Positions 1 to 64,000 of a stretch of 64,000 bases of DNA are shown one piece after another. Under the pieces are notes generated by a model that was not told where the DNA came from, searched no databases, and was given only the letters and a program-made list of their open reading frames with translations. This DNA is from an uncultured bacterium (lineage in GTDB: Bacteria > Cyanobacteriota > Vampirovibrionia > Gastranaerophilales > Gastranaerophilaceae). The position numbers and the translations under genes were made by a program. The DNA lies in the NCBI GenBank assembly GCA_902763805.1, contig CACWTN010000001.1, positions 71,069 to 135,068 on the forward strand, given 5' to 3'. Positions within the stretch are counted from its first letter, which is position 1, and each line of letters starts with the position of its first letter.

Positions 1-29
1 CCTCTTTCTTTGCGGTCAAAGAAAGGGGC
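1..29. terminator. Hairpin at window edge, possible terminator of an upstream gene
   Basis: A perfect 9-bp inverted repeat, CTTTCTTTG (4-12) and CAAAGAAAG (17-25), encloses a CGGT loop. No clear T-run follows on either strand, so the terminator call is weak. The stretch from 30 to 206 shows no gene; it holds only the promoter of the next gene. Confidence 0.3.
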
Positions 30-191
30 ATATAAAAATATCAGAGATTCTTCAGCGCTTAGTTAAATTAAAAAACTCTGCCTCAGAATAACAATTTATG
101 ATTTAAAATATACTTTATGCACCAAATTGCATAATTTTGTACATTTAATAAAGTTACATATTTAATATTTTTCAATAAAATCCTTTTTATG

Positions 192-206
192 TGGTAAAAT
201 GTTGCT
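192..206 (+). promoter_or_regulatory. Extended -10 box directly before lptC (leaderless start)
   Basis: TGG followed by TAAAAT (195-200) lies exactly 6 bp before the ATG at 207. No Shine-Dalgarno sequence is present. Transcription would begin at or next to the start codon, which suggests a leaderless mRNA. Confidence 0.5.
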
Positions 207-821
207 ATGGAAAAACTTAAAAAATTCGCAATAAAGATATTAGAGAAATATAAAAGTTTTGACCGAAAAAAAAAGGCATACACCATTGCAATACTTGCTG
301 TTGTTTTGGTTATGTTATGGGCATTTATCTCAGCGGGAGTTATAACCTCAAACTTCAACCGTGTTCAGCTTAAAAACAAAGAAAATGAACAAAAAGTCGA
401 TGCTTTGGGTATAATCATTACCGAAACAAAAGAAGGTAAAAAATATTTTGAGATATACGGCGAAACCGGTCATTACAGCAACGACCACAGCATTGCAACA
501 CTAAACAATGTTATAGGTAATTTTTATAAAGATAACGAAGTGTCAATGAGTTTTCAATCCTCAAAAGGTACGTATGACGAAAACACCGGCGTTATTACCC
601 TGTATGACCATACATACATTGTACTGAAAGACGGAGTTTCTTTAAAAACAGATAAACTAATCTGGTCAGGAAGCGACAAAGAAACTGTTGCAGAGGGTAA
701 TGTTGTTATACAAAAGGGCAACGAAATGCAATCCACGGCAAATAAATGTATTATTGGCGCAGGATATGACAAATTTAAAATAGAAGGAAAAACTACAACA
801 AAGGTTTTTAGCAAAAAGTAA
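207..821 (+). CDS. lptC: LptC-like LPS export protein
   Basis: This 204-residue protein has a basic N-terminus, one membrane segment at about residues 26-46, and a beta-rich periplasmic part. The latter carries the repeated short strands typical of the LptC/LptA (OstA) fold, with phrases such as GVITLYDH and VAEGNVVIQKG. LptC is a single-pass inner-membrane protein that passes lipopolysaccharide from the LptBFG transporter to the LptA bridge. The next gene, 23 bp downstream, is LptA-like, which supports the call and points to an Lpt operon and a Gram-negative envelope. The start follows a -10 box at 6 bp. Sequence identity to known LptC proteins is probably low, so the name rests on topology, fold pattern and neighbour. 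Confidence 0.75.
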   Translation: MEKLKKFAIKILEKYKSFDRKKKAYTIAILAVVLVMLWAFISAGVITSNFNRVQLKNKENEQKVDALGIIITETKEGKKYFEIYGETGHYSNDHSIATLNNVIGNFYKDNEVSMSFQSSKGTYDENTGVITLYDHTYIVLKDGVSLKTDKLIWSGSDKETVAEGNVVIQKGNEMQSTANKCIIGAGYDKFKIEGKTTTKVFSKK

Positions 822-844
822 ACCCAAGACGTGAAAGGATAAAA

Positions 845-1804
845 ATGAAAAAGTTTTTAATAATCTTAGGAATATTTTTAACGGTAATCGGCGCAGGAGT
901 AATTGCCTCCGATTTGGTAATTGAATCAAAAACTCAGGTATTTTCCGATTCCGAACATAAGATTAAACTTGACGGCGATGTCAAAGTTAAACTTGACAAC
1001 TTAACCGTACAAAGCGACACCGCTGATGTATCAGTCCGCCGTAACAACAAACTTGATACGGTAACTTTTTATAACAAACCTTTCGCTGTAGAAATTAACG
1101 GAAATAAAAAAAGAGAGGTTAAATCAAATATTTTGCAGGTTTCGCTGATTAACAAAGTTGTCAGAGCTGAAGGTGAAACCCAATCCGTTATCACTGAAGG
1201 TAACACACCTATAATAATTATTAACGCAGATGTTCAGGAATACGACACAAACAGCAGCGTAATGGTTGCAACAGGTGCCGTAACAATGAAGTACAAAGAC
1301 ATTGATACCTTCTCAGACAAAGCTGTAATCATTGCAGACGAAAAAGGCGGAGTTAAAAAAATCGACCTTTTCGGAAACGCACGGGTAAAACAGGCGCAAA
1401 ACGAATCAGAAGGTCATCACTTTGTTTATAATGCAGTAACCGATGAAATGAGTGTTGAAGGTAATACAAAAACAATTGTTGTAGCAGAAGACGGTAAAAA
1501 ACTTACTATTCACTCTGATTATCAGCAGTACAATAAAAAACAAAACTCCTATATAGGAAGCGGTCACGTAAAAATCTGGTATGATGACTACTATGCACAA
1601 GGTCCTAAGGTTTCTGTATTCCCTGACTCCAAAACAAACAAACCAAATCTTGTATACTTTGTAGGACGTTCAAAAATCGTTCAGCAGGAAAAAGATATAA
1701 TTGCTGACAAAATAAAAATGACAATGAATCCTAAAGACTTCACGGCAGAAGGCAATGTAAGAACAATTATCCATAATATAAATACGAAAGACGGTGATTT
1801 ATAA
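845..1804 (+). CDS. LptA/OstA-like periplasmic protein
   Basis: The product has 319 residues, with an N-terminal hydrophobic signal segment (about 4-22) followed by a long beta-rich region. That region has OstA-type repeats: SDTADVSVRRNN, VMVATGAVTMKYKD and KAVIIADEKGGVKK. In the family these parts stack into an open beta jelly-roll that shields the lipid tails of LPS between the membranes. At 319 residues it is about twice the usual LptA length, so it may carry two OstA units or resemble the N-terminal domain of LptD. It sits directly after the LptC-like gene and its stop overlaps the next start by one base (TAATG), so translation is probably coupled. A GTGAAAGGATAAA stretch before the ATG provides a ribosome binding site. 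Confidence 0.72.
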   Translation: MKKFLIILGIFLTVIGAGVIASDLVIESKTQVFSDSEHKIKLDGDVKVKLDNLTVQSDTADVSVRRNNKLDTVTFYNKPFAVEINGNKKREVKSNILQVSLINKVVRAEGETQSVITEGNTPIIIINADVQEYDTNSSVMVATGAVTMKYKDIDTFSDKAVIIADEKGGVKKIDLFGNARVKQAQNESEGHHFVYNAVTDEMSVEGNTKTIVVAEDGKKLTIHSDYQQYNKKQNSYIGSGHVKIWYDDYYAQGPKVSVFPDSKTNKPNLVYFVGRSKIVQQEKDIIADKIKMTMNPKDFTAEGNVRTIIHNINTKDGDL

Positions 1805-2577
1805 TGTCTGAAAAAATAGATAAGGCAATGAGCCTTTTTAAAGAAGGCAAATACAAAGAATGTATAGATGCATTTAGTTCAGTACTGGAAACAGAGCCGG
1901 ATAATGCGGACATTTATAACAATATGGGTGTAGCTTATTCCTGTGTCGGGGATTTTGACCGCGCCGAAAAAAGTTATGTAAGAGCAATCGAACTTGACCC
2001 TGAACTTGCTCAGGCATACATTAACCTGTCAGATTTGTATTACAAAGCAGGGGACTTGGCATCAGCAGTCGGAACTTTGCAAAGAGGAAGCTACGAACTC
2101 CAGGACAACTTAACAATAGCACATCTTCTGGCAAGAGTTTATATAGAAGACCAAAGATGGGATGATGCAATTGTCGAACTTGAAAGAGTTTTAGATGGTG
2201 AACCGGATAATTATGATGCATATTACGATCTTGGTCATATTTACTTCGAACTCGGCGATTACGAAACTGCTATTGACAATTTTGAAAATGTACTTTCTTA
2301 TGAAAACAACCAAAATACGGAAGTTTTATACTATGCACTTGCTCAGGCTTATGAAGCAAATAACCAGATAGATAAAGCTATTTCAAATTATTTAAAGGCA
2401 ATTGCAGTTAATGATAAATTTACGCTTGCATATAAAAAAGCAGGTATCCTGTTCCTTGCAAGAGAAGACTATGAAGACGCAATTGAATATTTTGAAAACT
2501 ACATGGACTTTGATATTCCTGATGAAGAAAAAGAAAGCGTTAAAAAATTAATAGAACGCGTTAAAGCAAAAATATAA
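1804..2577 (+). CDS. Tetratricopeptide-repeat protein
   Basis: A 257-residue soluble protein built almost entirely of TPR units. Clear repeats begin near residues 3, 37, 71, 105 and 139, each with the helix pattern and the conserved A/G, Y and P positions (for example ADIYNNMGVAYSCVGDFDRA). No signal peptide or catalytic domain is visible. TPR proteins act as protein-protein scaffolds; position at the end of the Lpt-like operon, with a one-base overlap, suggests a role connected with envelope assembly, but that is inference only. The start codon is fixed by the TAATG overlap. A gap of 80 bp and a new ribosome binding site separate it from the next gene. Confidence 0.85.
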   Translation: MSEKIDKAMSLFKEGKYKECIDAFSSVLETEPDNADIYNNMGVAYSCVGDFDRAEKSYVRAIELDPELAQAYINLSDLYYKAGDLASAVGTLQRGSYELQDNLTIAHLLARVYIEDQRWDDAIVELERVLDGEPDNYDAYYDLGHIYFELGDYETAIDNFENVLSYENNQNTEVLYYALAQAYEANNQIDKAISNYLKAIAVNDKFTLAYKKAGILFLAREDYEDAIEYFENYMDFDIPDEEKESVKKLIERVKAKI

Positions 2578-2657
2578 TATTTTTTTAATTGGTCTTTTAT
2601 AAAACTAGCAAATTTTATTTTTACGTTTTTATTAACATGTAAAAAAAGGAGTTTGAT

Positions 2658-3026
2658 ATGAATATTGCACCCGTTCAACAATCACAAAGTTTCAAAGCAG
2701 TTGACTATTCCTGCGTAAGCGTTATGGACAGAGAAAATTTTGTTAAAGATAATTTAAAACGTTTAAATTTGCTGGGAAAATATTATGATATAAGATTAAC
2801 CTCTCTATATTGCAACCAGCCTGATGTAGCAATTTTGGATATTGATGTAAAACCTCTCAAAAAAGGACTCGGTTTCTTCAAAAGCCTGTTCAGACCTACA
2901 GGAAATAGTACGTTTTTTGCAGGGTACAAATTACTCCATGACAAATTAAAAATCAAGGAAGAGTTCTTGGGCAAAGTTCATGAAGCAATTGCAGATCTTG
3001 GTCATCAAGTTAAATTGCATAAATAA
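2658..3026 (+). CDS. Small protein with N-terminal 'FKA' motif, function unknown
   Basis: The product is 122 residues, and a strong ribosome binding site (AAAAAGGAG, 7 bp before the ATG) supports the start. I do not recognise the family. The N-terminus, MNIAPVQQSQSFKAVDYS, matches a pattern that recurs in this window: short polar lead, then F-K/R-A/G/S. The body has alternating helices and strands (KYYDIRLTSLYC, VAILDIDVKPLKKG), no membrane segment and no signal peptide. The region around residues 30-70 resembles the bodies of the proteins at 12595 and 12994 in layout (helix ending in KY, then strands). It is likely one member of a lineage-specific family. Confidence 0.7.
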   Translation: MNIAPVQQSQSFKAVDYSCVSVMDRENFVKDNLKRLNLLGKYYDIRLTSLYCNQPDVAILDIDVKPLKKGLGFFKSLFRPTGNSTFFAGYKLLHDKLKIKEEFLGKVHEAIADLGHQVKLHK

Positions 3027-3033
3027 CTTTTAA

Positions 3034-3049
3034 TGCTAAAATTTTGTTT
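3034..3049 (+). promoter_or_regulatory. Extended -10 box before dprA (leaderless start)
   Basis: TGC followed by TAAAAT (3037-3042) sits 7 bp before the ATG at 3050, with no Shine-Dalgarno sequence. This supports 3050 as the start rather than the in-frame TTG at 3044. Confidence 0.45.
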
Positions 3050-4153
3050 ATGAAACAAAAATTTTGGATTGGTTTTTCTTCAATAGAGCAAATTGATTCT
3101 GCATTCGTCCGCTCTCTGTATGAGTATTTCGGAGATATTGAGCGTGCATTTAACTGCTCAAAAAAAGATTTTTCTGAGATGGGTGATATTGAAATCAACG
3201 AAAAGAAATTAGACAATTTTTTGCGTCTGAGAGATAAGATTGACCCCGATAAAACGTCAGATGAAGTTGAAAAAAGAGGAATAAAAGTTTTAACTTATGA
3301 TGACGAAAAATACCCGAAAATGCTCAGAGAGATTCATAACCCTCCTGCTGTCCTGTATTATAAAGGAGATTTATTCTCCTGCAACTTAGACCGAACTGTT
3401 GCGTTCGTGGGTTCAAGACGGGCAAGCACTGACGGCAGGGATAGTGTTAAGAGAATAATAAACGATTTCAGAAATACCGATATCTGTATTGTATCAGGAC
3501 TTGCGGAAGGTATTGATGCTGTTTCACACAGAAGCGCAATAGAAAACAATCTTAAAACAATAGGCGTAATTGCAAGCGGTTTTGATTTTAAATATCCGTC
3601 TTCAAACAGAGATTTGTACGAAAAACTAGAACAAGGCGATGGTGCAGTTGTTACGGAGTATTATCCGACTTTTGAGCCCATAAAATTCAGATTTCCGCAA
3701 AGAAACAGAATTGTTACGGGACTTTCTTACGGAACAGTTGTCGGCGAAGCCGCGCTTAAAAGCGGAGCGTTAATCTCGGCAAACTTAACACTTGAACAGG
3801 GCAGAGAACTGATGTGTATTCCGGGTTCTATTAATAATAAGAATACGGAAGGAGTTTACAAACTTCTCAAAAACGGTGCAACAATGGTAACTTCAGGAGA
3901 AGATATTTTAAATGCACTTAACTGGATTATAAATACTGAAAAAACTGACACAAAAACAAGCTCCTCCCTTCCTCTTGAATATTCAACCCTTTTAGATATA
4001 ATAGAAGTTGAACCCTGCGGATTTGACAAATTGCAATCCGCATCAGGACTGGATACTGAGGAACTTTTAAAAACCCTTACGTTGATGGAAATAGAAGGTT
4101 ACATAGAGCAAACTGACGGCGACAGATATAAAAGGGGTAAACAGAGGAGATAG
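3050..4153 (+). CDS. dprA: DNA-processing protein DprA
   Basis: About 367 residues. The N-terminal part (1-75) is a helical helix-hairpin-helix-like region. A Rossmann-like DprA core follows, with the signatures VAFVGSRRAS, IVSGLAEGIDAVSHR, TIGVIASGFD and FPQRNRIVTGLS. The C-terminal 70 residues form a winged-helix DprA domain (LDIIEVEPCGFDKL, LLKTLTLMEIEGYIEQ). DprA binds incoming single-stranded DNA and loads RecA during natural transformation. The gene stands 11 bp ahead of topA, a common pairing across bacteria. The ATG at 3050 is preferred over the TTG at 3044 because of the promoter box just upstream. Whether the cell is competent cannot be judged from this window. Confidence 0.95.
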   Translation: MKQKFWIGFSSIEQIDSAFVRSLYEYFGDIERAFNCSKKDFSEMGDIEINEKKLDNFLRLRDKIDPDKTSDEVEKRGIKVLTYDDEKYPKMLREIHNPPAVLYYKGDLFSCNLDRTVAFVGSRRASTDGRDSVKRIINDFRNTDICIVSGLAEGIDAVSHRSAIENNLKTIGVIASGFDFKYPSSNRDLYEKLEQGDGAVVTEYYPTFEPIKFRFPQRNRIVTGLSYGTVVGEAALKSGALISANLTLEQGRELMCIPGSINNKNTEGVYKLLKNGATMVTSGEDILNALNWIINTEKTDTKTSSSLPLEYSTLLDIIEVEPCGFDKLQSASGLDTEELLKTLTLMEIEGYIEQTDGDRYKRGKQRR

Positions 4154-4164
4154 TTTAAAACAAC

Positions 4165-6483
4165 ATGACAGCATCACTTGCAGATAACAAAACAGTAAAA
4201 TCAAAAAAAGAAAAAGTTTTGGTAATAGTCGAGTCACCTGCAAAATCTAAAACCATTAAAAAGATTTTGGGCGACGGATACCAAATTGAAGCGAGCTTTG
4301 GTCATGTCAGAAACCTGCCTGATAATATACTCGGTTTTGATGTTCATAACGGGTTTAAACCGACTTATGTAATTATCCCGGACAAGAAAAAAGTTGTTAC
4401 AAAATTAAGCGAACTTGCAAAACGCTCTGACAGAGTTTTACTTGCATCAGACCCTGACCGTGAGGGAGAAGCTATTGCATGGCACGTCAGAGAACTTTTG
4501 CCGGTCAGCGATGAAAAAGTTCAGAGAATAGAGTTTAACGAGATTACTCCAAAAGCGGTTAAATATGCTGTCGAGCATTCAAGAGAAATCGATATGGACA
4601 AGGTTAAAGCCCAGCAGACAAGACAAATTCTGGATAAACTTGTAGGTTATAAACTCTCGCCTGTCTTATGGAAACAATTAGGCAACTACCATCTTTCAGC
4701 CGGACGTGTTCAGTCTGTTGCTCTCAGAATGATTTGCGAAAGAGAAGAAGAAATCGAAGCTTTTGTACCGAAAGAATACTGGTCTGTTCACGCAATTATG
4801 GACAAAGAGGGTAAGTGTTTTGAAGCGGAAGTTAATAAATACAAAGGCAAAAAATTTGACATAGCTAACGAAGATGCAGCCGCAAAAATTAAGGAAATAC
4901 TTCTTAATCCTCAGACAGAATGCGTTGTGGAAAAGGTTACGAAGAAGGAAACCAAACGCAAACCGACTGCTCCGTTTATAACCTCCACTCTGCAAAGAGC
5001 CGCAAGTACAAAACTCGGTTTCGGCGTACAAAAAACGATGCAGGTTGCACAAAAACTTTATGAAGGTATGGAAATTGACGGAACGCCTGTCGGTTTGATT
5101 ACCTATATGAGAACGGACAGTGTCCGTATATCAGATGACGCACACGCTGCAGCAAAAGATTTTATTCTCAGTAACTACGGAAAAGAATATTATCCCGAAA
5201 AAACAAATATTTATGTAAAAGGAAAACAAAACGTTCAGGACGCTCACGAAGCGATAAGACCTTCTTATCCGAACAGAACCCCTGAAAGTTTAAAACCATA
5301 CCTTGATAATGACCAGTACCGTTTATATAAACTTATCTGGGAAAAATTTATGTCATCTGAGATGCAGGCAGCAACAATAGCCAATAAAACGATTGACATC
5401 AAGGCCGGTGATTATAACCTTAAAGCAGGAACAAGCAAAGTTATGTTTGACGGCTTCTTAAAGCTGTATAATGATGCGGAGGAGGAAGAACAGGAGGCCG
5501 AAGCTAAGATTCCTGACCTTAACGAGGGTGACAAAGTTGTTTGCAAAGAAGTAACTCCGAAACAGCACTTCACTCAGCCGCCGCCAAGATTTAATGAAGC
5601 ATCTCTGGTTAAAGCACTGGAAGAACACGGAATTGGTCGTCCGTCAACTTATGCAACCATTATTACGGTTATTCAGACAAGAAAATACGTAGAGAAAAAA
5701 GACAAAGCTCTTATCCCTACACTTTTGGGAAGAACCGTCTGCAAACAACTGGTTGAACAGTTCTCTAACATTATGGACTACAAATTCACTGCAGGTATGG
5801 AAGAAAAGCTCGACCTTATTGCAGAAAAGAAAGCTGTTTGGAATGTTGTTTTACAGGAATTCTATACCCCGTTTATGGAAGTTGTACAGTCTGTAATGAA
5901 AGATGCAAAAAAAGTTACAATTGAGAGCGACAAAAAATGTCCGAACTGCGGGCGTGTAATGCTTGTAAAAACAAGCCGTTTCGGAACGCAATTCCTTGGC
6001 TGCTCAGGATATCCCGAATGCAAAACCATTATTTCTCTTAATAATATTAATGAACTGGACAGCACTAATGAGGAAGAAAACTCCGAACAAAACTCTGAGC
6101 AGATATCAGACGAAAAATGCGGTAAGTGCGGAGGTACAATGAACCTCAAAACAGGACCTTACGGAAAATATTATGAATGCAGAGAATGCGGAAACCGCAA
6201 AAAATATGTCCGCTCAACAGGAGTTAAATGTCCGAAATGCGGTGAAGGCGTAATTATTGAAAAGAAATCAAAACACGGCAAAATATTCTTCGGCTGTAAC
6301 CGTTATCCTGAATGTTCGTATGCACTTTGGGATGAACCGACGGGAAATACCTGCCCTGAATGCGGCGAACTTTTATTAAAGAAAACAACCAAAAACGGCG
6401 AATTTGAAGTTTGCTCAAGCAGAACATGCTCTTTCAGAAGACAAATTGAAAAGCCGCAGGGAGAAAATCCGGAAAATACTTAG
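4165..6483 (+). CDS. topA: DNA topoisomerase I with C-terminal zinc ribbons
   Basis: A 772-residue type IA topoisomerase that relaxes negative supercoils by a transient 5'-phosphotyrosine link. The Toprim domain is at about 18-135 (VIVESPAKSKTI, LASDPDREGEAIAWH). The active-site tyrosine is Tyr314 in GLITYMRTDSVR. The remaining core motifs (SAGRVQSVALR, RFNEASLVKALEEHGIGRPS) are intact. The C-terminus carries topoisomerase zinc-ribbon modules, starting CPNCGRVML, CGKCGGTMN, CPKCGEGVI and CPECGELLL, each with paired cysteines. The length is normal for the family. Its stop overlaps by a few bases the stop of a small minus-strand ORF, so transcription is convergent here. Confidence 0.98.
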   Translation: MTASLADNKTVKSKKEKVLVIVESPAKSKTIKKILGDGYQIEASFGHVRNLPDNILGFDVHNGFKPTYVIIPDKKKVVTKLSELAKRSDRVLLASDPDREGEAIAWHVRELLPVSDEKVQRIEFNEITPKAVKYAVEHSREIDMDKVKAQQTRQILDKLVGYKLSPVLWKQLGNYHLSAGRVQSVALRMICEREEEIEAFVPKEYWSVHAIMDKEGKCFEAEVNKYKGKKFDIANEDAAAKIKEILLNPQTECVVEKVTKKETKRKPTAPFITSTLQRAASTKLGFGVQKTMQVAQKLYEGMEIDGTPVGLITYMRTDSVRISDDAHAAAKDFILSNYGKEYYPEKTNIYVKGKQNVQDAHEAIRPSYPNRTPESLKPYLDNDQYRLYKLIWEKFMSSEMQAATIANKTIDIKAGDYNLKAGTSKVMFDGFLKLYNDAEEEEQEAEAKIPDLNEGDKVVCKEVTPKQHFTQPPPRFNEASLVKALEEHGIGRPSTYATIITVIQTRKYVEKKDKALIPTLLGRTVCKQLVEQFSNIMDYKFTAGMEEKLDLIAEKKAVWNVVLQEFYTPFMEVVQSVMKDAKKVTIESDKKCPNCGRVMLVKTSRFGTQFLGCSGYPECKTIISLNNINELDSTNEEENSEQNSEQISDEKCGKCGGTMNLKTGPYGKYYECRECGNRKKYVRSTGVKCPKCGEGVIIEKKSKHGKIFFGCNRYPECSYALWDEPTGNTCPECGELLLKKTTKNGEFEVCSSRTCSFRRQIEKPQGENPENT

Positions 6484-6662
6484 GAAATAAGTTTTATTTC
6501 ATCCGGAATAATTAACAGGTTAGAAGCATACGAATAAGACGCATCTATTCTTTCTCTGTCAAAATTATCTTTTTGACTGCAAATTATGCGTGACGGTGAA
6601 TAATCAGAATAAAACTGAATAATGTTATTATTGTGACAGTACCATTTGTATGCGACGTTCAT
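6480..6662 (-). CDS. Small protein of 60 residues, unknown
   Basis: The product has 60 residues. A ribosome binding site (AAGAGGT) lies about 8 bp before the ATG on the minus strand, which favours a real gene. The protein has no signal or membrane segment and I do not recognise it. Its C-terminus (SNLLIIPDEI) resembles that of the 57-residue protein at 44374-44547 (QNVVIYIPEDI), so the two may be distant paralogues. It overlaps the end of topA by 4 bp on the opposite strand. Confidence 0.5.
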   Translation of the reverse strand: MNVAYKWYCHNNNIIQFYSDYSPSRIICSQKDNFDRERIDASYSYASNLLIIPDEIKLIS

Positions 6663-6783
6663 TAAAAATAACCTCTTTTAGAATACTTTACTAATATTAT
6701 GACTACAATTTTTTTATCGGCATTTTTTTTTAAATCTTTAGCTTTTAAAACAATTTTGTTACAAATATTTACAAAGTATATAT

Positions 6784-8766
6784 TTACAATATACAATCTG
6801 TTATTTCATATATGTTCATCTTTTCCGCTTTTCCCCTGATTTCAACGTCTGTAATTCTGTTTGCCGTTACAAAGTCCTTTGCGGATTCATAGGTAGTTGA
6901 ACTTATAAGCATGTGTGTATTATACGTTTTATTATAACTTTCAAGTCTGCTCGCAAGGTTTACGGTATCACCGATAACCGTATATTCCATACGTTTCTCA
7001 GAGCCGATATTTCCGACAAAAACCTCGCCGGTATTAATACCGATACCTATTTCAATAACGGGTTTATTTTCTGCCTGCCATTTTTTATCCAGCTCCTGAA
7101 CTTTTTGAAGCATCTCATATCCGCATCTGACAGCATTGAGCGGATGGTTTTCATCATTAATCGGTTCTCCGAATACCGCCATAACAGCATCTCCGATAAA
7201 CTTGTTTATAATCCCGTTATATTTGGTAACTATTGGTTCCATTTCCGAAAAATACTCATTCAGAAGCTGTGAAACATCATGCGCTGACATTTTTTCGGAC
7301 ATGGCAGTAAAACCTCTTATATCCGAAAAAAGAACGGTAACAACAGCTTTTTTTCCGCCAAGCCCCAAATTATCTATATTTTGGATTACACGTTTCATTA
7401 CGTCTTCGGACATATATTTACCCATTGCATTTTCTACTTTTTCTTTTGTTTTTGCCTCAATTATGTAACGGTGAATATATGCAAAAATCATTGTTACAAC
7501 GCACATTACAACCGGCGTTATCATATTAATTGCAACGGAATAATAAAAACAGACTGCAGAAATCAGGGGAATTAACAAAATAATACAAACCGAACAGATA
7601 ATCGCTTTTACAAGCCTGTGTGTCCTTATTGTAAAATATACAAGAAGCATTCCTGCTAAGGCAATCAGAAGATTAACCCATGCCGGAAGTACGATTATAA
7701 AATCGCGGTTAACAATATTATCCAAACTTGTTGCCTGTATATCCAAAGCAGGATGATTTACCGCAATCGGGGAGCTTTTGTTATCATTAAGTCCGTCTTT
7801 TAACGGATCGTTAACCCCAAGTAAAACGTATTTATTTTTGAAAATACCAGGGTCAATTTTTGGTTTTTTCCCGGATTTGATACTGTCGTAGGAATCCATG
7901 ATATCTAATGCAGAATAATGTTTGTGGGAATAAACGCTGTTTGACAGCCGTTTATAATATTTTATCGGCACAACTGATGTGTATATATAAGGTGACATTG
8001 TGTGTTTTATTTTGTAATTCAGCTCAGGGAAAGAAATAAATTTTTTATCAATTACAACTTTCGGGTTATCGTGTGATAACAAAAAACCTTCCATTGCCAG
8101 TGACGGCATAAGCATATTTCCATAATTAACAAAATAAAGTCCTGTTCTGTAGGTATCGTCAACCGGATTACCGTTCAAGAATCCCGGAATCATATATATA
8201 GAACCGATGTGTTTAACTGAATCAATGAACTCCTGAGGCGAAATAAGAATACTGTAAAATACCTGAGGGAATTCAACTTTTATCTCAGCATTTTTTACCG
8301 AATATTTATCGGTAAACATCTTACTGTATTTTATTCCGTTTTCTTGGTCTTCAAATGGTTTAACCCCATACATAAAGCCTTCAACAAGGTTGTCAAACCT
8401 GCTTAACGTTCTGAAAAACTTTTTATCTGACTCAGGATTATCCGTATCCAAAGATGTTACAATTGCATCGTGAAAAAATACTTTCGGCTTGGCATATTCG
8501 TTAAAATAATCAAAGATTTTGCAGTTTAAATCACGTTTCCACGGCCATCTGTACTTTTCCATAGTTTCAGCATCAATAACAACAAGAACGACATTATCAT
8601 GACCGTATATATTTTTCCCGTTATCAAACGGCAAACGTTCTGTCATTACATGCTTAACCATATAATCATACGCTTTCGGTTCAACAAAAGTGTAGGTTAT
8701 ATATGCTATAAAACTCAGTAATCCGATAATTATCAGACTTAATAAAGTAATTTTTAAATTTTTCAT
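6784..8766 (-). CDS. CHASE2-domain class III adenylate/guanylate cyclase
   Basis: A 660-residue membrane receptor cyclase. An N-terminal membrane helix (5-27) is followed by a large extracytoplasmic CHASE2 sensor (about 40-345). Three closely spaced membrane helices lie at about 360-435, and a class III cyclase domain at about 470-655. The catalytic domain shows VTVLFSDIRGFTAMSEK, with the metal-binding aspartate, then NKFIGDAVMAVFGEP, with the second metal aspartate, and GDTVNLASRLES. These residues indicate an active enzyme converting ATP (or GTP) to the cyclic nucleotide in response to an outside signal. CHASE2 cyclases are frequent in Cyanobacteria. The AGGGGAATT ribosome binding site before the ATG supports the start. 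It is a single-gene unit, divergent from the sugar operon that follows. Confidence 0.93.
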   Translation of the reverse strand: MKNLKITLLSLIIIGLLSFIAYITYTFVEPKAYDYMVKHVMTERLPFDNGKNIYGHDNVVLVVIDAETMEKYRWPWKRDLNCKIFDYFNEYAKPKVFFHDAIVTSLDTDNPESDKKFFRTLSRFDNLVEGFMYGVKPFEDQENGIKYSKMFTDKYSVKNAEIKVEFPQVFYSILISPQEFIDSVKHIGSIYMIPGFLNGNPVDDTYRTGLYFVNYGNMLMPSLAMEGFLLSHDNPKVVIDKKFISFPELNYKIKHTMSPYIYTSVVPIKYYKRLSNSVYSHKHYSALDIMDSYDSIKSGKKPKIDPGIFKNKYVLLGVNDPLKDGLNDNKSSPIAVNHPALDIQATSLDNIVNRDFIIVLPAWVNLLIALAGMLLVYFTIRTHRLVKAIICSVCIILLIPLISAVCFYYSVAINMITPVVMCVVTMIFAYIHRYIIEAKTKEKVENAMGKYMSEDVMKRVIQNIDNLGLGGKKAVVTVLFSDIRGFTAMSEKMSAHDVSQLLNEYFSEMEPIVTKYNGIINKFIGDAVMAVFGEPINDENHPLNAVRCGYEMLQKVQELDKKWQAENKPVIEIGIGINTGEVFVGNIGSEKRMEYTVIGDTVNLASRLESYNKTYNTHMLISSTTYESAKDFVTANRITDVEIRGKAEKMNIYEITDCIL

Positions 8767-8831
8767 AATTCCCCTGAATGGATAATCTCTTTTTCATGTT
8801 ATAATATTTTGAAGAAAAAGGATACATACAA

Positions 8832-9476
8832 ATGAGTGATAATTATATTCAAATGGTAGCAGAGGATAAAATTTATCCGATTATAAGATGCGCAGACGCT
8901 GAGTTTGCAATTAACACCGCAAAGGCGCTTGTAGATGGAGGAATACGTGTAATAGAAATGAATATTGAACATCCTTCAATATATGAAGCCATAAAAGAAG
9001 TTTCAAAATTTGCACATGTTTGCGCAGGCGGAATAATTACTTCACTTCAGGCAGATGCCGCATTCAACAGCGGAGCTGTCATGTTTTCATCCCCGATTTT
9101 TCAGATGAGCCTGATAAAGATTTCCAAAAACAAACACGTTCCGTTTATAGCAGGTGCAACTACCGCAAACGAAGCATACAATGCATGGAAATCAAGAATA
9201 CCGCTGATTAAAATTTTCCCGACAGAGGCAATGGGCGGAGTTCGATATATAGAAGACACTTTAAGACAAATGCCGTTTTTAAAGCTTCTTCCGATGGGAA
9301 ATATTAAACTGAATGAAGTGGTAACATACATTAAAGCCGGTGCTGTGGCAGTCGGTGTCGGACGTGATTTTTATCAGGGATTTGAGCCTAAAGTTATAAC
9401 CCAGAGAACCAGAGATATTTTAAAAGAGATAAGAGAATACAAAAAATGGACCAACAGAAAACAGATATCGCAATAA
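8832..9476 (+). CDS. eda: KDPG/KHG aldolase family protein
   Basis: A 214-residue TIM-barrel class I aldolase, the usual family length. The Schiff-base lysine is K127 in PLIKIFPTEAMGG and the proton-shuttle glutamate corresponds to E42 in GIRVIEMNIEHPS. The arginine-threonine pair that normally follows that glutamate in KDPG aldolases is replaced here, so the exact substrate is less certain. The family splits 2-keto-3-deoxy-6-phosphogluconate (or 4-hydroxy-2-oxoglutarate) to pyruvate and an aldehyde. The next gene, a KDG-kinase-like protein, overlaps its 3' end by 31 bp, so the two act together. An AAGGATA ribosome binding site and an upstream TATAAT support the start. Confidence 0.88.
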   Translation: MSDNYIQMVAEDKIYPIIRCADAEFAINTAKALVDGGIRVIEMNIEHPSIYEAIKEVSKFAHVCAGGIITSLQADAAFNSGAVMFSSPIFQMSLIKISKNKHVPFIAGATTANEAYNAWKSRIPLIKIFPTEAMGGVRYIEDTLRQMPFLKLLPMGNIKLNEVVTYIKAGAVAVGVGRDFYQGFEPKVITQRTRDILKEIREYKKWTNRKQISQ

Positions 9477-10384
9477 TCGGCGAATGCCTTATCGAACTAA
9501 CTTCTAACGGCAGCCTTGCAGAGAGTTCTACTTTAAATAAATATTTCGGAGGCGATACCGTAACAACAGCCGTTGCAGCCGCAAGAATGGGCAGTAATGT
9601 AAGTTACGTTACCAAAGTCGGGAATGACGGATTCAGCGAATTTATCATTTCAAGCCTTCAGAAAGAAAATATTGATACATCTCTCATTAAGACAAATGAT
9701 GAACAAAACGGCATGTATATTATTGCCAATACCCAAAACAAAAAGGAACTTTTGTACTACAAACGCAAAACTGCTGCGACAAAACTTACAATTGAAGATT
9801 TGCCTGAAGATTTTATCAAACAGACAAAGCTTTTGTACTCAACTGGCATTGTTCAGTCTTTGAGCGCAAGTTCAAGAGAACTTATAAGAGAAAGTTTCCG
9901 AATTGCAAGAGAAAATGAAGTTATTACGGCTTATGACCCGAATTATACTTCGTGCTTTATGAGTTCTTCTGATACGAAAGAGCTTTTGGAAGAAATTGTA
10001 GACTATACGGATATCATATTTTTAAGCCTTAAAGGTGATGCGGTAAGATTATATGAAGTAGACTCCGTTGAGCAAATAATGAAATATTTCTGGGACAGAG
10101 GTGTAAAAATTATTGTTATAAAATCCCACATAGATAACGGATACTACACGGGATACAAAGGAACAATTAATTTTACCGAGTTTTATAATACAGCAAAAGC
10201 AATTGATATAACCGCATCAGGCGATGTATTTAACGGCGGATTTCTGTACGCAATAACAAACGGTTACCAGCCTCATGAAGCTGCTAAATTTGCATCTGTT
10301 GTATCAGGTTTGCAGACACAAAACTATGGTGCAATACAGTCTATTCCGTATTTAAAAACAGTTATGGAGAATTTGGACGCATGA
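9446..10384 (+). CDS. PfkB-family sugar kinase, likely 2-keto-3-deoxygluconate kinase
   Basis: A 312-residue ribokinase-like (PfkB) protein. The sugar-binding N-terminal signature is FGGDTVTTAVAAARMGS and the catalytic aspartate is D260 in ITASGDVFNGG. The anion-hole motif, normally G-A-G-D, reads A-S-G-D here. The fused overlap with the aldolase gene suggests that it phosphorylates 2-keto-3-deoxygluconate at C6, feeding the aldolase; this is inference from context. The start lies inside the aldolase gene by 31 bp, an unusually long overlap, but an upstream start within the same reading frame is not evident. Its stop overlaps the csaB start (ATGA), so the operon continues. Confidence 0.85.
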   Translation: MDQQKTDIAIIGECLIELTSNGSLAESSTLNKYFGGDTVTTAVAAARMGSNVSYVTKVGNDGFSEFIISSLQKENIDTSLIKTNDEQNGMYIIANTQNKKELLYYKRKTAATKLTIEDLPEDFIKQTKLLYSTGIVQSLSASSRELIRESFRIARENEVITAYDPNYTSCFMSSSDTKELLEEIVDYTDIIFLSLKGDAVRLYEVDSVEQIMKYFWDRGVKIIVIKSHIDNGYYTGYKGTINFTEFYNTAKAIDITASGDVFNGGFLYAITNGYQPHEAAKFASVVSGLQTQNYGAIQSIPYLKTVMENLDA

Positions 10385-11304
10385 AATATGTAGTATCAGG
10401 CTACATTGGATTTGACAACTTTGGTGATGAAGCTATTGCTCACGTATTGTCCCAAAAATTAAAAAAGTCAGGTGCGGAAAAAGTTACACTGATATCTTCA
10501 AACCCTGAGAGAACATCAGAGCTTCACGGAGTTTATTCTTGCGGAATGCTTAAATTTTTGCCGTCATTACTGGAAGCGGATGTTCTGATTTCAGGTGGAG
10601 GAAGCTTATTGCAGGATGTTACCAGTGTAAAAAGTCTGATTTACTATCTCGGTGTAATATATTCCGCTCTTATTCTAGGAAAAAAAGTAGAAATATTTGC
10701 TCAGGGTATAGGACCTATTAATTCTTCTTTCGGCAGATTTTTAACCAAATTTGCACTAAAAAGAGCATATAAAATAACAGTAAGGGACAGAAAATCTCAG
10801 GAGCTTTTAAACAGCTGGAACATTAAATCCGAACTTGTTAAAGACCCCGTATTTGATATAGAACTTTCCCCAAAAAATCAAACAGGAACCGTCGGAATTC
10901 AGCTCAGAAGTTTTAACGGTGTTGATGAGATATTTTTAAACAGGCTTGCTGATACTATTTCACAACGATTTTCCGACAAAAATATTCAGATTATTTCTTT
11001 ACAGGATAAATTAGATTTACCTGTCTGCGAACAATTTGCCCAAACACTTCAAAACAAAGGCATGGAGAATATTGAGGTAAAAAAACAGCTTTCCGTAAAT
11101 GATGCAATTGATATAATTTCTAACCTGGAATACCTTGTTGCAATGAGATTTCATGCAAACGTTATCGGAATAAAAGCAGGAGTTAAGACACTTGCAATAA
11201 ACTATGACCCCAAAGTTGAAAGACTTGCGGAAGAATACAATTTACCAATGATTAACATGCAGGACAGTGATTTTTCAGGACAGTTTGAAAGATTGTTTAA
11301 TTGA
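10381..11304 (+). CDS. csaB: Polysaccharide pyruvyl transferase CsaB
   Basis: A 307-residue protein of the CsaB/WcaK pyruvyl-transferase family. It has the N-terminal GYIGFDNFGDEAI signature, the ISGGGSLLQDVTS loop, the FAQGIGPI strand and a C-terminal VAMRFHANVIGIKAGV motif. CsaB transfers pyruvate as a ketal onto a cell-wall polysaccharide, which becomes the ligand for SLH domains. An SLH-domain protein is encoded in this same window at 62281, so the pathway has both partners. The start overlaps the preceding stop as ATGA. Presence in a sugar-catabolic operon is odd and may be incidental. Confidence 0.92.
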   Translation: MKYVVSGYIGFDNFGDEAIAHVLSQKLKKSGAEKVTLISSNPERTSELHGVYSCGMLKFLPSLLEADVLISGGGSLLQDVTSVKSLIYYLGVIYSALILGKKVEIFAQGIGPINSSFGRFLTKFALKRAYKITVRDRKSQELLNSWNIKSELVKDPVFDIELSPKNQTGTVGIQLRSFNGVDEIFLNRLADTISQRFSDKNIQIISLQDKLDLPVCEQFAQTLQNKGMENIEVKKQLSVNDAIDIISNLEYLVAMRFHANVIGIKAGVKTLAINYDPKVERLAEEYNLPMINMQDSDFSGQFERLFN

Positions 11305-11387
11305 CTTAGAGTTATGTTTTAAGTATTCTTAAATAGTGCATTTGTCGTGCATTTCGTGAAAAATAAATATTTAGGGAAGAGAAAATT

Positions 11388-12476
11388 ATGGATTTTATAA
11401 CACTGACTATCAAAGTTTTAAAAATGTTATCCTTTGTCGGCGGTTACGGCATTGGTATTATATTACTGACAATAATTGTAAGAGCGGCAATGTGGCCTTT
11501 GGGTGTATCTCAACAGCGTTCAATGAGAACAATGCAAATGCTTCAGCCAAAAATGAAAGCTATTCAGGAAAGATACAAAAGCAACCCTCAGGTTATGCAG
11601 CAGAAGATGATGGAGTTCTACAAGGAACATAAGTTTAACCCTATGGCAGGATGCTTCCCGCTCCTTATTCAGATGCCTATTTTCATTCTTTTGTATTCAT
11701 CTTTGATGAGCCCTCAGTTTATTTCTATGGCAGGGGATTCTCAATTCCTGTTCGTAAAAAGACTTGATGCAACAATGAAAACCTCCGCAGGGATATCAAA
11801 TGACGGTGTTTTCGGTGTTTCAAAATACGATACGTTTATGACTGGTAAATCTGCAAAAGTTTATTTCAAGGCAGATTCAGGCTTAGAACCGCTTGATAAC
11901 GTAAAAATAGAAAAACCGAATAAAGCTGTAGAAGTTCAGGGAACGCTTTTACCCGGCGAACCTGCTGATTTCAAAATCAGTCTTGACAGCTTAAATCTTA
12001 AATTCAGCCAGTTAGACCAAATAGAAAAAGCGGAGGTTGCCGTAACTGATATCAATACAAAAGAAGTTGAAAATATGACTTTTGAAAGAAAAGACGGTCT
12101 TTTGATAAGCACAATTCCGACAAAAGAAGTCAAACCGGCTTTCCATTGGGACGTATTTGCACTGCTTATACTGTTTATGATTACAATGGTTATGTCGCAA
12201 AAAGCAATGATGGCAATGAACAAGAATGTTAATCAGGATCCGGCTCAGGCAGCTATGCAAAAATCAATGAATACATTTATGCCGCTTATGCTGGGTTTCA
12301 CATTCTTTATTATTCCTATCCCTGCCGGCGTACTTTTGTATCTTGTTGCAAGCAACTGCTTCCAGGTTGTTCAGACTGTTATAATTAACAAACAATTAGA
12401 ACTTGAAGATGCTCAGAAGGAAAATAAAGTAAGCGATATTGATTTAGCTAACGCTAAGCAAATTCAGGAAAAATAA
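11388..12476 (+). CDS. yidC: Membrane protein insertase YidC
   Basis: A 362-residue member of the YidC/Oxa1/Alb3 family. It lacks the large N-terminal periplasmic domain of proteobacterial YidC and starts directly at the first core helix. The conserved arginine of the hydrophilic groove is R32 in IIVRAAMWPLG, and the coiled-coil hairpin (MLQPKMKAIQERYKSNPQVM) and FPLLIQMPIFILLY segment follow. Unusually, about 130 residues that look beta-rich are inserted between the second and third core helices (about 105-240), before the last membrane segments. The protein inserts membrane proteins alone or after SecYEG. A GGGAAGAG ribosome binding site precedes the ATG. It has its own terminator. Confidence 0.95.
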   Translation: MDFITLTIKVLKMLSFVGGYGIGIILLTIIVRAAMWPLGVSQQRSMRTMQMLQPKMKAIQERYKSNPQVMQQKMMEFYKEHKFNPMAGCFPLLIQMPIFILLYSSLMSPQFISMAGDSQFLFVKRLDATMKTSAGISNDGVFGVSKYDTFMTGKSAKVYFKADSGLEPLDNVKIEKPNKAVEVQGTLLPGEPADFKISLDSLNLKFSQLDQIEKAEVAVTDINTKEVENMTFERKDGLLISTIPTKEVKPAFHWDVFALLILFMITMVMSQKAMMAMNKNVNQDPAQAAMQKSMNTFMPLMLGFTFFIIPIPAGVLLYLVASNCFQVVQTVIINKQLELEDAQKENKVSDIDLANAKQIQEK

Positions 12477-12490
12477 TTAATAAAAATAAG

Positions 12491-12534
12491 AACAGGTTAG
12501 TGTGTAAAGTTTTGTAAACCTGTTTTTATTTTTT
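12491..12534 (+). terminator. Rho-independent terminator after yidC
   Basis: AACAGGTT (12491-12498) pairs perfectly with AACCTGTT (12517-12524) and is followed by a T-rich run. The loop is 18 nt long. Confidence 0.7.
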
Positions 12535-12594
12535 AAGCAAATTTTCATATTCACGGGGTTTAAACATGGCAAAGAATGGTAAAGGAGTGTTTGT

Positions 12595-12978
12595 ATGCAG
12601 GTAAATGACTCTACTAGTCCAAGTTTCAAAGCATTAACTTTTACACCGAAAGCACTGGGTGCACTCAGTAAAAGAATGCCTTCCGGCAGGTTTATATCTA
12701 TACAGGAAAAGCTTGCAAAAAAATACGAAGCATCTCCGTTTGACATAGTTATTGATACAGTTTCTGCAGAAAGTTCCCGTTTATGCGCTAAGATTAAACA
12801 AAGTCTGTCCGCTGAAACAGGAGCAAAAATCCAACCGGAATATGTGGAAGAAACAATTTTATCAAGTGTCTTTAACCGTTCCGAAAAATTTTTAGAAAAA
12901 TTATGCAAAATCATCGACCAAAAAGAATTTTCTGTGTTTGGCAAAAAAAGTCGCGGCGGACGCGATTTAATGGTATAA
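12595..12978 (+). CDS. Small protein with N-terminal 'FKA' motif, function unknown
   Basis: The product is 127 residues and starts MQVNDSTSPSFKALTFT. This fits the recurrent N-terminal pattern seen in several proteins of the window (a short polar stretch, then P/S-x-F-K/R-A/G/S). GGTAAAGGAGTGTTTGT provides a good ribosome binding site. The rest is a mixed helical and strand protein (LAKKYEASPFDIVIDTV, LCAKIKQSLSAE) with no signal peptide or membrane helix. The following gene, 15 bp away, has a similar start and layout, so the two are probably tandem paralogues of a lineage-specific family. I do not recognise any function. Confidence 0.72.
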   Translation: MQVNDSTSPSFKALTFTPKALGALSKRMPSGRFISIQEKLAKKYEASPFDIVIDTVSAESSRLCAKIKQSLSAETGAKIQPEYVEETILSSVFNRSEKFLEKLCKIIDQKEFSVFGKKSRGGRDLMV

Positions 12979-12993
12979 AAAAGGAGTGTTTAT

Positions 12994-13425
12994 ATGCAGG
13001 TTAATACTAATTACAGCGTAGATTATCAGCCAAATTACCAACCGAATTTCAGAGGCGTAAAAATTTTACGGGCTTTAAAAAATGATATAGAAAAAGGGCT
13101 TGTTACAGCAAAAAGAAAATTAGAAATTGATAAATTTGTAAAAAAATACAAAGACAGCAAAGTAACCGTTCTGTTAGACAAAGCTGATGAAGTTGGCGAC
13201 AGACTGGACGCACAGGTATGGATATCAAATCCTAAAGACGCAGATAATGAAACTCTCCGTGAAACATTCCGCTGGTTTGGAGAAAATAAATTATCAAATC
13301 TTTTCGGTTTCAGCCCTAAGGCATTTCTAAAAGCTGTTGGTGAGAAAGTCAAGGGTTTAGAGGCTTATAAAAAACTTATAGACAAAAATAATGAATATCA
13401 AGATTCACTGACACATTGTTTGTAA
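12994..13425 (+). CDS. Small protein with N-terminal 'FRG' motif, paralogue of the previous gene
   Basis: A 143-residue protein. After a short polar N-terminus it reads YQPNFRGVKILRALKN, a variant of the F-K/R-A/G/S tag found in neighbours. The body contains a helix ending in KKYKDSKVTVLLDKA and a strand region (LDAQVWIS), matching the order in the 12595 product. AAAAAGGAGTG lies upstream of the ATG. No catalytic motif, signal or membrane segment is visible. It ends 12 bp before queA, which has its own promoter. Confidence 0.72.
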   Translation: MQVNTNYSVDYQPNYQPNFRGVKILRALKNDIEKGLVTAKRKLEIDKFVKKYKDSKVTVLLDKADEVGDRLDAQVWISNPKDADNETLRETFRWFGENKLSNLFGFSPKAFLKAVGEKVKGLEAYKKLIDKNNEYQDSLTHCL

Positions 13426-13437
13426 TATAATTAAATT
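13426..13437 (+). promoter_or_regulatory. TATAAT box 6 bp before queA (leaderless start)
   Basis: TATAAT (13426-13431) ends exactly 6 bp before the ATG at 13438. TTCACT at 13404-13409 is a possible -35 with a 16-bp spacer. No Shine-Dalgarno sequence lies between. Confidence 0.55.
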
Positions 13438-14487
13438 ATGTTAGTTTCAGAATTTGATTATATATTGCCGGAGGAACTTATAGCACAAACACCCGCCGAA
13501 AAACGGGATAATTCCCGTATGATGGTTCTGGGGGTAAATGATAAAACCATTTCCCATAAGCACTTTTATGACATTGTAGATTTGCTGGATGATAATCACG
13601 TTCTTATTCTGAATAACACCAAAGTTATTCCCGCACGTTTGTACGGATATAAGGATACCGGCGCAAAGATTGAAGTTTTTCTGCTTAAAGAACACGAAAA
13701 CAAAGAATGGGAAGTTTTGATAAAGCCTTCTAAGAGGGTTAAGGAAGGGACTGTAGTAAAAATTGCGGACGAACTTTCTGTTGAAGTTTTAAAACCGCTT
13801 CCTGATGACGGCAAATGGCTTGTCAAAATGATATATGAGGGGAATATTTTAGAGATTTTACATAAAGTTGGTAATATACCTCTGCCACCTTATATAGAAA
13901 GAAAAATGACAAATGACGAGTTGAAGAAGCTTGATTTTGAACGTTATCAGACAGTTTATGCAAAAGATGAAGGCTCTGTTGCAGCACCGACTGCAGGTTT
14001 GCATTTTACACAGGAAATATTAAAAAAACTTGCTGATAAGGGAGTTGAGATTGGGTACGTCACACTGAATGTCGGTATCGGCACATTTCGTCCCGTAAAA
14101 TGTGATAACGTTTTGGACCACAAAATGGATTCGGAGAGTTTTGAAATTTCTCAGGAAACCGCAGATTTGATTAACAGAGCAAAAGCTCAAGGCAAGAAAA
14201 TAGTTGCAGTCGGAACAACGACGGTCAGAACGCTGGAAACGGCATACAAACAATTTGGTGAGATAAAAGCCTGCAAATCAGCTTCAGAACTGTTTATTTA
14301 CCCGCCATACGAGTTTAAAGTGATAGACAAACTGATTACAAATTTTCACTTGCCGAAATCAACTTTGTTGATGCTTGTAAGCGCTTTAGCCGGAAAAGAA
14401 TTTATTTTTAAGGCATATGAAGAAGCTATCAGGAATAAGTACCGTTTTTACAGTTACGGCGACTGTATGTTTATAAATAAAGAGTAA
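13438..14487 (+). CDS. queA: S-adenosylmethionine:tRNA ribosyltransferase-isomerase QueA
   Basis: A 349-residue QueA of standard length. It transfers the ribose of SAM to 7-aminomethyl-7-deazaguanine in tRNA to give epoxyqueuosine. Signatures include FDYILPEELIAQTPAEKRD at the N-terminus, VLILNNTKVIPARLYG, SVAAPTAGLHFT, and the C-terminal ITNFHLPKSTLLMLVSA. All of these are typical and intact. The gene is probably read from its own leaderless promoter, although co-transcription with the small upstream genes is possible. The queuosine pathway genes queC/D/E/F are not in the window. Confidence 0.97.
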   Translation: MLVSEFDYILPEELIAQTPAEKRDNSRMMVLGVNDKTISHKHFYDIVDLLDDNHVLILNNTKVIPARLYGYKDTGAKIEVFLLKEHENKEWEVLIKPSKRVKEGTVVKIADELSVEVLKPLPDDGKWLVKMIYEGNILEILHKVGNIPLPPYIERKMTNDELKKLDFERYQTVYAKDEGSVAAPTAGLHFTQEILKKLADKGVEIGYVTLNVGIGTFRPVKCDNVLDHKMDSESFEISQETADLINRAKAQGKKIVAVGTTTVRTLETAYKQFGEIKACKSASELFIYPPYEFKVIDKLITNFHLPKSTLLMLVSALAGKEFIFKAYEEAIRNKYRFYSYGDCMFINKE

Positions 14488-14525
14488 TTGAAGATTTGAA
14501 AATTTTAAATTATAATAAAACCGAT

Positions 14526-14597
14526 GCGGACGTAATTCAGTGGTAGAATGCAACCTTCCCAAGGTTGACGTCGAGGGTTCGAGCCCCTTCGTCCGCT
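14526..14597 (+). tRNA. tRNA-Gly (anticodon CCC)
   Basis: The acceptor stem GCGGACG pairs with CGTCCGC. The anticodon stem CAACC/GGTTG holds the loop TTCCCAA, giving anticodon CCC. The T arm GAGGG-TTCGAGC-CCCTT is canonical, and the discriminator is T at 14597. CCA is not encoded. The last 16 bases and following T reappear at 14761-14777. Confidence 0.93.
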
Positions 14598-14893
14598 TTT
14601 TGTTTGAGTAAAATTTTGGAAAGGGCGAGGACCCTCCACAAGACGAAGTCTTGTCAGGGTTCGAGCGAGGAGCGAGCAGAGGCTGAAGGACTTTTGCGAA
14701 AAGAATGTAAGTTCTTGAAGCAAAATCCGTAATTGCCGTTTAATGCGAGCGACTCAAGACAGCCCCTTCGTCCGCTTACTTTTTCTGTAGAAAAAGTAAG
14801 CAAAAAGACTTTTCACTTTTTGGCTTTTTGTTTGTTTTTCAGTTATTACGTTTTTTAGAATTAAAGCTTAGGAACATAGAACCCCCATTACCC
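14598..14893. repeat. tRNA-Gly tail region with duplicated tRNA 3' end and hairpins
   Basis: This gap holds no convincing gene. AGCCCCTTCGTCCGCTT at 14761-14777 is an exact copy of the tRNA 3' end at 14582-14598, 179 bp away. Between the copies lies a perfect hairpin, CAAGAC-gaa-GTCTTG (about 14639-14653). After the second copy comes a long palindrome, CTTACTTTTTC...GAAAAAGTAAG, and T-rich sequence that could terminate transcription. The layout parallels the repeats downstream of tRNA-Arg and looks like a scar or unit of site-specific insertion at the tRNA 3' end. Confidence 0.6.
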
Positions 14894-16237
14894 CTAATCC
14901 CTTCTTACGTCTATAACCTGTCCTGTTAAATCAGAAAGCAGGGTTTTTAAAGAGGCTTCCGCAACCTTTTCCGCTTTTAACAAAGTATCAGCAGGCTCTC
15001 TTCCGAAAGCATTAAATCTCATCTGAGTTGCGGTACGCTCGGGGTTTATTGAGTTAATCCGTATTCCGTCGGCATAAAGTTCTTCAGACAAAGCCTGCAC
15101 AAGATTTACGATAGCAGCTTTAGCTGAAGAATATGTTGAATACATTGCACGTCCTCTTGTATATGAGCTTGAAGTAAACATCAGCATACACCCTTTTGTT
15201 TCTTTCAGATACGGAATACTTGCCTTTGCTACATTAATAGAGCCTGTGTAATTTATGTCAATTTCCTGTTTAATATCATCAATATCTCTGTCTAAGAGCT
15301 TTCCGATTTTTAAAACGCCTGCCGTATTGATTACGTAATCAATTTTTCCTGTTTCATCACTAACTTTTTTCAAAAAACCTTCTATATCATCGTACGAAGT
15401 TACGTCAACACCTGTTTTATCTGAGCAGGCATAAACCTTTGCGCCATATTCTTTTGCCATCTCGAAGATGCTTTCACCGATACCGCTTGTACCTCCGAAA
15501 ATAACGAGAACTTTATCTTTAAGCTCAGATAAATTGTTTTCTGCGGGGAACAGGTGACTTCTTACCTGAAACAGTCTGTCTGCCATATAAATATCAGAAG
15601 GATAGGTTATTTTTATATTTTCGGTTTCACCTTCTACGACATAAACCTCAGCCAAACCATATTTTACAATAAGTCCGCAATCATCAGTAAAATTCGATTC
15701 ACCCTTAGACAATTCATGCGCTTTTTTAATAAGAGAAAGCTTAAAGCACTGCGGAGTCTGCCCCCTCATAAGTGTTTTTCTTTCCGGGATTTGTTCAATA
15801 AGTTTATCTTTAACCTTAATAATCGTATCGGCAGAAGGAATCGCAACGTCTACTGCATCATATTTTTCAAGAGCTTTAACACAATCTCTGATTATTCTTT
15901 CGGTTAAGAACGGTCTTGCACAATCGTGGATAATAACGTTTGCTTCTTCATCCTCAACAGAAGAAATGCCGATAAAAGAGCTTTCTTTTCTTGTTTCACC
16001 ACCGTTAAGCAGTTTGATAACTTTTGAATAATTGCTTTTCAGAAGAATATCTTCCGCTATTTGACGAAACTCCGGCGTAATAACAAGAATGACATAATCT
16101 ATAGACGGACTTTTTTCAAAAATATCAAGAGTGTGTTCAAGAACGGTTTTTCCTGCAATTTTTACAAACTGCTTTGGGATATCGCTTTTGTATCTTGTTC
16201 CTGTTCCTGATGCAAGTATTATACCGTAGTTTTTCAT
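14894..16237 (-). CDS. Bifunctional cytidylyltransferase / SDR reductase, predicted CDP-ribitol synthesis
   Basis: A 447-residue fusion. Residues 1-230 form an IspD/TarI-type cytidylyltransferase (LASGTGTRYKSDIPKQF with the nucleotide-binding lysine, NGGETRKESSF, VIIHDCARPF). Residues 240-447 form a short-chain dehydrogenase with the NAD(P) loop GGTSGIG (248-254) and the catalytic Y369xxxK373. The same domain order is known in Haemophilus Bcs1, which reduces D-ribulose 5-phosphate and couples the ribitol 5-phosphate to CTP. CDP-ribitol is the donor for ribitol-phosphate polymers. The SDR fusion makes plain IspD unlikely, though the cytidylyltransferase half could serve both. It lies 14 bp after tyrA in the same direction. 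A ribosome binding site (AGGAGATA) supports the start. Confidence 0.85.
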   Translation of the reverse strand: MKNYGIILASGTGTRYKSDIPKQFVKIAGKTVLEHTLDIFEKSPSIDYVILVITPEFRQIAEDILLKSNYSKVIKLLNGGETRKESSFIGISSVEDEEANVIIHDCARPFLTERIIRDCVKALEKYDAVDVAIPSADTIIKVKDKLIEQIPERKTLMRGQTPQCFKLSLIKKAHELSKGESNFTDDCGLIVKYGLAEVYVVEGETENIKITYPSDIYMADRLFQVRSHLFPAENNLSELKDKVLVIFGGTSGIGESIFEMAKEYGAKVYACSDKTGVDVTSYDDIEGFLKKVSDETGKIDYVINTAGVLKIGKLLDRDIDDIKQEIDINYTGSINVAKASIPYLKETKGCMLMFTSSSYTRGRAMYSTYSSAKAAIVNLVQALSEELYADGIRINSINPERTATQMRFNAFGREPADTLLKAEKVAEASLKTLLSDLTGQVIDVRRD

Positions 16238-16251
16238 ATTATCTCCTGATT

Positions 16252-17019
16252 TTATGAATACAAATTTTCTCTGAATTTTTTGATTTCCTGCGCCTCTGAT
16301 TTGTAATCCGAACCGAAAAGTTTTTCAATATTTGAGTTTAACATATTTACAACATCTTTAATGTTTTCTTTGTTCATAACAACCATATCGTTTGCCATTT
16401 CAACATTAGACATTGCAAGACGGGTTGTATCTCTGAACCCTGAAGCTGCAAGTTTTTGGGCAAGCTCGTTATCCTCAATATTTTTGCAAAGAGCCTGAGC
16501 TACAAGCATCGGTGCGTGAGAAATCAGAGCAACCGCTTTATCGTGTTCCTGCGGTGTTGTAAGAACCGTTTCCGCACCAAGCTCTGCGATTACCGATTTA
16601 AGGAGTTCAAAATCCTTCATATCCGTATCATTTTTGGGAGTAACCGCCCATACCGCACCCTCAAACAAATCAGGGAATGCATAATCCCAGCCCTGATGTT
16701 CTGTGCCTGCCATCGGGTGGGAAGGTATAAATTTGTATTTATAACTCTTTTTGGATACAAACTCTTTCAGCGAACAAACATCCGTTACAACAGTTTTCTC
16801 ATCAAGAATATCATTTAACTTATCCAAAATCTCAAGAGTAACATTCATCGGAGTACAGATAAAAACAAGATCGCAGCCTTTGAGGTTGTTGTAGTCTTTG
16901 GTTACATTAAACTCGTTAACACTTCTCGAAATTCCGATAACATCATGTTTTTTCCCTTCAAGCAGATTTTTAAATATTGAACCGCCGATTAAACCTAAAC
17001 CTATAACACCTATTCTCAT
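16252..17019 (-). CDS. tyrA: Prephenate dehydrogenase
   Basis: About 255 residues. The N-terminus MRIGVIGLGLIGGS is a Rossmann NAD(P)-binding motif. SHPMAGTEHQGW and HDKAVALISHAPMLVAQAL are prephenate-dehydrogenase signatures, including the catalytic histidine. The enzyme oxidises and decarboxylates prephenate to 4-hydroxyphenylpyruvate in tyrosine synthesis. No chorismate mutase or ACT domain is attached. An in-frame TTG lies 12 bp upstream, but the ATG at 17019 is preferred because GGAAG sits at good spacing before it and the glycine-rich loop starts immediately. It is flanked by proA and the CDP-ribitol enzyme in one minus-strand run. Confidence 0.93.
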   Translation of the reverse strand: MRIGVIGLGLIGGSIFKNLLEGKKHDVIGISRSVNEFNVTKDYNNLKGCDLVFICTPMNVTLEILDKLNDILDEKTVVTDVCSLKEFVSKKSYKYKFIPSHPMAGTEHQGWDYAFPDLFEGAVWAVTPKNDTDMKDFELLKSVIAELGAETVLTTPQEHDKAVALISHAPMLVAQALCKNIEDNELAQKLAASGFRDTTRLAMSNVEMANDMVVMNKENIKDVVNMLNSNIEKLFGSDYKSEAQEIKKFRENLYS

Positions 17020-17071
17020 TTTAACTTCCAACCCCTTTTCCGTCAGCCGATACAGCTCCTTAGCAAATCGG

Positions 17072-18331
17072 TTATACCCCTAAATCTTTGTGATGAAATG
17101 ATTTTACACCTTCTGCGTAGTCTTTGACAATATGTCCGTTCCCTTCGATTGTGTATTTGTAAATCGTTAACCCCTCTAAACCGACTGGTCCTCTTGCGTG
17201 GGTTTTGTTTGTAGAGATACCGACTTCTGCTCCGAAACCATACCTGAACCCGTCTGCAAAACGGGTTGATATGTTGTGATACACACCTGCCGAATCAACA
17301 GCATTCATAAATATTTTTGCATTTTCCTTGTTTTCGGTAATTATTGACTCCGTATGTCCCGAAGAATATTCGTTAATATGCTCAATTGCTTCTTCGAGCG
17401 AGTTTACCGTTTTAACCGAAAGCTTCTTTTCCCCGTACTCTTTATGCCAGCTTTCGGGAGTAAATATAAGTTCAATACCTGCCTCTTTAAGAGCGTTTAA
17501 CAATTCATCTCTGAAAGGAAAATCTTTGTGTATTAAAAGCGTTTCGACAGAGTTGCACGCACTCGGATACTGAGTTTTTGCATCAATAATAATCTTTTTG
17601 GCTTTTTCCAAATCTGCAGACTCGTCAGCAAAAATGTGGCAAATTCCGTCAGCGTGACCCAGTACTGGAATTTTTGTATTTTCTTTTATAAACTTAACAA
17701 GCTTATTTCCGCCTCTTGGGATAATAAGGTCAATGTATTTGTCCTGCTTAAGCATTTCAGCAACATCTTCTCTTGTAAATACCTGATTTAACACATTTTT
17801 CGGAAACTCAGGAACAGAATCCAACGCTTCCTGTATAACAGACATAATCATTTTATTTGTGTTTATTGATTCTTTTCCGCCTTTCAGAATAACCGCATTA
17901 GAAGATTTAATTGCTAGAGCAGAAATCTGTGATATAACATCAGGACGCGCCTCAAAAATTATACCCAAAACCCCTATCGGACAGGAGGTTTTTGTAAGCA
18001 CTAATCCTTCATCTAGCTCACGTTTCAGAAGGACTTTGCCGACAGGGTTTTCCAAAGATACAATATCTTTTATCCCCTGAACCATATCTCTCATTTTGTT
18101 TTCGTCGAGCTTTAGACGATTAAAAGTTGATGAAGTGATTTCACCGCTTTCAACAAGATTTTTTGCACTCTCTAAATCCTGCCTGTTTGCTTCAAAAATT
18201 TTATCTTTGTTTTTTTCAATATTTTCAGCAACGAGCAAAAGCGCCTTGTCTTTTATCTCGCCTGATAAAACGGCAAGTTTTTTAGATGCAGATTTTGCCC
18301 TGAATGCTGTTTTAGAAAAATTATCCTCCAA
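17072..18331 (-). CDS. proA: Gamma-glutamyl phosphate reductase ProA
   Basis: A 419-residue aldehyde-dehydrogenase-fold enzyme that reduces gamma-glutamyl phosphate to glutamate semialdehyde in proline synthesis. Recognisable motifs are VGVLGIIFEARPDVISQ-like (CPIGVLGIIFEARPDV), KGGKESINTN, LIIPRGGNKLVKFI, the active-site region TQYPSACNSVETLL with the catalytic cysteine, and the C-terminal FADGFRYGFGAEVGIST. The length is typical. proB is not adjacent. A small gene lies 24 bp upstream in the same direction, so they are probably co-transcribed. Confidence 0.97.
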   Translation of the reverse strand: MEDNFSKTAFRAKSASKKLAVLSGEIKDKALLLVAENIEKNKDKIFEANRQDLESAKNLVESGEITSSTFNRLKLDENKMRDMVQGIKDIVSLENPVGKVLLKRELDEGLVLTKTSCPIGVLGIIFEARPDVISQISALAIKSSNAVILKGGKESINTNKMIMSVIQEALDSVPEFPKNVLNQVFTREDVAEMLKQDKYIDLIIPRGGNKLVKFIKENTKIPVLGHADGICHIFADESADLEKAKKIIIDAKTQYPSACNSVETLLIHKDFPFRDELLNALKEAGIELIFTPESWHKEYGEKKLSVKTVNSLEEAIEHINEYSSGHTESIITENKENAKIFMNAVDSAGVYHNISTRFADGFRYGFGAEVGISTNKTHARGPVGLEGLTIYKYTIEGNGHIVKDYAEGVKSFHHKDLGV

Positions 18332-18355
18332 AATTCCCCCTAATCTTTTTAACCC

Positions 18356-18577
18356 CTATGTTCTTTTGATTCCCTGATAAGCTTCACACATTGCACGATA
18401 TTTAAGCCTTCTTAAATTAATCATAGAAGTGCATCTTTTCTTTAATAATTGCAGTTTTAATGATGCTGCGGGGCAATTTTCAACCTCAGCCGGCTGTTTC
18501 ATAACAAAACCTGATAAATCCATAAAAGGAACACGGTTTCTGTAGTCCATAAACGGGTTTCTTCCGAATGATTCCAT
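18356..18577 (-). CDS. Small basic protein of 73 residues, unknown
   Basis: A 73-residue product rich in arginine, lysine and methionine. A good ribosome binding site (CAGGAGTATAAA before the ATG) supports a real gene. The first 20 residues contain two similar pieces, NPFMDYRNR and VPFMDLSG. I do not recognise the family. It stands first in the proA-tyrA run, 24 bp upstream of proA. Confidence 0.6.
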   Translation of the reverse strand: MESFGRNPFMDYRNRVPFMDLSGFVMKQPAEVENCPAASLKLQLLKKRCTSMINLRRLKYRAMCEAYQGIKRT

Positions 18578-18776
18578 TTTATACTCCTGTATAACGTATG
18601 ATAGTGATAGACTCTCTCTGTTCTAATATTATATAAAACGAATAAACAGTACAATAAAATGTAAAATAAAGTTACAAAATAAATCGTTCAAAAAAGAAAA
18701 AGAGATTTTATTAAACTTGAAAAATTTTTATGTTGCTGATATATTCAAGGGGTAAATAAATTTTTATTTACAAGAT

Positions 18777-18850
18777 GCGCCCATAGCCCAGCTGGATAGA
18801 GCGTCTGGCTACGAACCAGGAGGTCGGGGGTTCGAATCCCTCTGGGCGCG
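18777..18850 (+). tRNA. tRNA-Arg (anticodon ACG)
   Basis: The acceptor stem GCGCCCA pairs with TGGGCGC. The anticodon stem TCTGG/CCAGG holds the loop CTACGAA, giving anticodon ACG. The T arm is GGGGG-TTCGAAT-CCCTC and the discriminator is G at 18850. CCA is not encoded. The tRNA 3' end recurs at 19021 and 19201 as part of a tandem repeat. Confidence 0.96.
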
Positions 18851-19211
18851 GATTTTAAAGACTTCGTAAGGAGTCTTTTTTTGTTGGGATTCGCACCCGC
18901 TTTTGCTCCGCAAAAGGGGGTTCTCCCCTCCATTGGCTTTTTTATATTCACAGACAACAGTGTTTTTTCACGGAAAACGTGACGTTTAGTCACCTTTTCC
19001 TGTTCGCCAACGGAGTCCTTCTCTGGGCGCGGATTTTAAAGACTTCGTATGGAGTCTTTTTTTGTTGGGATTCGCACCCGCTTTTGCTCCGCAAAAGGGG
19101 GTTCTCCCCTCCATTGGCTTTTTATATTCACAGACAACAGTATTTTTTTACGGAAAACGTGACGTTTAGTCACCTTTTCCTGTTCGCCAACGGAGTCCTT
19201 CTCTGGGCGCG
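18840..19211 (+). repeat. Two tandem 180-bp units bounded by copies of the tRNA-Arg 3' end
   Basis: CTCTGGGCGCG, the tRNA-Arg 3' end, occurs at 18840, 19021 and 19201. The two intervening units (18840-19020 and 19021-19200) are nearly identical, differing by a few substitutions and one deleted T. Each unit contains three hairpins. The first is a terminator-like AAAGACT...AGTCTTT followed by T's (18857-18880 in unit 1). The second is CTTTTGC-tcc-GCAAAAG (18900-18916). The third is a 12-bp stem, GGAAAACGTGAC/GTCACCTTTTCC (18972-19000), with one mismatch. No protein is convincingly encoded. See findings for interpretation. Confidence 0.9.
18857..18880 (+). terminator. Terminator of tRNA-Arg
   Basis: AAAGACT pairs with AGTCTTT around an 8-nt loop and runs into seven or more T's, a few bases after the tRNA. 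The same hairpin is repeated in the second repeat unit near 19038. Confidence 0.7.
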
Positions 19212-19214
19212 ATA

Positions 19215-19255
19215 TAAACAAGCAGGTAACATAAGTTACCTGCTTGTTTATTTTG
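19215..19255. terminator. Strong bidirectional hairpin terminator
   Basis: A perfect 16-bp stem is formed by TAAACAAGCAGGTAAC (19215-19230) and its complement (19235-19250) around an ATAA loop, followed by TTTTG. It closes the tRNA-Arg repeat region. Confidence 0.75.
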
Positions 19256-19302
19256 AGCCTGTACCTTTTAACAAGACATTTGCTCGGTGTAGTAAGACAA
19301 TC

Positions 19303-19497
19303 AGTTTGACAGAGATGGTTAGTTTGATAATTTTTGGCAAAGTCCCCTCGTTGTAGGGATTTTGAGGGTCGGAAGCAGGTTGATTTAAAAAATATCAAAC
19401 TAATCTTTCTTGCACTTTATCTGCATTTTAACTGCTTGTACTTTCACTTTATTTTCAATACTTTTCGGCAGTTTGATAGTTTACGGTTAGTTTGATA
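19303..19497. repeat. Cluster of AGTTTGATA motifs
   Basis: The gap 19212-19524 has no gene. It holds five short repeats: AGTTTGACA at 19303-19311, AGTTTGATA at 19321-19329, 19470-19478 and 19489-19497, and one inverted copy at 19393-19401. Three of them are preceded by TT or GGTT. Such arrays are typical of binding sites for a DNA-binding protein, for example arm sites of an integrase or an excisionase, next to a tRNA. No such gene is present here. Confidence 0.55.
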
Positions 19498-19524
19498 TTT
19501 TACAGCGATGTGAAAATAAAAAAA

Positions 19525-19734
19525 TCATTTTTCGTTATCAATAAAAAATGCATTTAATAAATCTGCGTTTTCTCTTAAATTTTTAATCACAGGTGCAAGA
19601 TTGTAGCATTCTTCAATTTCAGGCTGATTGCTAACGAAATAATCAACGATAACGGCTATATTATAAACATTCTCTGCCCATTTGCTAATCTGCTTAAATT
19701 CTTTATTTGTAATATTGTATCCTGCTTCTTCCAT
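19525..19734 (-). CDS. Small helical protein of 69 residues, unknown
   Basis: A 69-residue acidic, probably all-helical protein. A very strong ribosome binding site (GGAGGGG) precedes the ATG. No domain is recognised. It lies 97 bp from the HsdS-like gene, at the edge of the AT-rich island and next to the motif array, so it could be an accessory or regulatory protein of the mobile region. This is inference from position only. Confidence 0.6.
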   Translation of the reverse strand: MEEAGYNITNKEFKQISKWAENVYNIAVIVDYFVSNQPEIEECYNLAPVIKNLRENADLLNAFFIDNEK

Positions 19735-19831
19735 AATCCCCTCCGACTATCACGAAACACAATACATGAAGGAAGTCAGAAAAGCTAAAATATAGGAAAA
19801 ATTTTACAAAAAAACAGAATTTACTACTGTT

Positions 19832-20797
19832 TTATTTTATGGATAAAAAACTATCATTTATGTACTGTGACAAAACTTCTAACTTGCCAAGATTTAATTC
19901 AAGATTTAAATTATTTTTTAGTAAAAATGTTGGTTGAGTTCCTTTGCTTGCTTGTTTTACAAAATAATCCTGTAAAAATAAGCTGATCGCCAATTTTCCA
20001 TATTTCTGTACATATTCTTTTTTGATAGTTATGACACCAGCATGATCTGTTATAAAAACCGGTTGTGGTAGGTATAAAGAAATATAACCCGCATTTGCTC
20101 CATCTATAGAATAAACAAAGTCGTTTTCTTCTAAATTGTAATTTGACGTATTATAGTATCCCATTGGTCCAGTTGTTGTAGAACTTATAGCTTTGACATT
20201 TCCTCGTTCATAATATAATTCTCGTCCCTTTACTAAACGTTTACCTCTTTCTTTATACTTATCAATCATATCTTTTAATAAAATTTTTTTACTAGTAAAA
20301 TCTCGTGCCAAATTTAAATTTCCTATTCTTTTATATATTTGGTCATCAATATTTTCAGCAGATAAGTCTATATTATTAATTATGTTTAGAATATTTTCAT
20401 TTATTTGTTTGTTATAATTTCTATCTATTGCAAATTTTGGTTGAGTACCATTTACATGTCTATTTTTTATACAAAAATCTTGAAGCCAAATTGCTATTAT
20501 TTCTTTGTTGTATTTTTTTAAAAAATTTTGCTTAATTTCAATTACACCACAATCTGAACCAATAAAGACTTTTGAAGCTTCTTTAACTAATGATACAAAA
20601 CCAGCATTACCATTGAGTGATATTATGAATGAGTTACTTTTTGTTATATAATTATAGTTTTTATAAAAGCCGACTGGTCCTGTTGTTGTTGCCGAATATA
20701 CTGGAAATTCACCATGATTTTCGTAAATCATTTTATTTGAAACAAAATCACCTCTGCATATCACTTTTTCTATAATTTCACAGAATTTCATTATCAT
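19832..20797 (-). CDS. Type I restriction specificity subunit (HsdS-like)
   Basis: A 321-residue protein made of two similar halves, each a target-recognition domain. The matching pieces are TTTGPVGFY (near residue 38) and TTTGPMGYY (near 208), each followed by the 'SxNGNAGF' or 'SIDGANAGYISL' strand and later by a 'GTQPKF' or 'GTQPTF' motif. This two-TRD plan is that of HsdS, which sets the DNA recognition site of the methylase/nuclease complex. The usual long spacer helices are short, so the protein is smaller than classic HsdS (about 400). Its start overlaps the methylase stop by 4 bp (ATGA). Base composition is AT-rich compared with neighbouring housekeeping genes. Confidence 0.85.
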   Translation of the reverse strand: MIMKFCEIIEKVICRGDFVSNKMIYENHGEFPVYSATTTGPVGFYKNYNYITKSNSFIISLNGNAGFVSLVKEASKVFIGSDCGVIEIKQNFLKKYNKEIIAIWLQDFCIKNRHVNGTQPKFAIDRNYNKQINENILNIINNIDLSAENIDDQIYKRIGNLNLARDFTSKKILLKDMIDKYKERGKRLVKGRELYYERGNVKAISSTTTGPMGYYNTSNYNLEENDFVYSIDGANAGYISLYLPQPVFITDHAGVITIKKEYVQKYGKLAISLFLQDYFVKQASKGTQPTFLLKNNLNLELNLGKLEVLSQYINDSFLSIK

Positions 20798-23697
20798 CCT
20801 CTTAACATTGTTCTCAATCTTCGTATATTTAAAAAGATTTCATCATTACTCATAAAATCTTCTTTAGGTTCTAAATAGTTTTCTGGAACAAGACAATATT
20901 GTTTATATGTTTCTTTTGAATAAAATGATACGTTATCATCTATAATTTCTATTTCATCAATTTCATTTACAAAATTACCTATATTTATAATGGTTTTAGG
21001 AAATATATTTATATTAGTATTGATTACGATATTACCCAATGTTTCTATGTCAATATATTTGTTGTTGTATATTTTTAATTTTTCATAATTATTGAAAATA
21101 ATATTTTTAATTAATTTTTTATTTTTACCAGTTCTTGATTTTATATCAACTAATAATTTGTTATTTTTATTTTCACAAATTATACTTTCAATATCATCTA
21201 TAATTGATATCTTTGCATATTTGATTATTTGTTCTTTTTGTTCCTCAATATTTAATTGTGCGAAAACATTGTTATTTAATAATATCTTTTCAATCACTTT
21301 TTGCGTATCTTTATTAGTTTTTTCTATTCGTTTTTCATACAATTTTTCTTCAAGAGATTTAAAAGTCCATTTTATTCCTGTTTCTGTAATATCATGCCAT
21401 TTTGATCCATCCCAGACCTCGTTATATCTTTTTTGATTCCAAACCCTTGAATCCACAAATTTATTTCCATGAATCCACGCTCTTTCCAGTTTGGACATAT
21501 ATCCTTCAGGATATTGCTCTATATTAATTGCAAGATCATCATGCAAATATTCATTTATCATTAATTTTTTATTTCCAATTTCAATAGGCATAGAATCAAT
21601 CAATGTTGTGGGGTATCGATTATCCGAATTTGCTTTACCGTCATTATCTACAATGTAGAAAAAGGTATTACATTTTTGCATACTATTGTTAAATTCAAAA
21701 ATAGCTTTCTTTTGAACTGTTACTATAAAGGTTTGAACTGATGCATATGGGGCAAATGCTTTAATTGGCAATTTCACAATGGAAAGAATATTGCAATGTT
21801 CAAATAAATAATCCCTTATGTCTTTATTATTTTCACTTTCAAAAATTCCATTTGGGACTATTATTGTTGCAATACCCCCATCGTTATTGGATTTATATAT
21901 TGTGCCATTTTGGTCTTCTTCTCCAGATGCATTACATACTCTCTCCGTTGATGGTTTAAGTAAATCAATGCATTCTTTTAAGGAAAGAGCTTCTAATGTA
22001 CCTTTTTCTTTTGTTGATAATCTGATGTCATCTACTTTACCATAAGGAATATTTGTAACAATCCAATCAACACAACCTAAAGTCTTTTTAAATTCTTCAA
22101 AATTAGGGCACAATTTACTATTTGAGGATAATTCTATAAATAAATCATAAAAGTATTTTAATATACAATCTTTTTCCTTATTATATTTTTTTAGACCGTA
22201 CATAAATTCATGCAATGATTTCTTTTTGCAAATTTCTTTTTCCAGAATTTCATAATTGAAGTCAGATAATTCGATTGCAAATTTTTTCTTAATATCCTCC
22301 CAATCAATAAGGCTATTAATAAAATATTTTATTGTAGGTTTATTTTTAGTTATATTTTTTTCTTGTTCTGTTTCGTTTTCTATTAACTTAATCTCCCCGT
22401 CATTAACTTTATAATTCCACATATTTTGCCAATTTATGCTGGAAGTGACTTGACATAAATTAGTTTCTCCATCACCAATTAAATACATATTTAAAAAAGC
22501 AGCCATTGTATCATTTTTATCAAATCCATACAAAGCATGTTTAGAAATTTTATTTAAATTTGCATCATCAACTTGATAATAATTTTTAAAGAAGCGTAAG
22601 AATTCATATAAGAAACCTCCACTGCCGCAGAAAGGATCTAGAATCCTTTTAGAACATAATATTTTAACTAATTCTTTTGGAACAATATTATTGTCAATAC
22701 CCCATATTTTAAATAAATATTTTCTCAATACACTTGATATTATTGGAGCAATTATATGTCTAGAGGTATAATACTCTCCTTCCTCTTGTTTGCTTTTTTC
22801 TTCTGCTAGCTCCTCATATATAAAACCATATAAATCCATATTTTTGTTTTGTGACAATAACCAGAGTGATTTTGCATCATTATATAACTTTTCCTTGATA
22901 ATTGATTTAATTTCTGGGGATTTTTCATATTTGATTATAGGTACGAATTCTTCCCATTCTTTTATAATCCCTTTTGATTCATTGCTTAGTGTATCTTCTT
23001 TTAATTTAACTAATGCATCTTCAAATTGATCAGTCTTTGTTTTCCCGTATATCGAAGATAATAATGTCATAAGAAATGATTTGTTCTTCTGCAAATCAGA
23101 TTTGGCTCTTATATGGTTTTTAATATCATTAATTGTTTTTGTTTCAGACGCTTCATCTTTCTTACTTTCAATTATAGGGAATTGATCTAAAAATTTATAT
23201 CTATTATCTACATTAGACATTTTAACACCTGAATTATTGTCAGGGTCACCCATTATATTTATAATATTTTTTGTTTTAATATTATAATTCCACATGCATA
23301 AATTTTCACCATCAAATACGATCGAATATATATTTTCATTTTCTGTTTGATATATTTTTTGCTCGTATTTGGCAGATAAGATAGCACAATATTCTTTTAC
23401 TTGTTTTATCCCATCCTTTAATTTAGAATTCGGGTAATTGCTTTCTAATTCAAATAAAGCAAATAAGTTATGTCCCATATCCTTTGCATCTTTGTTATTA
23501 AAAATATATGCATCACAACTTTTTGTCCCAGATGTTGTTAATGCTTTATCCACATTTTCATATTCAGTTTTTTTTATTTTCACAGTATAGCCATATTTAG
23601 TTAAAATCTCATCAAGATAATTGTAAATAACATGTTCATATTGCGATTCAAGACCATTATAGGTTGGGAATTTTATATCTTTCATATCAAAAGTCAT
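20794..23697 (-). CDS. N6-adenine DNA methyltransferase of a type I / IIG-like restriction system
   Basis: A 967-residue protein. The SAM-binding motif DPFCGSGGF is at 354-362 and the catalytic motif IV reads NIPY (549-552) rather than NPPY/F. The EEGEYYTSRHIIAPII motif (about 305-320) just before motif I is typical of HsdM and type IIG enzymes. The N-terminal 180 residues look like a nuclease-type domain (CDAYIF with D62, then FELES with E83 and E85), resembling the HSDR_N / PD-(D/E)xK fold, though the usual lysine is not obvious. A single chain with nuclease-like and methylase parts plus a separate S subunit resembles BcgI-type systems. No separate HsdR helicase is present within the window. 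Confidence 0.85.
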   Translation of the reverse strand: MTFDMKDIKFPTYNGLESQYEHVIYNYLDEILTKYGYTVKIKKTEYENVDKALTTSGTKSCDAYIFNNKDAKDMGHNLFALFELESNYPNSKLKDGIKQVKEYCAILSAKYEQKIYQTENENIYSIVFDGENLCMWNYNIKTKNIINIMGDPDNNSGVKMSNVDNRYKFLDQFPIIESKKDEASETKTINDIKNHIRAKSDLQKNKSFLMTLLSSIYGKTKTDQFEDALVKLKEDTLSNESKGIIKEWEEFVPIIKYEKSPEIKSIIKEKLYNDAKSLWLLSQNKNMDLYGFIYEELAEEKSKQEEGEYYTSRHIIAPIISSVLRKYLFKIWGIDNNIVPKELVKILCSKRILDPFCGSGGFLYEFLRFFKNYYQVDDANLNKISKHALYGFDKNDTMAAFLNMYLIGDGETNLCQVTSSINWQNMWNYKVNDGEIKLIENETEQEKNITKNKPTIKYFINSLIDWEDIKKKFAIELSDFNYEILEKEICKKKSLHEFMYGLKKYNKEKDCILKYFYDLFIELSSNSKLCPNFEEFKKTLGCVDWIVTNIPYGKVDDIRLSTKEKGTLEALSLKECIDLLKPSTERVCNASGEEDQNGTIYKSNNDGGIATIIVPNGIFESENNKDIRDYLFEHCNILSIVKLPIKAFAPYASVQTFIVTVQKKAIFEFNNSMQKCNTFFYIVDNDGKANSDNRYPTTLIDSMPIEIGNKKLMINEYLHDDLAINIEQYPEGYMSKLERAWIHGNKFVDSRVWNQKRYNEVWDGSKWHDITETGIKWTFKSLEEKLYEKRIEKTNKDTQKVIEKILLNNNVFAQLNIEEQKEQIIKYAKISIIDDIESIICENKNNKLLVDIKSRTGKNKKLIKNIIFNNYEKLKIYNNKYIDIETLGNIVINTNINIFPKTIINIGNFVNEIDEIEIIDDNVSFYSKETYKQYCLVPENYLEPKEDFMSNDEIFLNIRRLRTMLRG

Positions 23698-23775
23698 AAC
23701 TATCTACCATCCTTTACAAACTTGTAAACAGACTTTATTCCACAGCAATTGTAAAGAAATGTTAAGCAAATTTCA

Positions 23776-24001
23776 TCATCTATTTTTATGATTATTTAAA
23801 AGCCTCTTCCCCTCTCTTTCGGGCGGTTTTTGTGCATCTTTGGGGATTAACAAACATTGTCCGCATTTAAAAGCTCTCTCAATTCTACCTTCAGCACAAT
23901 AAATCTGTACTCGCCTTTGCGAAATACCCCATTCTTCCGCACAATCTTTTACTCTTTTATGTCTGTAAAATCAATTCCCAATCAATTTTATGATAAGCCA
24001 T
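23776..24001 (-). pseudogene. Frameshifted small helix-turn-helix protein
   Basis: On the minus strand, 9 bp after the Fic gene, an ATG with an AGGTG ribosome binding site opens MAYHKIDWELILQT and then hits a stop. In the +1 frame the protein continues as VKDCAEEWGISQRRVQ followed by CAEGRIERAFKCGQ and a C-terminal LIPKDAQKPPERE region, ending at 23776. The second part is a clear small helix-turn-helix DNA-binding domain. One frameshift near 23955-23970 would restore a protein of about 74 residues. Either the gene is broken or there is a sequencing error. It probably formed a two-gene unit with fic. Confidence 0.7.
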
Positions 24002-24009
24002 TATTGCAC

Positions 24010-24948
24010 CTATTTTTGATTTATGCGTTGTACTTTGTTTATTTGCTCGTGAGAGAACATCATATAACCGGATTCGGTGTACATTGTCGGTTTTAGTTTC
24101 CCGACTTTTACCCAATATCTGATAGTCGATACAGGCAATTTTACGGCTTTAGCAAACTTGGCAATAGTCATAAGTTTTGCACTTTCAACTTCTTTTTTAG
24201 GCTCGTAAATATCAAATATAGTATCAAAAGATTGAGATAATCTCGTAACCATAAATTTCATATAATCATCAATATCGCCTGATAATTGTGTTTTTTCGAT
24301 TGAATTTATATAACGCTTTCTATCTCTTGGGCGAATAATAATCGGACAAAAGCCGTTTTGCATAAGTAAAAGATTCATTAGTAACCTTGCACATCTTCCG
24401 TTGCCGTCAGAAAACGGGTGGATACTTACAAAATCGAGATGGGTTTTGATTATATCTTCAACACCTTTATTACTATCTAATTTTTGAAAAAATGCTTTCA
24501 TTAAATCCGGAACTTTCATCGGATTAGGCAAAATTACTCGACTGCCTGAAATTCTAACAGGGCAATTCCTATAAAAACCTGCATTGTAATTATCAATTCC
24601 CGATAATAATTTTTTATGAATATCAAGTACAACGTTTTCAGTTATTATCGCTTTTGATTTCAAAATATCAATTATATAATCAAATGCTTTAGCGTGATTT
24701 ACTGCTTCCTGATAATGCACAAAGGGTTTTGAAGATGATGTTATATCTTCTTCAATAACAAGTCTTGTTTCTTTTCTTGTTAAAGTATTCCCTTCAATAT
24801 TGTTTGAAGTGTAGGCAAGTTCAGATTTCAGCCATTTATACAACTGCTCTTTGCTTTTATCATCATTAAAAAGTTTTTTAAATTTATTTCTTTTGCTCGC
24901 AATCTTTGATAATAGTGAATTTATAGAGTCATCCATTTGCAGCCTCAT
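24010..24948 (-). CDS. Fic-family protein (likely AMP-transferase) with C-terminal HTH
   Basis: A 312-residue protein. The Fic motif HPFSDGNGR (177-185) is complete, with the catalytic histidine and phosphate-binding loop. An N-terminal inhibitory helix motif S48-N-N-I-E52-G-N is present, so the enzyme is probably self-inhibited (class II Fic). The C-terminal 70 residues form a MerR-like helix-turn-helix (IAKFAKAVKLPVSTIRYW). Fic proteins transfer AMP or related groups to target proteins; standalone Fic/HTH proteins of this type are often found beside restriction systems or as toxin-like modules. The TATAAACTA-type promoter region lies directly upstream. AT content suits the accessory island. 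Confidence 0.9.
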   Translation of the reverse strand: MRLQMDDSINSLLSKIASKRNKFKKLFNDDKSKEQLYKWLKSELAYTSNNIEGNTLTRKETRLVIEEDITSSSKPFVHYQEAVNHAKAFDYIIDILKSKAIITENVVLDIHKKLLSGIDNYNAGFYRNCPVRISGSRVILPNPMKVPDLMKAFFQKLDSNKGVEDIIKTHLDFVSIHPFSDGNGRCARLLMNLLLMQNGFCPIIIRPRDRKRYINSIEKTQLSGDIDDYMKFMVTRLSQSFDTIFDIYEPKKEVESAKLMTIAKFAKAVKLPVSTIRYWVKVGKLKPTMYTESGYMMFSHEQINKVQRINQK

Positions 24949-25448
24949 TGTTTATAGTTTACATTTTCTATAAGTATAAACTATAAGCAAGCATTTTTCA
25001 ATAGACAAATACTAAATAGTTTACAGTTGTTAATATTTAAAACTATGAAGTATAACTATCCCAAAAATTGCAAACTGTCTGTTTTATAATTTTGGGTTCG
25101 CAGAAAATCAAAACCGCGAACAGATAAAACCAAGTCAGGGACTTAATAATCAAATTTTCGGGTTCGTTTCCCGCCTGCACCACCATGAAAGAGTCATACT
25201 AATTGTTCATATATATCAACCTGCATGTCTATGTACACGGAAGTTGGTTGATTAAAAAAGTCCGAAATGTCCGGTTTTGGTAACTAAAATGTCTGCAAAA
25301 AGACTTTTGAAGGGGCAAATATTTGGCTCAAATGCCGACAAGACCTAGATCACACAAAAGGACAAAAATAGGTAATTTGAAATATTTTATTGATTAAACA
25401 TTTCAAATTTAGTATAATACTATATAAATTCTTAATTTAGGAATACAT
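24949..25448. other. 500-bp non-coding region with tmRNA/tRNA 3'-end-like fragment
   Basis: No gene is seen. At 25159-25185 the sequence CGGGTTCGTTTCCCG followed by CCTGCACCACCA reads like a T arm, acceptor strand and encoded CCA of a tmRNA or tRNA. The matching 5' strand (GGTGCAG) is not found upstream, and the T-loop lacks the usual A, so this is a fragment. Upstream, GTTCGC...GCGAAC forms a hairpin resembling a tmRNA pseudoknot arm. It may be an attachment-site remnant at the border of the island. The rest of the gap holds a hairpin (ATCAACC...GGTTGAT, near 25217-25253) and the promoter of the next gene. Confidence 0.45.
25374..25418 (+). promoter_or_regulatory. Promoter within a perfect inverted repeat (possible operator)
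   Basis: AATTTGAAAT (25374-25383) and ATTTCAAATT (25400-25409) are perfect 10-bp arms. A -35 TTGATT (25390-25395) lies in the loop and a -10 TATAAT (25413-25418) follows with a 17-bp spacer. A repressor bound to the arms would cover the promoter. Confidence 0.55.
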
Positions 25449-26657
25449 ATGTTTTGTCCAAAGTGCAATAGTAATATAGATGAAAGTTCTTCTTTTTGTC
25501 CAGTTTGTGGTTTAGATATTGTTGACTATGATAACAAGTTAAAAGAAGAAGCTGAAAAGTTTAAAATTGAAGATGTAACATCTAAAATAAATACAATAAC
25601 AACATTTGCTGATTTTGCTGATGTATATAAAAATAAATACGTAGATTTATTTAGTATGTACGAACAATTCAGACAAAAAAAAATAATACAGTACAAACTT
25701 TTTAAATATTTATATGCTCCGTTATCTATTATTACACTTATTGGTATGTGGTATTTTATACCTATTTTAGATTATACAATTCCTTTGATTTTTGTTTCTT
25801 TATTTTTGGTTATAATGCTAATTTTTAACCTAATAAAATGTAAAACAAACTATACAAAAAAATATACAGACGAACTTAAAGAACATTACAATAAATTTTT
25901 ATATGAATGTTTTGGAATAAAAACTGCGATTCCTTTTAAATGGGATAGAATGTTTTCTTTATTAAAAAAAAGTAACTTATTTTTTGATTTTAATGCAATT
26001 GATACATATAAATCATACGGATTTATATTTGAAAATAATAAAATCCATATAGAAGATATAATTTTAACAACTGGTTCAATTGCACACAAATGGTTGATAT
26101 TTGATGGTATTATTATTGAAATAGAAAATAAAAATGACAAAGAGTATCTATTATCAAAAATAACCTCAAAAACTCTAAAATCAAAACCTATTTTAATATT
26201 CATCCTACTTTTTGTTGTAATGATATTTGGTATATTATCTGGTATTCCATTTGACAATTTCATTATGCTCTTTAAAACTCAAAAGCTTATATTTCTTCCT
26301 GTTATATTATTTCTAATTATTATTTTCTTTATAAAAAATAAACAAGATTGTTTAAATATTAATAATAAAGAATTTTCAAAAAAATATGCAATTGAATCAC
26401 TTGATGCGAAACAAGCAGAAAAATTTTCTTCAATAGATTTTTATAAAATATTAAAAAACTTTGAAGATGCTTATGATACCAAAGATATAAAAATAGCAAA
26501 CTTTGAAAATAAAACAATAGTAGCAATAGGAACAAATAAAAAATTTTTGGGAATTTTAGATTTAAAGCATTCTTTATATAATCCTCAATGTTTTGAAAAA
26601 ACCTATAGTCAAATTTTTTCAATAATTAATCTTATTAAATATTTATATAAAGAATAA
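25449..26657 (+). CDS. Zinc-ribbon membrane protein, DUF3137-like
   Basis: A 402-residue protein. The N-terminal 25 residues form a zinc ribbon (CPKCNSNID, then CPVCGLDI). Two pairs of membrane helices follow at about 90-128 and 248-296, separated by a soluble part with the strand-rich phrase KWLIFDGIIIEIE. After the last helices comes another soluble domain (FSKKYAIESLDAKQAEKF). This layout resembles the DUF3137 family, whose function is not known; the assignment is tentative. The gene is very AT-rich, lies alone behind a promoter inside an inverted repeat, and belongs to the accessory island by composition. Confidence 0.65.
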   Translation: MFCPKCNSNIDESSSFCPVCGLDIVDYDNKLKEEAEKFKIEDVTSKINTITTFADFADVYKNKYVDLFSMYEQFRQKKIIQYKLFKYLYAPLSIITLIGMWYFIPILDYTIPLIFVSLFLVIMLIFNLIKCKTNYTKKYTDELKEHYNKFLYECFGIKTAIPFKWDRMFSLLKKSNLFFDFNAIDTYKSYGFIFENNKIHIEDIILTTGSIAHKWLIFDGIIIEIENKNDKEYLLSKITSKTLKSKPILIFILLFVVMIFGILSGIPFDNFIMLFKTQKLIFLPVILFLIIIFFIKNKQDCLNINNKEFSKKYAIESLDAKQAEKFSSIDFYKILKNFEDAYDTKDIKIANFENKTIVAIGTNKKFLGILDLKHSLYNPQCFEKTYSQIFSIINLIKYLYKE

Positions 26658-26711
26658 TTCTCAAAATCTCTGTTCTTTCTTCTCAAACCGACTGTTATTT
26701 TACATTTACAA

Positions 26712-27149
26712 TTAATAATGAACGTTTTTAAAAAATCTTTTTAGAAGTTTCATTCTGTCAATAAGACCGTATTTCTTTACAGGTTTAACTTCATCTAATA
26801 GAACTCTGTTTTCATCTATTATAAATAGTCTTGCGTATTTTGTTCTCGGGTATAATTCCTGAAGTTTGTCATCAACTTTTTTACGCAAAATATCAACACC
26901 AGGCTGTCTTTCCAAATAGTTTAAATTTTTCCGGGCATTTTTTGAATAATTAATTTTCTTTCCTGTTAAGTATTTTCTGCGTGAAAGCAAACCTAATGTC
27001 GGACATGTTTCGCAATCGGCAAGGTGCTTTTTATAGTTTTCAAGACAACCCTTGTCTACTTTCGGATTTCTGTATATGCCCAATTTTGACCAGAATGCAT
27101 TTGATTTAATATTTTCACGCTTTTGATACAAACCATAGAAAAAATCCAT
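26712..27149 (-). CDS. Uncharacterised protein of 145 residues
   Basis: The reading frame is open further upstream, but the ATG at 27149 has an ideal ribosome binding site (AAAAGGAGTTTAC) and gives a soluble protein starting MDFFYGLYQKRENI. It is strongly basic, with a small cysteine group (CLENYKKHLADCETCP) that could bind a metal, and a C-terminal strand region (YARLFIIDENRVLLDEV). I do not recognise a family. It is divergent from the tolC-like gene; 96 bp separate the two starts. Confidence 0.65.
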   Translation of the reverse strand: MDFFYGLYQKRENIKSNAFWSKLGIYRNPKVDKGCLENYKKHLADCETCPTLGLLSRRKYLTGKKINYSKNARKNLNYLERQPGVDILRKKVDDKLQELYPRTKYARLFIIDENRVLLDEVKPVKKYGLIDRMKLLKRFFKNVHY

Positions 27150-27230
27150 GTAAACTCCTTTTGTTTCTATAAAAAACAGAAAAAATAAAATTTGCTCCCC
27201 CCCCAAAAAAAAATTTCCTCTTGACGGGTG

Positions 27231-27245
27231 TGGTATAATAAAATT
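27231..27245 (+). promoter_or_regulatory. Extended -10 box before the tolC-like gene, next to a C8A9 tract
   Basis: TGG followed by TATAAT (27234-27239) ends 6 bp before the ATG at 27246 with no Shine-Dalgarno sequence. Just upstream, C8 followed by A9 (about 27197-27213) covers the place where a -35 would lie. Confidence 0.55.
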
Positions 27246-28739
27246 ATGAAGAAAAGAACACTGGCTGCCCTGCTGATAAGCGTTGCTTTATTAGGCAGCA
27301 TAAACATGCAGGTAATAGCTCACGATGAACACGACGAACACGCAGAATTGTTCAAAACAGTTATCGTCAATGACGGTACAAATTTGGACATGATTCAGTG
27401 TGTTGCACTTGCTTTCAAAAACAGTCCTAAAATTAAGCATAAAAAATACGAACTTGATTTGGCAAAGAGTAATTTGGGCAAAGCAAGGTCGGTTTTCTTC
27501 CCTGTAATTGGTGCAGGAGTCGGATTCTACAACGAAAATAACTCAAATACAAAAAACCTCAGCGGTCATTACAGAGAACTTCCGAATGTCGGAGTAACAG
27601 TTAATCAACTCGTTTTTGATTTCGGTAAATCTACCGCAAATATCAAGATGGAAGAGTTTTACAAAATCGGTGCCGAATACGAGTTTATGGACGCTCTCTG
27701 TTCAACCCTGTTTAACGTGAAAGAGCGATATTATGATGTCTTAAAAGCTCAGGCTCTCGTTTCTATTGCAGAAGATAACGTTAAAATCTGCAAAAAGTAC
27801 CTTAAAATTGCAAAAGGTGCTCCCGATAAAACAACCGCTCAGGTTCAGTTAAGCAAGGCTTTGTTTGAGCTTGCTTATGCAAAAACAGTTTTGAAGAACG
27901 CAAAAGTAGACCTGAGCAACGCAATGTTCATTGACAATGCTCCGAATTACAATATCATAAATACAAAAACATTTGCTTACAATCACGACTACGGATACGA
28001 AAAACAAACCATTCCGCCCGTATTTGAACCGTTCAGGTTTGATTTTTCAAAGGACAAAGCTGTTGATATAGCTTACACAAACAGTCCTGATTTAAGAGTT
28101 TTGGAATCAACAAAAAGCGCAATGGAACAGGCTTTAAAATATGTGAAAAGAACCTACCTTCCCGAACTTTCCGCCAATGTAGGATACGGTTACAACAACT
28201 CAAACGAATTTTCAAACAACAGTCTGCAGGTTGGCGTTAACCTTTCAACAAACGTTAATTTAATGGAACTTAAACATTCTATTAAAGGTGCTGACGCCCA
28301 ATTGAAAATAGCTGATAATGAAATCAGTCTGTTTAAAAAAGATTTGTATTATGAAGTTCAGAGAGCATTCAATAATATAGAATTTGCTGCAGACGATGTT
28401 CCCTATGCACAAAACACCGCAACACAGGCTCTTGAAAACATTAATACCGTTGAAAAACTTTATCAAAGCGGAGCTTTAAACTATGTTGCACTTCAGGATG
28501 CAAGAAAAGATTACATCACAGCGATGCAAAACTATATCACAAGTTTAACGTTCTACAATAAATCACTCATTCAGGTTGAACGGGCAATGCACTACCATCT
28601 GGTTGATATCCACCACAAATCTCAGCACGCAGTTACAAAACACCCTGATGAACTTCTTGAACACCTGAATGAAGCTCTTGATTGCAACCAGAAAGAACCA
28701 AAAAACAAAAAGCACAAGAAAAGAAAAGATAATATTTAA
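27246..28739 (+). CDS. TolC-family outer membrane efflux protein
   Basis: About 497 residues. A signal peptide (MKKRTLAALLISVALLGS..., cleaved near VIA-HD) is followed by a histidine- and acid-rich stretch (HDEHDEHAE). Then come two TolC-type halves, each with coiled helices and a short barrel strand. Signatures are LALxNSPxI-like (VALAFKNSPKIKHKKYE), GVTVNQLVFDFGKS and AYTNSPDLRVLESTK, then the late LYQSGALNYVALQDA. TolC proteins form trimeric channels through the outer membrane for efflux pumps or type I secretion. The C-terminal tail is basic and histidine-rich. No partner pump is adjacent. The in-frame GTG at 27228 was rejected as start because it lies before the promoter box. Confidence 0.92.
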   Translation: MKKRTLAALLISVALLGSINMQVIAHDEHDEHAELFKTVIVNDGTNLDMIQCVALAFKNSPKIKHKKYELDLAKSNLGKARSVFFPVIGAGVGFYNENNSNTKNLSGHYRELPNVGVTVNQLVFDFGKSTANIKMEEFYKIGAEYEFMDALCSTLFNVKERYYDVLKAQALVSIAEDNVKICKKYLKIAKGAPDKTTAQVQLSKALFELAYAKTVLKNAKVDLSNAMFIDNAPNYNIINTKTFAYNHDYGYEKQTIPPVFEPFRFDFSKDKAVDIAYTNSPDLRVLESTKSAMEQALKYVKRTYLPELSANVGYGYNNSNEFSNNSLQVGVNLSTNVNLMELKHSIKGADAQLKIADNEISLFKKDLYYEVQRAFNNIEFAADDVPYAQNTATQALENINTVEKLYQSGALNYVALQDARKDYITAMQNYITSLTFYNKSLIQVERAMHYHLVDIHHKSQHAVTKHPDELLEHLNEALDCNQKEPKNKKHKKRKDNI

Positions 28740-28747
28740 GGGGTTAT

Positions 28748-29470
28748 ATGTTAAAAGATTTAATCGGTGAGTCCTGGTATAACGTTCTCTCAGATGATGA
28801 AAAAAAATGTTTTGAAGAAAAATTTGAAATCATCTCAGAGAAAAGAAAAGAGCAGGAAATATTACCTTATGAAGCTGAAAACAGCGGAATATACCATGCG
28901 CTGAATATTACACCGTTTGATAAAGTTAAAGTTTTGATTATGGGACAGGACCCTTATCCTAATAAAGAAGACGCTCACGGACTTGCGTTTTCAAAACTGT
29001 CAGGAAAAATCCCCGCAAGTTTAAAAAATATTTTTGAAAAAATAAAAGAAGATACAGGAGTAAATAATGTATCAGGAAATCTTACTCCGTGGGCAAAACA
29101 GGGAGTTCTGCTTCTTAACAGAGCCCTAACCTTTTCCAAAAACGAAAGTTTAGCTGTCAGAAACAAATTTTGGCTGCCCGTAATTGATATAATCATTAAC
29201 AAACTTCTGGAGCGCAAAAAAACGCTGATAATAATTTTGTGGGGAAATCCGGCCAACGACATTGAACAGTTTTCTTTTGAAAAAGAAGAAGAATATAAAA
29301 AGAACAACATTTACATCTTGCGTTCTTCTCACCCTTCGAATATGGGTAACGCGAAGAACTCCGTTTTAAAAGACGGAAAAATAGGCGCATTTACTCAGAC
29401 ACCAAACTTCAGGCTTACAAACGAAATTCTCAAAAGCCTTGGCGAAAAAGAAATTAACTGGCAAACGTAA
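28748..29470 (+). CDS. ung: Uracil-DNA glycosylase
   Basis: A 240-residue family-1 uracil-DNA glycosylase, which removes uracil from DNA. The catalytic water-activating motif reads GQDPYPNKEDAHGLAFS, with the aspartate present and P in place of the common H after Y, a variant also known in other bacteria. LLLNRALTF and the leucine-intercalation loop SSHPSNMG complete the signature. Length is normal. It starts 8 bp after the tolC-like gene with a GGGG-type ribosome binding site, so they may be co-transcribed, which is probably incidental. Confidence 0.96.
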   Translation: MLKDLIGESWYNVLSDDEKKCFEEKFEIISEKRKEQEILPYEAENSGIYHALNITPFDKVKVLIMGQDPYPNKEDAHGLAFSKLSGKIPASLKNIFEKIKEDTGVNNVSGNLTPWAKQGVLLLNRALTFSKNESLAVRNKFWLPVIDIIINKLLERKKTLIIILWGNPANDIEQFSFEKEEEYKKNNIYILRSSHPSNMGNAKNSVLKDGKIGAFTQTPNFRLTNEILKSLGEKEINWQT

Positions 29471-29833
29471 TTATATTTTTATATACGTTTTTGCAATCTG
29501 CATAGCTTTTGTTTTTGTGATTTTTATTGCTCTTGCAGACGCATCATAAATTTTCTGTGCCACATCTTCGATTGGCGTATTTTTACGCACCGTTACGGTA
29601 TCATCACCAAATACATATTTCTGGTCAAGCCCTTTGCGCCTTGCCAATATTCTGAAAACATTATAATCTTTCGGGATTTTTTTGTTTTGGCTTTTTTCTA
29701 TAAGCAAATCGCAAAAATTCTTTTTTGCAAGTGTCTCTAAGCTTGTATAATTTTGCAAATCTTTTTGGGGAATTGCATCAAGTTCGATTTTTCCGGCTCT
29801 GAACATAGTTGGATGAATCGGAGTCACACACAT
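29471..29833 (-). CDS. Uncharacterised protein of 120 residues with 'FRA' N-terminal motif
   Basis: The ATG at 29833 is chosen because AAAAAGGAGATGATGTT gives a good ribosome binding site; a longer frame opens 27 bp upstream. The N-terminus MCVTPIHPTMFRAGKIEL fits the recurrent F-K/R-A/G/S pattern of this window. The body has helices with a lysine-rich C-terminus (AIKITKTKAMQIAKTY) and no signal peptide. Function unknown. It is convergent with ung, the two stops being adjacent. Confidence 0.65.
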   Translation of the reverse strand: MCVTPIHPTMFRAGKIELDAIPQKDLQNYTSLETLAKKNFCDLLIEKSQNKKIPKDYNVFRILARRKGLDQKYVFGDDTVTVRKNTPIEDVAQKIYDASARAIKITKTKAMQIAKTYIKI

Positions 29834-29905
29834 AACATCATCTCCTTTTTCACACAGCAATTATATCAAATATATATAACCACTTCAATATGATTGCAAC
29901 AAAAC

Positions 29906-30559
29906 TTAATAAAATTTTTTCTTAAAAGAAAGCTGACGGCTTTTTTCTATATAGCCCATTATAACTGAATCTGAAAGACTTTCATCCAGTATTATCGTAA
30001 TCCATGATTTTTTGTTCATGTGATAGGCAGGATAAAAATCAGGCAGCAGAAGAAGCTCCTGTATTTCATCAGGTTCAAGCTTTATATCAAGCACTTCTAT
30101 AATGCCGGATTTTCCTTTTTTAATTTTACTTCCTTCAACATCAAGAATTCCTGCATACCATTTTTGACTTTCGGGGTTTCTGAAAATTCCGCTTCCGTCA
30201 AATTTTTCCCATAAAAACTCAGGATAATTCCCGTATTTTTCAATGATTAACTGGGTTATACGATTAGACTGGGGATAAATAAAATAGTTTTTTATAAAAT
30301 ACTTATCACGGAGTTTCGTCAGAAATTTTTCGTACTCTCCCCTGACTTCTGCCGCAAAAGAGCCTTCATTGTTTTCTATTCTGAGAGGCAAAAATTCGTC
30401 ATCATTTTCCAAATCATAGACCGTTCCGCTTACCGTCCCGTCATCGCCGATTTTTACAACCGCTTTAAAAGAGTTATTCAAAAATATTTTTTCATACTCT
30501 TTTTTGCATTTTTTCCTGTCGGGTACATAACGCTTAAAGATATTGCTTTCAATGGACAT
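29906..30559 (-). CDS. MmcQ/YjbR-family protein
   Basis: A product of about 217 residues; the ATG at 30559 has an AAAGGGGTTGT ribosome binding site and is preferred over the longer frame. The N-terminal half has SFKAVVKIGDDGTVSGTVYD and the C-terminal half shows the MmcQ/YjbR pattern (KWYAGILDVEGSKI, PAYHMNKKSWITIILDE, with a conserved W and the D-x-S end). Members have a double-wing DNA-binding-like fold but no proven general function. It lies 16 bp after the helicase gene in the same direction. Confidence 0.8.
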   Translation of the reverse strand: MSIESNIFKRYVPDRKKCKKEYEKIFLNNSFKAVVKIGDDGTVSGTVYDLENDDEFLPLRIENNEGSFAAEVRGEYEKFLTKLRDKYFIKNYFIYPQSNRITQLIIEKYGNYPEFLWEKFDGSGIFRNPESQKWYAGILDVEGSKIKKGKSGIIEVLDIKLEPDEIQELLLLPDFYPAYHMNKKSWITIILDESLSDSVIMGYIEKSRQLSFKKKFY

Positions 30560-30575
30560 ACAACCCCTTTTTCCC

Positions 30576-32870
30576 CTAATCAATATCAATAGGACTTCTG
30601 TTAATCTGCTCAATTGCTTCTCTTGCCGTAAACACAAGTTCTTCAGGAATGTTGTTTATTGTGCAGAATTGTCTTAAAACATCAATTACACGCTTAAAGG
30701 TTCTTACGATGTCACCTTCGCCCATTTCAACTTCATCAACAATAGATTCCCATTCAGCACCGTTTACCCACATTTCTATAAGCGGAGAATAGAACCCGTT
30801 AATATACATCGGGTCATCAACATCGTGGTCTTTTTGTTTTTTATCAAGCGCACGTTTAATGTCTTTAATCTTGTTAAGCGTTTTTCTGACCGTCGGCGAG
30901 AACGGAAGCTGAGAGAACAGGTCTGCTCTCATATCTTCTGTTGTGAGCGCACAAACAACTGAGGCAAGCTCTGCAGGAGTAAGTCCGTTTAATACACCCG
31001 AGAACACAACCAACGCAAGGAACAATTCGTTTTCTGAACGCAGTTGTGAAATTATTACACCCTGTTCGTTCGGATAATCATCTTTTAAAAATCCGTATTC
31101 CTGCAAAACGGCTCTGTGCGACAAAAATCTGTTCCAGAAAATATCTTTTTGTTTTTCGATTTCTTTTGATAGATGCCTTTGTTTTGCTTCATACCTGTTT
31201 AAAACTTCAATTGATTTCATATGCTTTTTAAACAGCTTACACGTATCACATTCATATCCGTGCATTTTTTCAAGCATAATTTTATTCTGCTTGCCAAATT
31301 CGTGCGCCTCAGCACTCAGCGGTCTGTTTTTCTTTTTTTCCTGTTTCTGTATAGTTTTAAAAGTTCTTCTGTTCTGAACGTAAATTTCTCTCACTTTATT
31401 ATAATCAAGCAAATCCTGATTTGTACGGTTGCAGAAGCAGCGGAAAGAATTACATTCATCAATCATTCTCTGATTTTCAGCCTGTTGTTTTAAAAGCGGT
31501 TCAACTCTTGAGTTTGAAGAGAAATACCCGAAGCTTTTCAGTACAAGTTCTTTTGCTTCATCAAGCGTAAACCTCTGCAGAAGGTTTAAAACCATTGAAT
31601 AGCTTGGCGAGAATTTGCTTTCAAGCGGATTGGCATCACTCAGAACAAGCTCTGCAACTTCTTCGGGAGTCTGAAATGCGGTTCCGACTATCGTCACATA
31701 GCCTATTTCATCCATTCCGCGTCTTCCGGCACGTCCCGACATCTGCAAAAATTCACTCGGAGTTAGCATTCTGTGTCCTTCGTCGGTTCTTTTGCTTATT
31801 GAGCTTATAACCGTTGAACGGGCAGGCATATTTATTCCTGCAGCAAGGGTTTCGGTTGCAAACACAACCTTTATCAAGCCTTTTTGAAATAATTTTTCTA
31901 CCAAAATTTTCCAGCCGGGAAGAAGTCCGGCGTGGTGAGACGCAACACCCAAAAGCAGATACTCAATATGCTTATTTCTGTATAAATAAGGGTTTTCAGC
32001 TATATAGTCATCAACTATTTGTCTTATCTGTTCCTGCTCCTGTTTGGTAACAAGACATAACTCGGCACATTTTTCCATCTGCTCATCACATTTTTTTCTG
32101 GAAAAAGTAAAGTATATTGCAGGAAGCATATTTTTTTCATGCAAAACTCTGACAACATCTTTAACGGTGTTTCTTTTTGAAACGGGTTTCCCGCGTCTGA
32201 ACTCTTTTTTCTCAGGTCTGATTTTTTTATTTAACGCTCCTGACGGTGTTAAAAGCGGTAAAATTGTATTCGGTTGTGATGAATCAAAATAATAAAATCT
32301 TAAAGGTACGGGGCGAAAATCCGTATTAACAAGTTCTGTTTTTGAATGGACTGTATTAATCCATTCCGTAAGCTTATCTGCATTAGCAACCGTTGCCGAC
32401 AGTGCAATAATCTGAACATTTGTCGGACAGTAAATAATACTTTCTTCCCAGACTGTGCCTCTCTGTTCATCATTCATATAGTGAACTTCGTCTAAAATTA
32501 CGTATCTTACTTCTTTCAGATTATCCTTGACAGAACCAAAGTTTGTACCGTAAAGCATATTTCTGAAAACTTCGGTAGTCATAACAACAATCTGAGCATC
32601 ACGGTTAAAAGAAGTATCTCCCGTAAGCAAACCAACTTTATCAGCGCCGTACTGTTCGGAAAAATCGCTGAATTTTTGGTTAGAAAGTGCTTTCAGCGGT
32701 GTAGTATAAAAAACTCTTTTACCTTCTTTTAACGCACAGTGAATAGCATGCTGAGCTATTACGGTTTTGCCGGCTCCTGTCGGAGCACAAACCACAACGC
32801 TCTTTCCTTTACTAATATAATCACACGCTTCTTTCTGAAAATCGTCTAGCTCAAACGGGAATTCGTACAT
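30576..32870 (-). CDS. Ski2/Mtr4-like DEAD-box RNA helicase
   Basis: A 764-residue superfamily-2 helicase. Walker A is APTGAGKTVIA (residues about 29-39), motif II is DEVHYMNDEQRG, motif III SATVAN, and motif VI QMSGRAGRRGMDE. A long helical insertion with heptad character (about 470-620) and a C-terminal DSHCT-like domain follow. This plan matches Ski2/Mtr4-type helicases. Bacterial forms are common in Cyanobacteria and in actinobacteria (HelY), and a plant plastid relative, ISE2, is known; these proteins act on RNA. The presence supports cyanobacterial kinship. The YjbR-like gene follows closely and may be co-transcribed. Confidence 0.92.
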   Translation of the reverse strand: MYEFPFELDDFQKEACDYISKGKSVVVCAPTGAGKTVIAQHAIHCALKEGKRVFYTTPLKALSNQKFSDFSEQYGADKVGLLTGDTSFNRDAQIVVMTTEVFRNMLYGTNFGSVKDNLKEVRYVILDEVHYMNDEQRGTVWEESIIYCPTNVQIIALSATVANADKLTEWINTVHSKTELVNTDFRPVPLRFYYFDSSQPNTILPLLTPSGALNKKIRPEKKEFRRGKPVSKRNTVKDVVRVLHEKNMLPAIYFTFSRKKCDEQMEKCAELCLVTKQEQEQIRQIVDDYIAENPYLYRNKHIEYLLLGVASHHAGLLPGWKILVEKLFQKGLIKVVFATETLAAGINMPARSTVISSISKRTDEGHRMLTPSEFLQMSGRAGRRGMDEIGYVTIVGTAFQTPEEVAELVLSDANPLESKFSPSYSMVLNLLQRFTLDEAKELVLKSFGYFSSNSRVEPLLKQQAENQRMIDECNSFRCFCNRTNQDLLDYNKVREIYVQNRRTFKTIQKQEKKKNRPLSAEAHEFGKQNKIMLEKMHGYECDTCKLFKKHMKSIEVLNRYEAKQRHLSKEIEKQKDIFWNRFLSHRAVLQEYGFLKDDYPNEQGVIISQLRSENELFLALVVFSGVLNGLTPAELASVVCALTTEDMRADLFSQLPFSPTVRKTLNKIKDIKRALDKKQKDHDVDDPMYINGFYSPLIEMWVNGAEWESIVDEVEMGEGDIVRTFKRVIDVLRQFCTINNIPEELVFTAREAIEQINRSPIDID

Positions 32871-32964
32871 TCATACCTCTTTCTATATTGATTATAACAT
32901 AAAAAGCGGGTTTTTGTTGTTGTTTTTTGCACACCAAGAGATAAACTTTCAATTTTTTATCTCA

Positions 32965-34518
32965 TTAAAACCCTGTCTTGTATTGAACACCTGTATGCAC
33001 GATTTTATTGTTATTTATATCCTGACAACCTACATTAAGCGCTAATGATGATCTTTTCATTTTGTACTGAAGCGATAAAGTTGCAAATGAATATTTAAGA
33101 ACTGAACTTGAATTTATATATCCTGCAAGGAGTGTTCCCGAAAGTTTATCCTTACTGACCGTTGTATCCAATGATGTCATAAAAGTATTGACCGGATAAG
33201 AGCCATGATGCATTATACGTTTGTTGTCTATTATCATTTTAGAAGCAATTTGCAAATTATTTTTAGATTTAAAATTTAAAGTTCCCATCACTCCCGTACG
33301 AACTTTCAGACCTTCGTCAGAGTTTGGATGATAGTCATAAACACCCAAATACGGTTTTACTACAATTTTTTTATTTTTATCTTCTTTTTTTGTAATTAAG
33401 GTAGGACGAATAAACTCTATTCCGTATTCATCATTACAGCTTGAGGTCGATAGTTTTAAATTTGCCTTCCAACCGTAACTGTCGGATTTTGCAATATCTT
33501 CGACTTCCTGTTTCTCAGTATTAACAAGATTATCGCCTTCTTTTGTTTCATCGGGTGACGGAATGTCGGGGACATCAGCTTGCGGAGTATCCGCTTTTTT
33601 AGGTTTCAGGAAATTTAATTTCACATCGGTTTGATTATCCGTAATCGTTTTACCTTCTTCATCCCGTGTTACCTGAATTTTTCGTCTTAATGTCGTTGCA
33701 ATACCTGATTTGTGCAATACCCCTGCATAGAGATTATAAAGTTTCGATTTGTTATCGTAAATATCAACTGTTCCGCCGCCTGCATAAGTCAACTCAGGTG
33801 TTTTATATTTTGCCATTAAAACAGCATTTCCAGTTGCGCTACTTCCGCCTGAGATGTTGTCAGGCAAAATAACAGTTTGTTCCTGTTCAGAATTATTATT
33901 ACTTTTGTCCTTTATATGCGAATATTCAACAGAACCGCTGTAACTTAATGTAATTTTTTCATCTTTGGTTTTATAAGTACCTGCAAACTTGGCATTTAGG
34001 GCATCTGTCACATTATCATCATCGGATTCAACATAAACATATCCGCCGCCGTTTATATGCACCCCATCCGGATACTCACTTGACATAAAGTTTTCCATAT
34101 CGTCATTGTCATCGCTTCCGTTAGTTTCTTCAAGTGAAGACAAAAGCTCTTTTGAATCAGCAGCAAGCGAGTCTGAGTCATTTTGTGTATGATAATTACT
34201 CGTTCTTACTATTTTTTTATACACAGTATTTAAAAATCCGGAAGATGATTTTACATCAGATAAAGTTTGGTTTTTTTCTATAGAGGTTTCTGTATAAGAT
34301 TTTTTCTTTTTTGTCTCTTTGCTTTTTTCTTCTTTATCTTCTTCTGCGGTTTTCTTTATTACCGGAGCGCCTGTTTCAGTATTTTTTATATCAGAATTAA
34401 AAATGGGAGGAATCACTCCGGCTTTCTGCAATATAACCTGATTTTCCGCAATAATCTTTTTCCCGAATTGTTCATATTCTTTTGAATATTTTCCAGTTAT
34501 GTCATTAATATAAGACAA
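32965..34518 (-). CDS. Barrel-like protein of 517 residues, unknown
   Basis: The first 100 residues are charged and probably helical (KKTAEEDKEEKSKETKKKK). The remainder is rich in alternating hydrophobic/polar strands, ending in KTGF, with a terminal phenylalanine as in many outer-membrane beta-barrels. An acidic stretch (NGSDDNDDMENF) lies near 135. There is no signal peptide, which argues against ordinary outer-membrane export, unless an upstream start has been missed. Proline- and acid-rich linker at about 310-345. I do not recognise the family. It is preceded by AT-rich non-coding sequence of about 120 bp and stands alone. Confidence 0.65.
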   Translation of the reverse strand: MSYINDITGKYSKEYEQFGKKIIAENQVILQKAGVIPPIFNSDIKNTETGAPVIKKTAEEDKEEKSKETKKKKSYTETSIEKNQTLSDVKSSSGFLNTVYKKIVRTSNYHTQNDSDSLAADSKELLSSLEETNGSDDNDDMENFMSSEYPDGVHINGGGYVYVESDDDNVTDALNAKFAGTYKTKDEKITLSYSGSVEYSHIKDKSNNNSEQEQTVILPDNISGGSSATGNAVLMAKYKTPELTYAGGGTVDIYDNKSKLYNLYAGVLHKSGIATTLRRKIQVTRDEEGKTITDNQTDVKLNFLKPKKADTPQADVPDIPSPDETKEGDNLVNTEKQEVEDIAKSDSYGWKANLKLSTSSCNDEYGIEFIRPTLITKKEDKNKKIVVKPYLGVYDYHPNSDEGLKVRTGVMGTLNFKSKNNLQIASKMIIDNKRIMHHGSYPVNTFMTSLDTTVSKDKLSGTLLAGYINSSSVLKYSFATLSLQYKMKRSSLALNVGCQDINNNKIVHTGVQYKTGF

Positions 34519-34636
34519 TTAATTATCCTCTTGTGTTAATTAAAAATAATATCCCTTATATTAATAAACTATTTTGCTGTTTGAGAATTGCGTATTCATT
34601 AATAAAATATTGCAAAATTTTAACAAAAAATTACTA

Positions 34637-35203
34637 CTAACCTCTGTACGCAACAAGAAGTCCTGCGGGTAGATTTAATATCTCGTACTGAAACTCGTCA
34701 TCAGCATTAACTGCATCAACAAAATCCTGTACTTTTTCCGCATGGGATAAAATGTTATCAGCTGTAATCATACACTTTTGAGTTAAATGCGGTTTTATCA
34801 GATTGAAATATTTTATGTATTCACGTTTGTTTGCATCAATAAACACAAAATCAAATTTTGCATCTTCGGGTAAATTTTCAAGAATCATAATTGCAGAACC
34901 CTGAATCGGAGTTATTACATCATCAACTCCGCAGGTTTTAAAGTTTTCTATGGCTACACTTTGACGCTTTTCGTAAAACTCAATTGTCGTAAGATGCCCG
35001 CCCGTTTGTTTAAGCGCTTTTGAGAGCCACAATCCCGAATACCCGTTTGAAGTACCGATTTCCAAAGCGCTTTTTGCGTTCATCATTTTGATAAACATAT
35101 TGAGCATAACACCGGTTTCACGGGCAATATTCCAAAACTCTTTCTGAGTTTTTTCAAGCTCTGCCATTATTTCGTTTGTTGTTTCGTCCAGTATAATATC
35201 CAT
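34637..35203 (-). CDS. Class I SAM-dependent O-methyltransferase
   Basis: A 188-residue protein similar to the COMT/CCoAOMT-type family. ALEIGTSNGYSGLWLS is the SAM-binding motif I, LTTIEFYEKR carries the acidic ribose-binding residue, and FDFVFIDANKREYIKYF carries the metal-binding aspartate with the conserved DANK. Such enzymes methylate catechol-type hydroxyls using divalent metal, but bacterial members have varied or unknown substrates. It is slightly shorter than the usual 215-220 residues. It starts 40 bp after the beta-propeller gene and runs in the same direction. Confidence 0.88.
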   Translation of the reverse strand: MDIILDETTNEIMAELEKTQKEFWNIARETGVMLNMFIKMMNAKSALEIGTSNGYSGLWLSKALKQTGGHLTTIEFYEKRQSVAIENFKTCGVDDVITPIQGSAIMILENLPEDAKFDFVFIDANKREYIKYFNLIKPHLTQKCMITADNILSHAEKVQDFVDAVNADDEFQYEILNLPAGLLVAYRG

Positions 35204-35242
35204 ATTTAACTAAAGGTTTACCCCTTTTTATTTTCCTTATCC

Positions 35243-36679
35243 CTATTCAAATAATCTTACTTTGTCAGCGATAATAACATCTTTTACGGGAATACTGAGT
35301 TCATACGTTTTCAAAATTTTTCCTGACGGTAAATTTAAAATTGAATAATAATTGTTTTTAACATCAGTTACCACAGCCAAATCAGTTCCCGAAACTCTTG
35401 ACAGACTGCCTGAGAAACCGCCCGTTCCCAATTTTATTGTATCTTTAATACTGCCGTCTTCAGTGTTTATAACCTGAATTTCATTATTCTGCGAACCCAA
35501 AACGTACAGTGTTTTTCCGTAAAGAAGCATTGAAACAGGCTTGTTTACCGTTGTAAACTCGTTGGTTAAACCCAATGTATCATAATCAATTACAGCAATA
35601 CGGCTTTTTGTTCTGCTTGCGATAAACAGTTTATTATCTGCAAAAGCCAGTGCCGATATATTCGGGAATTTGCCTATATCCCTGAGTCTGTAATCATCTT
35701 TTATTTCAATTGCCCAAATCTCATTGCGCAGTTTGTCAACGTAAAACAATTTATCCTCAGCAAGGAAAATATGTTCGCAGTACCCGTTAATCTTTATTTT
35801 TTGTGTAAGCAACATTGTTTTCAAATCAAGGACAAAAATTGTAGATGCTGAAGGTGAAGTTATATAAGCTTTATCCGCATCTTCATCAATAAGCACCTGT
35901 TCAGGATTTGAACCGAGAGAGATTTGTTTAATAAATCTTGAATCAGCAACCGAAACTATATCAATAAAAGGTCTGTCATAAGATGTAACGATTAAAAATT
36001 TTCCGTCAGCAACAGCCTTAACATCAATCGGTATTGATTTTTGAGCGAGAGAATAACTCGGTGTCGATGTTGCAGGCTCAACAACCTGAATATTTTTTGA
36101 GTAGTTTGTGGTTACAAAAACTGTTTTGTCCGCAAGTTCAGAAATTAACTTTTGGTGAACAGGAATACTTTCTTTTATAAAATCCTCAAAAGTATCTTCG
36201 TTATTAACTCTTATTATATCCTCGCCTTTTGTATCAATTTTAAGGTTTCCGATAATACCTTTGATATTTTCAGGAATAATCAAACCGCTCGGAACGAGCA
36301 TATCCTGCGGTAAAAGCGCCGTTCTGACTTCAACGGGAGGTTCTGCAAGATGAAGAACACTTCTTTTTCCTGAGTTGTCTGTTAAAACTTTCATAAGGAC
36401 AAAATCATTGTTAAAAATTACGATATCAGGCTCCTGCGCAAGGCTCAAACCTTTAGGATAAGTTTTTTTTACCGATAATGATTTTATGTCTGAAAATAAA
36501 GAGGGATAAAGCGGTAAGTATAAAGTATTAGACGGGAAAATAATAACGCCGTCAAACCTGATTTCGGCATTTGGAATATTTTGTTCAATATATCCTCTTA
36601 CATCCTCGGGGATTTTTGCTGCAAAAACGGTCGAAGCGCTGATTACAAGTATACCTATTAACAATAATAACTTACGCAT
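35243..36679 (-). CDS. Secreted YncE-like beta-propeller protein
   Basis: About 478 residues from the ATG at 36679, which follows GGAGAAAAA and opens a signal peptide (MRKLLLLIGILVISASTVFA, cleavage before AKIP). The C-terminal 280 residues form seven or so blades of the YncE/YVTN beta-propeller type, with blade phrases such as DRPFIDIVSVADSRFIKQI, NEIQVINTEDGSIKDTIKL and FALKTMLL-like strands. The N-terminal 180 residues are a separate domain I do not recognise. Propellers of this kind usually act in binding, and the protein is exported to the periplasm or surface. It precedes the methyltransferase gene by 39 bp. Confidence 0.82.
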   Translation of the reverse strand: MRKLLLLIGILVISASTVFAAKIPEDVRGYIEQNIPNAEIRFDGVIIFPSNTLYLPLYPSLFSDIKSLSVKKTYPKGLSLAQEPDIVIFNNDFVLMKVLTDNSGKRSVLHLAEPPVEVRTALLPQDMLVPSGLIIPENIKGIIGNLKIDTKGEDIIRVNNEDTFEDFIKESIPVHQKLISELADKTVFVTTNYSKNIQVVEPATSTPSYSLAQKSIPIDVKAVADGKFLIVTSYDRPFIDIVSVADSRFIKQISLGSNPEQVLIDEDADKAYITSPSASTIFVLDLKTMLLTQKIKINGYCEHIFLAEDKLFYVDKLRNEIWAIEIKDDYRLRDIGKFPNISALAFADNKLFIASRTKSRIAVIDYDTLGLTNEFTTVNKPVSMLLYGKTLYVLGSQNNEIQVINTEDGSIKDTIKLGTGGFSGSLSRVSGTDLAVVTDVKNNYYSILNLPSGKILKTYELSIPVKDVIIADKVRLFE

Positions 36680-36786
36680 TTTTTCTCCATTGCTGTATCG
36701 TCTATATTCTACCACAAGAATTCTGTTTTGAAAATTTTCTGTTCATGTTAACATTATCCTATAATAAAAATTAAAGGAGAAATACA

Positions 36787-37446
36787 ATGCAAGCAAGACG
36801 TGCTGCAAGAGAACTTGCACTTATATTATTTTCACAGTTTGAAAAAGAAATAACAAAATATTCAAAAAAAGATTTTGAAGATATTATGGTTAAATCCGTA
36901 AGAATATTATCAAATTCCGCAATGGAAGAACTCAACCTGACAGTTGGTTCGCTTATTGATATCAAAGAAGCTATTGATTCTTACGAAGCAGAACACGAAA
37001 CAAATCTGTCCCGTCCTATGGGTGTTAAAAACAAACCCGTTCAGATTCCTATGACAGATGAGATGATTAGTAAAGTTGATACAATGCTTGATGTTGCAGA
37101 AAAGGCAATTTTGGCACTGGAAATCGCTGAGTTTACAACTCTGGAAAACCAATCAGAAGTACAAAATTACACAATAGAAATAGCCGAACAATTTAAGAAA
37201 AATAATAAATCCGTTGATGAGCAAATCCAAAATTATTCAAACGGCTGGGATATCTCAAGACTTGTTAAAATTGACAAGGATATCCTGAGAATTGCAATAA
37301 CAGAACTGCTTTACACAAAAGGAGCTCCTGTTAAAGTTATCGTTGATGAAGCGGTTGAACTTGCAAAAAAATATTCAACAGAAGATTCTTCATCTTTTGT
37401 TAACGGTATTTTGGCAAAAGTTATTGTAGAAAACGGCTTAAAATAG
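36787..37446 (+). CDS. nusB: Transcription antitermination factor NusB
   Basis: A 219-residue NusB-fold protein; usual NusB is about 140 residues. The N-terminal MQARRAARELALILFSQ, the boxA-RNA binding arginine cluster, is followed by an insertion of about 70 residues (about 40-120). The classic C-terminal core comes last: DISRLVKIDKDILRIAITELLY, then KVIVDEAVELAKKYSTEDSSSFVNGILAKV. Long NusB proteins of this type are known in Cyanobacteria. NusB joins NusE at boxA in rRNA antitermination. A clean AAAGGAGAAATACA ribosome binding site and upstream TATAAT support the start. Confidence 0.94.
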   Translation: MQARRAARELALILFSQFEKEITKYSKKDFEDIMVKSVRILSNSAMEELNLTVGSLIDIKEAIDSYEAEHETNLSRPMGVKNKPVQIPMTDEMISKVDTMLDVAEKAILALEIAEFTTLENQSEVQNYTIEIAEQFKKNNKSVDEQIQNYSNGWDISRLVKIDKDILRIAITELLYTKGAPVKVIVDEAVELAKKYSTEDSSSFVNGILAKVIVENGLK

Positions 37447-37456
37447 AGGGTTCTGA

Positions 37457-38236
37457 ATGTCGCCATATATAAGGACTGCCGGAGATCAGGTAATTATATC
37501 ATTATTTGATGATGAAACCTGTCCTCTGTCAGACAAAGATTTGTTTAAAGATTATAAGAAAAAGAGAAAGACTGTTGACATTCATAACTCAAAGTTTTAC
37601 CTTCCAAATTATGATATTGACCTGATACAAAAATGGATGTATTCAACTCACTCATATTTTGAAGAAGATTTTCTGAAAAATTTGGATGATTACCTTGATA
37701 ATAACGCTGTTATAATTGATATCGGAGCTAATATCGGAAATCATACTCTTTTTTGGGCTAACGAAAAAAATGCAAAAAAGATTTATGCAATTGAACCTGT
37801 TCCTTATATCTTCAAAATCTTAAAAAAGAACATTAAAATTAATAATCTTGAAGACAGGGTTAAATTATATAACGTCGGACTTGCCGATAAAAAATGTCAG
37901 GGTGAGATAAAATCCTTTTGCAAACAAAACCTCGGGGGAACTACACTGAAGGTTTTACAGAGCAACACACAATTCACAATTCCGATGAGGACACTGGATT
38001 CATTAAATATAAAAGAAGAAAAAATAGATTTAATAAAAATTGATGTTGAAGGAATGGATTATGAAGTGCTGAAGGGAGCCGAATCTACCGTAAAAAAACA
38101 CAAACCTCTTATTCTTACCGAAAGTTTTCCGAATTCTTTTGATAAAAGCAATGCTTTCTTAACAGAACTCGGATACAAACTGGAAAAAGATTTTGGTTCT
38201 TTTGAATACCTTTACATATACAACGGAGAACAATAA
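37457..38236 (+). CDS. FkbM-family methyltransferase
   Basis: A 259-residue SAM-dependent methyltransferase. IIDIGANIGNHTLFWA is motif I, IYAIEPVPYIFKILKKNI binds the ribose, and LIKIDVEGMDYEVLKGAE is the FkbM signature. FkbM proteins O-methylate sugars or other small molecules, often on surface glycans. The start lies 10 bp after nusB with GAGGGTTCTGA as ribosome binding site, and ftsY follows after 11 bp, so it sits inside the nusB-ftsY operon. The substrate cannot be told from the sequence. Confidence 0.9.
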   Translation: MSPYIRTAGDQVIISLFDDETCPLSDKDLFKDYKKKRKTVDIHNSKFYLPNYDIDLIQKWMYSTHSYFEEDFLKNLDDYLDNNAVIIDIGANIGNHTLFWANEKNAKKIYAIEPVPYIFKILKKNIKINNLEDRVKLYNVGLADKKCQGEIKSFCKQNLGGTTLKVLQSNTQFTIPMRTLDSLNIKEEKIDLIKIDVEGMDYEVLKGAESTVKKHKPLILTESFPNSFDKSNAFLTELGYKLEKDFGSFEYLYIYNGEQ

Positions 38237-38247
38237 GGAATAGATAT

Positions 38248-39150
38248 ATGTTCAATTTTTTTGATAAATTAAAAAACACTGTTTCTAAGACAGCACAGGC
38301 TCTTGTCGGAAATGTTGTTGACACGGTAAGCGAAGAAGAAGAATTTTCGGAATTCGTGTTAGACGATATGGAAGACACTCTTATCAGTGCTGATTTAGGC
38401 GTTGACTATGCTTCCGAACTTGTAGACAAGCTCAGGGGACAAAACAAAATCAAACCGTCACAGGTAAAAGAGTTTTTGCAGAATGAATTTATTAACATTC
38501 TTGATACCACAGGAACATCAGAACTCAAATTTAAAGACGGCGAGCTGAATATTTATTTTATAACCGGCGTCAACGGTGCGGGAAAAACAACTTTAATCGG
38601 AAAACTTGCTTACAGATTTAAACAGGAAGGCAAGCGCGTTTTAATTGCAGCAGGTGACACTTTCAGAGCCGCTGCAGAAGAACAGGTTGATATCTGGTCA
38701 AAACGTTCGGGCGCAGATATTGTAAGGCGGGATAAGGCTGACCCCGCTTCGGTTGTATATGAAGCTATTCAAAAAGGGTTAAATGAAAAATATGATGTAA
38801 TTCTTGTTGATACGGCAGGAAGACTTCAAAACAAATTTAATTTAATGGAAGAACTCTCCAAAATCAAAACCGTTATTGATAAAAATGCCCCTGATTATTT
38901 GAGAGAAAGTATTTTGGTTATAGACGCAAACACAGGTCAAAACGGACTTCAGCAGGCAAAAGTTTTTAAAGAATGTGTTAATCTGACCTCTGTTGCACTC
39001 ACAAAACTTGACGGTTCTGCTAAAGGCGCTATCGTTCTTGCTATTGCAAAAGAACTCGGGCTTCCTGTTAAACTTGTCGGTGTCGGCGAAAAAATGGAAG
39101 ACCTGAAAGATTTTAACTCAAAAGAATTTATCCAGGCTTTGTTTGAATAA
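38248..39150 (+). CDS. ftsY: Signal recognition particle receptor FtsY
   Basis: A 300-residue SRP receptor GTPase. It has an N domain (about 1-85) and a G domain. The P-loop is GVNGAGKTTLIGKL, and the insertion box, the DTAGRLQNK motif and the TKLDGSAKGAI motif follow, ending with GVGEKMEDLKDFNSKEF. There is no long acidic A domain. It docks the SRP-ribosome complex at the membrane. Placed in the operon after nusB and the FkbM gene. Confidence 0.97.
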   Translation: MFNFFDKLKNTVSKTAQALVGNVVDTVSEEEEFSEFVLDDMEDTLISADLGVDYASELVDKLRGQNKIKPSQVKEFLQNEFINILDTTGTSELKFKDGELNIYFITGVNGAGKTTLIGKLAYRFKQEGKRVLIAAGDTFRAAAEEQVDIWSKRSGADIVRRDKADPASVVYEAIQKGLNEKYDVILVDTAGRLQNKFNLMEELSKIKTVIDKNAPDYLRESILVIDANTGQNGLQQAKVFKECVNLTSVALTKLDGSAKGAIVLAIAKELGLPVKLVGVGEKMEDLKDFNSKEFIQALFE

Positions 39151-39185
39151 TAGCAAATTTTTTATTTATAAGTTTTGTTATCTGT

Positions 39186-41555
39186 ATGAAAGTAGATTTA
39201 TATACATATAATAAACCCCTCGTACAGTACCATCAACCCACTTTTACGGCAAGAACAATCAAAGTAGATTGGAATAGTGACTCCGGCAAAAAGCTTGAGA
39301 AAGTCCTCGTTTGGATGGGGGCTTCTGCTATGGCAAGTATTATGGCATATAAAAAAGACAAAGATGGTGTAAATTTAAGTGATGAAGAAAAAGCTGTTAT
39401 GGATGAGTATCTCGATTTTGACGAAGATGCTGCACTCCTGCAAGCAAAAGCATTATTGAGTTCAAGTTATCTGGATACAAAAGATGAAAAGATTATGGAT
39501 AAGCATTGGCAGTTATACAAAGATGCTTATAAAAATAAAACTTTATTAAGAGGCGGATACTCGGAATTAGATGATTATACTTTTACATACACATTTATGG
39601 ATTCAAAAGTAATACATGCGTTAGATTTGCTAGGTAAAGGTGTTCTTGAACAAGCATTTAGTCTTGATATTCAGGGATTTGAAAACTTCTGCGAAAATAT
39701 ATCCGATATGAAGAAGAATATTTCAAACCAAAATATAGAACTTTTAAAAAAGAAAATTAACCCCGAAAGCAGCAATGAATACAAAAACTTGGAAGATGAA
39801 ATAAGAAAATCAAAAAAAGAAATCGGTAAACTGCTCGGAGAAGAGAACTCTCAAAAAAGGAAAGAACTTCTAGCACAAATTAATTCAATGAAAGGCGATA
39901 AAACAAAAGTAAAAGAAATAAAAGATTTAAAACGACAAATCCAAGACTTGTATAAAAACTGCGAAAATGCTGAACAAATTTCCGTTTTAATGACAGGAAT
40001 AAATGAAAAGCAAAGAGAAAAGAAAGAACTTATTAACCAAAAAGTTAAACTCTCTCCGCAGGAGATTATAAACAAAGTATGGACAATTGCATCTATATCA
40101 ACAAGTCCGCATTATGATACAAACCACGTTTCGCTGCCGTATGATTTATATCAGGATAAACTGCAAGAGCTTATAGCATTAGGAGAAGCTACTGAAGATG
40201 ATAAATACATAATATCTCCGGATAAAATGTATGAAATCATTGGTGATGACTACAAATCTTATATGGGAAAACATAAAAGAAAACTTAATAAAGATATTAA
40301 AGAATTAATAGATTTAATTCAGCCGTCATCTCCCGAAAACGACAAGGCTTGGAATAATAATATTAATAAAAAATTATATGAGTATGCAAATCTTAAATAC
40401 AGCACAAAATATGCCGATAAAATTGACTTGGCAAATTGTAAATATCTGAATGAATTGATTGTATCAGATGATGATTTTTGGGCGTATATGACAGAGTTTT
40501 TGCAAGCAATTGCCGAGTATCTCTATGTTAACCCGAATAAGAGTATTGATGATGCATTAGATGCTTTGGATCACAACAAAGAAACAAAACAAATCTTTAC
40601 TGAAAGAAAAATCGATTATGACAAGTGGTCGCATTATGATAAAGACTCGTTTATAGAAAGTCCTGTTGTAATTAAAGCAGAAGATGCAAAACGTAAAGCC
40701 GTAAAAAATATGTGTGATGATATTACGAGCAAGAATTTAAAAATCATTCCTGCAAAAGTTCGCAAAAGTTTGTATAAAGCATTGAGCGAAGTCGGAGTAA
40801 CTGTTAATAAAAACGAAGTAAAAATAAACGGCAGAGATGTTAAGTTTGAAGATTTGGATTTGATAATGTCTGCAATAAAAACAGAACTGAGTAACAATGA
40901 ATTTTGGTCAGTTGAAAGCAGCAATGAAGTCGTTGATAAAGCAAGAGATACAATATACTGCCACTTTATACTCCAAAGAAAACAGGAAATCGACTGTGCT
41001 AAAAAATTAAAAGATAGTGAAACAGTTAATGTAAAAGTTCAAAAAGTTAATATGGCAGATATAAAACATTCACTATGTTTGGGAAATCATTCTCATTGCT
41101 GCACAGGATTAGGAAGCCAATCAAATGAATATTCCGCACCTCTTTATATATTGAATAGATGCATAAGTGCGATAGAAGTTCTTGCAGACGGAGAGCCGGT
41201 TGGTAATACAATGATTTATTTGGCAGATATTCATCAAGATGACGAAAAGCATTTGGCATTAGTTCTCGATGACATTGAACTGCAAACAAAATTCCAAAAT
41301 AACGAAAAAATAAAAGATATGATTATAGAGTATGCGAAAAAAGTTTGTTCAGAGATAGGGCAACCCAACATCCCGATTTATGCGGGTCCGGGTATGCATA
41401 AAGTTGAGATGTCAAACTATCCGCTAATGCTTTCTAATATGGAAATCCTCGGAAAATCTCCCGAAGATTACGGTGTTTATCTAGACTGCAACGGAGAGCA
41501 AAACGATATCGCAAAAGATATTATTGAAGTAACTGATTTATATAAAATCGCATAA
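39186..41555 (+). CDS. Large protein with 'FTA' N-terminal motif, function unknown
   Basis: A 789-residue soluble protein, the largest carrier of the recurrent N-terminal motif (MKVDLYTYNKPLVQYHQPTF followed by TARTIKVDW). Residues 185-310 are strongly coiled-coil, lysine- and glutamate-rich. The C-terminal 170 residues form a compact domain with a cysteine/histidine group (CLGNHSHCCTGLGS), EVLADGEPVGNTMIYLA and DDIELQTKF, which looks like an acyltransferase-type or related enzyme fold but is not a family I can name. There is no signal peptide. It begins 35 bp after ftsY, without an evident ribosome binding site. It ends just before rnpB. Confidence 0.75.
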   Translation: MKVDLYTYNKPLVQYHQPTFTARTIKVDWNSDSGKKLEKVLVWMGASAMASIMAYKKDKDGVNLSDEEKAVMDEYLDFDEDAALLQAKALLSSSYLDTKDEKIMDKHWQLYKDAYKNKTLLRGGYSELDDYTFTYTFMDSKVIHALDLLGKGVLEQAFSLDIQGFENFCENISDMKKNISNQNIELLKKKINPESSNEYKNLEDEIRKSKKEIGKLLGEENSQKRKELLAQINSMKGDKTKVKEIKDLKRQIQDLYKNCENAEQISVLMTGINEKQREKKELINQKVKLSPQEIINKVWTIASISTSPHYDTNHVSLPYDLYQDKLQELIALGEATEDDKYIISPDKMYEIIGDDYKSYMGKHKRKLNKDIKELIDLIQPSSPENDKAWNNNINKKLYEYANLKYSTKYADKIDLANCKYLNELIVSDDDFWAYMTEFLQAIAEYLYVNPNKSIDDALDALDHNKETKQIFTERKIDYDKWSHYDKDSFIESPVVIKAEDAKRKAVKNMCDDITSKNLKIIPAKVRKSLYKALSEVGVTVNKNEVKINGRDVKFEDLDLIMSAIKTELSNNEFWSVESSNEVVDKARDTIYCHFILQRKQEIDCAKKLKDSETVNVKVQKVNMADIKHSLCLGNHSHCCTGLGSQSNEYSAPLYILNRCISAIEVLADGEPVGNTMIYLADIHQDDEKHLALVLDDIELQTKFQNNEKIKDMIIEYAKKVCSEIGQPNIPIYAGPGMHKVEMSNYPLMLSNMEILGKSPEDYGVYLDCNGEQNDIAKDIIEVTDLYKIA

Positions 41556-41563
41556 TTTTATAG

Positions 41564-41569
41564 TATAAT
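41564..41569 (+). promoter_or_regulatory. -10 box of rnpB
   Basis: TATAAT lies 12 bp before the predicted 5' end of the RNase P RNA and directly after the stop of the upstream gene. A convincing -35 is not seen. Confidence 0.5.
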
Positions 41570-41581
41570 TCAATCAAAGAA

Positions 41582-41986
41582 TAAAGCAGCCGGATAATCG
41601 CGCCCTAAAGGGTGAGGAAAGTCCGTGCATCCAAGGACAGCCCGCCGGAGAAACTCCGGACGGCGTGAGCCGGTGGATCGGACCACAGAAAGGGGGTAAA
41701 TAATTCGGATTATTTCTGATTTGTTTAACCCAAAAGACTACCGATGGATTTTATATTACAGGTGATGGTGCAAAGGTGAGGTAAGAGCTCACCGGCTGTG
41801 CTGAGAAGTACAGGCCAGGCAACCCCCGGGCGGATGCAAGATTGAATCAGGCGTTTGAGGTGTCCGCCGAGCCTGAAAAAATCGCTTGAGATTAGGAGTA
41901 ATCCTGATACCAGACAGATGATTATCGGGGTTTTTAACCCCCAACCGCAAGGTTGAGAAACAGAACACGGCTTATGAACTGCTTTA
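41582..41986 (+). ncRNA. rnpB: RNase P RNA, bacterial type A
   Basis: The 5' strand TAAAGCAG (41582-41589) pairs with CTGCTTTA (41979-41986) to close the molecule. The conserved GAGGAAAGTCCGTGC near the 5' end and ACAGAACACGGCTTATG near the 3' end form helix P4 of the catalytic core. Other hallmarks are GGGTGAGGAAAGTCC, the AGGCCAGGCAACCCCC-type internal part and the GGGCGGATGCAAG stretch. Length of about 405 nt is normal for type A. A T-rich run follows. It matures the 5' ends of tRNAs. Confidence 0.96.
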
Positions 41987-41994
41987 TTCTTTTT

Positions 41995-42588
41995 TTATTG
42001 CGAAATATACCTTAAATATGCATAAGCATTAAAATCCAGAGAACCGTACATTATTCTGATATACTGCTCGTCGTATGGTTCCGCTTTTACAAAATCAAGA
42101 AATTCGTCATTAAAATCATTTTTCGTTACAAAAGCCTTAACTTTTCCCTTAAAATAATGCGCCTGATAAAACGATAAATAAACGTCACCGTTTTTATCTT
42201 TCTCCCCGAATACGTTGTAATAACCTTTTTCTAATATATTACCGTCAATAACACAGTCTACGGGAATGCTCAAAAGCTGACCGTCAAACTCACCTTTCTT
42301 TTTCAGAGTATCCTGTGTAGTAATCTCGCCTGTCGGTTCAAGTCCCTTGTGTAGACTTGTTCCCCCGCCGCTTACCTTCTTAATTTTTTTCTTTTTTGCT
42401 TTTTCTTCTTTTTTCTTCTGTTTTTCGGTTAAAACATTAATCGCTTCTTCAAATTCGGTATCAGTAACTGGCTTTTGCCCGTCCCAGGCACGGTCTATGC
42501 CGGTATAATTATCAAAAAAATCATCCGCAAAAACAGCCGGACTCAGCATTAATGAAAAAAATATCAAATATGCGATTAACTTCCTCAT
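41995..42588 (-). CDS. Secreted protein of 197 residues, unknown
   Basis: From the ATG at 42588 the product opens with a clear signal peptide (MRKLIAYLIFFSLMLSPAVFA, cleavage before DD). A short acidic N-terminal part and a lysine/glutamate-rich helix (KKKEEKAKKKKIKK) follow, then a beta-rich C-terminal domain of about 100 residues (SIPVDCVIDGNILEKGYYNV). I do not recognise the family. The upstream TATATT box at 6 bp indicates a leaderless start. It is convergent with rnpB. Confidence 0.72.
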   Translation of the reverse strand: MRKLIAYLIFFSLMLSPAVFADDFFDNYTGIDRAWDGQKPVTDTEFEEAINVLTEKQKKKEEKAKKKKIKKVSGGGTSLHKGLEPTGEITTQDTLKKKGEFDGQLLSIPVDCVIDGNILEKGYYNVFGEKDKNGDVYLSFYQAHYFKGKVKAFVTKNDFNDEFLDFVKAEPYDEQYIRIMYGSLDFNAYAYLRYISQ

Positions 42589-42600
42589 AGTACAAATATA
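42589..42600 (-). promoter_or_regulatory. TATATT box 6 bp before the secreted-protein gene (leaderless start)
   Basis: Read on the minus strand, TATATT (42595-42600) ends 6 bp before the ATG at 42588. TTTACT with a 16-bp spacer is a possible -35. No Shine-Dalgarno sequence is present. Confidence 0.45.
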
Positions 42601-42726
42601 ACGATTTTCTTCCAAAAGTAAAACCTTCAAAAATATGACATTTTAAATTATTTATATGAGTACATTTTCAATTTTTTAGATATAATGTATAATAGAATTA
42701 TTGTTTACGTAAAATGAGAGCATTTA

Positions 42727-44373
42727 ATGATTAGTTCCAATATAATCTTAATAATTGTTGCCTGCACAGTTGCTATTGCAGCTATATATGCTTTGTATTC
42801 AATTATTTTATTTCAGGGAATTTCTTCAAAGGGTGACGATTTACAGCTGACAACAAAAAATATATTGGATCAGGTTGATATTTTATACAGCAAACAGGAA
42901 TATGCACTGGTAGAGTTACTGGCAACCAAGTATTTAGACAGAGTTCCCGACCATCTTCAGGTAAGAAAATACCTGGCTAAGGCATATTTGGCTGACAAAA
43001 AATATAATCAGGCAATAAAACATTGTAACATCATTCTCGGAAGACGCCCTAATGATATTGAAACCCACTTTGTTTTGGGTAAATGCTATGTTAAAAAACG
43101 TTTTCTGAATAAAGCAATCATCGAATACAACATTGTTTATGACAAAAATAAAAAAGACAAAGAGGTTATTCAGACTCTGGCAGAATTGTATACCCGTACT
43201 GACCAGTTATATATGGCAGTAGAAGCGTATAAAGAACTCGTAAGCCTTTTGGAAAAACCGGAAGAAATCGCAGCTTTTCAGTTAGTTATAGCAAGTCTTT
43301 GTGAAGAAATGCATGATTATCCTTCAGCGTTTGATGCATATAAAGCAAGACTTGAAATCTATCCGAAGGATGTTGATACAAATAAAAAACTTGCCGAGCT
43401 TTACATGAAAATAGGAAATCACCCTATGGCAATTGAAACATTATTGCTTATGCTGAGCTTTGTTACGGAATCAAAAATGCTTCTGTGGATATTTGAATCG
43501 CTGGTTGATTTGTATGAAAAAACAGAAGATTATGAAAAAGCTATTGCTTATGCAGAAAAACTTTTAGATACACCCGGCTCTGACAAATTCTCCGTCAGGG
43601 AACTTATTGCACAGTACAACTTAAAAATGGGAAGAATGAATGACGGTATAGTTATACTGGAAGACCTGGCGATGATGTCACAAAATGCTTTTGATATAAC
43701 AGCAGAACTTGCCAGCGCATACATTGCATGTGATGAATATCAAAAAGCCTTAGATAAATATCTGATTTTACTTGATAAAGCAACACCAAAAGAAGCAAAA
43801 CAGGTTAACGCTCTGATTGGTGACTTATACATAAAATGGGCACAACCCGCTTTAAATGCAAAAGACTACGTCAGAGTTAAGGAATTGCTCGATTTGGCAG
43901 CTCAGTACAGTCCAGTTAACCCTGAAGTTTATTACTATTATGCATACACAAACTTTGAACAGAGAAACTGGACAAATACGGTTGAGTTCATCGGAAAAGC
44001 ACTTAACTATGACAAAGATAAAGTCTATACCGTTAAGTATTTGCTTATATTATCACAGGCGCAGCACGAACTGGGCAACTTCTTTGAAGAGAAAAAAGCT
44101 TTGTCAGACCTGCTTAATATTGATGAAAAGAATGCTGAAGGTTTGTACAGACTCGGATTAATGTATGTTGCTCACCACGATGTTAAAAATGCAGAGGAAG
44201 CTTTTGAAAAAGCTATAACGTATGAACCCGATTTAATTCAGGCAAAATATAATCTTGCTATTTTGTACGAAGGTAATAACCGTGACAGAGCAAAAGAACT
44301 GTATATGGAAATCCTTGAACAGGATCCGACATTTACCGAGGCAAAAAATGCTCTTGCCGATATGGCTGATTAA
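42727..44373 (+). CDS. Membrane-anchored TPR protein
   Basis: A 548-residue protein with an N-terminal membrane helix (about 5-27) and then TPR-type repeats to the end, about 12 units, clearest at 75-175 and 440-545 (for example LYRLGLMYVAHHDVKNAEEAF and NLAILYEGNNRDRAKELY). The layout recalls LapB/YciM, a TPR regulator anchored by one N-terminal helix, but the C-terminal rubredoxin cysteines of LapB are absent. Role as scaffold or regulator of an envelope process is inferred. GAGAGCATTT before the ATG may serve as a weak ribosome binding site. Confidence 0.85.
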   Translation: MISSNIILIIVACTVAIAAIYALYSIILFQGISSKGDDLQLTTKNILDQVDILYSKQEYALVELLATKYLDRVPDHLQVRKYLAKAYLADKKYNQAIKHCNIILGRRPNDIETHFVLGKCYVKKRFLNKAIIEYNIVYDKNKKDKEVIQTLAELYTRTDQLYMAVEAYKELVSLLEKPEEIAAFQLVIASLCEEMHDYPSAFDAYKARLEIYPKDVDTNKKLAELYMKIGNHPMAIETLLLMLSFVTESKMLLWIFESLVDLYEKTEDYEKAIAYAEKLLDTPGSDKFSVRELIAQYNLKMGRMNDGIVILEDLAMMSQNAFDITAELASAYIACDEYQKALDKYLILLDKATPKEAKQVNALIGDLYIKWAQPALNAKDYVRVKELLDLAAQYSPVNPEVYYYYAYTNFEQRNWTNTVEFIGKALNYDKDKVYTVKYLLILSQAQHELGNFFEEKKALSDLLNIDEKNAEGLYRLGLMYVAHHDVKNAEEAFEKAITYEPDLIQAKYNLAILYEGNNRDRAKELYMEILEQDPTFTEAKNALADMAD

Positions 44374-44547
44374 TCAAATATCTTCGGGAATATAAATTAC
44401 AACATTTTGTAGTGTATCTTTTGTTTGTTCATACCCTGAACGTATATGAACATAGTTTTGGTATTCCCTTACAACCGACAAAACGTCAGCCGTTGAAAGT
44501 CTGATAATTCTTCGTCCGCTATTTTCGTAATCAATAATTTTTGCCAT
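44374..44547 (-). CDS. Small protein of 57 residues, unknown
   Basis: A short open frame on the minus strand, starting MAKIIDYENSGRRIIRLS and ending in VIYIPEDI. AAGGGAGAACAGA precedes the ATG, a credible ribosome binding site. The stop abuts the stop of the TPR gene. The protein is a mix of strand and helix with a conserved-looking tail; the tail resembles that of the 60-residue protein at 6480-6662. Function unknown. Confidence 0.55.
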   Translation of the reverse strand: MAKIIDYENSGRRIIRLSTADVLSVVREYQNYVHIRSGYEQTKDTLQNVVIYIPEDI

Positions 44548-44610
44548 ATTCTGTTCTCCCTTACAGGAAAGCTATCGGCAAAATCGAAATAAACTTGAGA
44601 AGAATGGGGT

Positions 44611-45138
44611 TTATGCATTAGAAAAAGTTTCTCCGTTTATAATATAAATTTCAAATGTTTCCTGAGGATTTGAGCTTACGGCAGTAATCATAAAGCCTTC
44701 TGACTCAATTTGTTTGATACTTTTATATTTTTCACCCAGCTTGTATTCAGCCTCATATTTTGTCCATTCCGAATAAAACTCCCTGAGTGTATTTGAGTTA
44801 AATTTCATCCGTTTTGATATTGAAACAAAATCACGTTCTTTCATTTTTTCAATATCAACTCCGCACTCACAGCCGGAAAATGCAAGTGCAATATGTTCTC
44901 CGCTGTGGCTTATACTGAAAAACTTCTCACGTGTTTTCAAATAAGGCTTGCCGTTTATAAACTCAAGCTCTCTGTTTTCTGTATTGTATACACCTTTTAA
45001 TATTTTATCTGTCATTAAATATGACAAGCAGTGTTCTGCCTGTTTCTTTTTATCTGCAAACTCTTTGTGCCTGAACTCCTCCAAAAGCTCAGGTTTAATA
45101 TTATCAGAATCAGAAATCTTTATTATGAAAATATCCAT
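44611..45138 (-). CDS. 4'-phosphopantetheinyl transferase, Sfp-like
   Basis: A 175-residue protein. The magnesium-binding motif GVDIE (93-97) and the catalytic helix WTKYEAEYKL (125-134), with a substitution of the usual lysine, are those of Sfp/HetI-type transferases. FSISHSGEHIALAFS is the preceding strand motif. The enzyme moves the phosphopantetheine arm from coenzyme A onto carrier proteins of fatty acid, polyketide or peptide synthases. It is shorter than Sfp (about 220) but complete over the core. No synthase cluster is in the window, so it may serve the general acyl carrier protein. Confidence 0.85.
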   Translation of the reverse strand: MDIFIIKISDSDNIKPELLEEFRHKEFADKKKQAEHCLSYLMTDKILKGVYNTENRELEFINGKPYLKTREKFFSISHSGEHIALAFSGCECGVDIEKMKERDFVSISKRMKFNSNTLREFYSEWTKYEAEYKLGEKYKSIKQIESEGFMITAVSSNPQETFEIYIINGETFSNA

Positions 45139-45169
45139 AACTTTATTTTATAACAAAATTAAACATGTA

Positions 45170-45387
45170 AAAACCAATATTTACAATACATTCCCCCTCT
45201 TTACATTTACCCTTGTTTGTAATACGATTTTATTGGTTTTATAGCTCGATAGGTACGCCCTAGTCGGGTAGGGATAAAAGCCTTAAACCAATATAAGCCG
45301 ATAAATAGCATTTTCACTTATATTGTCACCCGATGGAGTTGTAATACCCGTAGTAAAACACACAGTTAAAACAAAAGGAGACAAAAG
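45170..45387 (+). promoter_or_regulatory. Structured 5' leader of rpsB
   Basis: The 249-bp gap before rpsB holds several pairings. AAAACCAATA (45170-45179) and TATTGGTTTT (45231-45240) form a perfect inverted repeat. CAATATAAG (45289-45297) pairs with CTTATATTG (45317-45325). CGGGT near 45265 can pair either with ACCCG near 45329 or, as CGGGTA, with TACCCG near 45347. Two mutually exclusive stems suggest an autoregulatory leader, as ribosomal protein operons often have. AAAAGGAG lies just before the ATG. Confidence 0.5.
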
Positions 45388-46149
45388 ATGTCAACAGCAT
45401 CACTTATCGAATTACTCGAAGCAGGCGTTCACTTCGGACACCAAACACAACACTGGAACCCAAAAATGAAACCGTATATCTATGGAGCAAGAAATGGTAT
45501 TTATATTCTTGACCTTAGAAAAACTACAGGTTTATTGGATGCTGCTTATGAAGCAGTCAGAGAATACGCTGCAAAGGGCAGAAACGTTCTTTTTGTTGGT
45601 ACTAAGAAACAAGCTGCTGAAGTTGTTGCAGAAGAAGCTGCAAGATCAGGCGCTTACTATATCAACAGAAGATGGTTAGGCGGTATGTTAACTAACTTTG
45701 AAACAATCAGAGGCAGAGTTAACAAATTAAGAGAACTTGAAGATTTCATCAACTCAGGTCACGCTGAAAAATTACCTAAAAAAGAACAGGCTCAGCTTAA
45801 CAGACAGTTAGCAAAATTAAGCAAAACATTAGGCGGTATTAAAGAAATGCGCGGTTTACCTGATATTATCTTTGTTGTAGACCAGGCTAAAGAAGATATC
45901 GCTATCGCAGAAGCTAACAAATTAGGTATTCCTGTTATCTGCTTGGCAGATACAAATGCTAATCCGGACGGCATCAACTACATCATTCCGGGTAATGATG
46001 ACGCTATCCGTTCAATCAAGTTAATCACTTCAAAACTTGCTGATGCAGTTCTTGAAGGCAAACAACTGAGAGAAAACAAAGCAGCAGGAAACAAGGCTGA
46101 AGCAATTACAGCTGCTGATGCCGGCGTTGAAGAAACTGCTAATGTATAG
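45388..46149 (+). CDS. rpsB: Ribosomal protein S2
   Basis: A 253-residue S2 of normal length. [25 protein letters not shown] at the N-terminus, [29 protein letters not shown], and the C-terminal [17 protein letters not shown] with [12 protein letters not shown] are classic. It binds the 30S subunit. The AAAAGGAGACAAAAG ribosome binding site is strong. It is followed by tsf after 78 bp, the usual bacterial pairing. Codon use is typical for a highly expressed gene of this genome (GCT, GAA, AAA rich). Confidence 0.99.
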
Positions 46150-46227
46150 TAGTTTATACTAACTTACATAATTAATGTGACTGGGGGAAAATAATTCCCC
46201 CTCCACTCATAAATAAGGAGAAAATAA

Positions 46228-47091
46228 ATGAACATTACAGCTACAATGGTAAAAGAACTTCGTGATAAAACCGGCGCAGGCATGATGGATGCTAAAAAAG
46301 CTTTAGTTGAAGTTGACGGCGATATGGAAAAAGCTATGGAAGTTCTCCGCCAAAAAGGTATATTATCTGCTGATAAGAAAATGGGCAGAATCGCTGCAGA
46401 AGGCAGAATCGCATCATATATCGCTGACGGTGTTGGCGCTATGGTTGAAGTTAACTGCGAAACAGACTTCGTTGCTAAGAATGCTGAATTCATCGAATTA
46501 ACAGAAAACTTGGCAAAGAAAATCGCTGAATCAAACCCTGCTGACGTTGATGCACTTCTTGCTTCAAATTGCGAAAGCTGCGGCAAAGCTATTGCTGATA
46601 TTATCAAAGAAAAAATCGCTTCTATCGGTGAAAAAATTACCGTAAGAAGATTTGTAAGATACGAAGGCAACGCTTCTACTTATATTCACAACGGCAAAAT
46701 CGGTGTTCTTTTATTAACTGACTCTAAAGACGAAGTTTTAACAAAAGACATCTGCTTACACATCGCATCTTCTGCTCCTGAATTCGTTTCAAGAGCTGAT
46801 ATACCTGCTTCAGTTATTGAAGAAGAAACAAGAATTGAAATGGGTAAAGAAGACCTTCAGAAGAAACCTGAACAAATCAGAGCTAAAATTGTTGAAGGAC
46901 GTGTTAATAAGTTAATGGCTCAGAGATGCTTAATCGAACAACCGTTCGTTAAAAATCCTGACCAGACTATCGAACAACTTATTACAGGCAAATTAAACAT
47001 CGTTAAATTCGACAGATTCGTTCTTGGCGAAGGTCTTGAAAAGAGAAACGATAACTTTGCTGATGAAGTTATGAGCCAATTAAAAGGCTAG
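46228..47091 (+). CDS. tsf: Translation elongation factor Ts
   Basis: A 287-residue EF-Ts, the exchange factor that recycles EF-Tu from GDP to GTP. The N-terminal UBA-like part has VKELRDKTGAGMMDAKKAL, and the core has the conserved VEVNCETDFVAKN loop that inserts into EF-Tu. A further dimerisation region and the C-terminal module end with GEGLEKRNDNFADEV. Ribosome binding site AAGGAG lies 8 bp before the ATG. Ends with a strong terminator. Confidence 0.98.
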   Translation: MNITATMVKELRDKTGAGMMDAKKALVEVDGDMEKAMEVLRQKGILSADKKMGRIAAEGRIASYIADGVGAMVEVNCETDFVAKNAEFIELTENLAKKIAESNPADVDALLASNCESCGKAIADIIKEKIASIGEKITVRRFVRYEGNASTYIHNGKIGVLLLTDSKDEVLTKDICLHIASSAPEFVSRADIPASVIEEETRIEMGKEDLQKKPEQIRAKIVEGRVNKLMAQRCLIEQPFVKNPDQTIEQLITGKLNIVKFDRFVLGEGLEKRNDNFADEVMSQLKG

Positions 47092-47110
47092 GGTAAAGAT
47101 ATTTAACCTA

Positions 47111-47145
47111 AAAAGAACTCCTTTTAAAAGGAGTTCTTTTTTTTA
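47111..47145 (+). terminator. Rho-independent terminator of the rpsB-tsf operon
   Basis: AAAAGAACTCC and GGAGTTCTTTT form a perfect stem around TTTTAAAA, followed by more T's. It lies 20 bp after tsf and may also serve the convergent minus-strand gene. Confidence 0.9.
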
Positions 47146-47871
47146 TATTGAAATCAACTTTTTTATTAATCTTTGTTCAAACTCTTGTGTCCAGCCCAGA
47201 AGTTTTTTGTCTTTTTTTGTAAACAGGTCATAATACATATTTAACTTTATAGGGAAATCCGTTTCGTTTGGTTTTATACGGGTTTGCGCTTTACCCTCAA
47301 GCAGCGGATTAAAGAAGTCATTAAGGATAAAAGCTACGTCTGTATCGTTAGCACCATGCTGACAGCCGATATAAATATTACCTTCCTGCATCTTTTTCAA
47401 AAACCTGACAAGCCTGTTCTTGTTTTCGGGCAGTATATTTTTTGTATCCCACCAATTCTCATAAATATTAAACACAAAATAATCCATGCCGGCATCTTTT
47501 ACGGCTTCTTCATAAGTTTTTCCGTAACCGACCAAATCGATTATAGTTTTTATTCCTTTTTTACTGACAGCTTGCAGAAAATCGGTTTTTTCAACAAGCG
47601 TCTGCCCTCTGTATATGTTGTCAGCGCCTTCAATTTTTTGCATTTCGTGGTTTTTCTCAAGATAATCAATAATAAGTTTTATCTGATAATCGGTTAAACG
47701 GTGTTCTTTTTCATATATGCTTTGGTATGGCATTTTCCAACTATTATAATGAGAACGGATAAAATTTCTGTTTGCCTCAGACTGAGCGTCATCATATCCG
47801 ATAATTCCGTCATCTTTATAATAACTTTTAAATGCTATTTTTGGAGTAAATGTAATCGGTGAAATATTCAT
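47143..47871 (-). CDS. Phosphatase-like protein with 'FKS' motif, catalytic arginine replaced
   Basis: About 242 residues from the ATG at 47871; the frame is open to another ATG at 47889. The N-terminus MNISPITFTPKIAFKSYYKD carries the recurrent F-K/R-A/G/S motif. In the body, KGIKTIIDLVGYGKTYE and YIGCQHGANDTDVAFILN follow the plan of a tyrosine/dual-specificity phosphatase. The signature C-x5-R loop, however, reads C-Q-H-G-A-N-D, with aspartate in place of arginine. The enzyme may be inactive or altered. Convergent with tsf; divergent from the DegT-like gene. Confidence 0.75.
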   Translation of the reverse strand: MNISPITFTPKIAFKSYYKDDGIIGYDDAQSEANRNFIRSHYNSWKMPYQSIYEKEHRLTDYQIKLIIDYLEKNHEMQKIEGADNIYRGQTLVEKTDFLQAVSKKGIKTIIDLVGYGKTYEEAVKDAGMDYFVFNIYENWWDTKNILPENKNRLVRFLKKMQEGNIYIGCQHGANDTDVAFILNDFFNPLLEGKAQTRIKPNETDFPIKLNMYYDLFTKKDKKLLGWTQEFEQRLIKKLISI

Positions 47872-47907
47872 ACTCTCTATAAAAACCATAATAATAATTT
47901 TTGCTAG

Positions 47908-47919
47908 TATAATTTAATT
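47908..47919 (+). promoter_or_regulatory. TATAAT box 6 bp before the DegT-like gene (leaderless start)
   Basis: TATAAT (47908-47913) is followed by TTTAATT and the ATG at 47920, a 6-bp gap. No Shine-Dalgarno sequence is seen. Confidence 0.5.
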
Positions 47920-48600
47920 ATGTATAAAACTTTAACATTTGAACTGGCAAGAGAAGCTGTCAGATATTTGATAAAAACATACGGAATAAAAAAGATGCAT
48001 ATCCCGTATTATCTCTGTGATGTGGTAAGACATACCCTTGCGGAAGAAGGGTGCAAACCTGTTTTCTATCATATTGATGACAACTTTTTCCCTGATGCGG
48101 ATTTTAATAAAAACGACTACATTTTATATCCAAACTATTGGGGTGTTTGCGGAAAAAATGTCAAAAAACTTGTTGATATTTACCCCAAACTAATTATTGA
48201 TAATGCTCACGCATATTATGATGAGCCGACAGGCTTTGCTTGTTTTAATGCGGGACACAAATTCGGATATAAGAACTCTTATTTGTGGATAAAAGACAAC
48301 CGTTCAGAAACCTGCACAACAGATATTGATAATAAAGCAACGGAAAGACAAAAAATATTTACCAAACTGCACAGAAAATACTCCGAAACTAATTTGTTGA
48401 ATATAGACACTGATTCAATACCATTTATTTACCCATATTTGGCAAAAACAACTGAAGAAGCCGATAAACTTGTTAAACAATTAAAAAATAAAGGCAAAAT
48501 CATATACCGATACTGGAATTCCCTTCCCGAAAGTTTCTTAGAATATAAATTTTATTCCAGACTTGTTCCGATACCAATTTTGCCTGATTATATTGATTAG
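47920..48600 (+). CDS. Small DegT/DnrJ-like PLP-fold protein
   Basis: A 226-residue protein that resembles the sugar aminotransferase (DegT/DnrJ) fold in short form. HIPYYLCDVVRHTL, YILYPNYWGVCGKNV, LIIDNAHAYYDEP and ACFNAGHKFG correspond to the order of motifs around the cofactor; the lysine in HKFG would be the PLP lysine. The usual C-terminal domain is reduced, as full members are about 340-400 residues. It may be a degenerate or specialised aminotransferase acting on a surface sugar. Its stop is 13 bp from the end of the convergent sigma factor gene. Confidence 0.6.
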   Translation: MYKTLTFELAREAVRYLIKTYGIKKMHIPYYLCDVVRHTLAEEGCKPVFYHIDDNFFPDADFNKNDYILYPNYWGVCGKNVKKLVDIYPKLIIDNAHAYYDEPTGFACFNAGHKFGYKNSYLWIKDNRSETCTTDIDNKATERQKIFTKLHRKYSETNLLNIDTDSIPFIYPYLAKTTEEADKLVKQLKNKGKIIYRYWNSLPESFLEYKFYSRLVPIPILPDYID

Positions 48601-48613
48601 TAGTTATATACAC

Positions 48614-49513
48614 CTAGCCTGCATAACAAGATGATGCAAGATTTGTTCTCATCTTGTTTAATGCTCTCATTTCTGTTTGTCTGATACATTCTTTTGTTAC
48701 ACCAAACATTTTGCCTATGTCTTCAAGAGTTGTTTTTGCAAAATTTTCAAGACCGAATCTCATTTTGATAACAGTTTGTTCACGGTCTTTAAGTGCTGAA
48801 ATTACCTCTTTTATATCTTTTTTAAGTTCTTCAAATTCAATATTTTCTTCAACGGTTGCTTTTGTATCTGCAACAACGTCCGCAACAGACATTTCGCTTC
48901 CGTCTTTTCCGTCATAACTTCCCTCGATAGATACGGTTGAAGTATATGCTGATAAGTATGAATTAATCTTTTCAGGTTCAATATTCATTTTTTCTGCAAC
49001 ATCTTTAACAGTAACAGAAGTGTTGTAAGTCTTTTCCATTTCAGCCTTAACTTTGGAAAATTTTGATAAAGTTTCCTGAACGTATACAGGGATTTTCATA
49101 CAGTGACCCTGTTCAGAAATAGCTTTGAACATTGCCTGTTTAATCCACCAGGTTGCATAGGTTGAAAATCTGTACCCGAGGTTTGGATTAAATTTTTCTA
49201 CAGCAACCATCAGACCTAAATTACCTTCCTGTATCAAATCAATTAAAGGTAATTTTGAAACATGAATAGCTTTTCTTGCCACTGTTAAAACCAGCTTCAA
49301 ATTAGACTGAACCATAATTTTCTTAGCCTTGCTGTCACCCTGCTGAGCCTTCTGCGCAATAACCTTTTCTTCTTCAGCGCTTAAATTCGGATAGCTGTTT
49401 GCTTTTCTGAAATAAGCATTGTACTCGCTGTCTGTACTTGGTGAAGAAACATAGTCTTCTCTGAACGGGTTTGATGTTCCAAAATCTTTCACATTAATAA
49501 TTTGTTCTTTCAT
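48614..49513 (-). CDS. RNA polymerase sigma-70 family factor, group 2-like
   Basis: A 299-residue sigma factor. Region 1.2 is recognisable near residues 40-60. Region 2 has NLKLVLTVARKAIHVSKLPLIDLIQEGN and YRFSTYATWWIKQAMFKAI (the -10 recognition helix). Region 3 spans about 150-215. Region 4 has EQTVIKMRFGL and TLEDIGKMFGVTKECIRQTEMRAL (the -35 helix). The short N-terminus without region 1.1 is like group-2 factors that are numerous in Cyanobacteria. It probably controls a stress or stationary set of genes. The primary rpoD is elsewhere. A 224-bp non-coding gap, with a G7 tract at 49565-49571, lies upstream. Confidence 0.93.
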   Translation of the reverse strand: MKEQIINVKDFGTSNPFREDYVSSPSTDSEYNAYFRKANSYPNLSAEEEKVIAQKAQQGDSKAKKIMVQSNLKLVLTVARKAIHVSKLPLIDLIQEGNLGLMVAVEKFNPNLGYRFSTYATWWIKQAMFKAISEQGHCMKIPVYVQETLSKFSKVKAEMEKTYNTSVTVKDVAEKMNIEPEKINSYLSAYTSTVSIEGSYDGKDGSEMSVADVVADTKATVEENIEFEELKKDIKEVISALKDREQTVIKMRFGLENFAKTTLEDIGKMFGVTKECIRQTEMRALNKMRTNLASSCYAG

Positions 49514-49737
49514 ACTTTTAAACTCCTATGGGTAAATGTAAGTTTTACTTTTAAGGATTTATCAGGGGGGGCGATACACAAAACATAAACACAATCCTTA
49601 TATACTTATGATATATTATGTATATGTTTATTTCAATAGATTTGTTAAGATTTATTACAAAAATACCCCGTTTTTTGAGAAATTTTTACAAAACTTAATA
49701 TTTAATGCAGAGTGAGATTTGGCGGTTTTTCTTGCCG

Positions 49738-50979
49738 TTACTTGTTTTCAGCGTTTTCGTTGCTCGCTTCTTCTTGTTCGGGTTCTTCTGCTATAGATGC
49801 AGGTTTTATTTTATTAATGTACAGAATAGATTCTGCTACTCTTGTATCTGTCGCAGATATTAAATCCGAAAACATTTCATCAAGATGTTTTGTGTTTTTG
49901 AATGCCGTATAAAAGAACAGAAAGTTTGATATATTATTACTGATTTCATTTTTTAAATCAACAATTTGGGAATAAATAAAAGGATCAACAATTTCTTTAT
50001 TCTCGCAAAGAAGCGTGAATATATCGCCAAACCACCATTGGGTTTCTTCTACATTTTTCGATTTAAGGCCTTTTTTGGCATTTTTCAGAAATTTAGAGAT
50101 TTTTGAATATACGCTGATTAGTTTTTCTTTTTTAGACGGCAGAAATTCCGTAAAGTATTTCATTGTCTGTTCATAACCCAGATTAATAAGCTTTCTGCGG
50201 GAATCTTTGTCAAGATTAAAATCTGCAAAGAAAACATCACCTGTATTAATGGTTATACAGTCATATCTGTCATTCTGACCATAAACCTCTGTTACAAACT
50301 TTGTTGCTGCATCGGTTACACAGCTGTATATCGTATTAATAAAAGAAATCGGATTTTTCTCATCTTTATTGTAGTCGCCTTCAAGACGGTATTCTAAAAT
50401 TCTGTCCTCTGATGAATTTAATTGTTCAGACAATTTCCACATCGGAGATGCCTTCTGTAAATCCCCGTCAACAAGCTCTTTGTCTTCGTAAACGAAGGGT
50501 GCCATAAGTCCCGGCATACTTGATGAAATTTTTACTGCCTGAGCAACCTCAAAATCAGGAGTTTCTTTCTTGGAAAATTCCTGCGGTGCAAAATGTTTTA
50601 AATCCGTCGTTATTACGATTAACTTTTTATTTATATCTCTGAATAAAATGCGTTTCCCGAGAGCGCCTTCAACCTTGTTTTTTAGAAGCTCGTTAAGCCA
50701 ATCCATAAAAATTTCACCTTTGGATAAAGCAAACGGCTTACCTATACCAAAGTGAATATCTTTGAAAAGATCAAAGTTTACTTTCATAAAAAAGTTTTCA
50801 ATTTCGTATGATTTATATCCGACAGCAACAAGTGCAGCAATAATTGAACCAACAGAAGAACCGCCTATGATATCGTACTCAATACCGATTTCTTCCATTG
50901 CCCGGATAGCACCTACATAAGCAAGCCCTCTTATAGCACCACCGCCGAACAAACATGTATACTTTAACGGATTTGTCAT
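49738..50979 (-). CDS. Patatin-like phospholipase
   Basis: About 413 residues from the ATG at 50979; an in-frame ATG 33 bp upstream lies ahead of a TATAAT-like box and is less likely. The oxyanion loop is GGGAIRGLAY, the nucleophile elbow G-S-S-V-G gives Ser42, and the dyad aspartate is D171 in VDGDLQ. This is the serine-aspartate dyad of patatins, which release fatty acids from membrane lipids. A C-terminal helical extension (about 270-413), ending in an acidic tail, is not part of the core. No membrane segment is obvious. It is divergent from the dehydratase gene. Confidence 0.9.
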   Translation of the reverse strand: MTNPLKYTCLFGGGAIRGLAYVGAIRAMEEIGIEYDIIGGSSVGSIIAALVAVGYKSYEIENFFMKVNFDLFKDIHFGIGKPFALSKGEIFMDWLNELLKNKVEGALGKRILFRDINKKLIVITTDLKHFAPQEFSKKETPDFEVAQAVKISSSMPGLMAPFVYEDKELVDGDLQKASPMWKLSEQLNSSEDRILEYRLEGDYNKDEKNPISFINTIYSCVTDAATKFVTEVYGQNDRYDCITINTGDVFFADFNLDKDSRRKLINLGYEQTMKYFTEFLPSKKEKLISVYSKISKFLKNAKKGLKSKNVEETQWWFGDIFTLLCENKEIVDPFIYSQIVDLKNEISNNISNFLFFYTAFKNTKHLDEMFSDLISATDTRVAESILYINKIKPASIAEEPEQEEASNENAENK

Positions 50980-51084
50980 CTTTAATACCTTATTATATTC
51001 AGATTTTACCATAAAAAATCAGATTACATATACTCAAAACAGACAAATTTATGGTAAAATAGTCATGTTGATAAGGAGAAGATT

Positions 51085-52326
51085 ATGGGATTAACTTTAG
51101 TCGAAAAAATAATATCCGAGCATGCAGGCAAAACTGTTCACGCGGGAGAACTTGTTATATCAAAAGTTGATGTTACAGCGGTACAGGATGGTACAGGACC
51201 TCTTACGGTTCAGGAATTTAAGAAACTCGGCAAAGATAAATTAAACAATCCCGAAAGAACGATTTTATTCATTGACCACGCTTCGCCAAGTCCCAGAAAA
51301 GAACTTTCAAACACTCACATGGTACTGAGAGATTTCCACAAAGAATACGGAGCTGTTCTTTCCGATACAGGGGCAGGCGTATGCCACCAAAGACTTGTGG
51401 AAACATTTGTCAACCCCGGAGAAATTCTAATCGGAGCTGATTCACACACCTGCACATCGGGCGCACTCGGTGCTTTTGCAACAGGTATGGGTTCAACGGA
51501 TATTGCGGTTGGTATGGCGCTGGGTAAAACCTGGTTAAAAGTTCCGGCAACATTTAAAATCGTTGTAAACGGAAATTTCAGAGAAGGCATCTGCTCAAAA
51601 GATTTAATGCTTCATCTTATCGGTATGATTGGCGCTGACGGTGCAACATACAAGGCTCTTGAATTTACGGGTGACACAATTGATAATATGACAATGTCCG
51701 AACGCTTTACGCTTGCTAATATGGCAGTTGAAGCAGGTGCAAAATGCGGTTTATTCATCGCTGATGACAAAACAAAAAAATTCCTTAAAGAAAGAGGCAG
51801 AGGAGATAAGTTCAGACAAATTCTTCCCGATGCTGATGCCGAATATGAAAGAATTATTGAGATTAATGCGGAAGATGTTCCTCATACCGTTTCCTGTCCT
51901 CATACAGTTGACAACACAAAAAGAGTTGAAGAACTTAAAGATATAAAGGTTAATCAGGTTTATGTCGGAACATGCACAAACGGAAGAATTGAAGATTTAA
52001 GGGTTGTTGCCGGAATTTTAAAAGGCAAAAAAGTTCACGAAGATGTAAGAATGCTGATTTGTCCCGCATCAAGAGACGTATATAAACAGGCTTTAAAAGA
52101 AGGTTTGATAGACATATTTGTTGACTCAAACGCATCTGTTTTACCTCCGGGCTGCGGACCTTGCGTCGGTGTCCATGCCGGTATATTAGGCGACGGGGAA
52201 GTTTGTCTTGCAACTCAGAACAGAAACTTTCAGGGCAGAATGGGCAACACAAAAGGGTTTATATATCTGGCATCACCTTATGTTGCCGCATACACTGCGC
52301 TCAGAGGATACATCTCGGCAGAATAG
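51085..52326 (+). CDS. leuC: 3-isopropylmalate dehydratase large subunit (LeuC/HacA type)
   Basis: A 413-residue aconitase-family large subunit. The motifs GADSHTCTSGALGAFATGMGS, VYVGTCTNGRIEDL and VLPPGCGPCVGVHAG carry the three cysteines of the 4Fe-4S cluster. Length and character fit the shorter LeuC/homoaconitase group. It isomerises 2- to 3-isopropylmalate in leucine synthesis. The small subunit leuD is not adjacent, nor are other leu genes. A TGGTAAAAT promoter box and AAGGAG ribosome binding site precede the ATG. Confidence 0.93.
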   Translation: MGLTLVEKIISEHAGKTVHAGELVISKVDVTAVQDGTGPLTVQEFKKLGKDKLNNPERTILFIDHASPSPRKELSNTHMVLRDFHKEYGAVLSDTGAGVCHQRLVETFVNPGEILIGADSHTCTSGALGAFATGMGSTDIAVGMALGKTWLKVPATFKIVVNGNFREGICSKDLMLHLIGMIGADGATYKALEFTGDTIDNMTMSERFTLANMAVEAGAKCGLFIADDKTKKFLKERGRGDKFRQILPDADAEYERIIEINAEDVPHTVSCPHTVDNTKRVEELKDIKVNQVYVGTCTNGRIEDLRVVAGILKGKKVHEDVRMLICPASRDVYKQALKEGLIDIFVDSNASVLPPGCGPCVGVHAGILGDGEVCLATQNRNFQGRMGNTKGFIYLASPYVAAYTALRGYISAE

Positions 52327-52384
52327 AGGTAAATATTTTCAGATAAACGGTTACAAAATTAATGCAATAACTTAAGGAGAAAAA

Positions 52385-52870
52385 ATGAACTTAATCATAT
52401 TAAAACAGCTGGCAATATTAAGCGTATTCGCAGGAATTGCACTCGGTTTAATTACCATTATTCCGTACATAAGCTTTATAAGCTTTATGATTCTTCTGCT
52501 GTTTTTATCGGCATTTATTATTGTTTACCTTAAACAAAACGACCTGATAGGAATAATAAATATAAGAGAAGGGTGTATATATGGTGCAGTAATCGGTTTC
52601 GTATCATTTATCGCATTTTCTGTTGTATACACACCTGTAAGCATGCTCCTTGGCTGGCTTATTCCTTCATACACTCAGGGATTTTTAAGATTTTTCCTTA
52701 ACAGCTTCGGCTCGCTTATCGTAATGTTTTTACTTATGATTTTAATGGCAGGCATAAGTGCTTTATTTAACGGTTTTACGGGACTTGTTACCGCCTGGGT
52801 ATACGAACTTATAACAGGCGAAAAAAAAGAAAATAATCAAAACAACAGCATAGACTTCGAAATTAAATAG
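52385..52870 (+). CDS. Membrane protein of 161 residues, unknown
   Basis: The product has three or four hydrophobic segments (about 5-45, 62-95 and 100-140) and an acidic, asparagine-rich C-terminal tail. Glycine-rich helices (YGAVIGFVSFIAF) are of the kind seen in small inner-membrane proteins of unknown function. TTAAGGAGAAAAA gives a strong ribosome binding site. It stands between leuC and another small gene 8 bp away, all in one direction, so it is likely part of that transcript. Confidence 0.75.
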   Translation: MNLIILKQLAILSVFAGIALGLITIIPYISFISFMILLLFLSAFIIVYLKQNDLIGIINIREGCIYGAVIGFVSFIAFSVVYTPVSMLLGWLIPSYTQGFLRFFLNSFGSLIVMFLLMILMAGISALFNGFTGLVTAWVYELITGEKKENNQNNSIDFEIK

Positions 52871-52878
52871 GACAAAAA

Positions 52879-53214
52879 ATGGGATTAAGACTGAAATATA
52901 TTAACGCAATAGCATTACCGCTTGCGATTGGCTGTTTTTGTTACGGCTCATATAATACGGCTAAAGATGCCAAAAACTGCAAAAGCGTCAACGAGATAAA
53001 AACAGAAATTGCACAAAAATCTCCAAAACTGTATGATTCGCTTATGAATGATAAAGTAGAAAGGCTTTCATATCAGGATTGGCAATACGAATTTAACAAA
53101 ATGAACGATTCAATAAAAGCTGACAGCATAGCTCAAAAAGCTTATTTTGAAGGCGCACAAATGGTAAGAGACAGTATTAAAAACAGCAGAAAGAGAAAGA
53201 GAAATGGAATTTAA
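52879..53214 (+). CDS. Small anchored protein of 111 residues, unknown
   Basis: A hydrophobic N-terminal segment (about 8-25), then a charged helical domain (MNDKVERLSYQDWQYEFNKM and later RKRKRN). The last residues overlap the next gene by 11 bp, so translation is probably coupled to mtnA. It could be a membrane-anchored periplasmic or cytoplasmic helical protein. I do not recognise the family. Confidence 0.7.
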   Translation: MGLRLKYINAIALPLAIGCFCYGSYNTAKDAKNCKSVNEIKTEIAQKSPKLYDSLMNDKVERLSYQDWQYEFNKMNDSIKADSIAQKAYFEGAQMVRDSIKNSRKRKRNGI

Positions 53215-54259
53215 ATCAAAAATCAAAACAATAGAATGGGTTGATAACTATTCAAAGATGGTTGACCAGACGGTTATACCGTACGAATACAAGTTTATTA
53301 ATGTAACGACAGGGGACAACATGTTCCACGCAATAAGAGATATGATAGTAAGAGGAGCACCGGCTATCGGAATAGCAGGCGCACACGGTATCGTTCTTTA
53401 TGCGCAGGAAGGTGCAAAAAAGTTTACTAATGTTGAAGATTTTAAAATCTGGCTTATTGATAAAGCCGAATACATGAAGACTTCCCGTCCGACGGCTGTA
53501 AACTTAATGTGGGCGTGTCAGAAACAGATTGAAATTATCAGAAACTCAAAATCAGATATTAACGGTATCGTCGAAGAACTTAAACAAAACGGTATCAAAC
53601 TTGAAAATGAAGATATTGAAATAAACAAAAAAATAGGCGATTACGGTGCAGAAGTAGTTCCGAAAGGAGCAACAATTCTCACACACTGTAACGCGGGCGC
53701 TTTGGCAACAGTAGGATACGGAACAGCGCTTGGCGTAGTTCGTTCCGCTTATGCAAAAGATAACACTATTCAGGTTTTTGCAGACGAAACAAGACCACGC
53801 CAGCAGGGTGCAAGAATAACAACTTTTGAACTTGCAATGGACGGTATTCCCGTAACTCTGATTACGGACGGAATGTGTTCATATTTTATGAGCAAAGGTA
53901 TGATAGATATGGTAGTAGTAGGTGCCGACAGAATTGCCGCAAACGGTGATACGGCAAACAAAATCGGAACATATACAGTTGCTATTGCAGCTAAATACCA
54001 CAATATACCGTTTTATATAGCTGCTCCGCTTTCAACTATTGATACTTCTATTAAAACAGGTAAAGAAATTCCGATAGAAGAACGCTCTCATGAAGAAGTT
54101 ACGCATATTAACGGAAAGCGTATCTGCGCAGAAGGTGTTAACATAATTAACCCCGGTTTTGATGTAACTCCTCACGAATTAATAGCAGGTATTATCACAG
54201 AAAAAGGCATATTAAGACCTGATTATAACAAATCTATTTCAGAGGCTTTTGAAAAATAG
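53204..54259 (+). CDS. mtnA: Methylthioribose-1-phosphate isomerase
   Basis: A 351-residue MtnA, standard length, of the eIF2B-like family. It converts 5-methylthioribose 1-phosphate to the ribulose form in methionine salvage. RGAPAIGIAGAHG, the catalytic cysteine in THCNAGALATVGYGTALGV, the TRPRQQGARITTFEL loop and the VVGADRIAANGDTANKIGTY motif with the catalytic aspartate are all present. Start overlaps the previous gene by 11 bp. The rest of the salvage pathway is not visible here. Related ribose-1-phosphate isomerases exist, so substrate should be taken as probable. Confidence 0.94.
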   Translation: MEFKSKIKTIEWVDNYSKMVDQTVIPYEYKFINVTTGDNMFHAIRDMIVRGAPAIGIAGAHGIVLYAQEGAKKFTNVEDFKIWLIDKAEYMKTSRPTAVNLMWACQKQIEIIRNSKSDINGIVEELKQNGIKLENEDIEINKKIGDYGAEVVPKGATILTHCNAGALATVGYGTALGVVRSAYAKDNTIQVFADETRPRQQGARITTFELAMDGIPVTLITDGMCSYFMSKGMIDMVVVGADRIAANGDTANKIGTYTVAIAAKYHNIPFYIAAPLSTIDTSIKTGKEIPIEERSHEEVTHINGKRICAEGVNIINPGFDVTPHELIAGIITEKGILRPDYNKSISEAFEK

Positions 54260-54268
54260 GAGGAAACT

Positions 54269-54553
54269 ATGAAAAAATTATTAGTATCATTAATGGCTTT
54301 GGGTATTTTATCAATGTCAGCTCCTGCTTTTGCCGGAACTCACGGGGTTAACGGGAAAATAAGCGGACGTTCTGTCGGAGCAAGCTTGTTATCGCTTATT
54401 ATTTGGCCGGGTATAGGTCAGGCAGTAAACGATCAAAATTATGAAAAAGACGTAACTCATGCTGTATTGGGTCTGACAGGTGTTTTCAGAATTTGGTCTT
54501 TCTACGATGCTTTAGTTGACAGAAACGGCGGAGTTTGGCACAACAGAATTTAA
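54269..54553 (+). CDS. Small exported or membrane protein of 94 residues
   Basis: A signal peptide (MKKLLVSLMALGILSMSAPAFA, cleavage before GTHG) followed by a hydrophobic segment SLLSLIIWPGIGQAVN and a compact tryptophan-rich end (GVFRIWSFYDALVDRNGGVW). The mature protein may lie in the periplasm or the inner membrane. GGAGGAAACT is a strong ribosome binding site 9 bp after mtnA. Function is unknown. Confidence 0.75.
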   Translation: MKKLLVSLMALGILSMSAPAFAGTHGVNGKISGRSVGASLLSLIIWPGIGQAVNDQNYEKDVTHAVLGLTGVFRIWSFYDALVDRNGGVWHNRI

Positions 54554-54570
54554 GTTAAAAACTTAGTTAA

Positions 54571-54599
54571 AAAAAGAGCGGTTATAACCGCTCTTTTTT
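54571..54599. terminator. Bidirectional terminator between mtnA operon and pdxA-type gene
   Basis: AAAAAGAGCGGTTATAACCGCTCTTTTTT is a nearly perfect palindrome with A and T tails on both sides, so it can act on either strand. It overlaps the stop of the minus-strand gene by two bases. Confidence 0.88.
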
Positions 54600-55533
54600 A
54601 GTATAAACAATACTTAACAGCTTCCATCATTGATTCGGGATTTGCAATATTTTTACCTGCAATATCAAATGCTGTTCCGTGGCTTGGCGATGTTCTTATA
54701 ATATCAAGTCCTATCGTCATATTAACCGTTTTTTCTGAAGCCACAGACTTAATCGGAATTAATCCCTGGTCGTGATAGCAAGCTATATAACAGTCATAGG
54801 GGAGCTTTTCACCCTTCAGATAATTCTGTACACCGTTAATAAACAGAGTATCAGCCGGAAGCGGATTTGTAATATTTATTCCTCTGTTTCTTACCGCTTC
54901 AATTGCAGGAAGCATAACTTTTTCTTCTTCTTCCCCGATAAGTCCGTTCTCTCCTGCGTGAGGATTCAGCGCACACAAAGCGAAAGACGGTCTTGAAATA
55001 AAAAGTTTATTCTGAAAATAACTGCGCAGGCGTTCCGTTTTTTCAATGATAAGTCCTTTGGTAAGAGCCTTGCTGACATCTTTTAACGGTATATGACGGG
55101 TCAAAAGCAAAACTCTGAAGTCTTTGGACACAAAAAGCATTTCCGCTTTCTGTCCGTCACGCGCCAAAAACTTTTCCAAAACTTCGGTCTGACCGCTGAA
55201 TTTATGTCCGCCCAGATTCATTGCCTCTTTTGAAGTTGGTGCGGTTACGATAAATTTCGGCTTTATTTCACACGCTTTTTCAAGCAGTCTGAATGAAAAA
55301 TCTCCGGCATCTGCAGAAACTTCACCCGGTCTTATTTTACCGTTATAATCAACTTCAATGATTTCATAATTGTTCTGAATATAACCGTACGTATTCAGAA
55401 CTTTAGAGTTTGAAACTATTACAATATCTTTTGGCGGAATATTAAGCATATTTAGTGCTTTTATAGTAATTTCAGCACCTATTCCGTTCGGGTCGCCCGT
55501 TGTTATTGCAATTTTATTTGAATATTTATTCAT
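54598..55533 (-). CDS. PdxA-type 4-phospho-acid dehydrogenase (PdxA2-like)
   Basis: A 311-residue PdxA-family enzyme. It has the TTGDPNGIGAEITIK start, the metal-binding histidines in GGHKFSGQTEVL, NPHAGENGLIG and CYHDQGLIPIK, and the substrate loop RTSPSHGTAFDIAGK. Classic PdxA oxidises 4-phosphohydroxythreonine for vitamin B6. This copy sits 2 bp after a DUF1537 kinase. In that context PdxA2 proteins are known to oxidise and decarboxylate 4-phospho-threonate or erythronate to dihydroxyacetone phosphate, so the catabolic role is more likely. A B6 role cannot be excluded. Confidence 0.88.
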   Translation of the reverse strand: MNKYSNKIAITTGDPNGIGAEITIKALNMLNIPPKDIVIVSNSKVLNTYGYIQNNYEIIEVDYNGKIRPGEVSADAGDFSFRLLEKACEIKPKFIVTAPTSKEAMNLGGHKFSGQTEVLEKFLARDGQKAEMLFVSKDFRVLLLTRHIPLKDVSKALTKGLIIEKTERLRSYFQNKLFISRPSFALCALNPHAGENGLIGEEEEKVMLPAIEAVRNRGINITNPLPADTLFINGVQNYLKGEKLPYDCYIACYHDQGLIPIKSVASEKTVNMTIGLDIIRTSPSHGTAFDIAGKNIANPESMMEAVKYCLY

Positions 55534-55535
55534 GC

Positions 55536-56843
55536 TTACCCCTCATGGTATCCAAAGTAATCAAGTATATCTATAAGAGTTTTGCTCTTACCCAGATTTC
55601 CTGATTTTGTAACTATCCACTGATTATTTGAATCAGAGCAGATAGAAATTGCAGGCGCAACTTCATCTACAAGTCTAAGCATTTTTGAACCGATTTTTGA
55701 ACAGCACTTGTATGATGTTTCACCGCCCAACGTTATAAGCATTACATCAATTTCTGCAAGAACCTGTTTTGTCAGGTCAGCAAGATAGTCCGTAATCATC
55801 GAGGCAAATTTTTCCTTTGTAAGCTCTGCAGTGAGCGAATCATCAGAGAAGCCGTCAAAGTTTGTAATCAGATGCGAAGTATGTACACAAACCGTAACAC
55901 CGGCTTTAAGATTTGTGATAATTCTTGATACAAGCTCGTCATCTATCCCGCACAAAATATCCCTGAACTCAAGAGGAATAAAGTTTACGTTATCATAATC
56001 ATCAGACTGCTCAAGTTTTTGAATCTGCTCCGCAGTTATTTGGGTTGCAGTACCTGAAATTATTAACTTAGGCAACTTCGGAAGCTTCAAAGGTTCTCTT
56101 TCCGATTCAATATCAGCAAGCCATAATTTCCCGAATACCTGCGCTCCTGCTGCAGTACCCGTCGGTAAAAGCTTTTTATCACTCTTATTAATCGCAAGAG
56201 CAATTTGTTCAATATCCGTAATTGAAGTGGAATCCGCTATAATTAACTTTTTACCCTCTTTAATAAGCTCGTTTATCTTTATAAGAATAGGTCCTGCTCC
56301 GTTCATAACGGTTTTCAAATCAAGAGTACCGACTAAGTTTTGTTGTTCTTCTTTAAGTTGTGATTTAAGAAGTGCTGGAATATACGATTCTGAAATCGGA
56401 GAATGAGGGTCCATTGCAATTTCCGTACGCCCTATCGGAACGCCTTTTAACAAATGATATCCGCCAACCGTAATTCTTCCTTCCTGTGGGAAAGCCGGGA
56501 TTATAATTGCTGCATCATATCCTAAAATATCAAGCACAGCAAGTGTTTCAAGAGCAATATGCCCTCTTATGGTGGAATCAATTTTTTTGTAATAGTACTC
56601 AAAAGAAAAGTTGTTTACAAATGTTTCCACAGCTTTTTCCACGCGGCTCAAAGCTTCTATTTCATCACAATTCCTTGATTCGCTTGAAATTGCCCAAACT
56701 TCGGTTAAATCTTTTCTGTCGGGAACATAAGACATATCCAGCAAAATTTTTGTTTTTGCACCCTGATTATGAAACTGCAGAGCCGTATCATTTGCACCCG
56801 TCAGATCGTCTGCAATTATTCCGACTAAATCCGTAAAAATCAT
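55536..56843 (-). CDS. Four-carbon acid sugar kinase, DUF1537 family (OtnK/DtnK-like)
   Basis: A 435-residue DUF1537 kinase. The N-terminal substrate domain has VGIIADDLTGANDTALQFHNQGAK and the basic-acidic KKIDSTIRGHIALE motif. The C-terminal nucleotide-binding part has LITLGGETSYKCCSKIG and the final KSGNLGK. Family members phosphorylate D-threonate, D-erythronate or related acids with ATP, supplying the PdxA-type dehydrogenase encoded 2 bp away. The third enzyme of OtnC/OtnI pathways is not adjacent, which fits the two-step threonate route. It starts 3 bp after ssb. Confidence 0.9.
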   Translation of the reverse strand: MIFTDLVGIIADDLTGANDTALQFHNQGAKTKILLDMSYVPDRKDLTEVWAISSESRNCDEIEALSRVEKAVETFVNNFSFEYYYKKIDSTIRGHIALETLAVLDILGYDAAIIIPAFPQEGRITVGGYHLLKGVPIGRTEIAMDPHSPISESYIPALLKSQLKEEQQNLVGTLDLKTVMNGAGPILIKINELIKEGKKLIIADSTSITDIEQIALAINKSDKKLLPTGTAAGAQVFGKLWLADIESEREPLKLPKLPKLIISGTATQITAEQIQKLEQSDDYDNVNFIPLEFRDILCGIDDELVSRIITNLKAGVTVCVHTSHLITNFDGFSDDSLTAELTKEKFASMITDYLADLTKQVLAEIDVMLITLGGETSYKCCSKIGSKMLRLVDEVAPAISICSDSNNQWIVTKSGNLGKSKTLIDILDYFGYHEG

Positions 56844-56846
56844 ATA

Positions 56847-57182
56847 CTATATCTGTTCCTCTGTATCTCTCTTTGAGCCCAAAAGTCTGATTTGATTTGC
56901 TACAACCAAAAATCTTTCTCTTTCTTCCCCTGTTTGATCGGTCCATTTACTTATAGAAATTCTTCCGTCTACAACAACCTGTCTGCCTTTTTTTACGTAC
57001 TCGCCTGCAAACTCTGCCTGTTTATCCCAAACTTCTATGTTAAACCAATCGGGAACTTCTGTTTTTGTTTTTGAGTCAAAACGGTTTACAGCCAAAGAAA
57101 ACGTTGTTTTTACTTTGCCTGATTCAAAATATTTTATTTCCGCATCCTGTCCTGCTCTGCCGATGATAGTTGCTGTATTCAT
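56847..57182 (-). CDS. ssb: Single-stranded DNA-binding protein
   Basis: A 111-residue OB-fold protein. MNTATIIGRAGQDAEIKYF, VKTTFSLAVNR, WFNIEVWDKQAEFAGEYVKKGRQVVVDGR and ERFLVVANQIRLLGSK are the typical SSB strands and aromatic contacts. It ends soon after the fold and lacks the long linker and acidic DDDIPF-type tail that recruits partner proteins, so it is a shortened form and maybe not the main SSB. It is first in a three-gene unit with the kinase and dehydrogenase (3-bp and 2-bp gaps), an odd association. Confidence 0.93.
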   Translation of the reverse strand: MNTATIIGRAGQDAEIKYFESGKVKTTFSLAVNRFDSKTKTEVPDWFNIEVWDKQAEFAGEYVKKGRQVVVDGRISISKWTDQTGEERERFLVVANQIRLLGSKRDTEEQI

Positions 57183-57243
57183 ATCTTCTCCTTTTCCTAA
57201 TCTATGCTGATATTATAACATAGAAATTTTACCGTGTCTTTTG

Positions 57244-57249
57244 TATAAT
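57244..57249 (+). promoter_or_regulatory. TATAAT box at the start of the GT9 gene
   Basis: TATAAT overlaps the first in-frame ATG (57248), so translation probably begins at the next one, 57260, 10 bp after the box. The mRNA would have only a few untranslated bases. Confidence 0.45.
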
Positions 57250-57259
57250 GCATGAGGAT

Positions 57260-58228
57260 ATGGAAGAAAAAGTTTTCGTAATTTTTAATACTGAGGGTAT
57301 TGGCGATGTTCTCGTTACAAATACGCTTGTACAAAATATCAAACTCTATTTTCCTTCATCAAGAATTATGTTTGTTTGCAATAAAGAAACGGAAGATTTT
57401 GCAAAATATCAGGCGGGCGTAAGCGGTGTAATTATTGCAGACAAAGAAAAAATAAACACACCCAAAGGAATTTTTGATTTTATTAAAAACTTTCCGAACA
57501 AAAAACCGTTTGCTTCATTTGTAACACATTCAAATGAAAAACAATTGCTCATCTCAAGACTAATCGGTTCTAAACACGTTATTTCCCATCATAAATTCTT
57601 TCTCTGGAACACTGATGAAAAATATGATATGCGCAGCTACAACCATATAAAAGATATTTTGGGAAGTTTGATTGAACCGCTTACAAACGAACATAAAAAT
57701 CTGCCTGTAAAATACATTCCGCCGGAAATAAACAACGCACTTACCGAAGGAATTAAAAAACTGGAAAAACCTGTTGTTCTTTCGGTTACAAGCAGACACG
57801 CACAAAATAATATGACAGTTGATGACTGCAAAGAGCTTATCGTTCTGCTGAAAATGAACGGCTATACTCCTGTTTTTACGGGGAAAGGTAACATCCCGAA
57901 ACAATTTGTTATTCAGTTAAAACAGGCAGGCTGTATTGATTTTATTGATATTGTGGATTGTACTTCCGCAGTTGAACTTGCAAATATAATTAAGAACAGC
58001 CAAGGCTGTATTTGCATTGACAACGGAATTTTGCACCTTGCAAACGCACTTGATATACCCGTAACCGAAGTATTTTATTCGGGACTTGCTTCTTCACGCG
58101 GTTCTGATACAAATCTTTATCCCGCAAGAATACTTAATCAGAGTGACGAAGAAAAAATTACTCCTCAGGATATTATAAGAGAGTTTAACGAACTCATGTG
58201 CGTTAATGCAGAGCAATTTCAGGCATAA
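57260..58228 (+). CDS. GT9-family glycosyltransferase (heptosyltransferase-like)
   Basis: About 322 residues from the ATG at 57260; an ATG 12 bp upstream lies in the -10 box. The N-terminal KVFVIFNTEGIGDVLVTNTLVQ is the GT-B fold start of ADP-heptose:LPS heptosyltransferases. The C-terminal CICIDNGILHLANALDIPVTEVFYSG is the nucleotide-sugar binding region. Members add heptoses or other sugars to LPS core. The substrate is not certain; length is normal for the family. It is divergent from the ssb operon and convergent with the unknown cluster. Confidence 0.9.
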   Translation: MEEKVFVIFNTEGIGDVLVTNTLVQNIKLYFPSSRIMFVCNKETEDFAKYQAGVSGVIIADKEKINTPKGIFDFIKNFPNKKPFASFVTHSNEKQLLISRLIGSKHVISHHKFFLWNTDEKYDMRSYNHIKDILGSLIEPLTNEHKNLPVKYIPPEINNALTEGIKKLEKPVVLSVTSRHAQNNMTVDDCKELIVLLKMNGYTPVFTGKGNIPKQFVIQLKQAGCIDFIDIVDCTSAVELANIIKNSQGCICIDNGILHLANALDIPVTEVFYSGLASSRGSDTNLYPARILNQSDEEKITPQDIIREFNELMCVNAEQFQA

Positions 58229-58238
58229 AAACAGCACC

Positions 58239-58268
58239 GTGCGCAAGGGTGTACAAACCCTTGCGCAC
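58239..58268. terminator. GC-rich hairpin between convergent genes
   Basis: GTGCGCAAGGGT (58239-58250) and ACCCTTGCGCAC (58257-58268) form a perfect 12-bp stem around GTACAA. No T-run directly follows, so it may be a transcription block or a terminator for either strand. Confidence 0.55.
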
Positions 58269-58298
58269 AGGAGGTTATTTTAATTATTGTTTAGCTGT

Positions 58299-58628
58299 CT
58301 ATAACTGGAAGCTGAATGACCTGTCAATTGCTTTATCGACAGCACCTCTGGTTGATTCAAGTTCTTTTTCAACCATTTGCAGACGGCTCTGATATTCCTG
58401 CATTTGTAAATCCAGTTTCTTTTCCAAAACAGTCAGCTTGTCCCTTCGGGCTTCCATCTGTTTTACGGCAGGATTTTCAGGATCCAAATCATTACCGAGA
58501 GCCATAATCTCATCGGAAGATGCAACCAATTCCATCTTTGCAGATGCAATCCACTGAATCTTTGACTCCAACGAAATCTGGTACGCTGTCAGGTACATCA
58601 TTCTGAAACTTGAGGCAATTAATCCCAT
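58299..58628 (-). CDS. Helical protein of 109 residues, short relative of the 537-residue cluster protein
   Basis: The product is almost entirely alpha-helical. It opens MGLIASSFRMMYLTAYQISLE and ends with a long amphipathic helix finishing AVDKAIDRSFSFQL. Both ends match in pattern the ends of the 60292-61905 protein (MGMAASQARYLALLA..., ...VKDNIEKSFKTF), with the large middle missing. AAGGAATTTTGTC is the ribosome binding site, and it follows the preceding cluster gene after 12 bp. No signal peptide or enzyme motif. It could be a filament subunit, chaperone or export substrate; none of these can be proven. Confidence 0.72.
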   Translation of the reverse strand: MGLIASSFRMMYLTAYQISLESKIQWIASAKMELVASSDEIMALGNDLDPENPAVKQMEARRDKLTVLEKKLDLQMQEYQSRLQMVEKELESTRGAVDKAIDRSFSFQL

Positions 58629-58640
58629 GACAAAATTCCT

Positions 58641-58916
58641 TTATCTTAGTTCGTTCAAGTTTTTTGCCTTCAGGAATGTGTGTTCATTGCTTTCTGCTAT
58701 CAAGCTTTCCATTTTGTGCAACTGGTGCTGATGATAACTAACCCTGTACTTTGCCATTTTCAGCTTTTGGCGAATGGTCATCATTTCCTTCAGGCTTGTG
58801 ATAAGACTAACGGCAAGTTCTTTCAACGGATTTTTGCGTTTGAAAAACGAACGCGCAAAATTCAGAAAGTTCACTAACCTTTTTAGACTTTCTTGTAGTT
58901 CTTCACGCATAAGCAT
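58641..58916 (-). CDS. Basic coiled-coil protein of 91 residues, cluster member
   Basis: A strongly helical, basic product rich in leucine, lysine and histidine (KLKMAKYRVSYHQHQLHKME). AGGAG lies 3 bp before the first ATG and 9 bp before a second in-frame ATG (58910); either may be used. A TATAAT on the minus strand near 58950 suggests a promoter. The next gene follows after 12 bp. Unknown family; size and helical content suit a partner or chaperone of the larger proteins. Confidence 0.65.
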   Translation of the reverse strand: MLMREELQESLKRLVNFLNFARSFFKRKNPLKELAVSLITSLKEMMTIRQKLKMAKYRVSYHQHQLHKMESLIAESNEHTFLKAKNLNELR

Positions 58917-59031
58917 GTACTCCTATGCATTCCAAGCCTACATGTATTATAAAACATGTCGGAACTGATAATTGCTTATTTTCAACTGGTTTTGTTACAA
59001 TTGTTAACAATTTATTCACCTGCTTACAGCA

Positions 59032-59235
59032 TTATTTATTTACCTTAAATACAAATTTGTTTTGCACCGGTGTAACTTCTATTTTATTTATCGGCAAATT
59101 TTTCAAAAACTTTAGCTCATGACGATTGTAATACAGTTGTTCTTTACAAAAATTTACAAGAGATACCACGGTTCTTACCACGGCATTGTCAAAAACTATA
59201 TCAAGCATTGTCCGTATAAAAGTTCTCTTTTGCAT
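59032..59235 (-). CDS. Small basic protein of 67 residues, cluster member
   Basis: A short open frame with helical first half (FDNAVVRTVVSLVNFCKEQ) and a strand-rich end (KIEVTPVQNKFVFKVNK). The ribosome binding site is weak (AAAGAAAT). It lies 44 bp after the Gly/Ser-rich gene in the same direction, so it may be translated from the same message. I cannot name it, and its reality is less sure than that of its neighbours. Confidence 0.5.
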   Translation of the reverse strand: MQKRTFIRTMLDIVFDNAVVRTVVSLVNFCKEQLYYNRHELKFLKNLPINKIEVTPVQNKFVFKVNK

Positions 59236-59279
59236 ATTTCTTTATCTGAGCATAGAGATAAACTCATTTACTCAATTTC

Positions 59280-60140
59280 CTAGCTTCCTAAATCCTGAAT
59301 GTCTTTGCTCTTAGACTCAATATCATCTTTAAGCATTTTTCTTACAACATCACTTTGTGTATCCAGCATCTTACAAACTGTTTCAATATTTGCAACTTTT
59401 TGTGAAAGTATAGTATCGGCATTTGCCACAATATTACTTGAAACGCTCTGATAAGCAGAGAGAGCCGCAGATGTTGTACCCTGCATTAAGTTACCCATAA
59501 CAACCGCAGGTAATCCAAACTCGCCCAAATACGGAGCAGCAGCGGTCATAATACCGCCCCAGCCTGACACTATACCGGCAAGAGGCATAACCCAGTTACT
59601 TGCTCCTATACCGTAGCCGTTTGCAGTACCTATACCGTAAGCAGCTGTGCTTGCTATATCAGCAATACTTCCGATACCTGAAGCAAAACCCGTAGTTTGT
59701 CCGTTAGAAGAACCAAAACCGGTCAGCAAATCTCCGATAGAAGATGCGCCTCCCGTTGTATAACCTTTTCTGTATCCCAGATTAGCAGCATAACCGCTCG
59801 GGAACCCTGAATAATTGCCTAATGTATTTACACCAAACGAAGAATAGCTTCCTTTTGTACTTCCTGTTCCGCCTGTATATTGATTCCAGTATGAAGTTCC
59901 CGGAATATTCATTGCTGTTGTTCCGCCCATTGCAGTCATAAATGCAGACGGAGCAAACAAACTTGCAAGCTGGTATAAAAAACCGCCTGCTGCTTCAAAG
60001 CCGGAGCCTGAACTTCCCGAACCTGCAACCGCTAAATCTCTTAATCTGTCATAAGTTTCATACAGCATTACTTTAGCATCGGAAGAAGCCGAGCCGAATC
60101 TGTTTGCTATTACAAGGTATCCATCGTTTTTGTATGACAT
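59280..60140 (-). CDS. Gly/Ser/Ala-rich protein of 286 residues, cluster member
   Basis: The first 40 residues are helical (DAKVMLYETYDRLRDLAV). The middle 170 residues are low in complexity and rich in G, S, A, T and Y (GSGSSGSGFEAAGG, SSFGVNTLGNYSG). The last 60 are helical (LSAYQSVSSNIVANADTIL, KMLDTQSDVVRKML). There is no signal peptide. Helical ends around a flexible or beta-like glycine-rich centre recall subunits of surface filaments or translocators, but I do not recognise a family. It follows the 537-residue gene by 151 bp. Confidence 0.7.
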   Translation of the reverse strand: MSYKNDGYLVIANRFGSASSDAKVMLYETYDRLRDLAVAGSGSSGSGFEAAGGFLYQLASLFAPSAFMTAMGGTTAMNIPGTSYWNQYTGGTGSTKGSYSSFGVNTLGNYSGFPSGYAANLGYRKGYTTGGASSIGDLLTGFGSSNGQTTGFASGIGSIADIASTAAYGIGTANGYGIGASNWVMPLAGIVSGWGGIMTAAAPYLGEFGLPAVVMGNLMQGTTSAALSAYQSVSSNIVANADTILSQKVANIETVCKMLDTQSDVVRKMLKDDIESKSKDIQDLGS

Positions 60141-60291
60141 TGTTTTCTTAATAAGCCGCTAAGTCACTAATGCAATAAGTTACTGAGAATTTTTTAACTT
60201 TTGTTTTAGATGTCTGCGATCTTATTCCTTTCTTTTTTAGAGTATTTTGTATATTTTTGTGTTTAATTATGCGGCAAGAGCATTAAGCCGA

Positions 60292-61905
60292 TTAACCGCT
60301 AAATGTCTTGAATGATTTCTCAATGTTATCTTTAACAACCTTAGATACCGCTTCAATTTCTGTATTAAGCGCACTTTGTTCGGTATCAAGCTGTTTAAGT
60401 CTGAGTTCAAGGTTTTGGTCTTGTTTTTGTATAATAGATGTTTTCGCGTTTATATCAGAAACCTGTTTATCATACAACGCTCTTTGATAATTGTATTCGC
60501 TCATTGCATCATCATAAGCCAACTCATCTGTCTCAGAAACCGATTTCAAATCATATACAAGAGAATCATCTTCTAATCTCATTGATATAAATCTGCCTGA
60601 CTTATCCTTTTCAATAAGAGCTCTCGTTGTTTTTGTAACAGGTTTTTCCATATCCTGCGCAGCATAATACGGAAGTTTTGCCTGATCATCAATGTGATTT
60701 ATACCGGTTCCGTTAACAATAGAATTATACAAATCATAATATGTTGTATAATATGTCGTACCAACCATTTCAAAAGTATAAATACCACCCTTGTCTTTGT
60801 ATGTTTCTGCTGTATATTCACCTTGAAGTGTATCAAAACACTTTGTAAGCTTGGTTTCAATTTCCTCATCTTTCATATTTGCAATAATCTGAGTAATTGC
60901 CGTTAATTGATTATCGTCTAATGAAGCTAAAGGTGTTAATTTTATGTTACCTATTTTTGTCGGAATGTCATATTTTGCGTATATATCAGCAACCGCGTCA
61001 TACTCCGATTTTGCCTGTATAAATTTGTTGTATGCTTCCTGTACGGCAACGTCCATCTCTTTCATACTTACATAAGAAGCGCCCGGTGGTGATGAAAGCA
61101 CATGATATATCGGCAAGTTCGTTTTTCTGTATTCACCAATCATTGCCTCCAAATCTGTCGCGAATGCAACAGAATCGGTAGCTTCGTTATAATATATCGT
61201 TGAAAAATCAAAGGTATCAGGATCTCCTTCTATTGCTCCATAGTTCATAAGTTTTGACAGATACTCTTTGAGTGTATTTTGATAAGCACCGCAATCATTG
61301 AAATTTTTGTATACATAAGGATTAGCAACACCTTCACAAGTAATAGTGTACTCATTATTATTATGAACACAGGTTGCTTTGGTTATGGTAGAAATATCCT
61401 GATATGTTGATATTTTTCCTGCCTTCTGTTTATTCACCTGATATGCATCAGAAGCCTTATTCATATCCGATTCTTTTTGCTGTCGGTCTATTAATGCCAG
61501 TTGAATTGTCCTTACCTGTTCATCAGGATTAACTGATGGGGTTGGTGCCATTCCTGAGAACTGAACCTGCGGGTCAAGCTTATATTTCTGATAACCTGTG
61601 TATTCTAATGTATCATAATGATATGTAACAGCATAGTTATAACCGTCACTATCTGCTTCAGCCAGTCTGTTCCATTTATCCATGGTGTACTGATTTAACC
61701 CATCTGTAAACACATACGTCTGAATCGTATAATCCGATTTACTCGGGGTTGTCGGAACCTGCAGTCCCATCATCTGATTGAATAAATCTGCAGACTGATT
61801 TGACAGTGCAAGCCTTGATTGGTTAATCTGCTGTCCTTCGTATTCACAATTTGATTTACGTGCAAGAAGTGCTAAATATCTTGCCTGAGAAGCTGCCATA
61901 CCCAT
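60292..61905 (-). CDS. Protein of 537 residues with helical ends and a large middle domain, cluster member
   Basis: AGGAGAGTACCGCA precedes the ATG. The N-terminal 50 residues form a helix with a striking start (MGMAASQARYLALLARKSN, then QQINQSRLALSNQSADLF). The middle, about 60-430, is a mixed domain with strands and tyrosines. The C-terminal 90 residues are a long coiled coil (LELRLKQLDTEQSALNTEIE) ending NIEKSFKTF. No signal peptide or membrane segment. Pairing N- and C-terminal helices around a variable centre is the plan of flagellin-type and type III-secreted proteins, yet the sequence does not match any I know. It is the first gene of the five. Confidence 0.78.
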   Translation of the reverse strand: MGMAASQARYLALLARKSNCEYEGQQINQSRLALSNQSADLFNQMMGLQVPTTPSKSDYTIQTYVFTDGLNQYTMDKWNRLAEADSDGYNYAVTYHYDTLEYTGYQKYKLDPQVQFSGMAPTPSVNPDEQVRTIQLALIDRQQKESDMNKASDAYQVNKQKAGKISTYQDISTITKATCVHNNNEYTITCEGVANPYVYKNFNDCGAYQNTLKEYLSKLMNYGAIEGDPDTFDFSTIYYNEATDSVAFATDLEAMIGEYRKTNLPIYHVLSSPPGASYVSMKEMDVAVQEAYNKFIQAKSEYDAVADIYAKYDIPTKIGNIKLTPLASLDDNQLTAITQIIANMKDEEIETKLTKCFDTLQGEYTAETYKDKGGIYTFEMVGTTYYTTYYDLYNSIVNGTGINHIDDQAKLPYYAAQDMEKPVTKTTRALIEKDKSGRFISMRLEDDSLVYDLKSVSETDELAYDDAMSEYNYQRALYDKQVSDINAKTSIIQKQDQNLELRLKQLDTEQSALNTEIEAVSKVVKDNIEKSFKTFSG

Positions 61906-62280
61906 TGCGGTACTCTCCTATATTTTGTTTTCTCTCTCTTTAAAGAGAGGGCCGGAGTGAAGTTTTTCACCCGATGCTGTTATTTTTCCATCATTGTTTT
62001 AATGGGATATTACCAAAAGTCAATTGTACTAATAACATTATATTATATCTTTACATTTATTAACATTTTGTTTTTGCAAAAATCCTTCATTCGGTGTATG
62101 CGGGATATAAAAAATCATCTGTTTTAATGACAAAATAACTTTTACCCCCAACCGGACTGCCTTTTTTGGTAATGTTTTAACTTCTTAAAAAATACATAAT
62201 CTAGATGTTAAAGAAAAGTACACAGGGTTAGATACCCTTAACATAAATCCTTATGTTTACTTAAGTAAAAGGAGGTCAGA
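61906..62280. other. Divergent non-coding region between the unknown cluster and the SLH gene
   Basis: No gene is seen in these 375 bp. Near 61934 a perfect 16-bp palindrome, CTCTCTTTAAAGAGAG, lies in the 5' leader of the minus-strand cluster. On the minus strand a TATAAT-like box is present near 62045. Before the plus-strand gene, GTTAAGGGTATCTAACCC forms a small hairpin (about 62226-62243), and AAAGGAGGTCAG is a very strong ribosome binding site at 62268-62279. Confidence 0.5.
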
Positions 62281-64000
62281 ATGACAATTAGAAAACTTAC
62301 TGTGGCAGCTGCTATTGCCGTAGGTATCGCAACATGCTCATTTAATACAGCACAAGCAGCATGTCCGTGTGAACAGCAGCCTGCTGTCACACAAACACCT
62401 TGTGAGTGTAAAGATTTACCTGTAGTAACGGGTAACGCCTGCCCTTGCGACAACATTCCCGAGCCGACTTGTGGCTGTGATGAAGCTCCTGTCTGCGAAC
62501 CGGATCCTGCGCCATCTTGCGCTTTATGTCCAAGCACAGGAAAAGTTCAGCGTGAAGACATGCGTCAGGTATATTCTTATCCAAACGCTATTTACGGTAC
62601 AAACAATTTTGTCGGAACATCTAAAGATTCTATCTATTCTGCACAGGGCTACGGCTTAAATGTTGCGCCAATAACACGCAACAACGGACTTAATGCAATG
62701 ACAATGGGTTCAACCGTTGCAACAGATGGTTCAATTACAGGTGCAGCATCTAACATTCCGTGCCTGAATGACATACCAAATCATACAGGCGCTCCGATTG
62801 TAAGAGATGAGTCTAAAATGGATGGTGCGGGTTGTCCTGTTCAAATGCATACCGCAAACTCAATTCAGGCAATTAAAAAGACTTTGTCCCCTTTTGATTT
62901 GTCACCGTTCGCAAACCTTCAGGGTATGACAGGTGCGGCAGCAGGAATGTCACAAATGTTCCCTGACGTTCCGTCAAGCCACTGGGCTGCCTGCGAAATC
63001 GATAAACTTGCAATGAATGACGTTGTTGTAGGCTATCCCGACAGACTTTACAAACCGTACAGAAATATTACCAGAGCAGAGTTTGCAACAATGCTTGTAA
63101 AAGGTTTTGACAAGGAAACTTACTCTTGTGCACCTGAAAAATTATTCTCAGATGTCCCAACAAACCACTGGGCAAGCAACGCCATTACGGTTGCTGTTCA
63201 TAACGATTTACTCAAAGGTTATCCTGATGGTAAATTCCTGCCAAACAACAATGTAACCCGCGTTGAAGCATTGTGCGCTTTATCAAAAGGCATTCAGTGC
63301 GACAATATCGATAAGTGCAAAGCTCAGGAAATCTTATCAAAATACTGCGACGGAAAACAAGTTCCTGAATGGGCTCAAATTCCTATAGCAAAAGCTTTGG
63401 ATAAAGGTGCGTTAAATAACTCTCCAAATCCTGACAAAATCAATCCGTTTGCAGAAGCAACAAGGGCAGACATAGCAGCAATGCTTCAAAACATCCGTGT
63501 TGCAGCAGGTATCGACAAAAATCCTGTAACCGCAAACAACGATTGCCCGACTTGTCCTGTTGACAAGAAAGCCTTCATAGAAGAAGAACAACTTGTTCAA
63601 ATCCCTACACTCAAGCTCAAATTCAAAGACCAGATTAACGCTAAATCTGCTCACGTTGGTCAGAGATTTGCCGCAAAAACAATGGAAGACGTAACCATTA
63701 ACGGTCAGTTATATCCTATCGGTTCAAATGTTTACGGTAAAGTTGTTGAAGTCGTAAGACCGTCAGGCTGTCAGAAGGGTGCTCTTAAACTTGCATTCCA
63801 GGAAATCGAGAATTGCGGTCACAGAGCAACTCTGCCAAAACAAATTCTCAATGCTGACATCAGCAAATCAAACACACCTAACATAATATCGAGAATTGTA
63901 ACCGCTCCGCTTACATGGTCAGGTCAAATGCTTGGTATCGTAGGCCGTACGACAGGCGGTATGATTTCAAGCCTCGGTAACGGACTTGAAAATATCACAG
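62281..64000 (+). CDS. SLH-domain envelope protein with cysteine-rich N-terminus (partial, runs off the window)
   Basis: The frame opens at 62281 and is still open at the window end, 573 residues so far. A signal peptide (about 1-27, ending TAQAA) is followed by a stretch with 11 cysteines in residues 28-83 (CPCEQQ, CECKD, CPCDN, CGCDE). Three SLH domains follow at about 227-280, 289-335 and 360-405 (FPDVPSSHWAACEIDKL, FSDVPTNHWASNAI, TRADIAAML). After a linker, residues 430-573 form another domain with LYPIGSNVYGKVVEVVRP. SLH domains anchor proteins to pyruvylated wall polysaccharide, made by CsaB (10381). Cyanobacterial outer-membrane proteins have a similar SLH start, but no barrel is visible before the edge. 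The strong AAAGGAGG ribosome binding site implies high expression. Confidence 0.9.
   Translation, partial: MTIRKLTVAAAIAVGIATCSFNTAQAACPCEQQPAVTQTPCECKDLPVVTGNACPCDNIPEPTCGCDEAPVCEPDPAPSCALCPSTGKVQREDMRQVYSYPNAIYGTNNFVGTSKDSIYSAQGYGLNVAPITRNNGLNAMTMGSTVATDGSITGAASNIPCLNDIPNHTGAPIVRDESKMDGAGCPVQMHTANSIQAIKKTLSPFDLSPFANLQGMTGAAAGMSQMFPDVPSSHWAACEIDKLAMNDVVVGYPDRLYKPYRNITRAEFATMLVKGFDKETYSCAPEKLFSDVPTNHWASNAITVAVHNDLLKGYPDGKFLPNNNVTRVEALCALSKGIQCDNIDKCKAQEILSKYCDGKQVPEWAQIPIAKALDKGALNNSPNPDKINPFAEATRADIAAMLQNIRVAAGIDKNPVTANNDCPTCPVDKKAFIEEEQLVQIPTLKLKFKDQINAKSAHVGQRFAAKTMEDVTINGQLYPIGSNVYGKVVEVVRPSGCQKGALKLAFQEIENCGHRATLPKQILNADISKSNTPNIISRIVTAPLTWSGQMLGIVGRTTGGMISSLGNGLENIT

Follow-up and report, generated by a model that had tools for sequence, protein, structure and literature searches.

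The non-flagellar type III secretion system (T3SS) of the Myxococcales is derived from the flagellum; it was once seen as a decaying relic and later shown to be conserved, and it lacks FliG, FliE, FlgB and FlgC (Abby and Rocha, 2012; PMC3459982). For MEL.A1 and Gastranaerophilus phascolarctocola 'incomplete flagella' have been published and were read as loss or ongoing reduction (PMC3787301, PMC4040986). A published description of a type III system besides the flagellum in these bacteria was not found in a literature search that covered few of the subscription journals.

The locus presented here lies in a window of 64,000 nucleotides from an uncultured member of the Gastranaerophilaceae and is an ancient operon of five genes in a gut relative of the cyanobacteria (Table 1). 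An earlier note on this DNA had described five consecutive minus-strand genes without a family, and this was confirmed, as they belong to no Pfam, NCBIfam, PHROGs or PADLOC family. No gene reached a curated cut-off in Pfam or NCBIfam, no match in PHROGs or PADLOC was convincing, and the weak matches in these four databases were to coiled coils. In profile searches no protein of the cluster matched a flagellar or injectisome component by sequence, and needle or translocator homology was rejected as profiles against PDB and Pfam gave coiled-coil noise only. A defence system or phage origin was supported by neither PADLOC nor PHROGs. Homology to a known enzyme or phage family, which would have spoken against the earlier note, was likewise not detected: ten members of the gene 1 family gave no usable Pfam match to an enzyme in their variable centres, and PHROGs gave none for a phage family. 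By composition none of the five products has a strongly hydrophobic Sec-type N-terminus, with gene 3 as a weak exception.

Table 1. Features of the five-gene cluster (positions refer to the window).
Feature	Position	Strand	Basis
Gene 1, 537 aa; predicted helical hairpin with folded variable centre, multi-copy family	60292..61905	-	ORF
Gene 2, 286 aa; single-copy marker of the cluster	59280..60140	-	ORF, alignment, composition
Gene 3, 67 aa; basic, pI 10.0, poorly conserved	59032..59235	-	ORF, syntenic ORFs in other families
Gene 4, 91 aa; basic, pI 10.2, helical	58641..58916	-	Alignment across families, synteny
Gene 5, 109 aa; predicted helical hairpin with DPENPAVKQ turn, gene 1 homologue without the middle	58299..58628	-	Alignment, hhalign
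Intrinsic terminator closing the operon; strong, 14 pairs, 9 of them G-C, T-rich tail	58237..58270	-	

The unit is conserved across the order Gastranaerophilales, and a shortened form occurs in three other families of the class. The arrangement of all five genes recurs in other families of the order, and genes 1, 2, 4 and 5 keep order and strand in 57 of the 59 loci that have enough flank for this count. Therefore, the small genes are real. A divergent SLH-protein neighbour was rejected as a part of the system, as it lies within 5 kb of the cluster in only 6 of the 59 loci.

Judged from their sequences, genes 1 and 5 encode homologous helical hairpins. In profile-profile alignments (hhalign) the short forms of gene 1 match gene 5 with a probability of 98.7% and a P of 2.6e-16 over 105 columns, and the alignment takes in the N-terminal MG...R...L block. 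The start and end which the 537- and 109-residue products had been seen to share thus reflect true homology, and the alternative of unrelated folds for the two proteins is answered by the same profiles. Both absolute termini of gene 1 are strongly conserved (0.90 at the N end and 0.81 at the C end, with 0.48 in the middle); the centre is folded, evolves fast and is missing from the sister families. Paralogues of gene 1 were found in its own genome and in relatives; counts for the family run from 5 to at least 14 per genome, and the folded centres are variable and differ greatly in length. The ancestral forms have only 109 aa. Gene 5 was found in 50 of 57 relatives.

The AF2 model of the gene 1 product reaches a pLDDT of 89.7, with helices at residues 2-47 and 461-535 where the pLDDT is mostly 82-91. 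In the model the end helices are paired like those of flagellar axial proteins, in a match that lies below what counts as significant for helices. Among the best structural neighbours flagellar cap, filament, hook and rod proteins are enriched (22 of the 50 listed), and both end helices are aligned together in them. These matches reach a Z of 9.3 or less and a Foldseek E of 0.08 or worse, and the match to a filament covers 106 residues at 1.8 Å, all of it below the limit of the tool for long helices. Within the whole-model search the fold of the centre had no significant structural match.

Gene 1 therefore resembles the flagellar axial proteins (flagellin, FliD, FlgK/L, FlgE, rod) by its conserved N- and C-terminal helices that are predicted to pair, the inserted variable domain, the lack of a Sec signal, the several paralogues and the structural neighbours of the model. 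This agrees with the plan of paired terminal helices around a variable centre that had been proposed before: the ends are homologous, the centre is variable and the predicted shape is axial-like. In difference to these proteins, gene 1 has no sequence match to their families (none to Flagellin_N/C or rod families at E up to 1), its centre has no significant fold match, and genomes that lack flagellin still have the cluster. Needle (SctF) and inner-rod proteins of T3SS are helical hairpins of about 100 residues with an Asp-Pro turn between the helices, which serves here as a lead only. The cluster shares with them the hairpin of about 100 residues and the Asp-Pro turn, but its hairpins are longer, gene 1 is expanded by domain insertion, and there is no Pfam match to them among the families listed. 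The SctF needle was not among the best 25 of the 42 families matched by the gene 5 family (15 members) at E up to 10, nor was it in the match table of the gene 5 protein of the window.

The 286-aa product of gene 2 has helical ends and a Gly/Ser/Ala-rich centre, as sequence and composition bear out in agreement with the earlier description, and a mildly hydrophobic segment at about 183-215. Its AF2 model is unusable (pLDDT 35.6). Gene 2 is present in one copy each in 50 of 57 relatives and occurs in 158 of the 240 genomes of the class. Gene 3 was not seen in some flagellin-less genomes, and in L141 there is no ORF at its place. No homology between genes 3 and 4 was found. Their products had been described as basic and as chaperone-like in size; they are indeed basic (pI 10), but the usual T3SS chaperones are acidic, and because both products are strongly basic the chaperone guess is unsupported.

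The earlier note had also seen no export machinery. This holds for the window, but the genome contains such machinery twice, with the genes lying elsewhere. System 1 is the flagellum. System 2 consists of fliE-fliF-346aa-fliH-flhA2 and fliMN-fliO-fliP-fliQ-fliR. FlhA2 scores 704.5 bits, below the NCBIfam flagellar equivalog cut-off of 772.1 that FlhA1 passes with 849.8, and FliF2 scores 111.9 bits, below the cut-off of 129.75 that FliF1 passes with 255.4. FliP2 is a near miss (216.6 against 217.45 bits) and passes the broader subfamily model PRK12797 (209.6 against 179 bits). The injectisome equivalog cut-offs are missed as well (SctV 592/692, SctJ 57.6/162, SctR 186.8/208.6 bits). As FliE is present in the operon (65 bits, cut-off 22.4), system 2 falls outside the injectisome definition 'without FliE, FlgB and FlgC' (PMC3459982). 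In the tree FlhA2 forms its own clade (100/99) on the flagellar side, with members in the families f1, f9, f10 and f12. System 2 has no recognisable FliG, and in its place stands a 346-aa protein without a FliG match. This protein was rejected as a FliG homologue, with an hhalign probability to FliG1 of only 3.5%; three of eight members show a weak MgtE_N match, by which a remote kinship with FliG is possible.

In 15 of 15 flagellated genomes FliP and FliF are each present twice, alongside 3-12 flagellins. The 20 flagellin-less genomes that were checked have one FliP and one FliF, both in the score class of system 2, and all 20 contain the cluster. No flagellin was found in these 20 genomes holding only system 2, and one relic was seen in G223. 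The cluster is thus kept with system 2 after loss of the flagellum: according to our reading of the tables, about 102 of the 103 genomes of family f1 with FlhA2 only (without flhA1) keep gene 2. Class-wide, gene 2 and FHIPEP occur together in 158 genomes, FHIPEP alone in 28, gene 2 alone in none and neither in 54.

Part of the family shows a conserved linkage of the cluster to flhA2. Gene 2 and flhA2 share a contig (of up to 1.03 Mb) in 27 genomes, which represent about seven genera, and there the distance is always 7-14 kb; because the linkage is inherited within one subfamily, these genomes are not independent. The cluster lies just upstream of fliE-F-346aa-H-flhA2 in L141, L142, L146 and L147, is adjoined by flgG-flgG-flgB-flgC in L235, and in another family (G069) fliE lies about 5 kb away, with a flgG-type rod gene close to the cluster. 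However, in the genus of the window the cluster is usually away from system 2 and linkage to export genes is near chance (4 of about 50 loci). Two genomes (G143 and G249) are without FliF2, full FlhA2 and gene 2 and still have 13-14 matches to the gene 1 family. Reading this joint absence as co-loss was rejected since one gap would remove both; as FliP2 remains, an assembly gap is possible.

The cluster travels with system 2, is kept by species that lost their flagella and has a flagellar-filament-like build. Therefore, its products are probably components or cargo of a secretion system not described so far. We assign a probability of roughly 0.6 to the reading in which system 2, the flagellum-derived system of Gastranaerophilales and related Vampirovibrionia, obtains axial (needle-, rod- or filament-like) and exported parts from the operon. 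We infer export, polymerisation and surface display as well as the roles of genes 2-4 along the following lines. Genes 1 and 5 would provide constant end helices that pass the FliPQR/FlhA2 gate in unfolded form and then pack side by side to a tube, like flagellin, rod and needle subunits. In gene 1 and its paralogues the variable centre threaded into the hairpin would come to lie on the outside. For the role of a cap, tip or pore-like partner gene 2 with its Gly/Ala-rich, mildly hydrophobic middle would be the first choice, and genes 3 and 4 may act as helpers. From the lineage-specific surface or secreted structure first suggested, the lineage specificity, the axial-like predicted shape and the tie to export machinery stand, while the surface location is one that we infer.

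The products could also be machine parts of system 2 (inner-rod-like hairpins, adaptors, C-ring or sorting parts) which remain in the cell interior or the envelope, and not an exported filament or effectors. The ancestral gene 1 forms have the size of FliE-like parts, the single-copy genes 2, 4 and 5 resemble machine parts and small basic proteins could sit at the membrane, but the large gene 1 family with its folded centres of varied length better suits displayed or secreted proteins, and we regard this explanation as unlikely. A class-specific cytoskeletal or envelope coiled-coil system, which is unrelated to export and shares only ancestry and neighbourhood with system 2, would explain why f10 and f12 carry system 2 without a detectable cluster; coiled-coil hairpins are common and the linkage is inherited in one subfamily. 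However, gene 2 is strictly absent from all 54 genomes without FHIPEP, system-2 or rod genes neighbour the cluster in separate families, and the absolute termini of gene 1 are strongly conserved, which makes such a system improbable in our view.

It is still harder to believe that the cluster serves the ordinary flagellum (system 1), e.g., as a sheath, minor filament or hook component. The genus of the window consists of flagellated members only, which have 5-13 flagellins, and G007 has the cluster in the vicinity of fliPQR-flhB-flhA1, but this explanation is already largely refuted by the genomes without flhA1, nearly all of which retain the cluster, and by the lack of flagellin in the 20 that were checked.

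Like the Myxococcales T3SS, system 2 is a flagellum-derived exporter in which no FliG is recognised; unlike it, system 2 has retained FliE along with a ring protein of FliF length, and its FlhA forms a separate clade. A further reading goes beyond the supply of axial and exported parts to system 2: type III export may have a third branch in the Vampirovibrionia, distinct from both flagellum and injectisome and equipped with a family of filament or secreted subunits in which the hairpin is constant and the centre varies. This family would have expanded in gut species once the flagellum was lost. The proposal is tentative, and we put its chances slightly below even. If true, common gut bacteria with supposedly broken flagella would possess a secretion machine that is conserved and belongs to a branch not described before. 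It would be the second surviving flagellum-derived exporter between flagellum and injectisome after the Myxococcales system. Many proteins that are annotated as hypothetical today would become candidates for surface or secreted proteins, and the evolution of type III secretion would become testable in a new phylum.

The 'incomplete flagella' of MEL.A1 and G. phascolarctocola probably represent the genes of system 2, with filament, cap, hook junction and L/P rings missing from the set. Since flagellated relatives carry both sets and the flagellin-less one-system genomes keep only system 2 and the cluster, the published 'partial flagella' of non-motile Gastranaerophilales look like the second system and not like decay. 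Two flhA genes had already been listed in ACD20 by Di Rienzi et al.

Reading of the open frames confirmed five minus-strand genes at 58299-61905 of the window (G000:C1:71069-135068), which encode products of 537, 286, 67, 91 and 109 aa (genes 1 to 5). None of them gave a usable match in the family library searches, and these libraries contain no entry for the protein families, bearing out the earlier note, which could not assign them to a known family. The cluster is a real, old unit. The 286-aa gene was found in 50 of 57 relatives, in one copy each; identity is 81-95% inside the genus and for other families mostly 41-55%. The 109-aa gene follows this pattern. Gene order is identical in families f2, f3, f4, f5 and f7 of the order (the f5 contig stops after gene 2); in f6 adjacency holds only for the first two genes. 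A collection scan located relatives of the 286-aa protein at 390 places. Among the best 80 of these, 59 loci had enough flank, and genes 1, 2, 4 and 5 are kept in the same order and strand in 57 of the 59, gene 3 being detected in 52. As some flagellin-less genomes are without gene 3, it is dispensable. Beyond the order Gastranaerophilales the 286-aa gene occurs in families f9, f14 and f15 of the class Vampirovibrionia; at the loci read out from f9 and f15, gene 1 encodes just the 109-aa hairpin. Three public records named 'uncultured Acinetobacter' (loci L171, L181 and L206) contain the Gastranaerophilales cluster, and these labels look wrong. Divergent from the cluster, the 5' part of a gene for a 657-aa secreted SLH-domain protein occupies 62281-64000 (plus strand) and continues beyond the window end; it adjoins the cluster in few relatives.

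The common start and end noted earlier for the 537- and 109-residue products reflect homology (probability 98.7%, P 2.6e-16 in profile-profile comparison). Both genes seem to descend from a hairpin of 109-125 aa whose turn is acidic and contains Asp-Pro (TTLDPDSDDAVKL in f9 gene 1 and NDLDPENPAVKQ in gene 5); gene 1 of the window's family has gained about 200-600 central residues at this turn. The proposed helical ends around a variable centre agree with the mean conservation over 39 orthologues, which is 0.90 for residues 1-50, 0.48 for 51-460 and 0.81 for 461-537. The gene 1 family is multi-copy, with five loci in the window's own genome (G000) and at least 14 matches in many flagellin-less genomes, where one gene can give two matches. 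Very long open reading frames that start with a flagellin N-terminus and run to 1361-2085 aa occur in several genus members (G033:C16:11447, G003:C74:16077, G026:C1:20021).

For the 537-aa protein AF2 returned a confident model (mean pLDDT 89.7, pTM 0.65), which predicts a helix at 2-47, a folded alpha/beta centre and a helix at 461-535. Foldseek returned no significant structural match; its top hits, below significance, were flagellar cap-filament complexes. In a second look with VIA-align, 22 of the 50 rows were flagellar proteins of the cap, junction, filament, hook or rod, and the two end helices were aligned simultaneously (e.g., 106 residues at 1.8 A to a filament). The best Z of 9.3 lies under the trust limit of the tool for long helices; therefore the model supports that gene 1 works like flagellar axial proteins, and membership among them is not supported. 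For the 286-aa protein AF2 gave no usable model.

The earlier note saw no export machinery, which holds for the window but not for the genome, where two type III sets are encoded on contigs C6/C1 (system 1, the flagellum) and C10/C7 (system 2). FlhA1, FliF1 and FliG1 exceed the flagellar NCBIfam cut-offs. FlhA2, FliF2, FliP2 and FliR2 score below the equivalog cut-offs for flagellum and injectisome alike, with FliP2 falling short by less than 1 bit; FliP2 passes the broader EscR/YscR/HrcR subfamily model PRK12797 (209.6 vs 179), and FliE of system 2 passes the flagellar cut-off. The 346-aa protein in the place of FliG, between fliF2 and fliH, gave no family match; three of eight members show a weak hit to MgtE_N, a FliG-related fold. 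In a tree of 41 FlhA/SctV proteins an FlhA1 clade groups with a bacterial flagellar FlhA, and FlhA2 forms a separate clade (support 100/99) spanning f1, f9, f10 and f12, whose exact root is uncertain because of long branches. Genomes of the order encode two FlhA-type proteins of full length; a third homologue is soluble and corresponds to FlhA-C. In G000 the latter (488 aa; L055:8902-10368 = G000:C7:36901-38367) comprises the cytoplasmic FlhA domain only (positions 321-655 of the FlhA family profile FHIPEP); its gene is present in nearly all order genomes and adjoins Skp/BamA-like genes.

Features of the cluster, the gene 1 family and the two type III sets in G000 (L, loci read out; C, contigs)
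Feature	Location	Strand	Remark
Strong terminator	58270-58237 (window)	minus	closes cluster
Gene 1 paralogue, 860 aa	L047:8394-10976		scattered in genome
Gene 1 paralogue, 531 aa	L048:8762-10357		adjoins flagellin gene
Gene 1 paralogue, 393 aa	L049:8812-9993		scattered in genome
Gene 1 paralogue, 502 aa	L050:7059-8567		scattered in genome
fliP-Q-R-flhB-flhA1	C6 (L052)		
fliF1-fliG1-fliH1-fliI1	C1 (L162)		
fliE-fliF2-346aa-fliH-flhA2	C10 (L053)		second set
fliMN-fliO-fliP2-fliQ2-fliR2	C7 (L159)		second set
346-aa protein gene	L053:10567-11607		orthologues in alignment A9

System 2 outlives the flagellum. FliP, FliF and flagellins were counted in 41 genomes: 15 flagellated genomes each carry FliP and FliF in duplicate along with 3-12 flagellins, and 20 genomes of family f1 have no flagellin and a single FliP and a single FliF, which both fall in the system 2 score class. 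In these 20, FlhA2 is the sole full FlhA besides the soluble FlhA-C, and all carry the 286-aa gene. Over 240 class genomes, FHIPEP and the 286-aa gene occur together in 158, FHIPEP only in 28, the gene only in none and neither in 54. In family f1 the gene is present in 102 of 103 genomes with FlhA2 and without FlhA1 (counted by hand from tables, FlhA types separated by score). Because the genomes share ancestry, neither set of counts represents independent events.

The cluster is also partly linked to the export genes. Among 53 genomes without FlhA1 and with a listed flhA2 position, the 286-aa gene and flhA2 share a contig in 27 (about seven genera, contigs up to 1.03 Mb), every time 7-14 kb apart, and lie on separate contigs in the remaining ones. 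At four loci (L141, L142, L146, L147) gene1-gene2-gene4-gene5 is followed by a few housekeeping genes and then fliE-fliF2-346aa-fliH-flhA2. In G069 (f9) the cluster lies about 5 kb from fliE, near a flgG-type gene; it adjoins a flgG-flgG-flgB-flgC operon in L235 and is about 4 kb from such a type of operon in L190. Within the window's own genus no linkage above chance was found. In the proposed mechanism the hairpins would be exported through FliPQR/FlhA2 and polymerise via their end helices, displaying the variable centres, with the gene 2 product as a possible tip, cap or pore-like partner and genes 3 and 4 as putative helpers.

Flagellar genes were reported by Di Rienzi et al. (2013; PMC3787301), who listed two flhA for ACD20. 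In the MEL.A1 genome they found no filament, cap, hook junction or L/P rings and interpreted this as ongoing reduction. For most Gastranaerophilales, Soo et al. (2014; PMC4040986) took the gene subset as a sign that a functional flagellum had been lost. Our counts suggest that flagellated members carry two systems and non-flagellated ones retain the second, and from genomes other than those named we infer that what these papers described as a subset is system 2. Type III export as such has been described before; the literature searched appears to contain no account of the present branch and the operon that accompanies it.

In f10 and f12 system 2 is present and no cluster was detected. Locus L166 (G073, flagellin-less family f12) has flgF/G-flgB-flgC-fliE-fliF in a single run and a FlhA2-type protein, with none of the window's cluster, and may be either a system 2 that works with different partners or an earlier stage.
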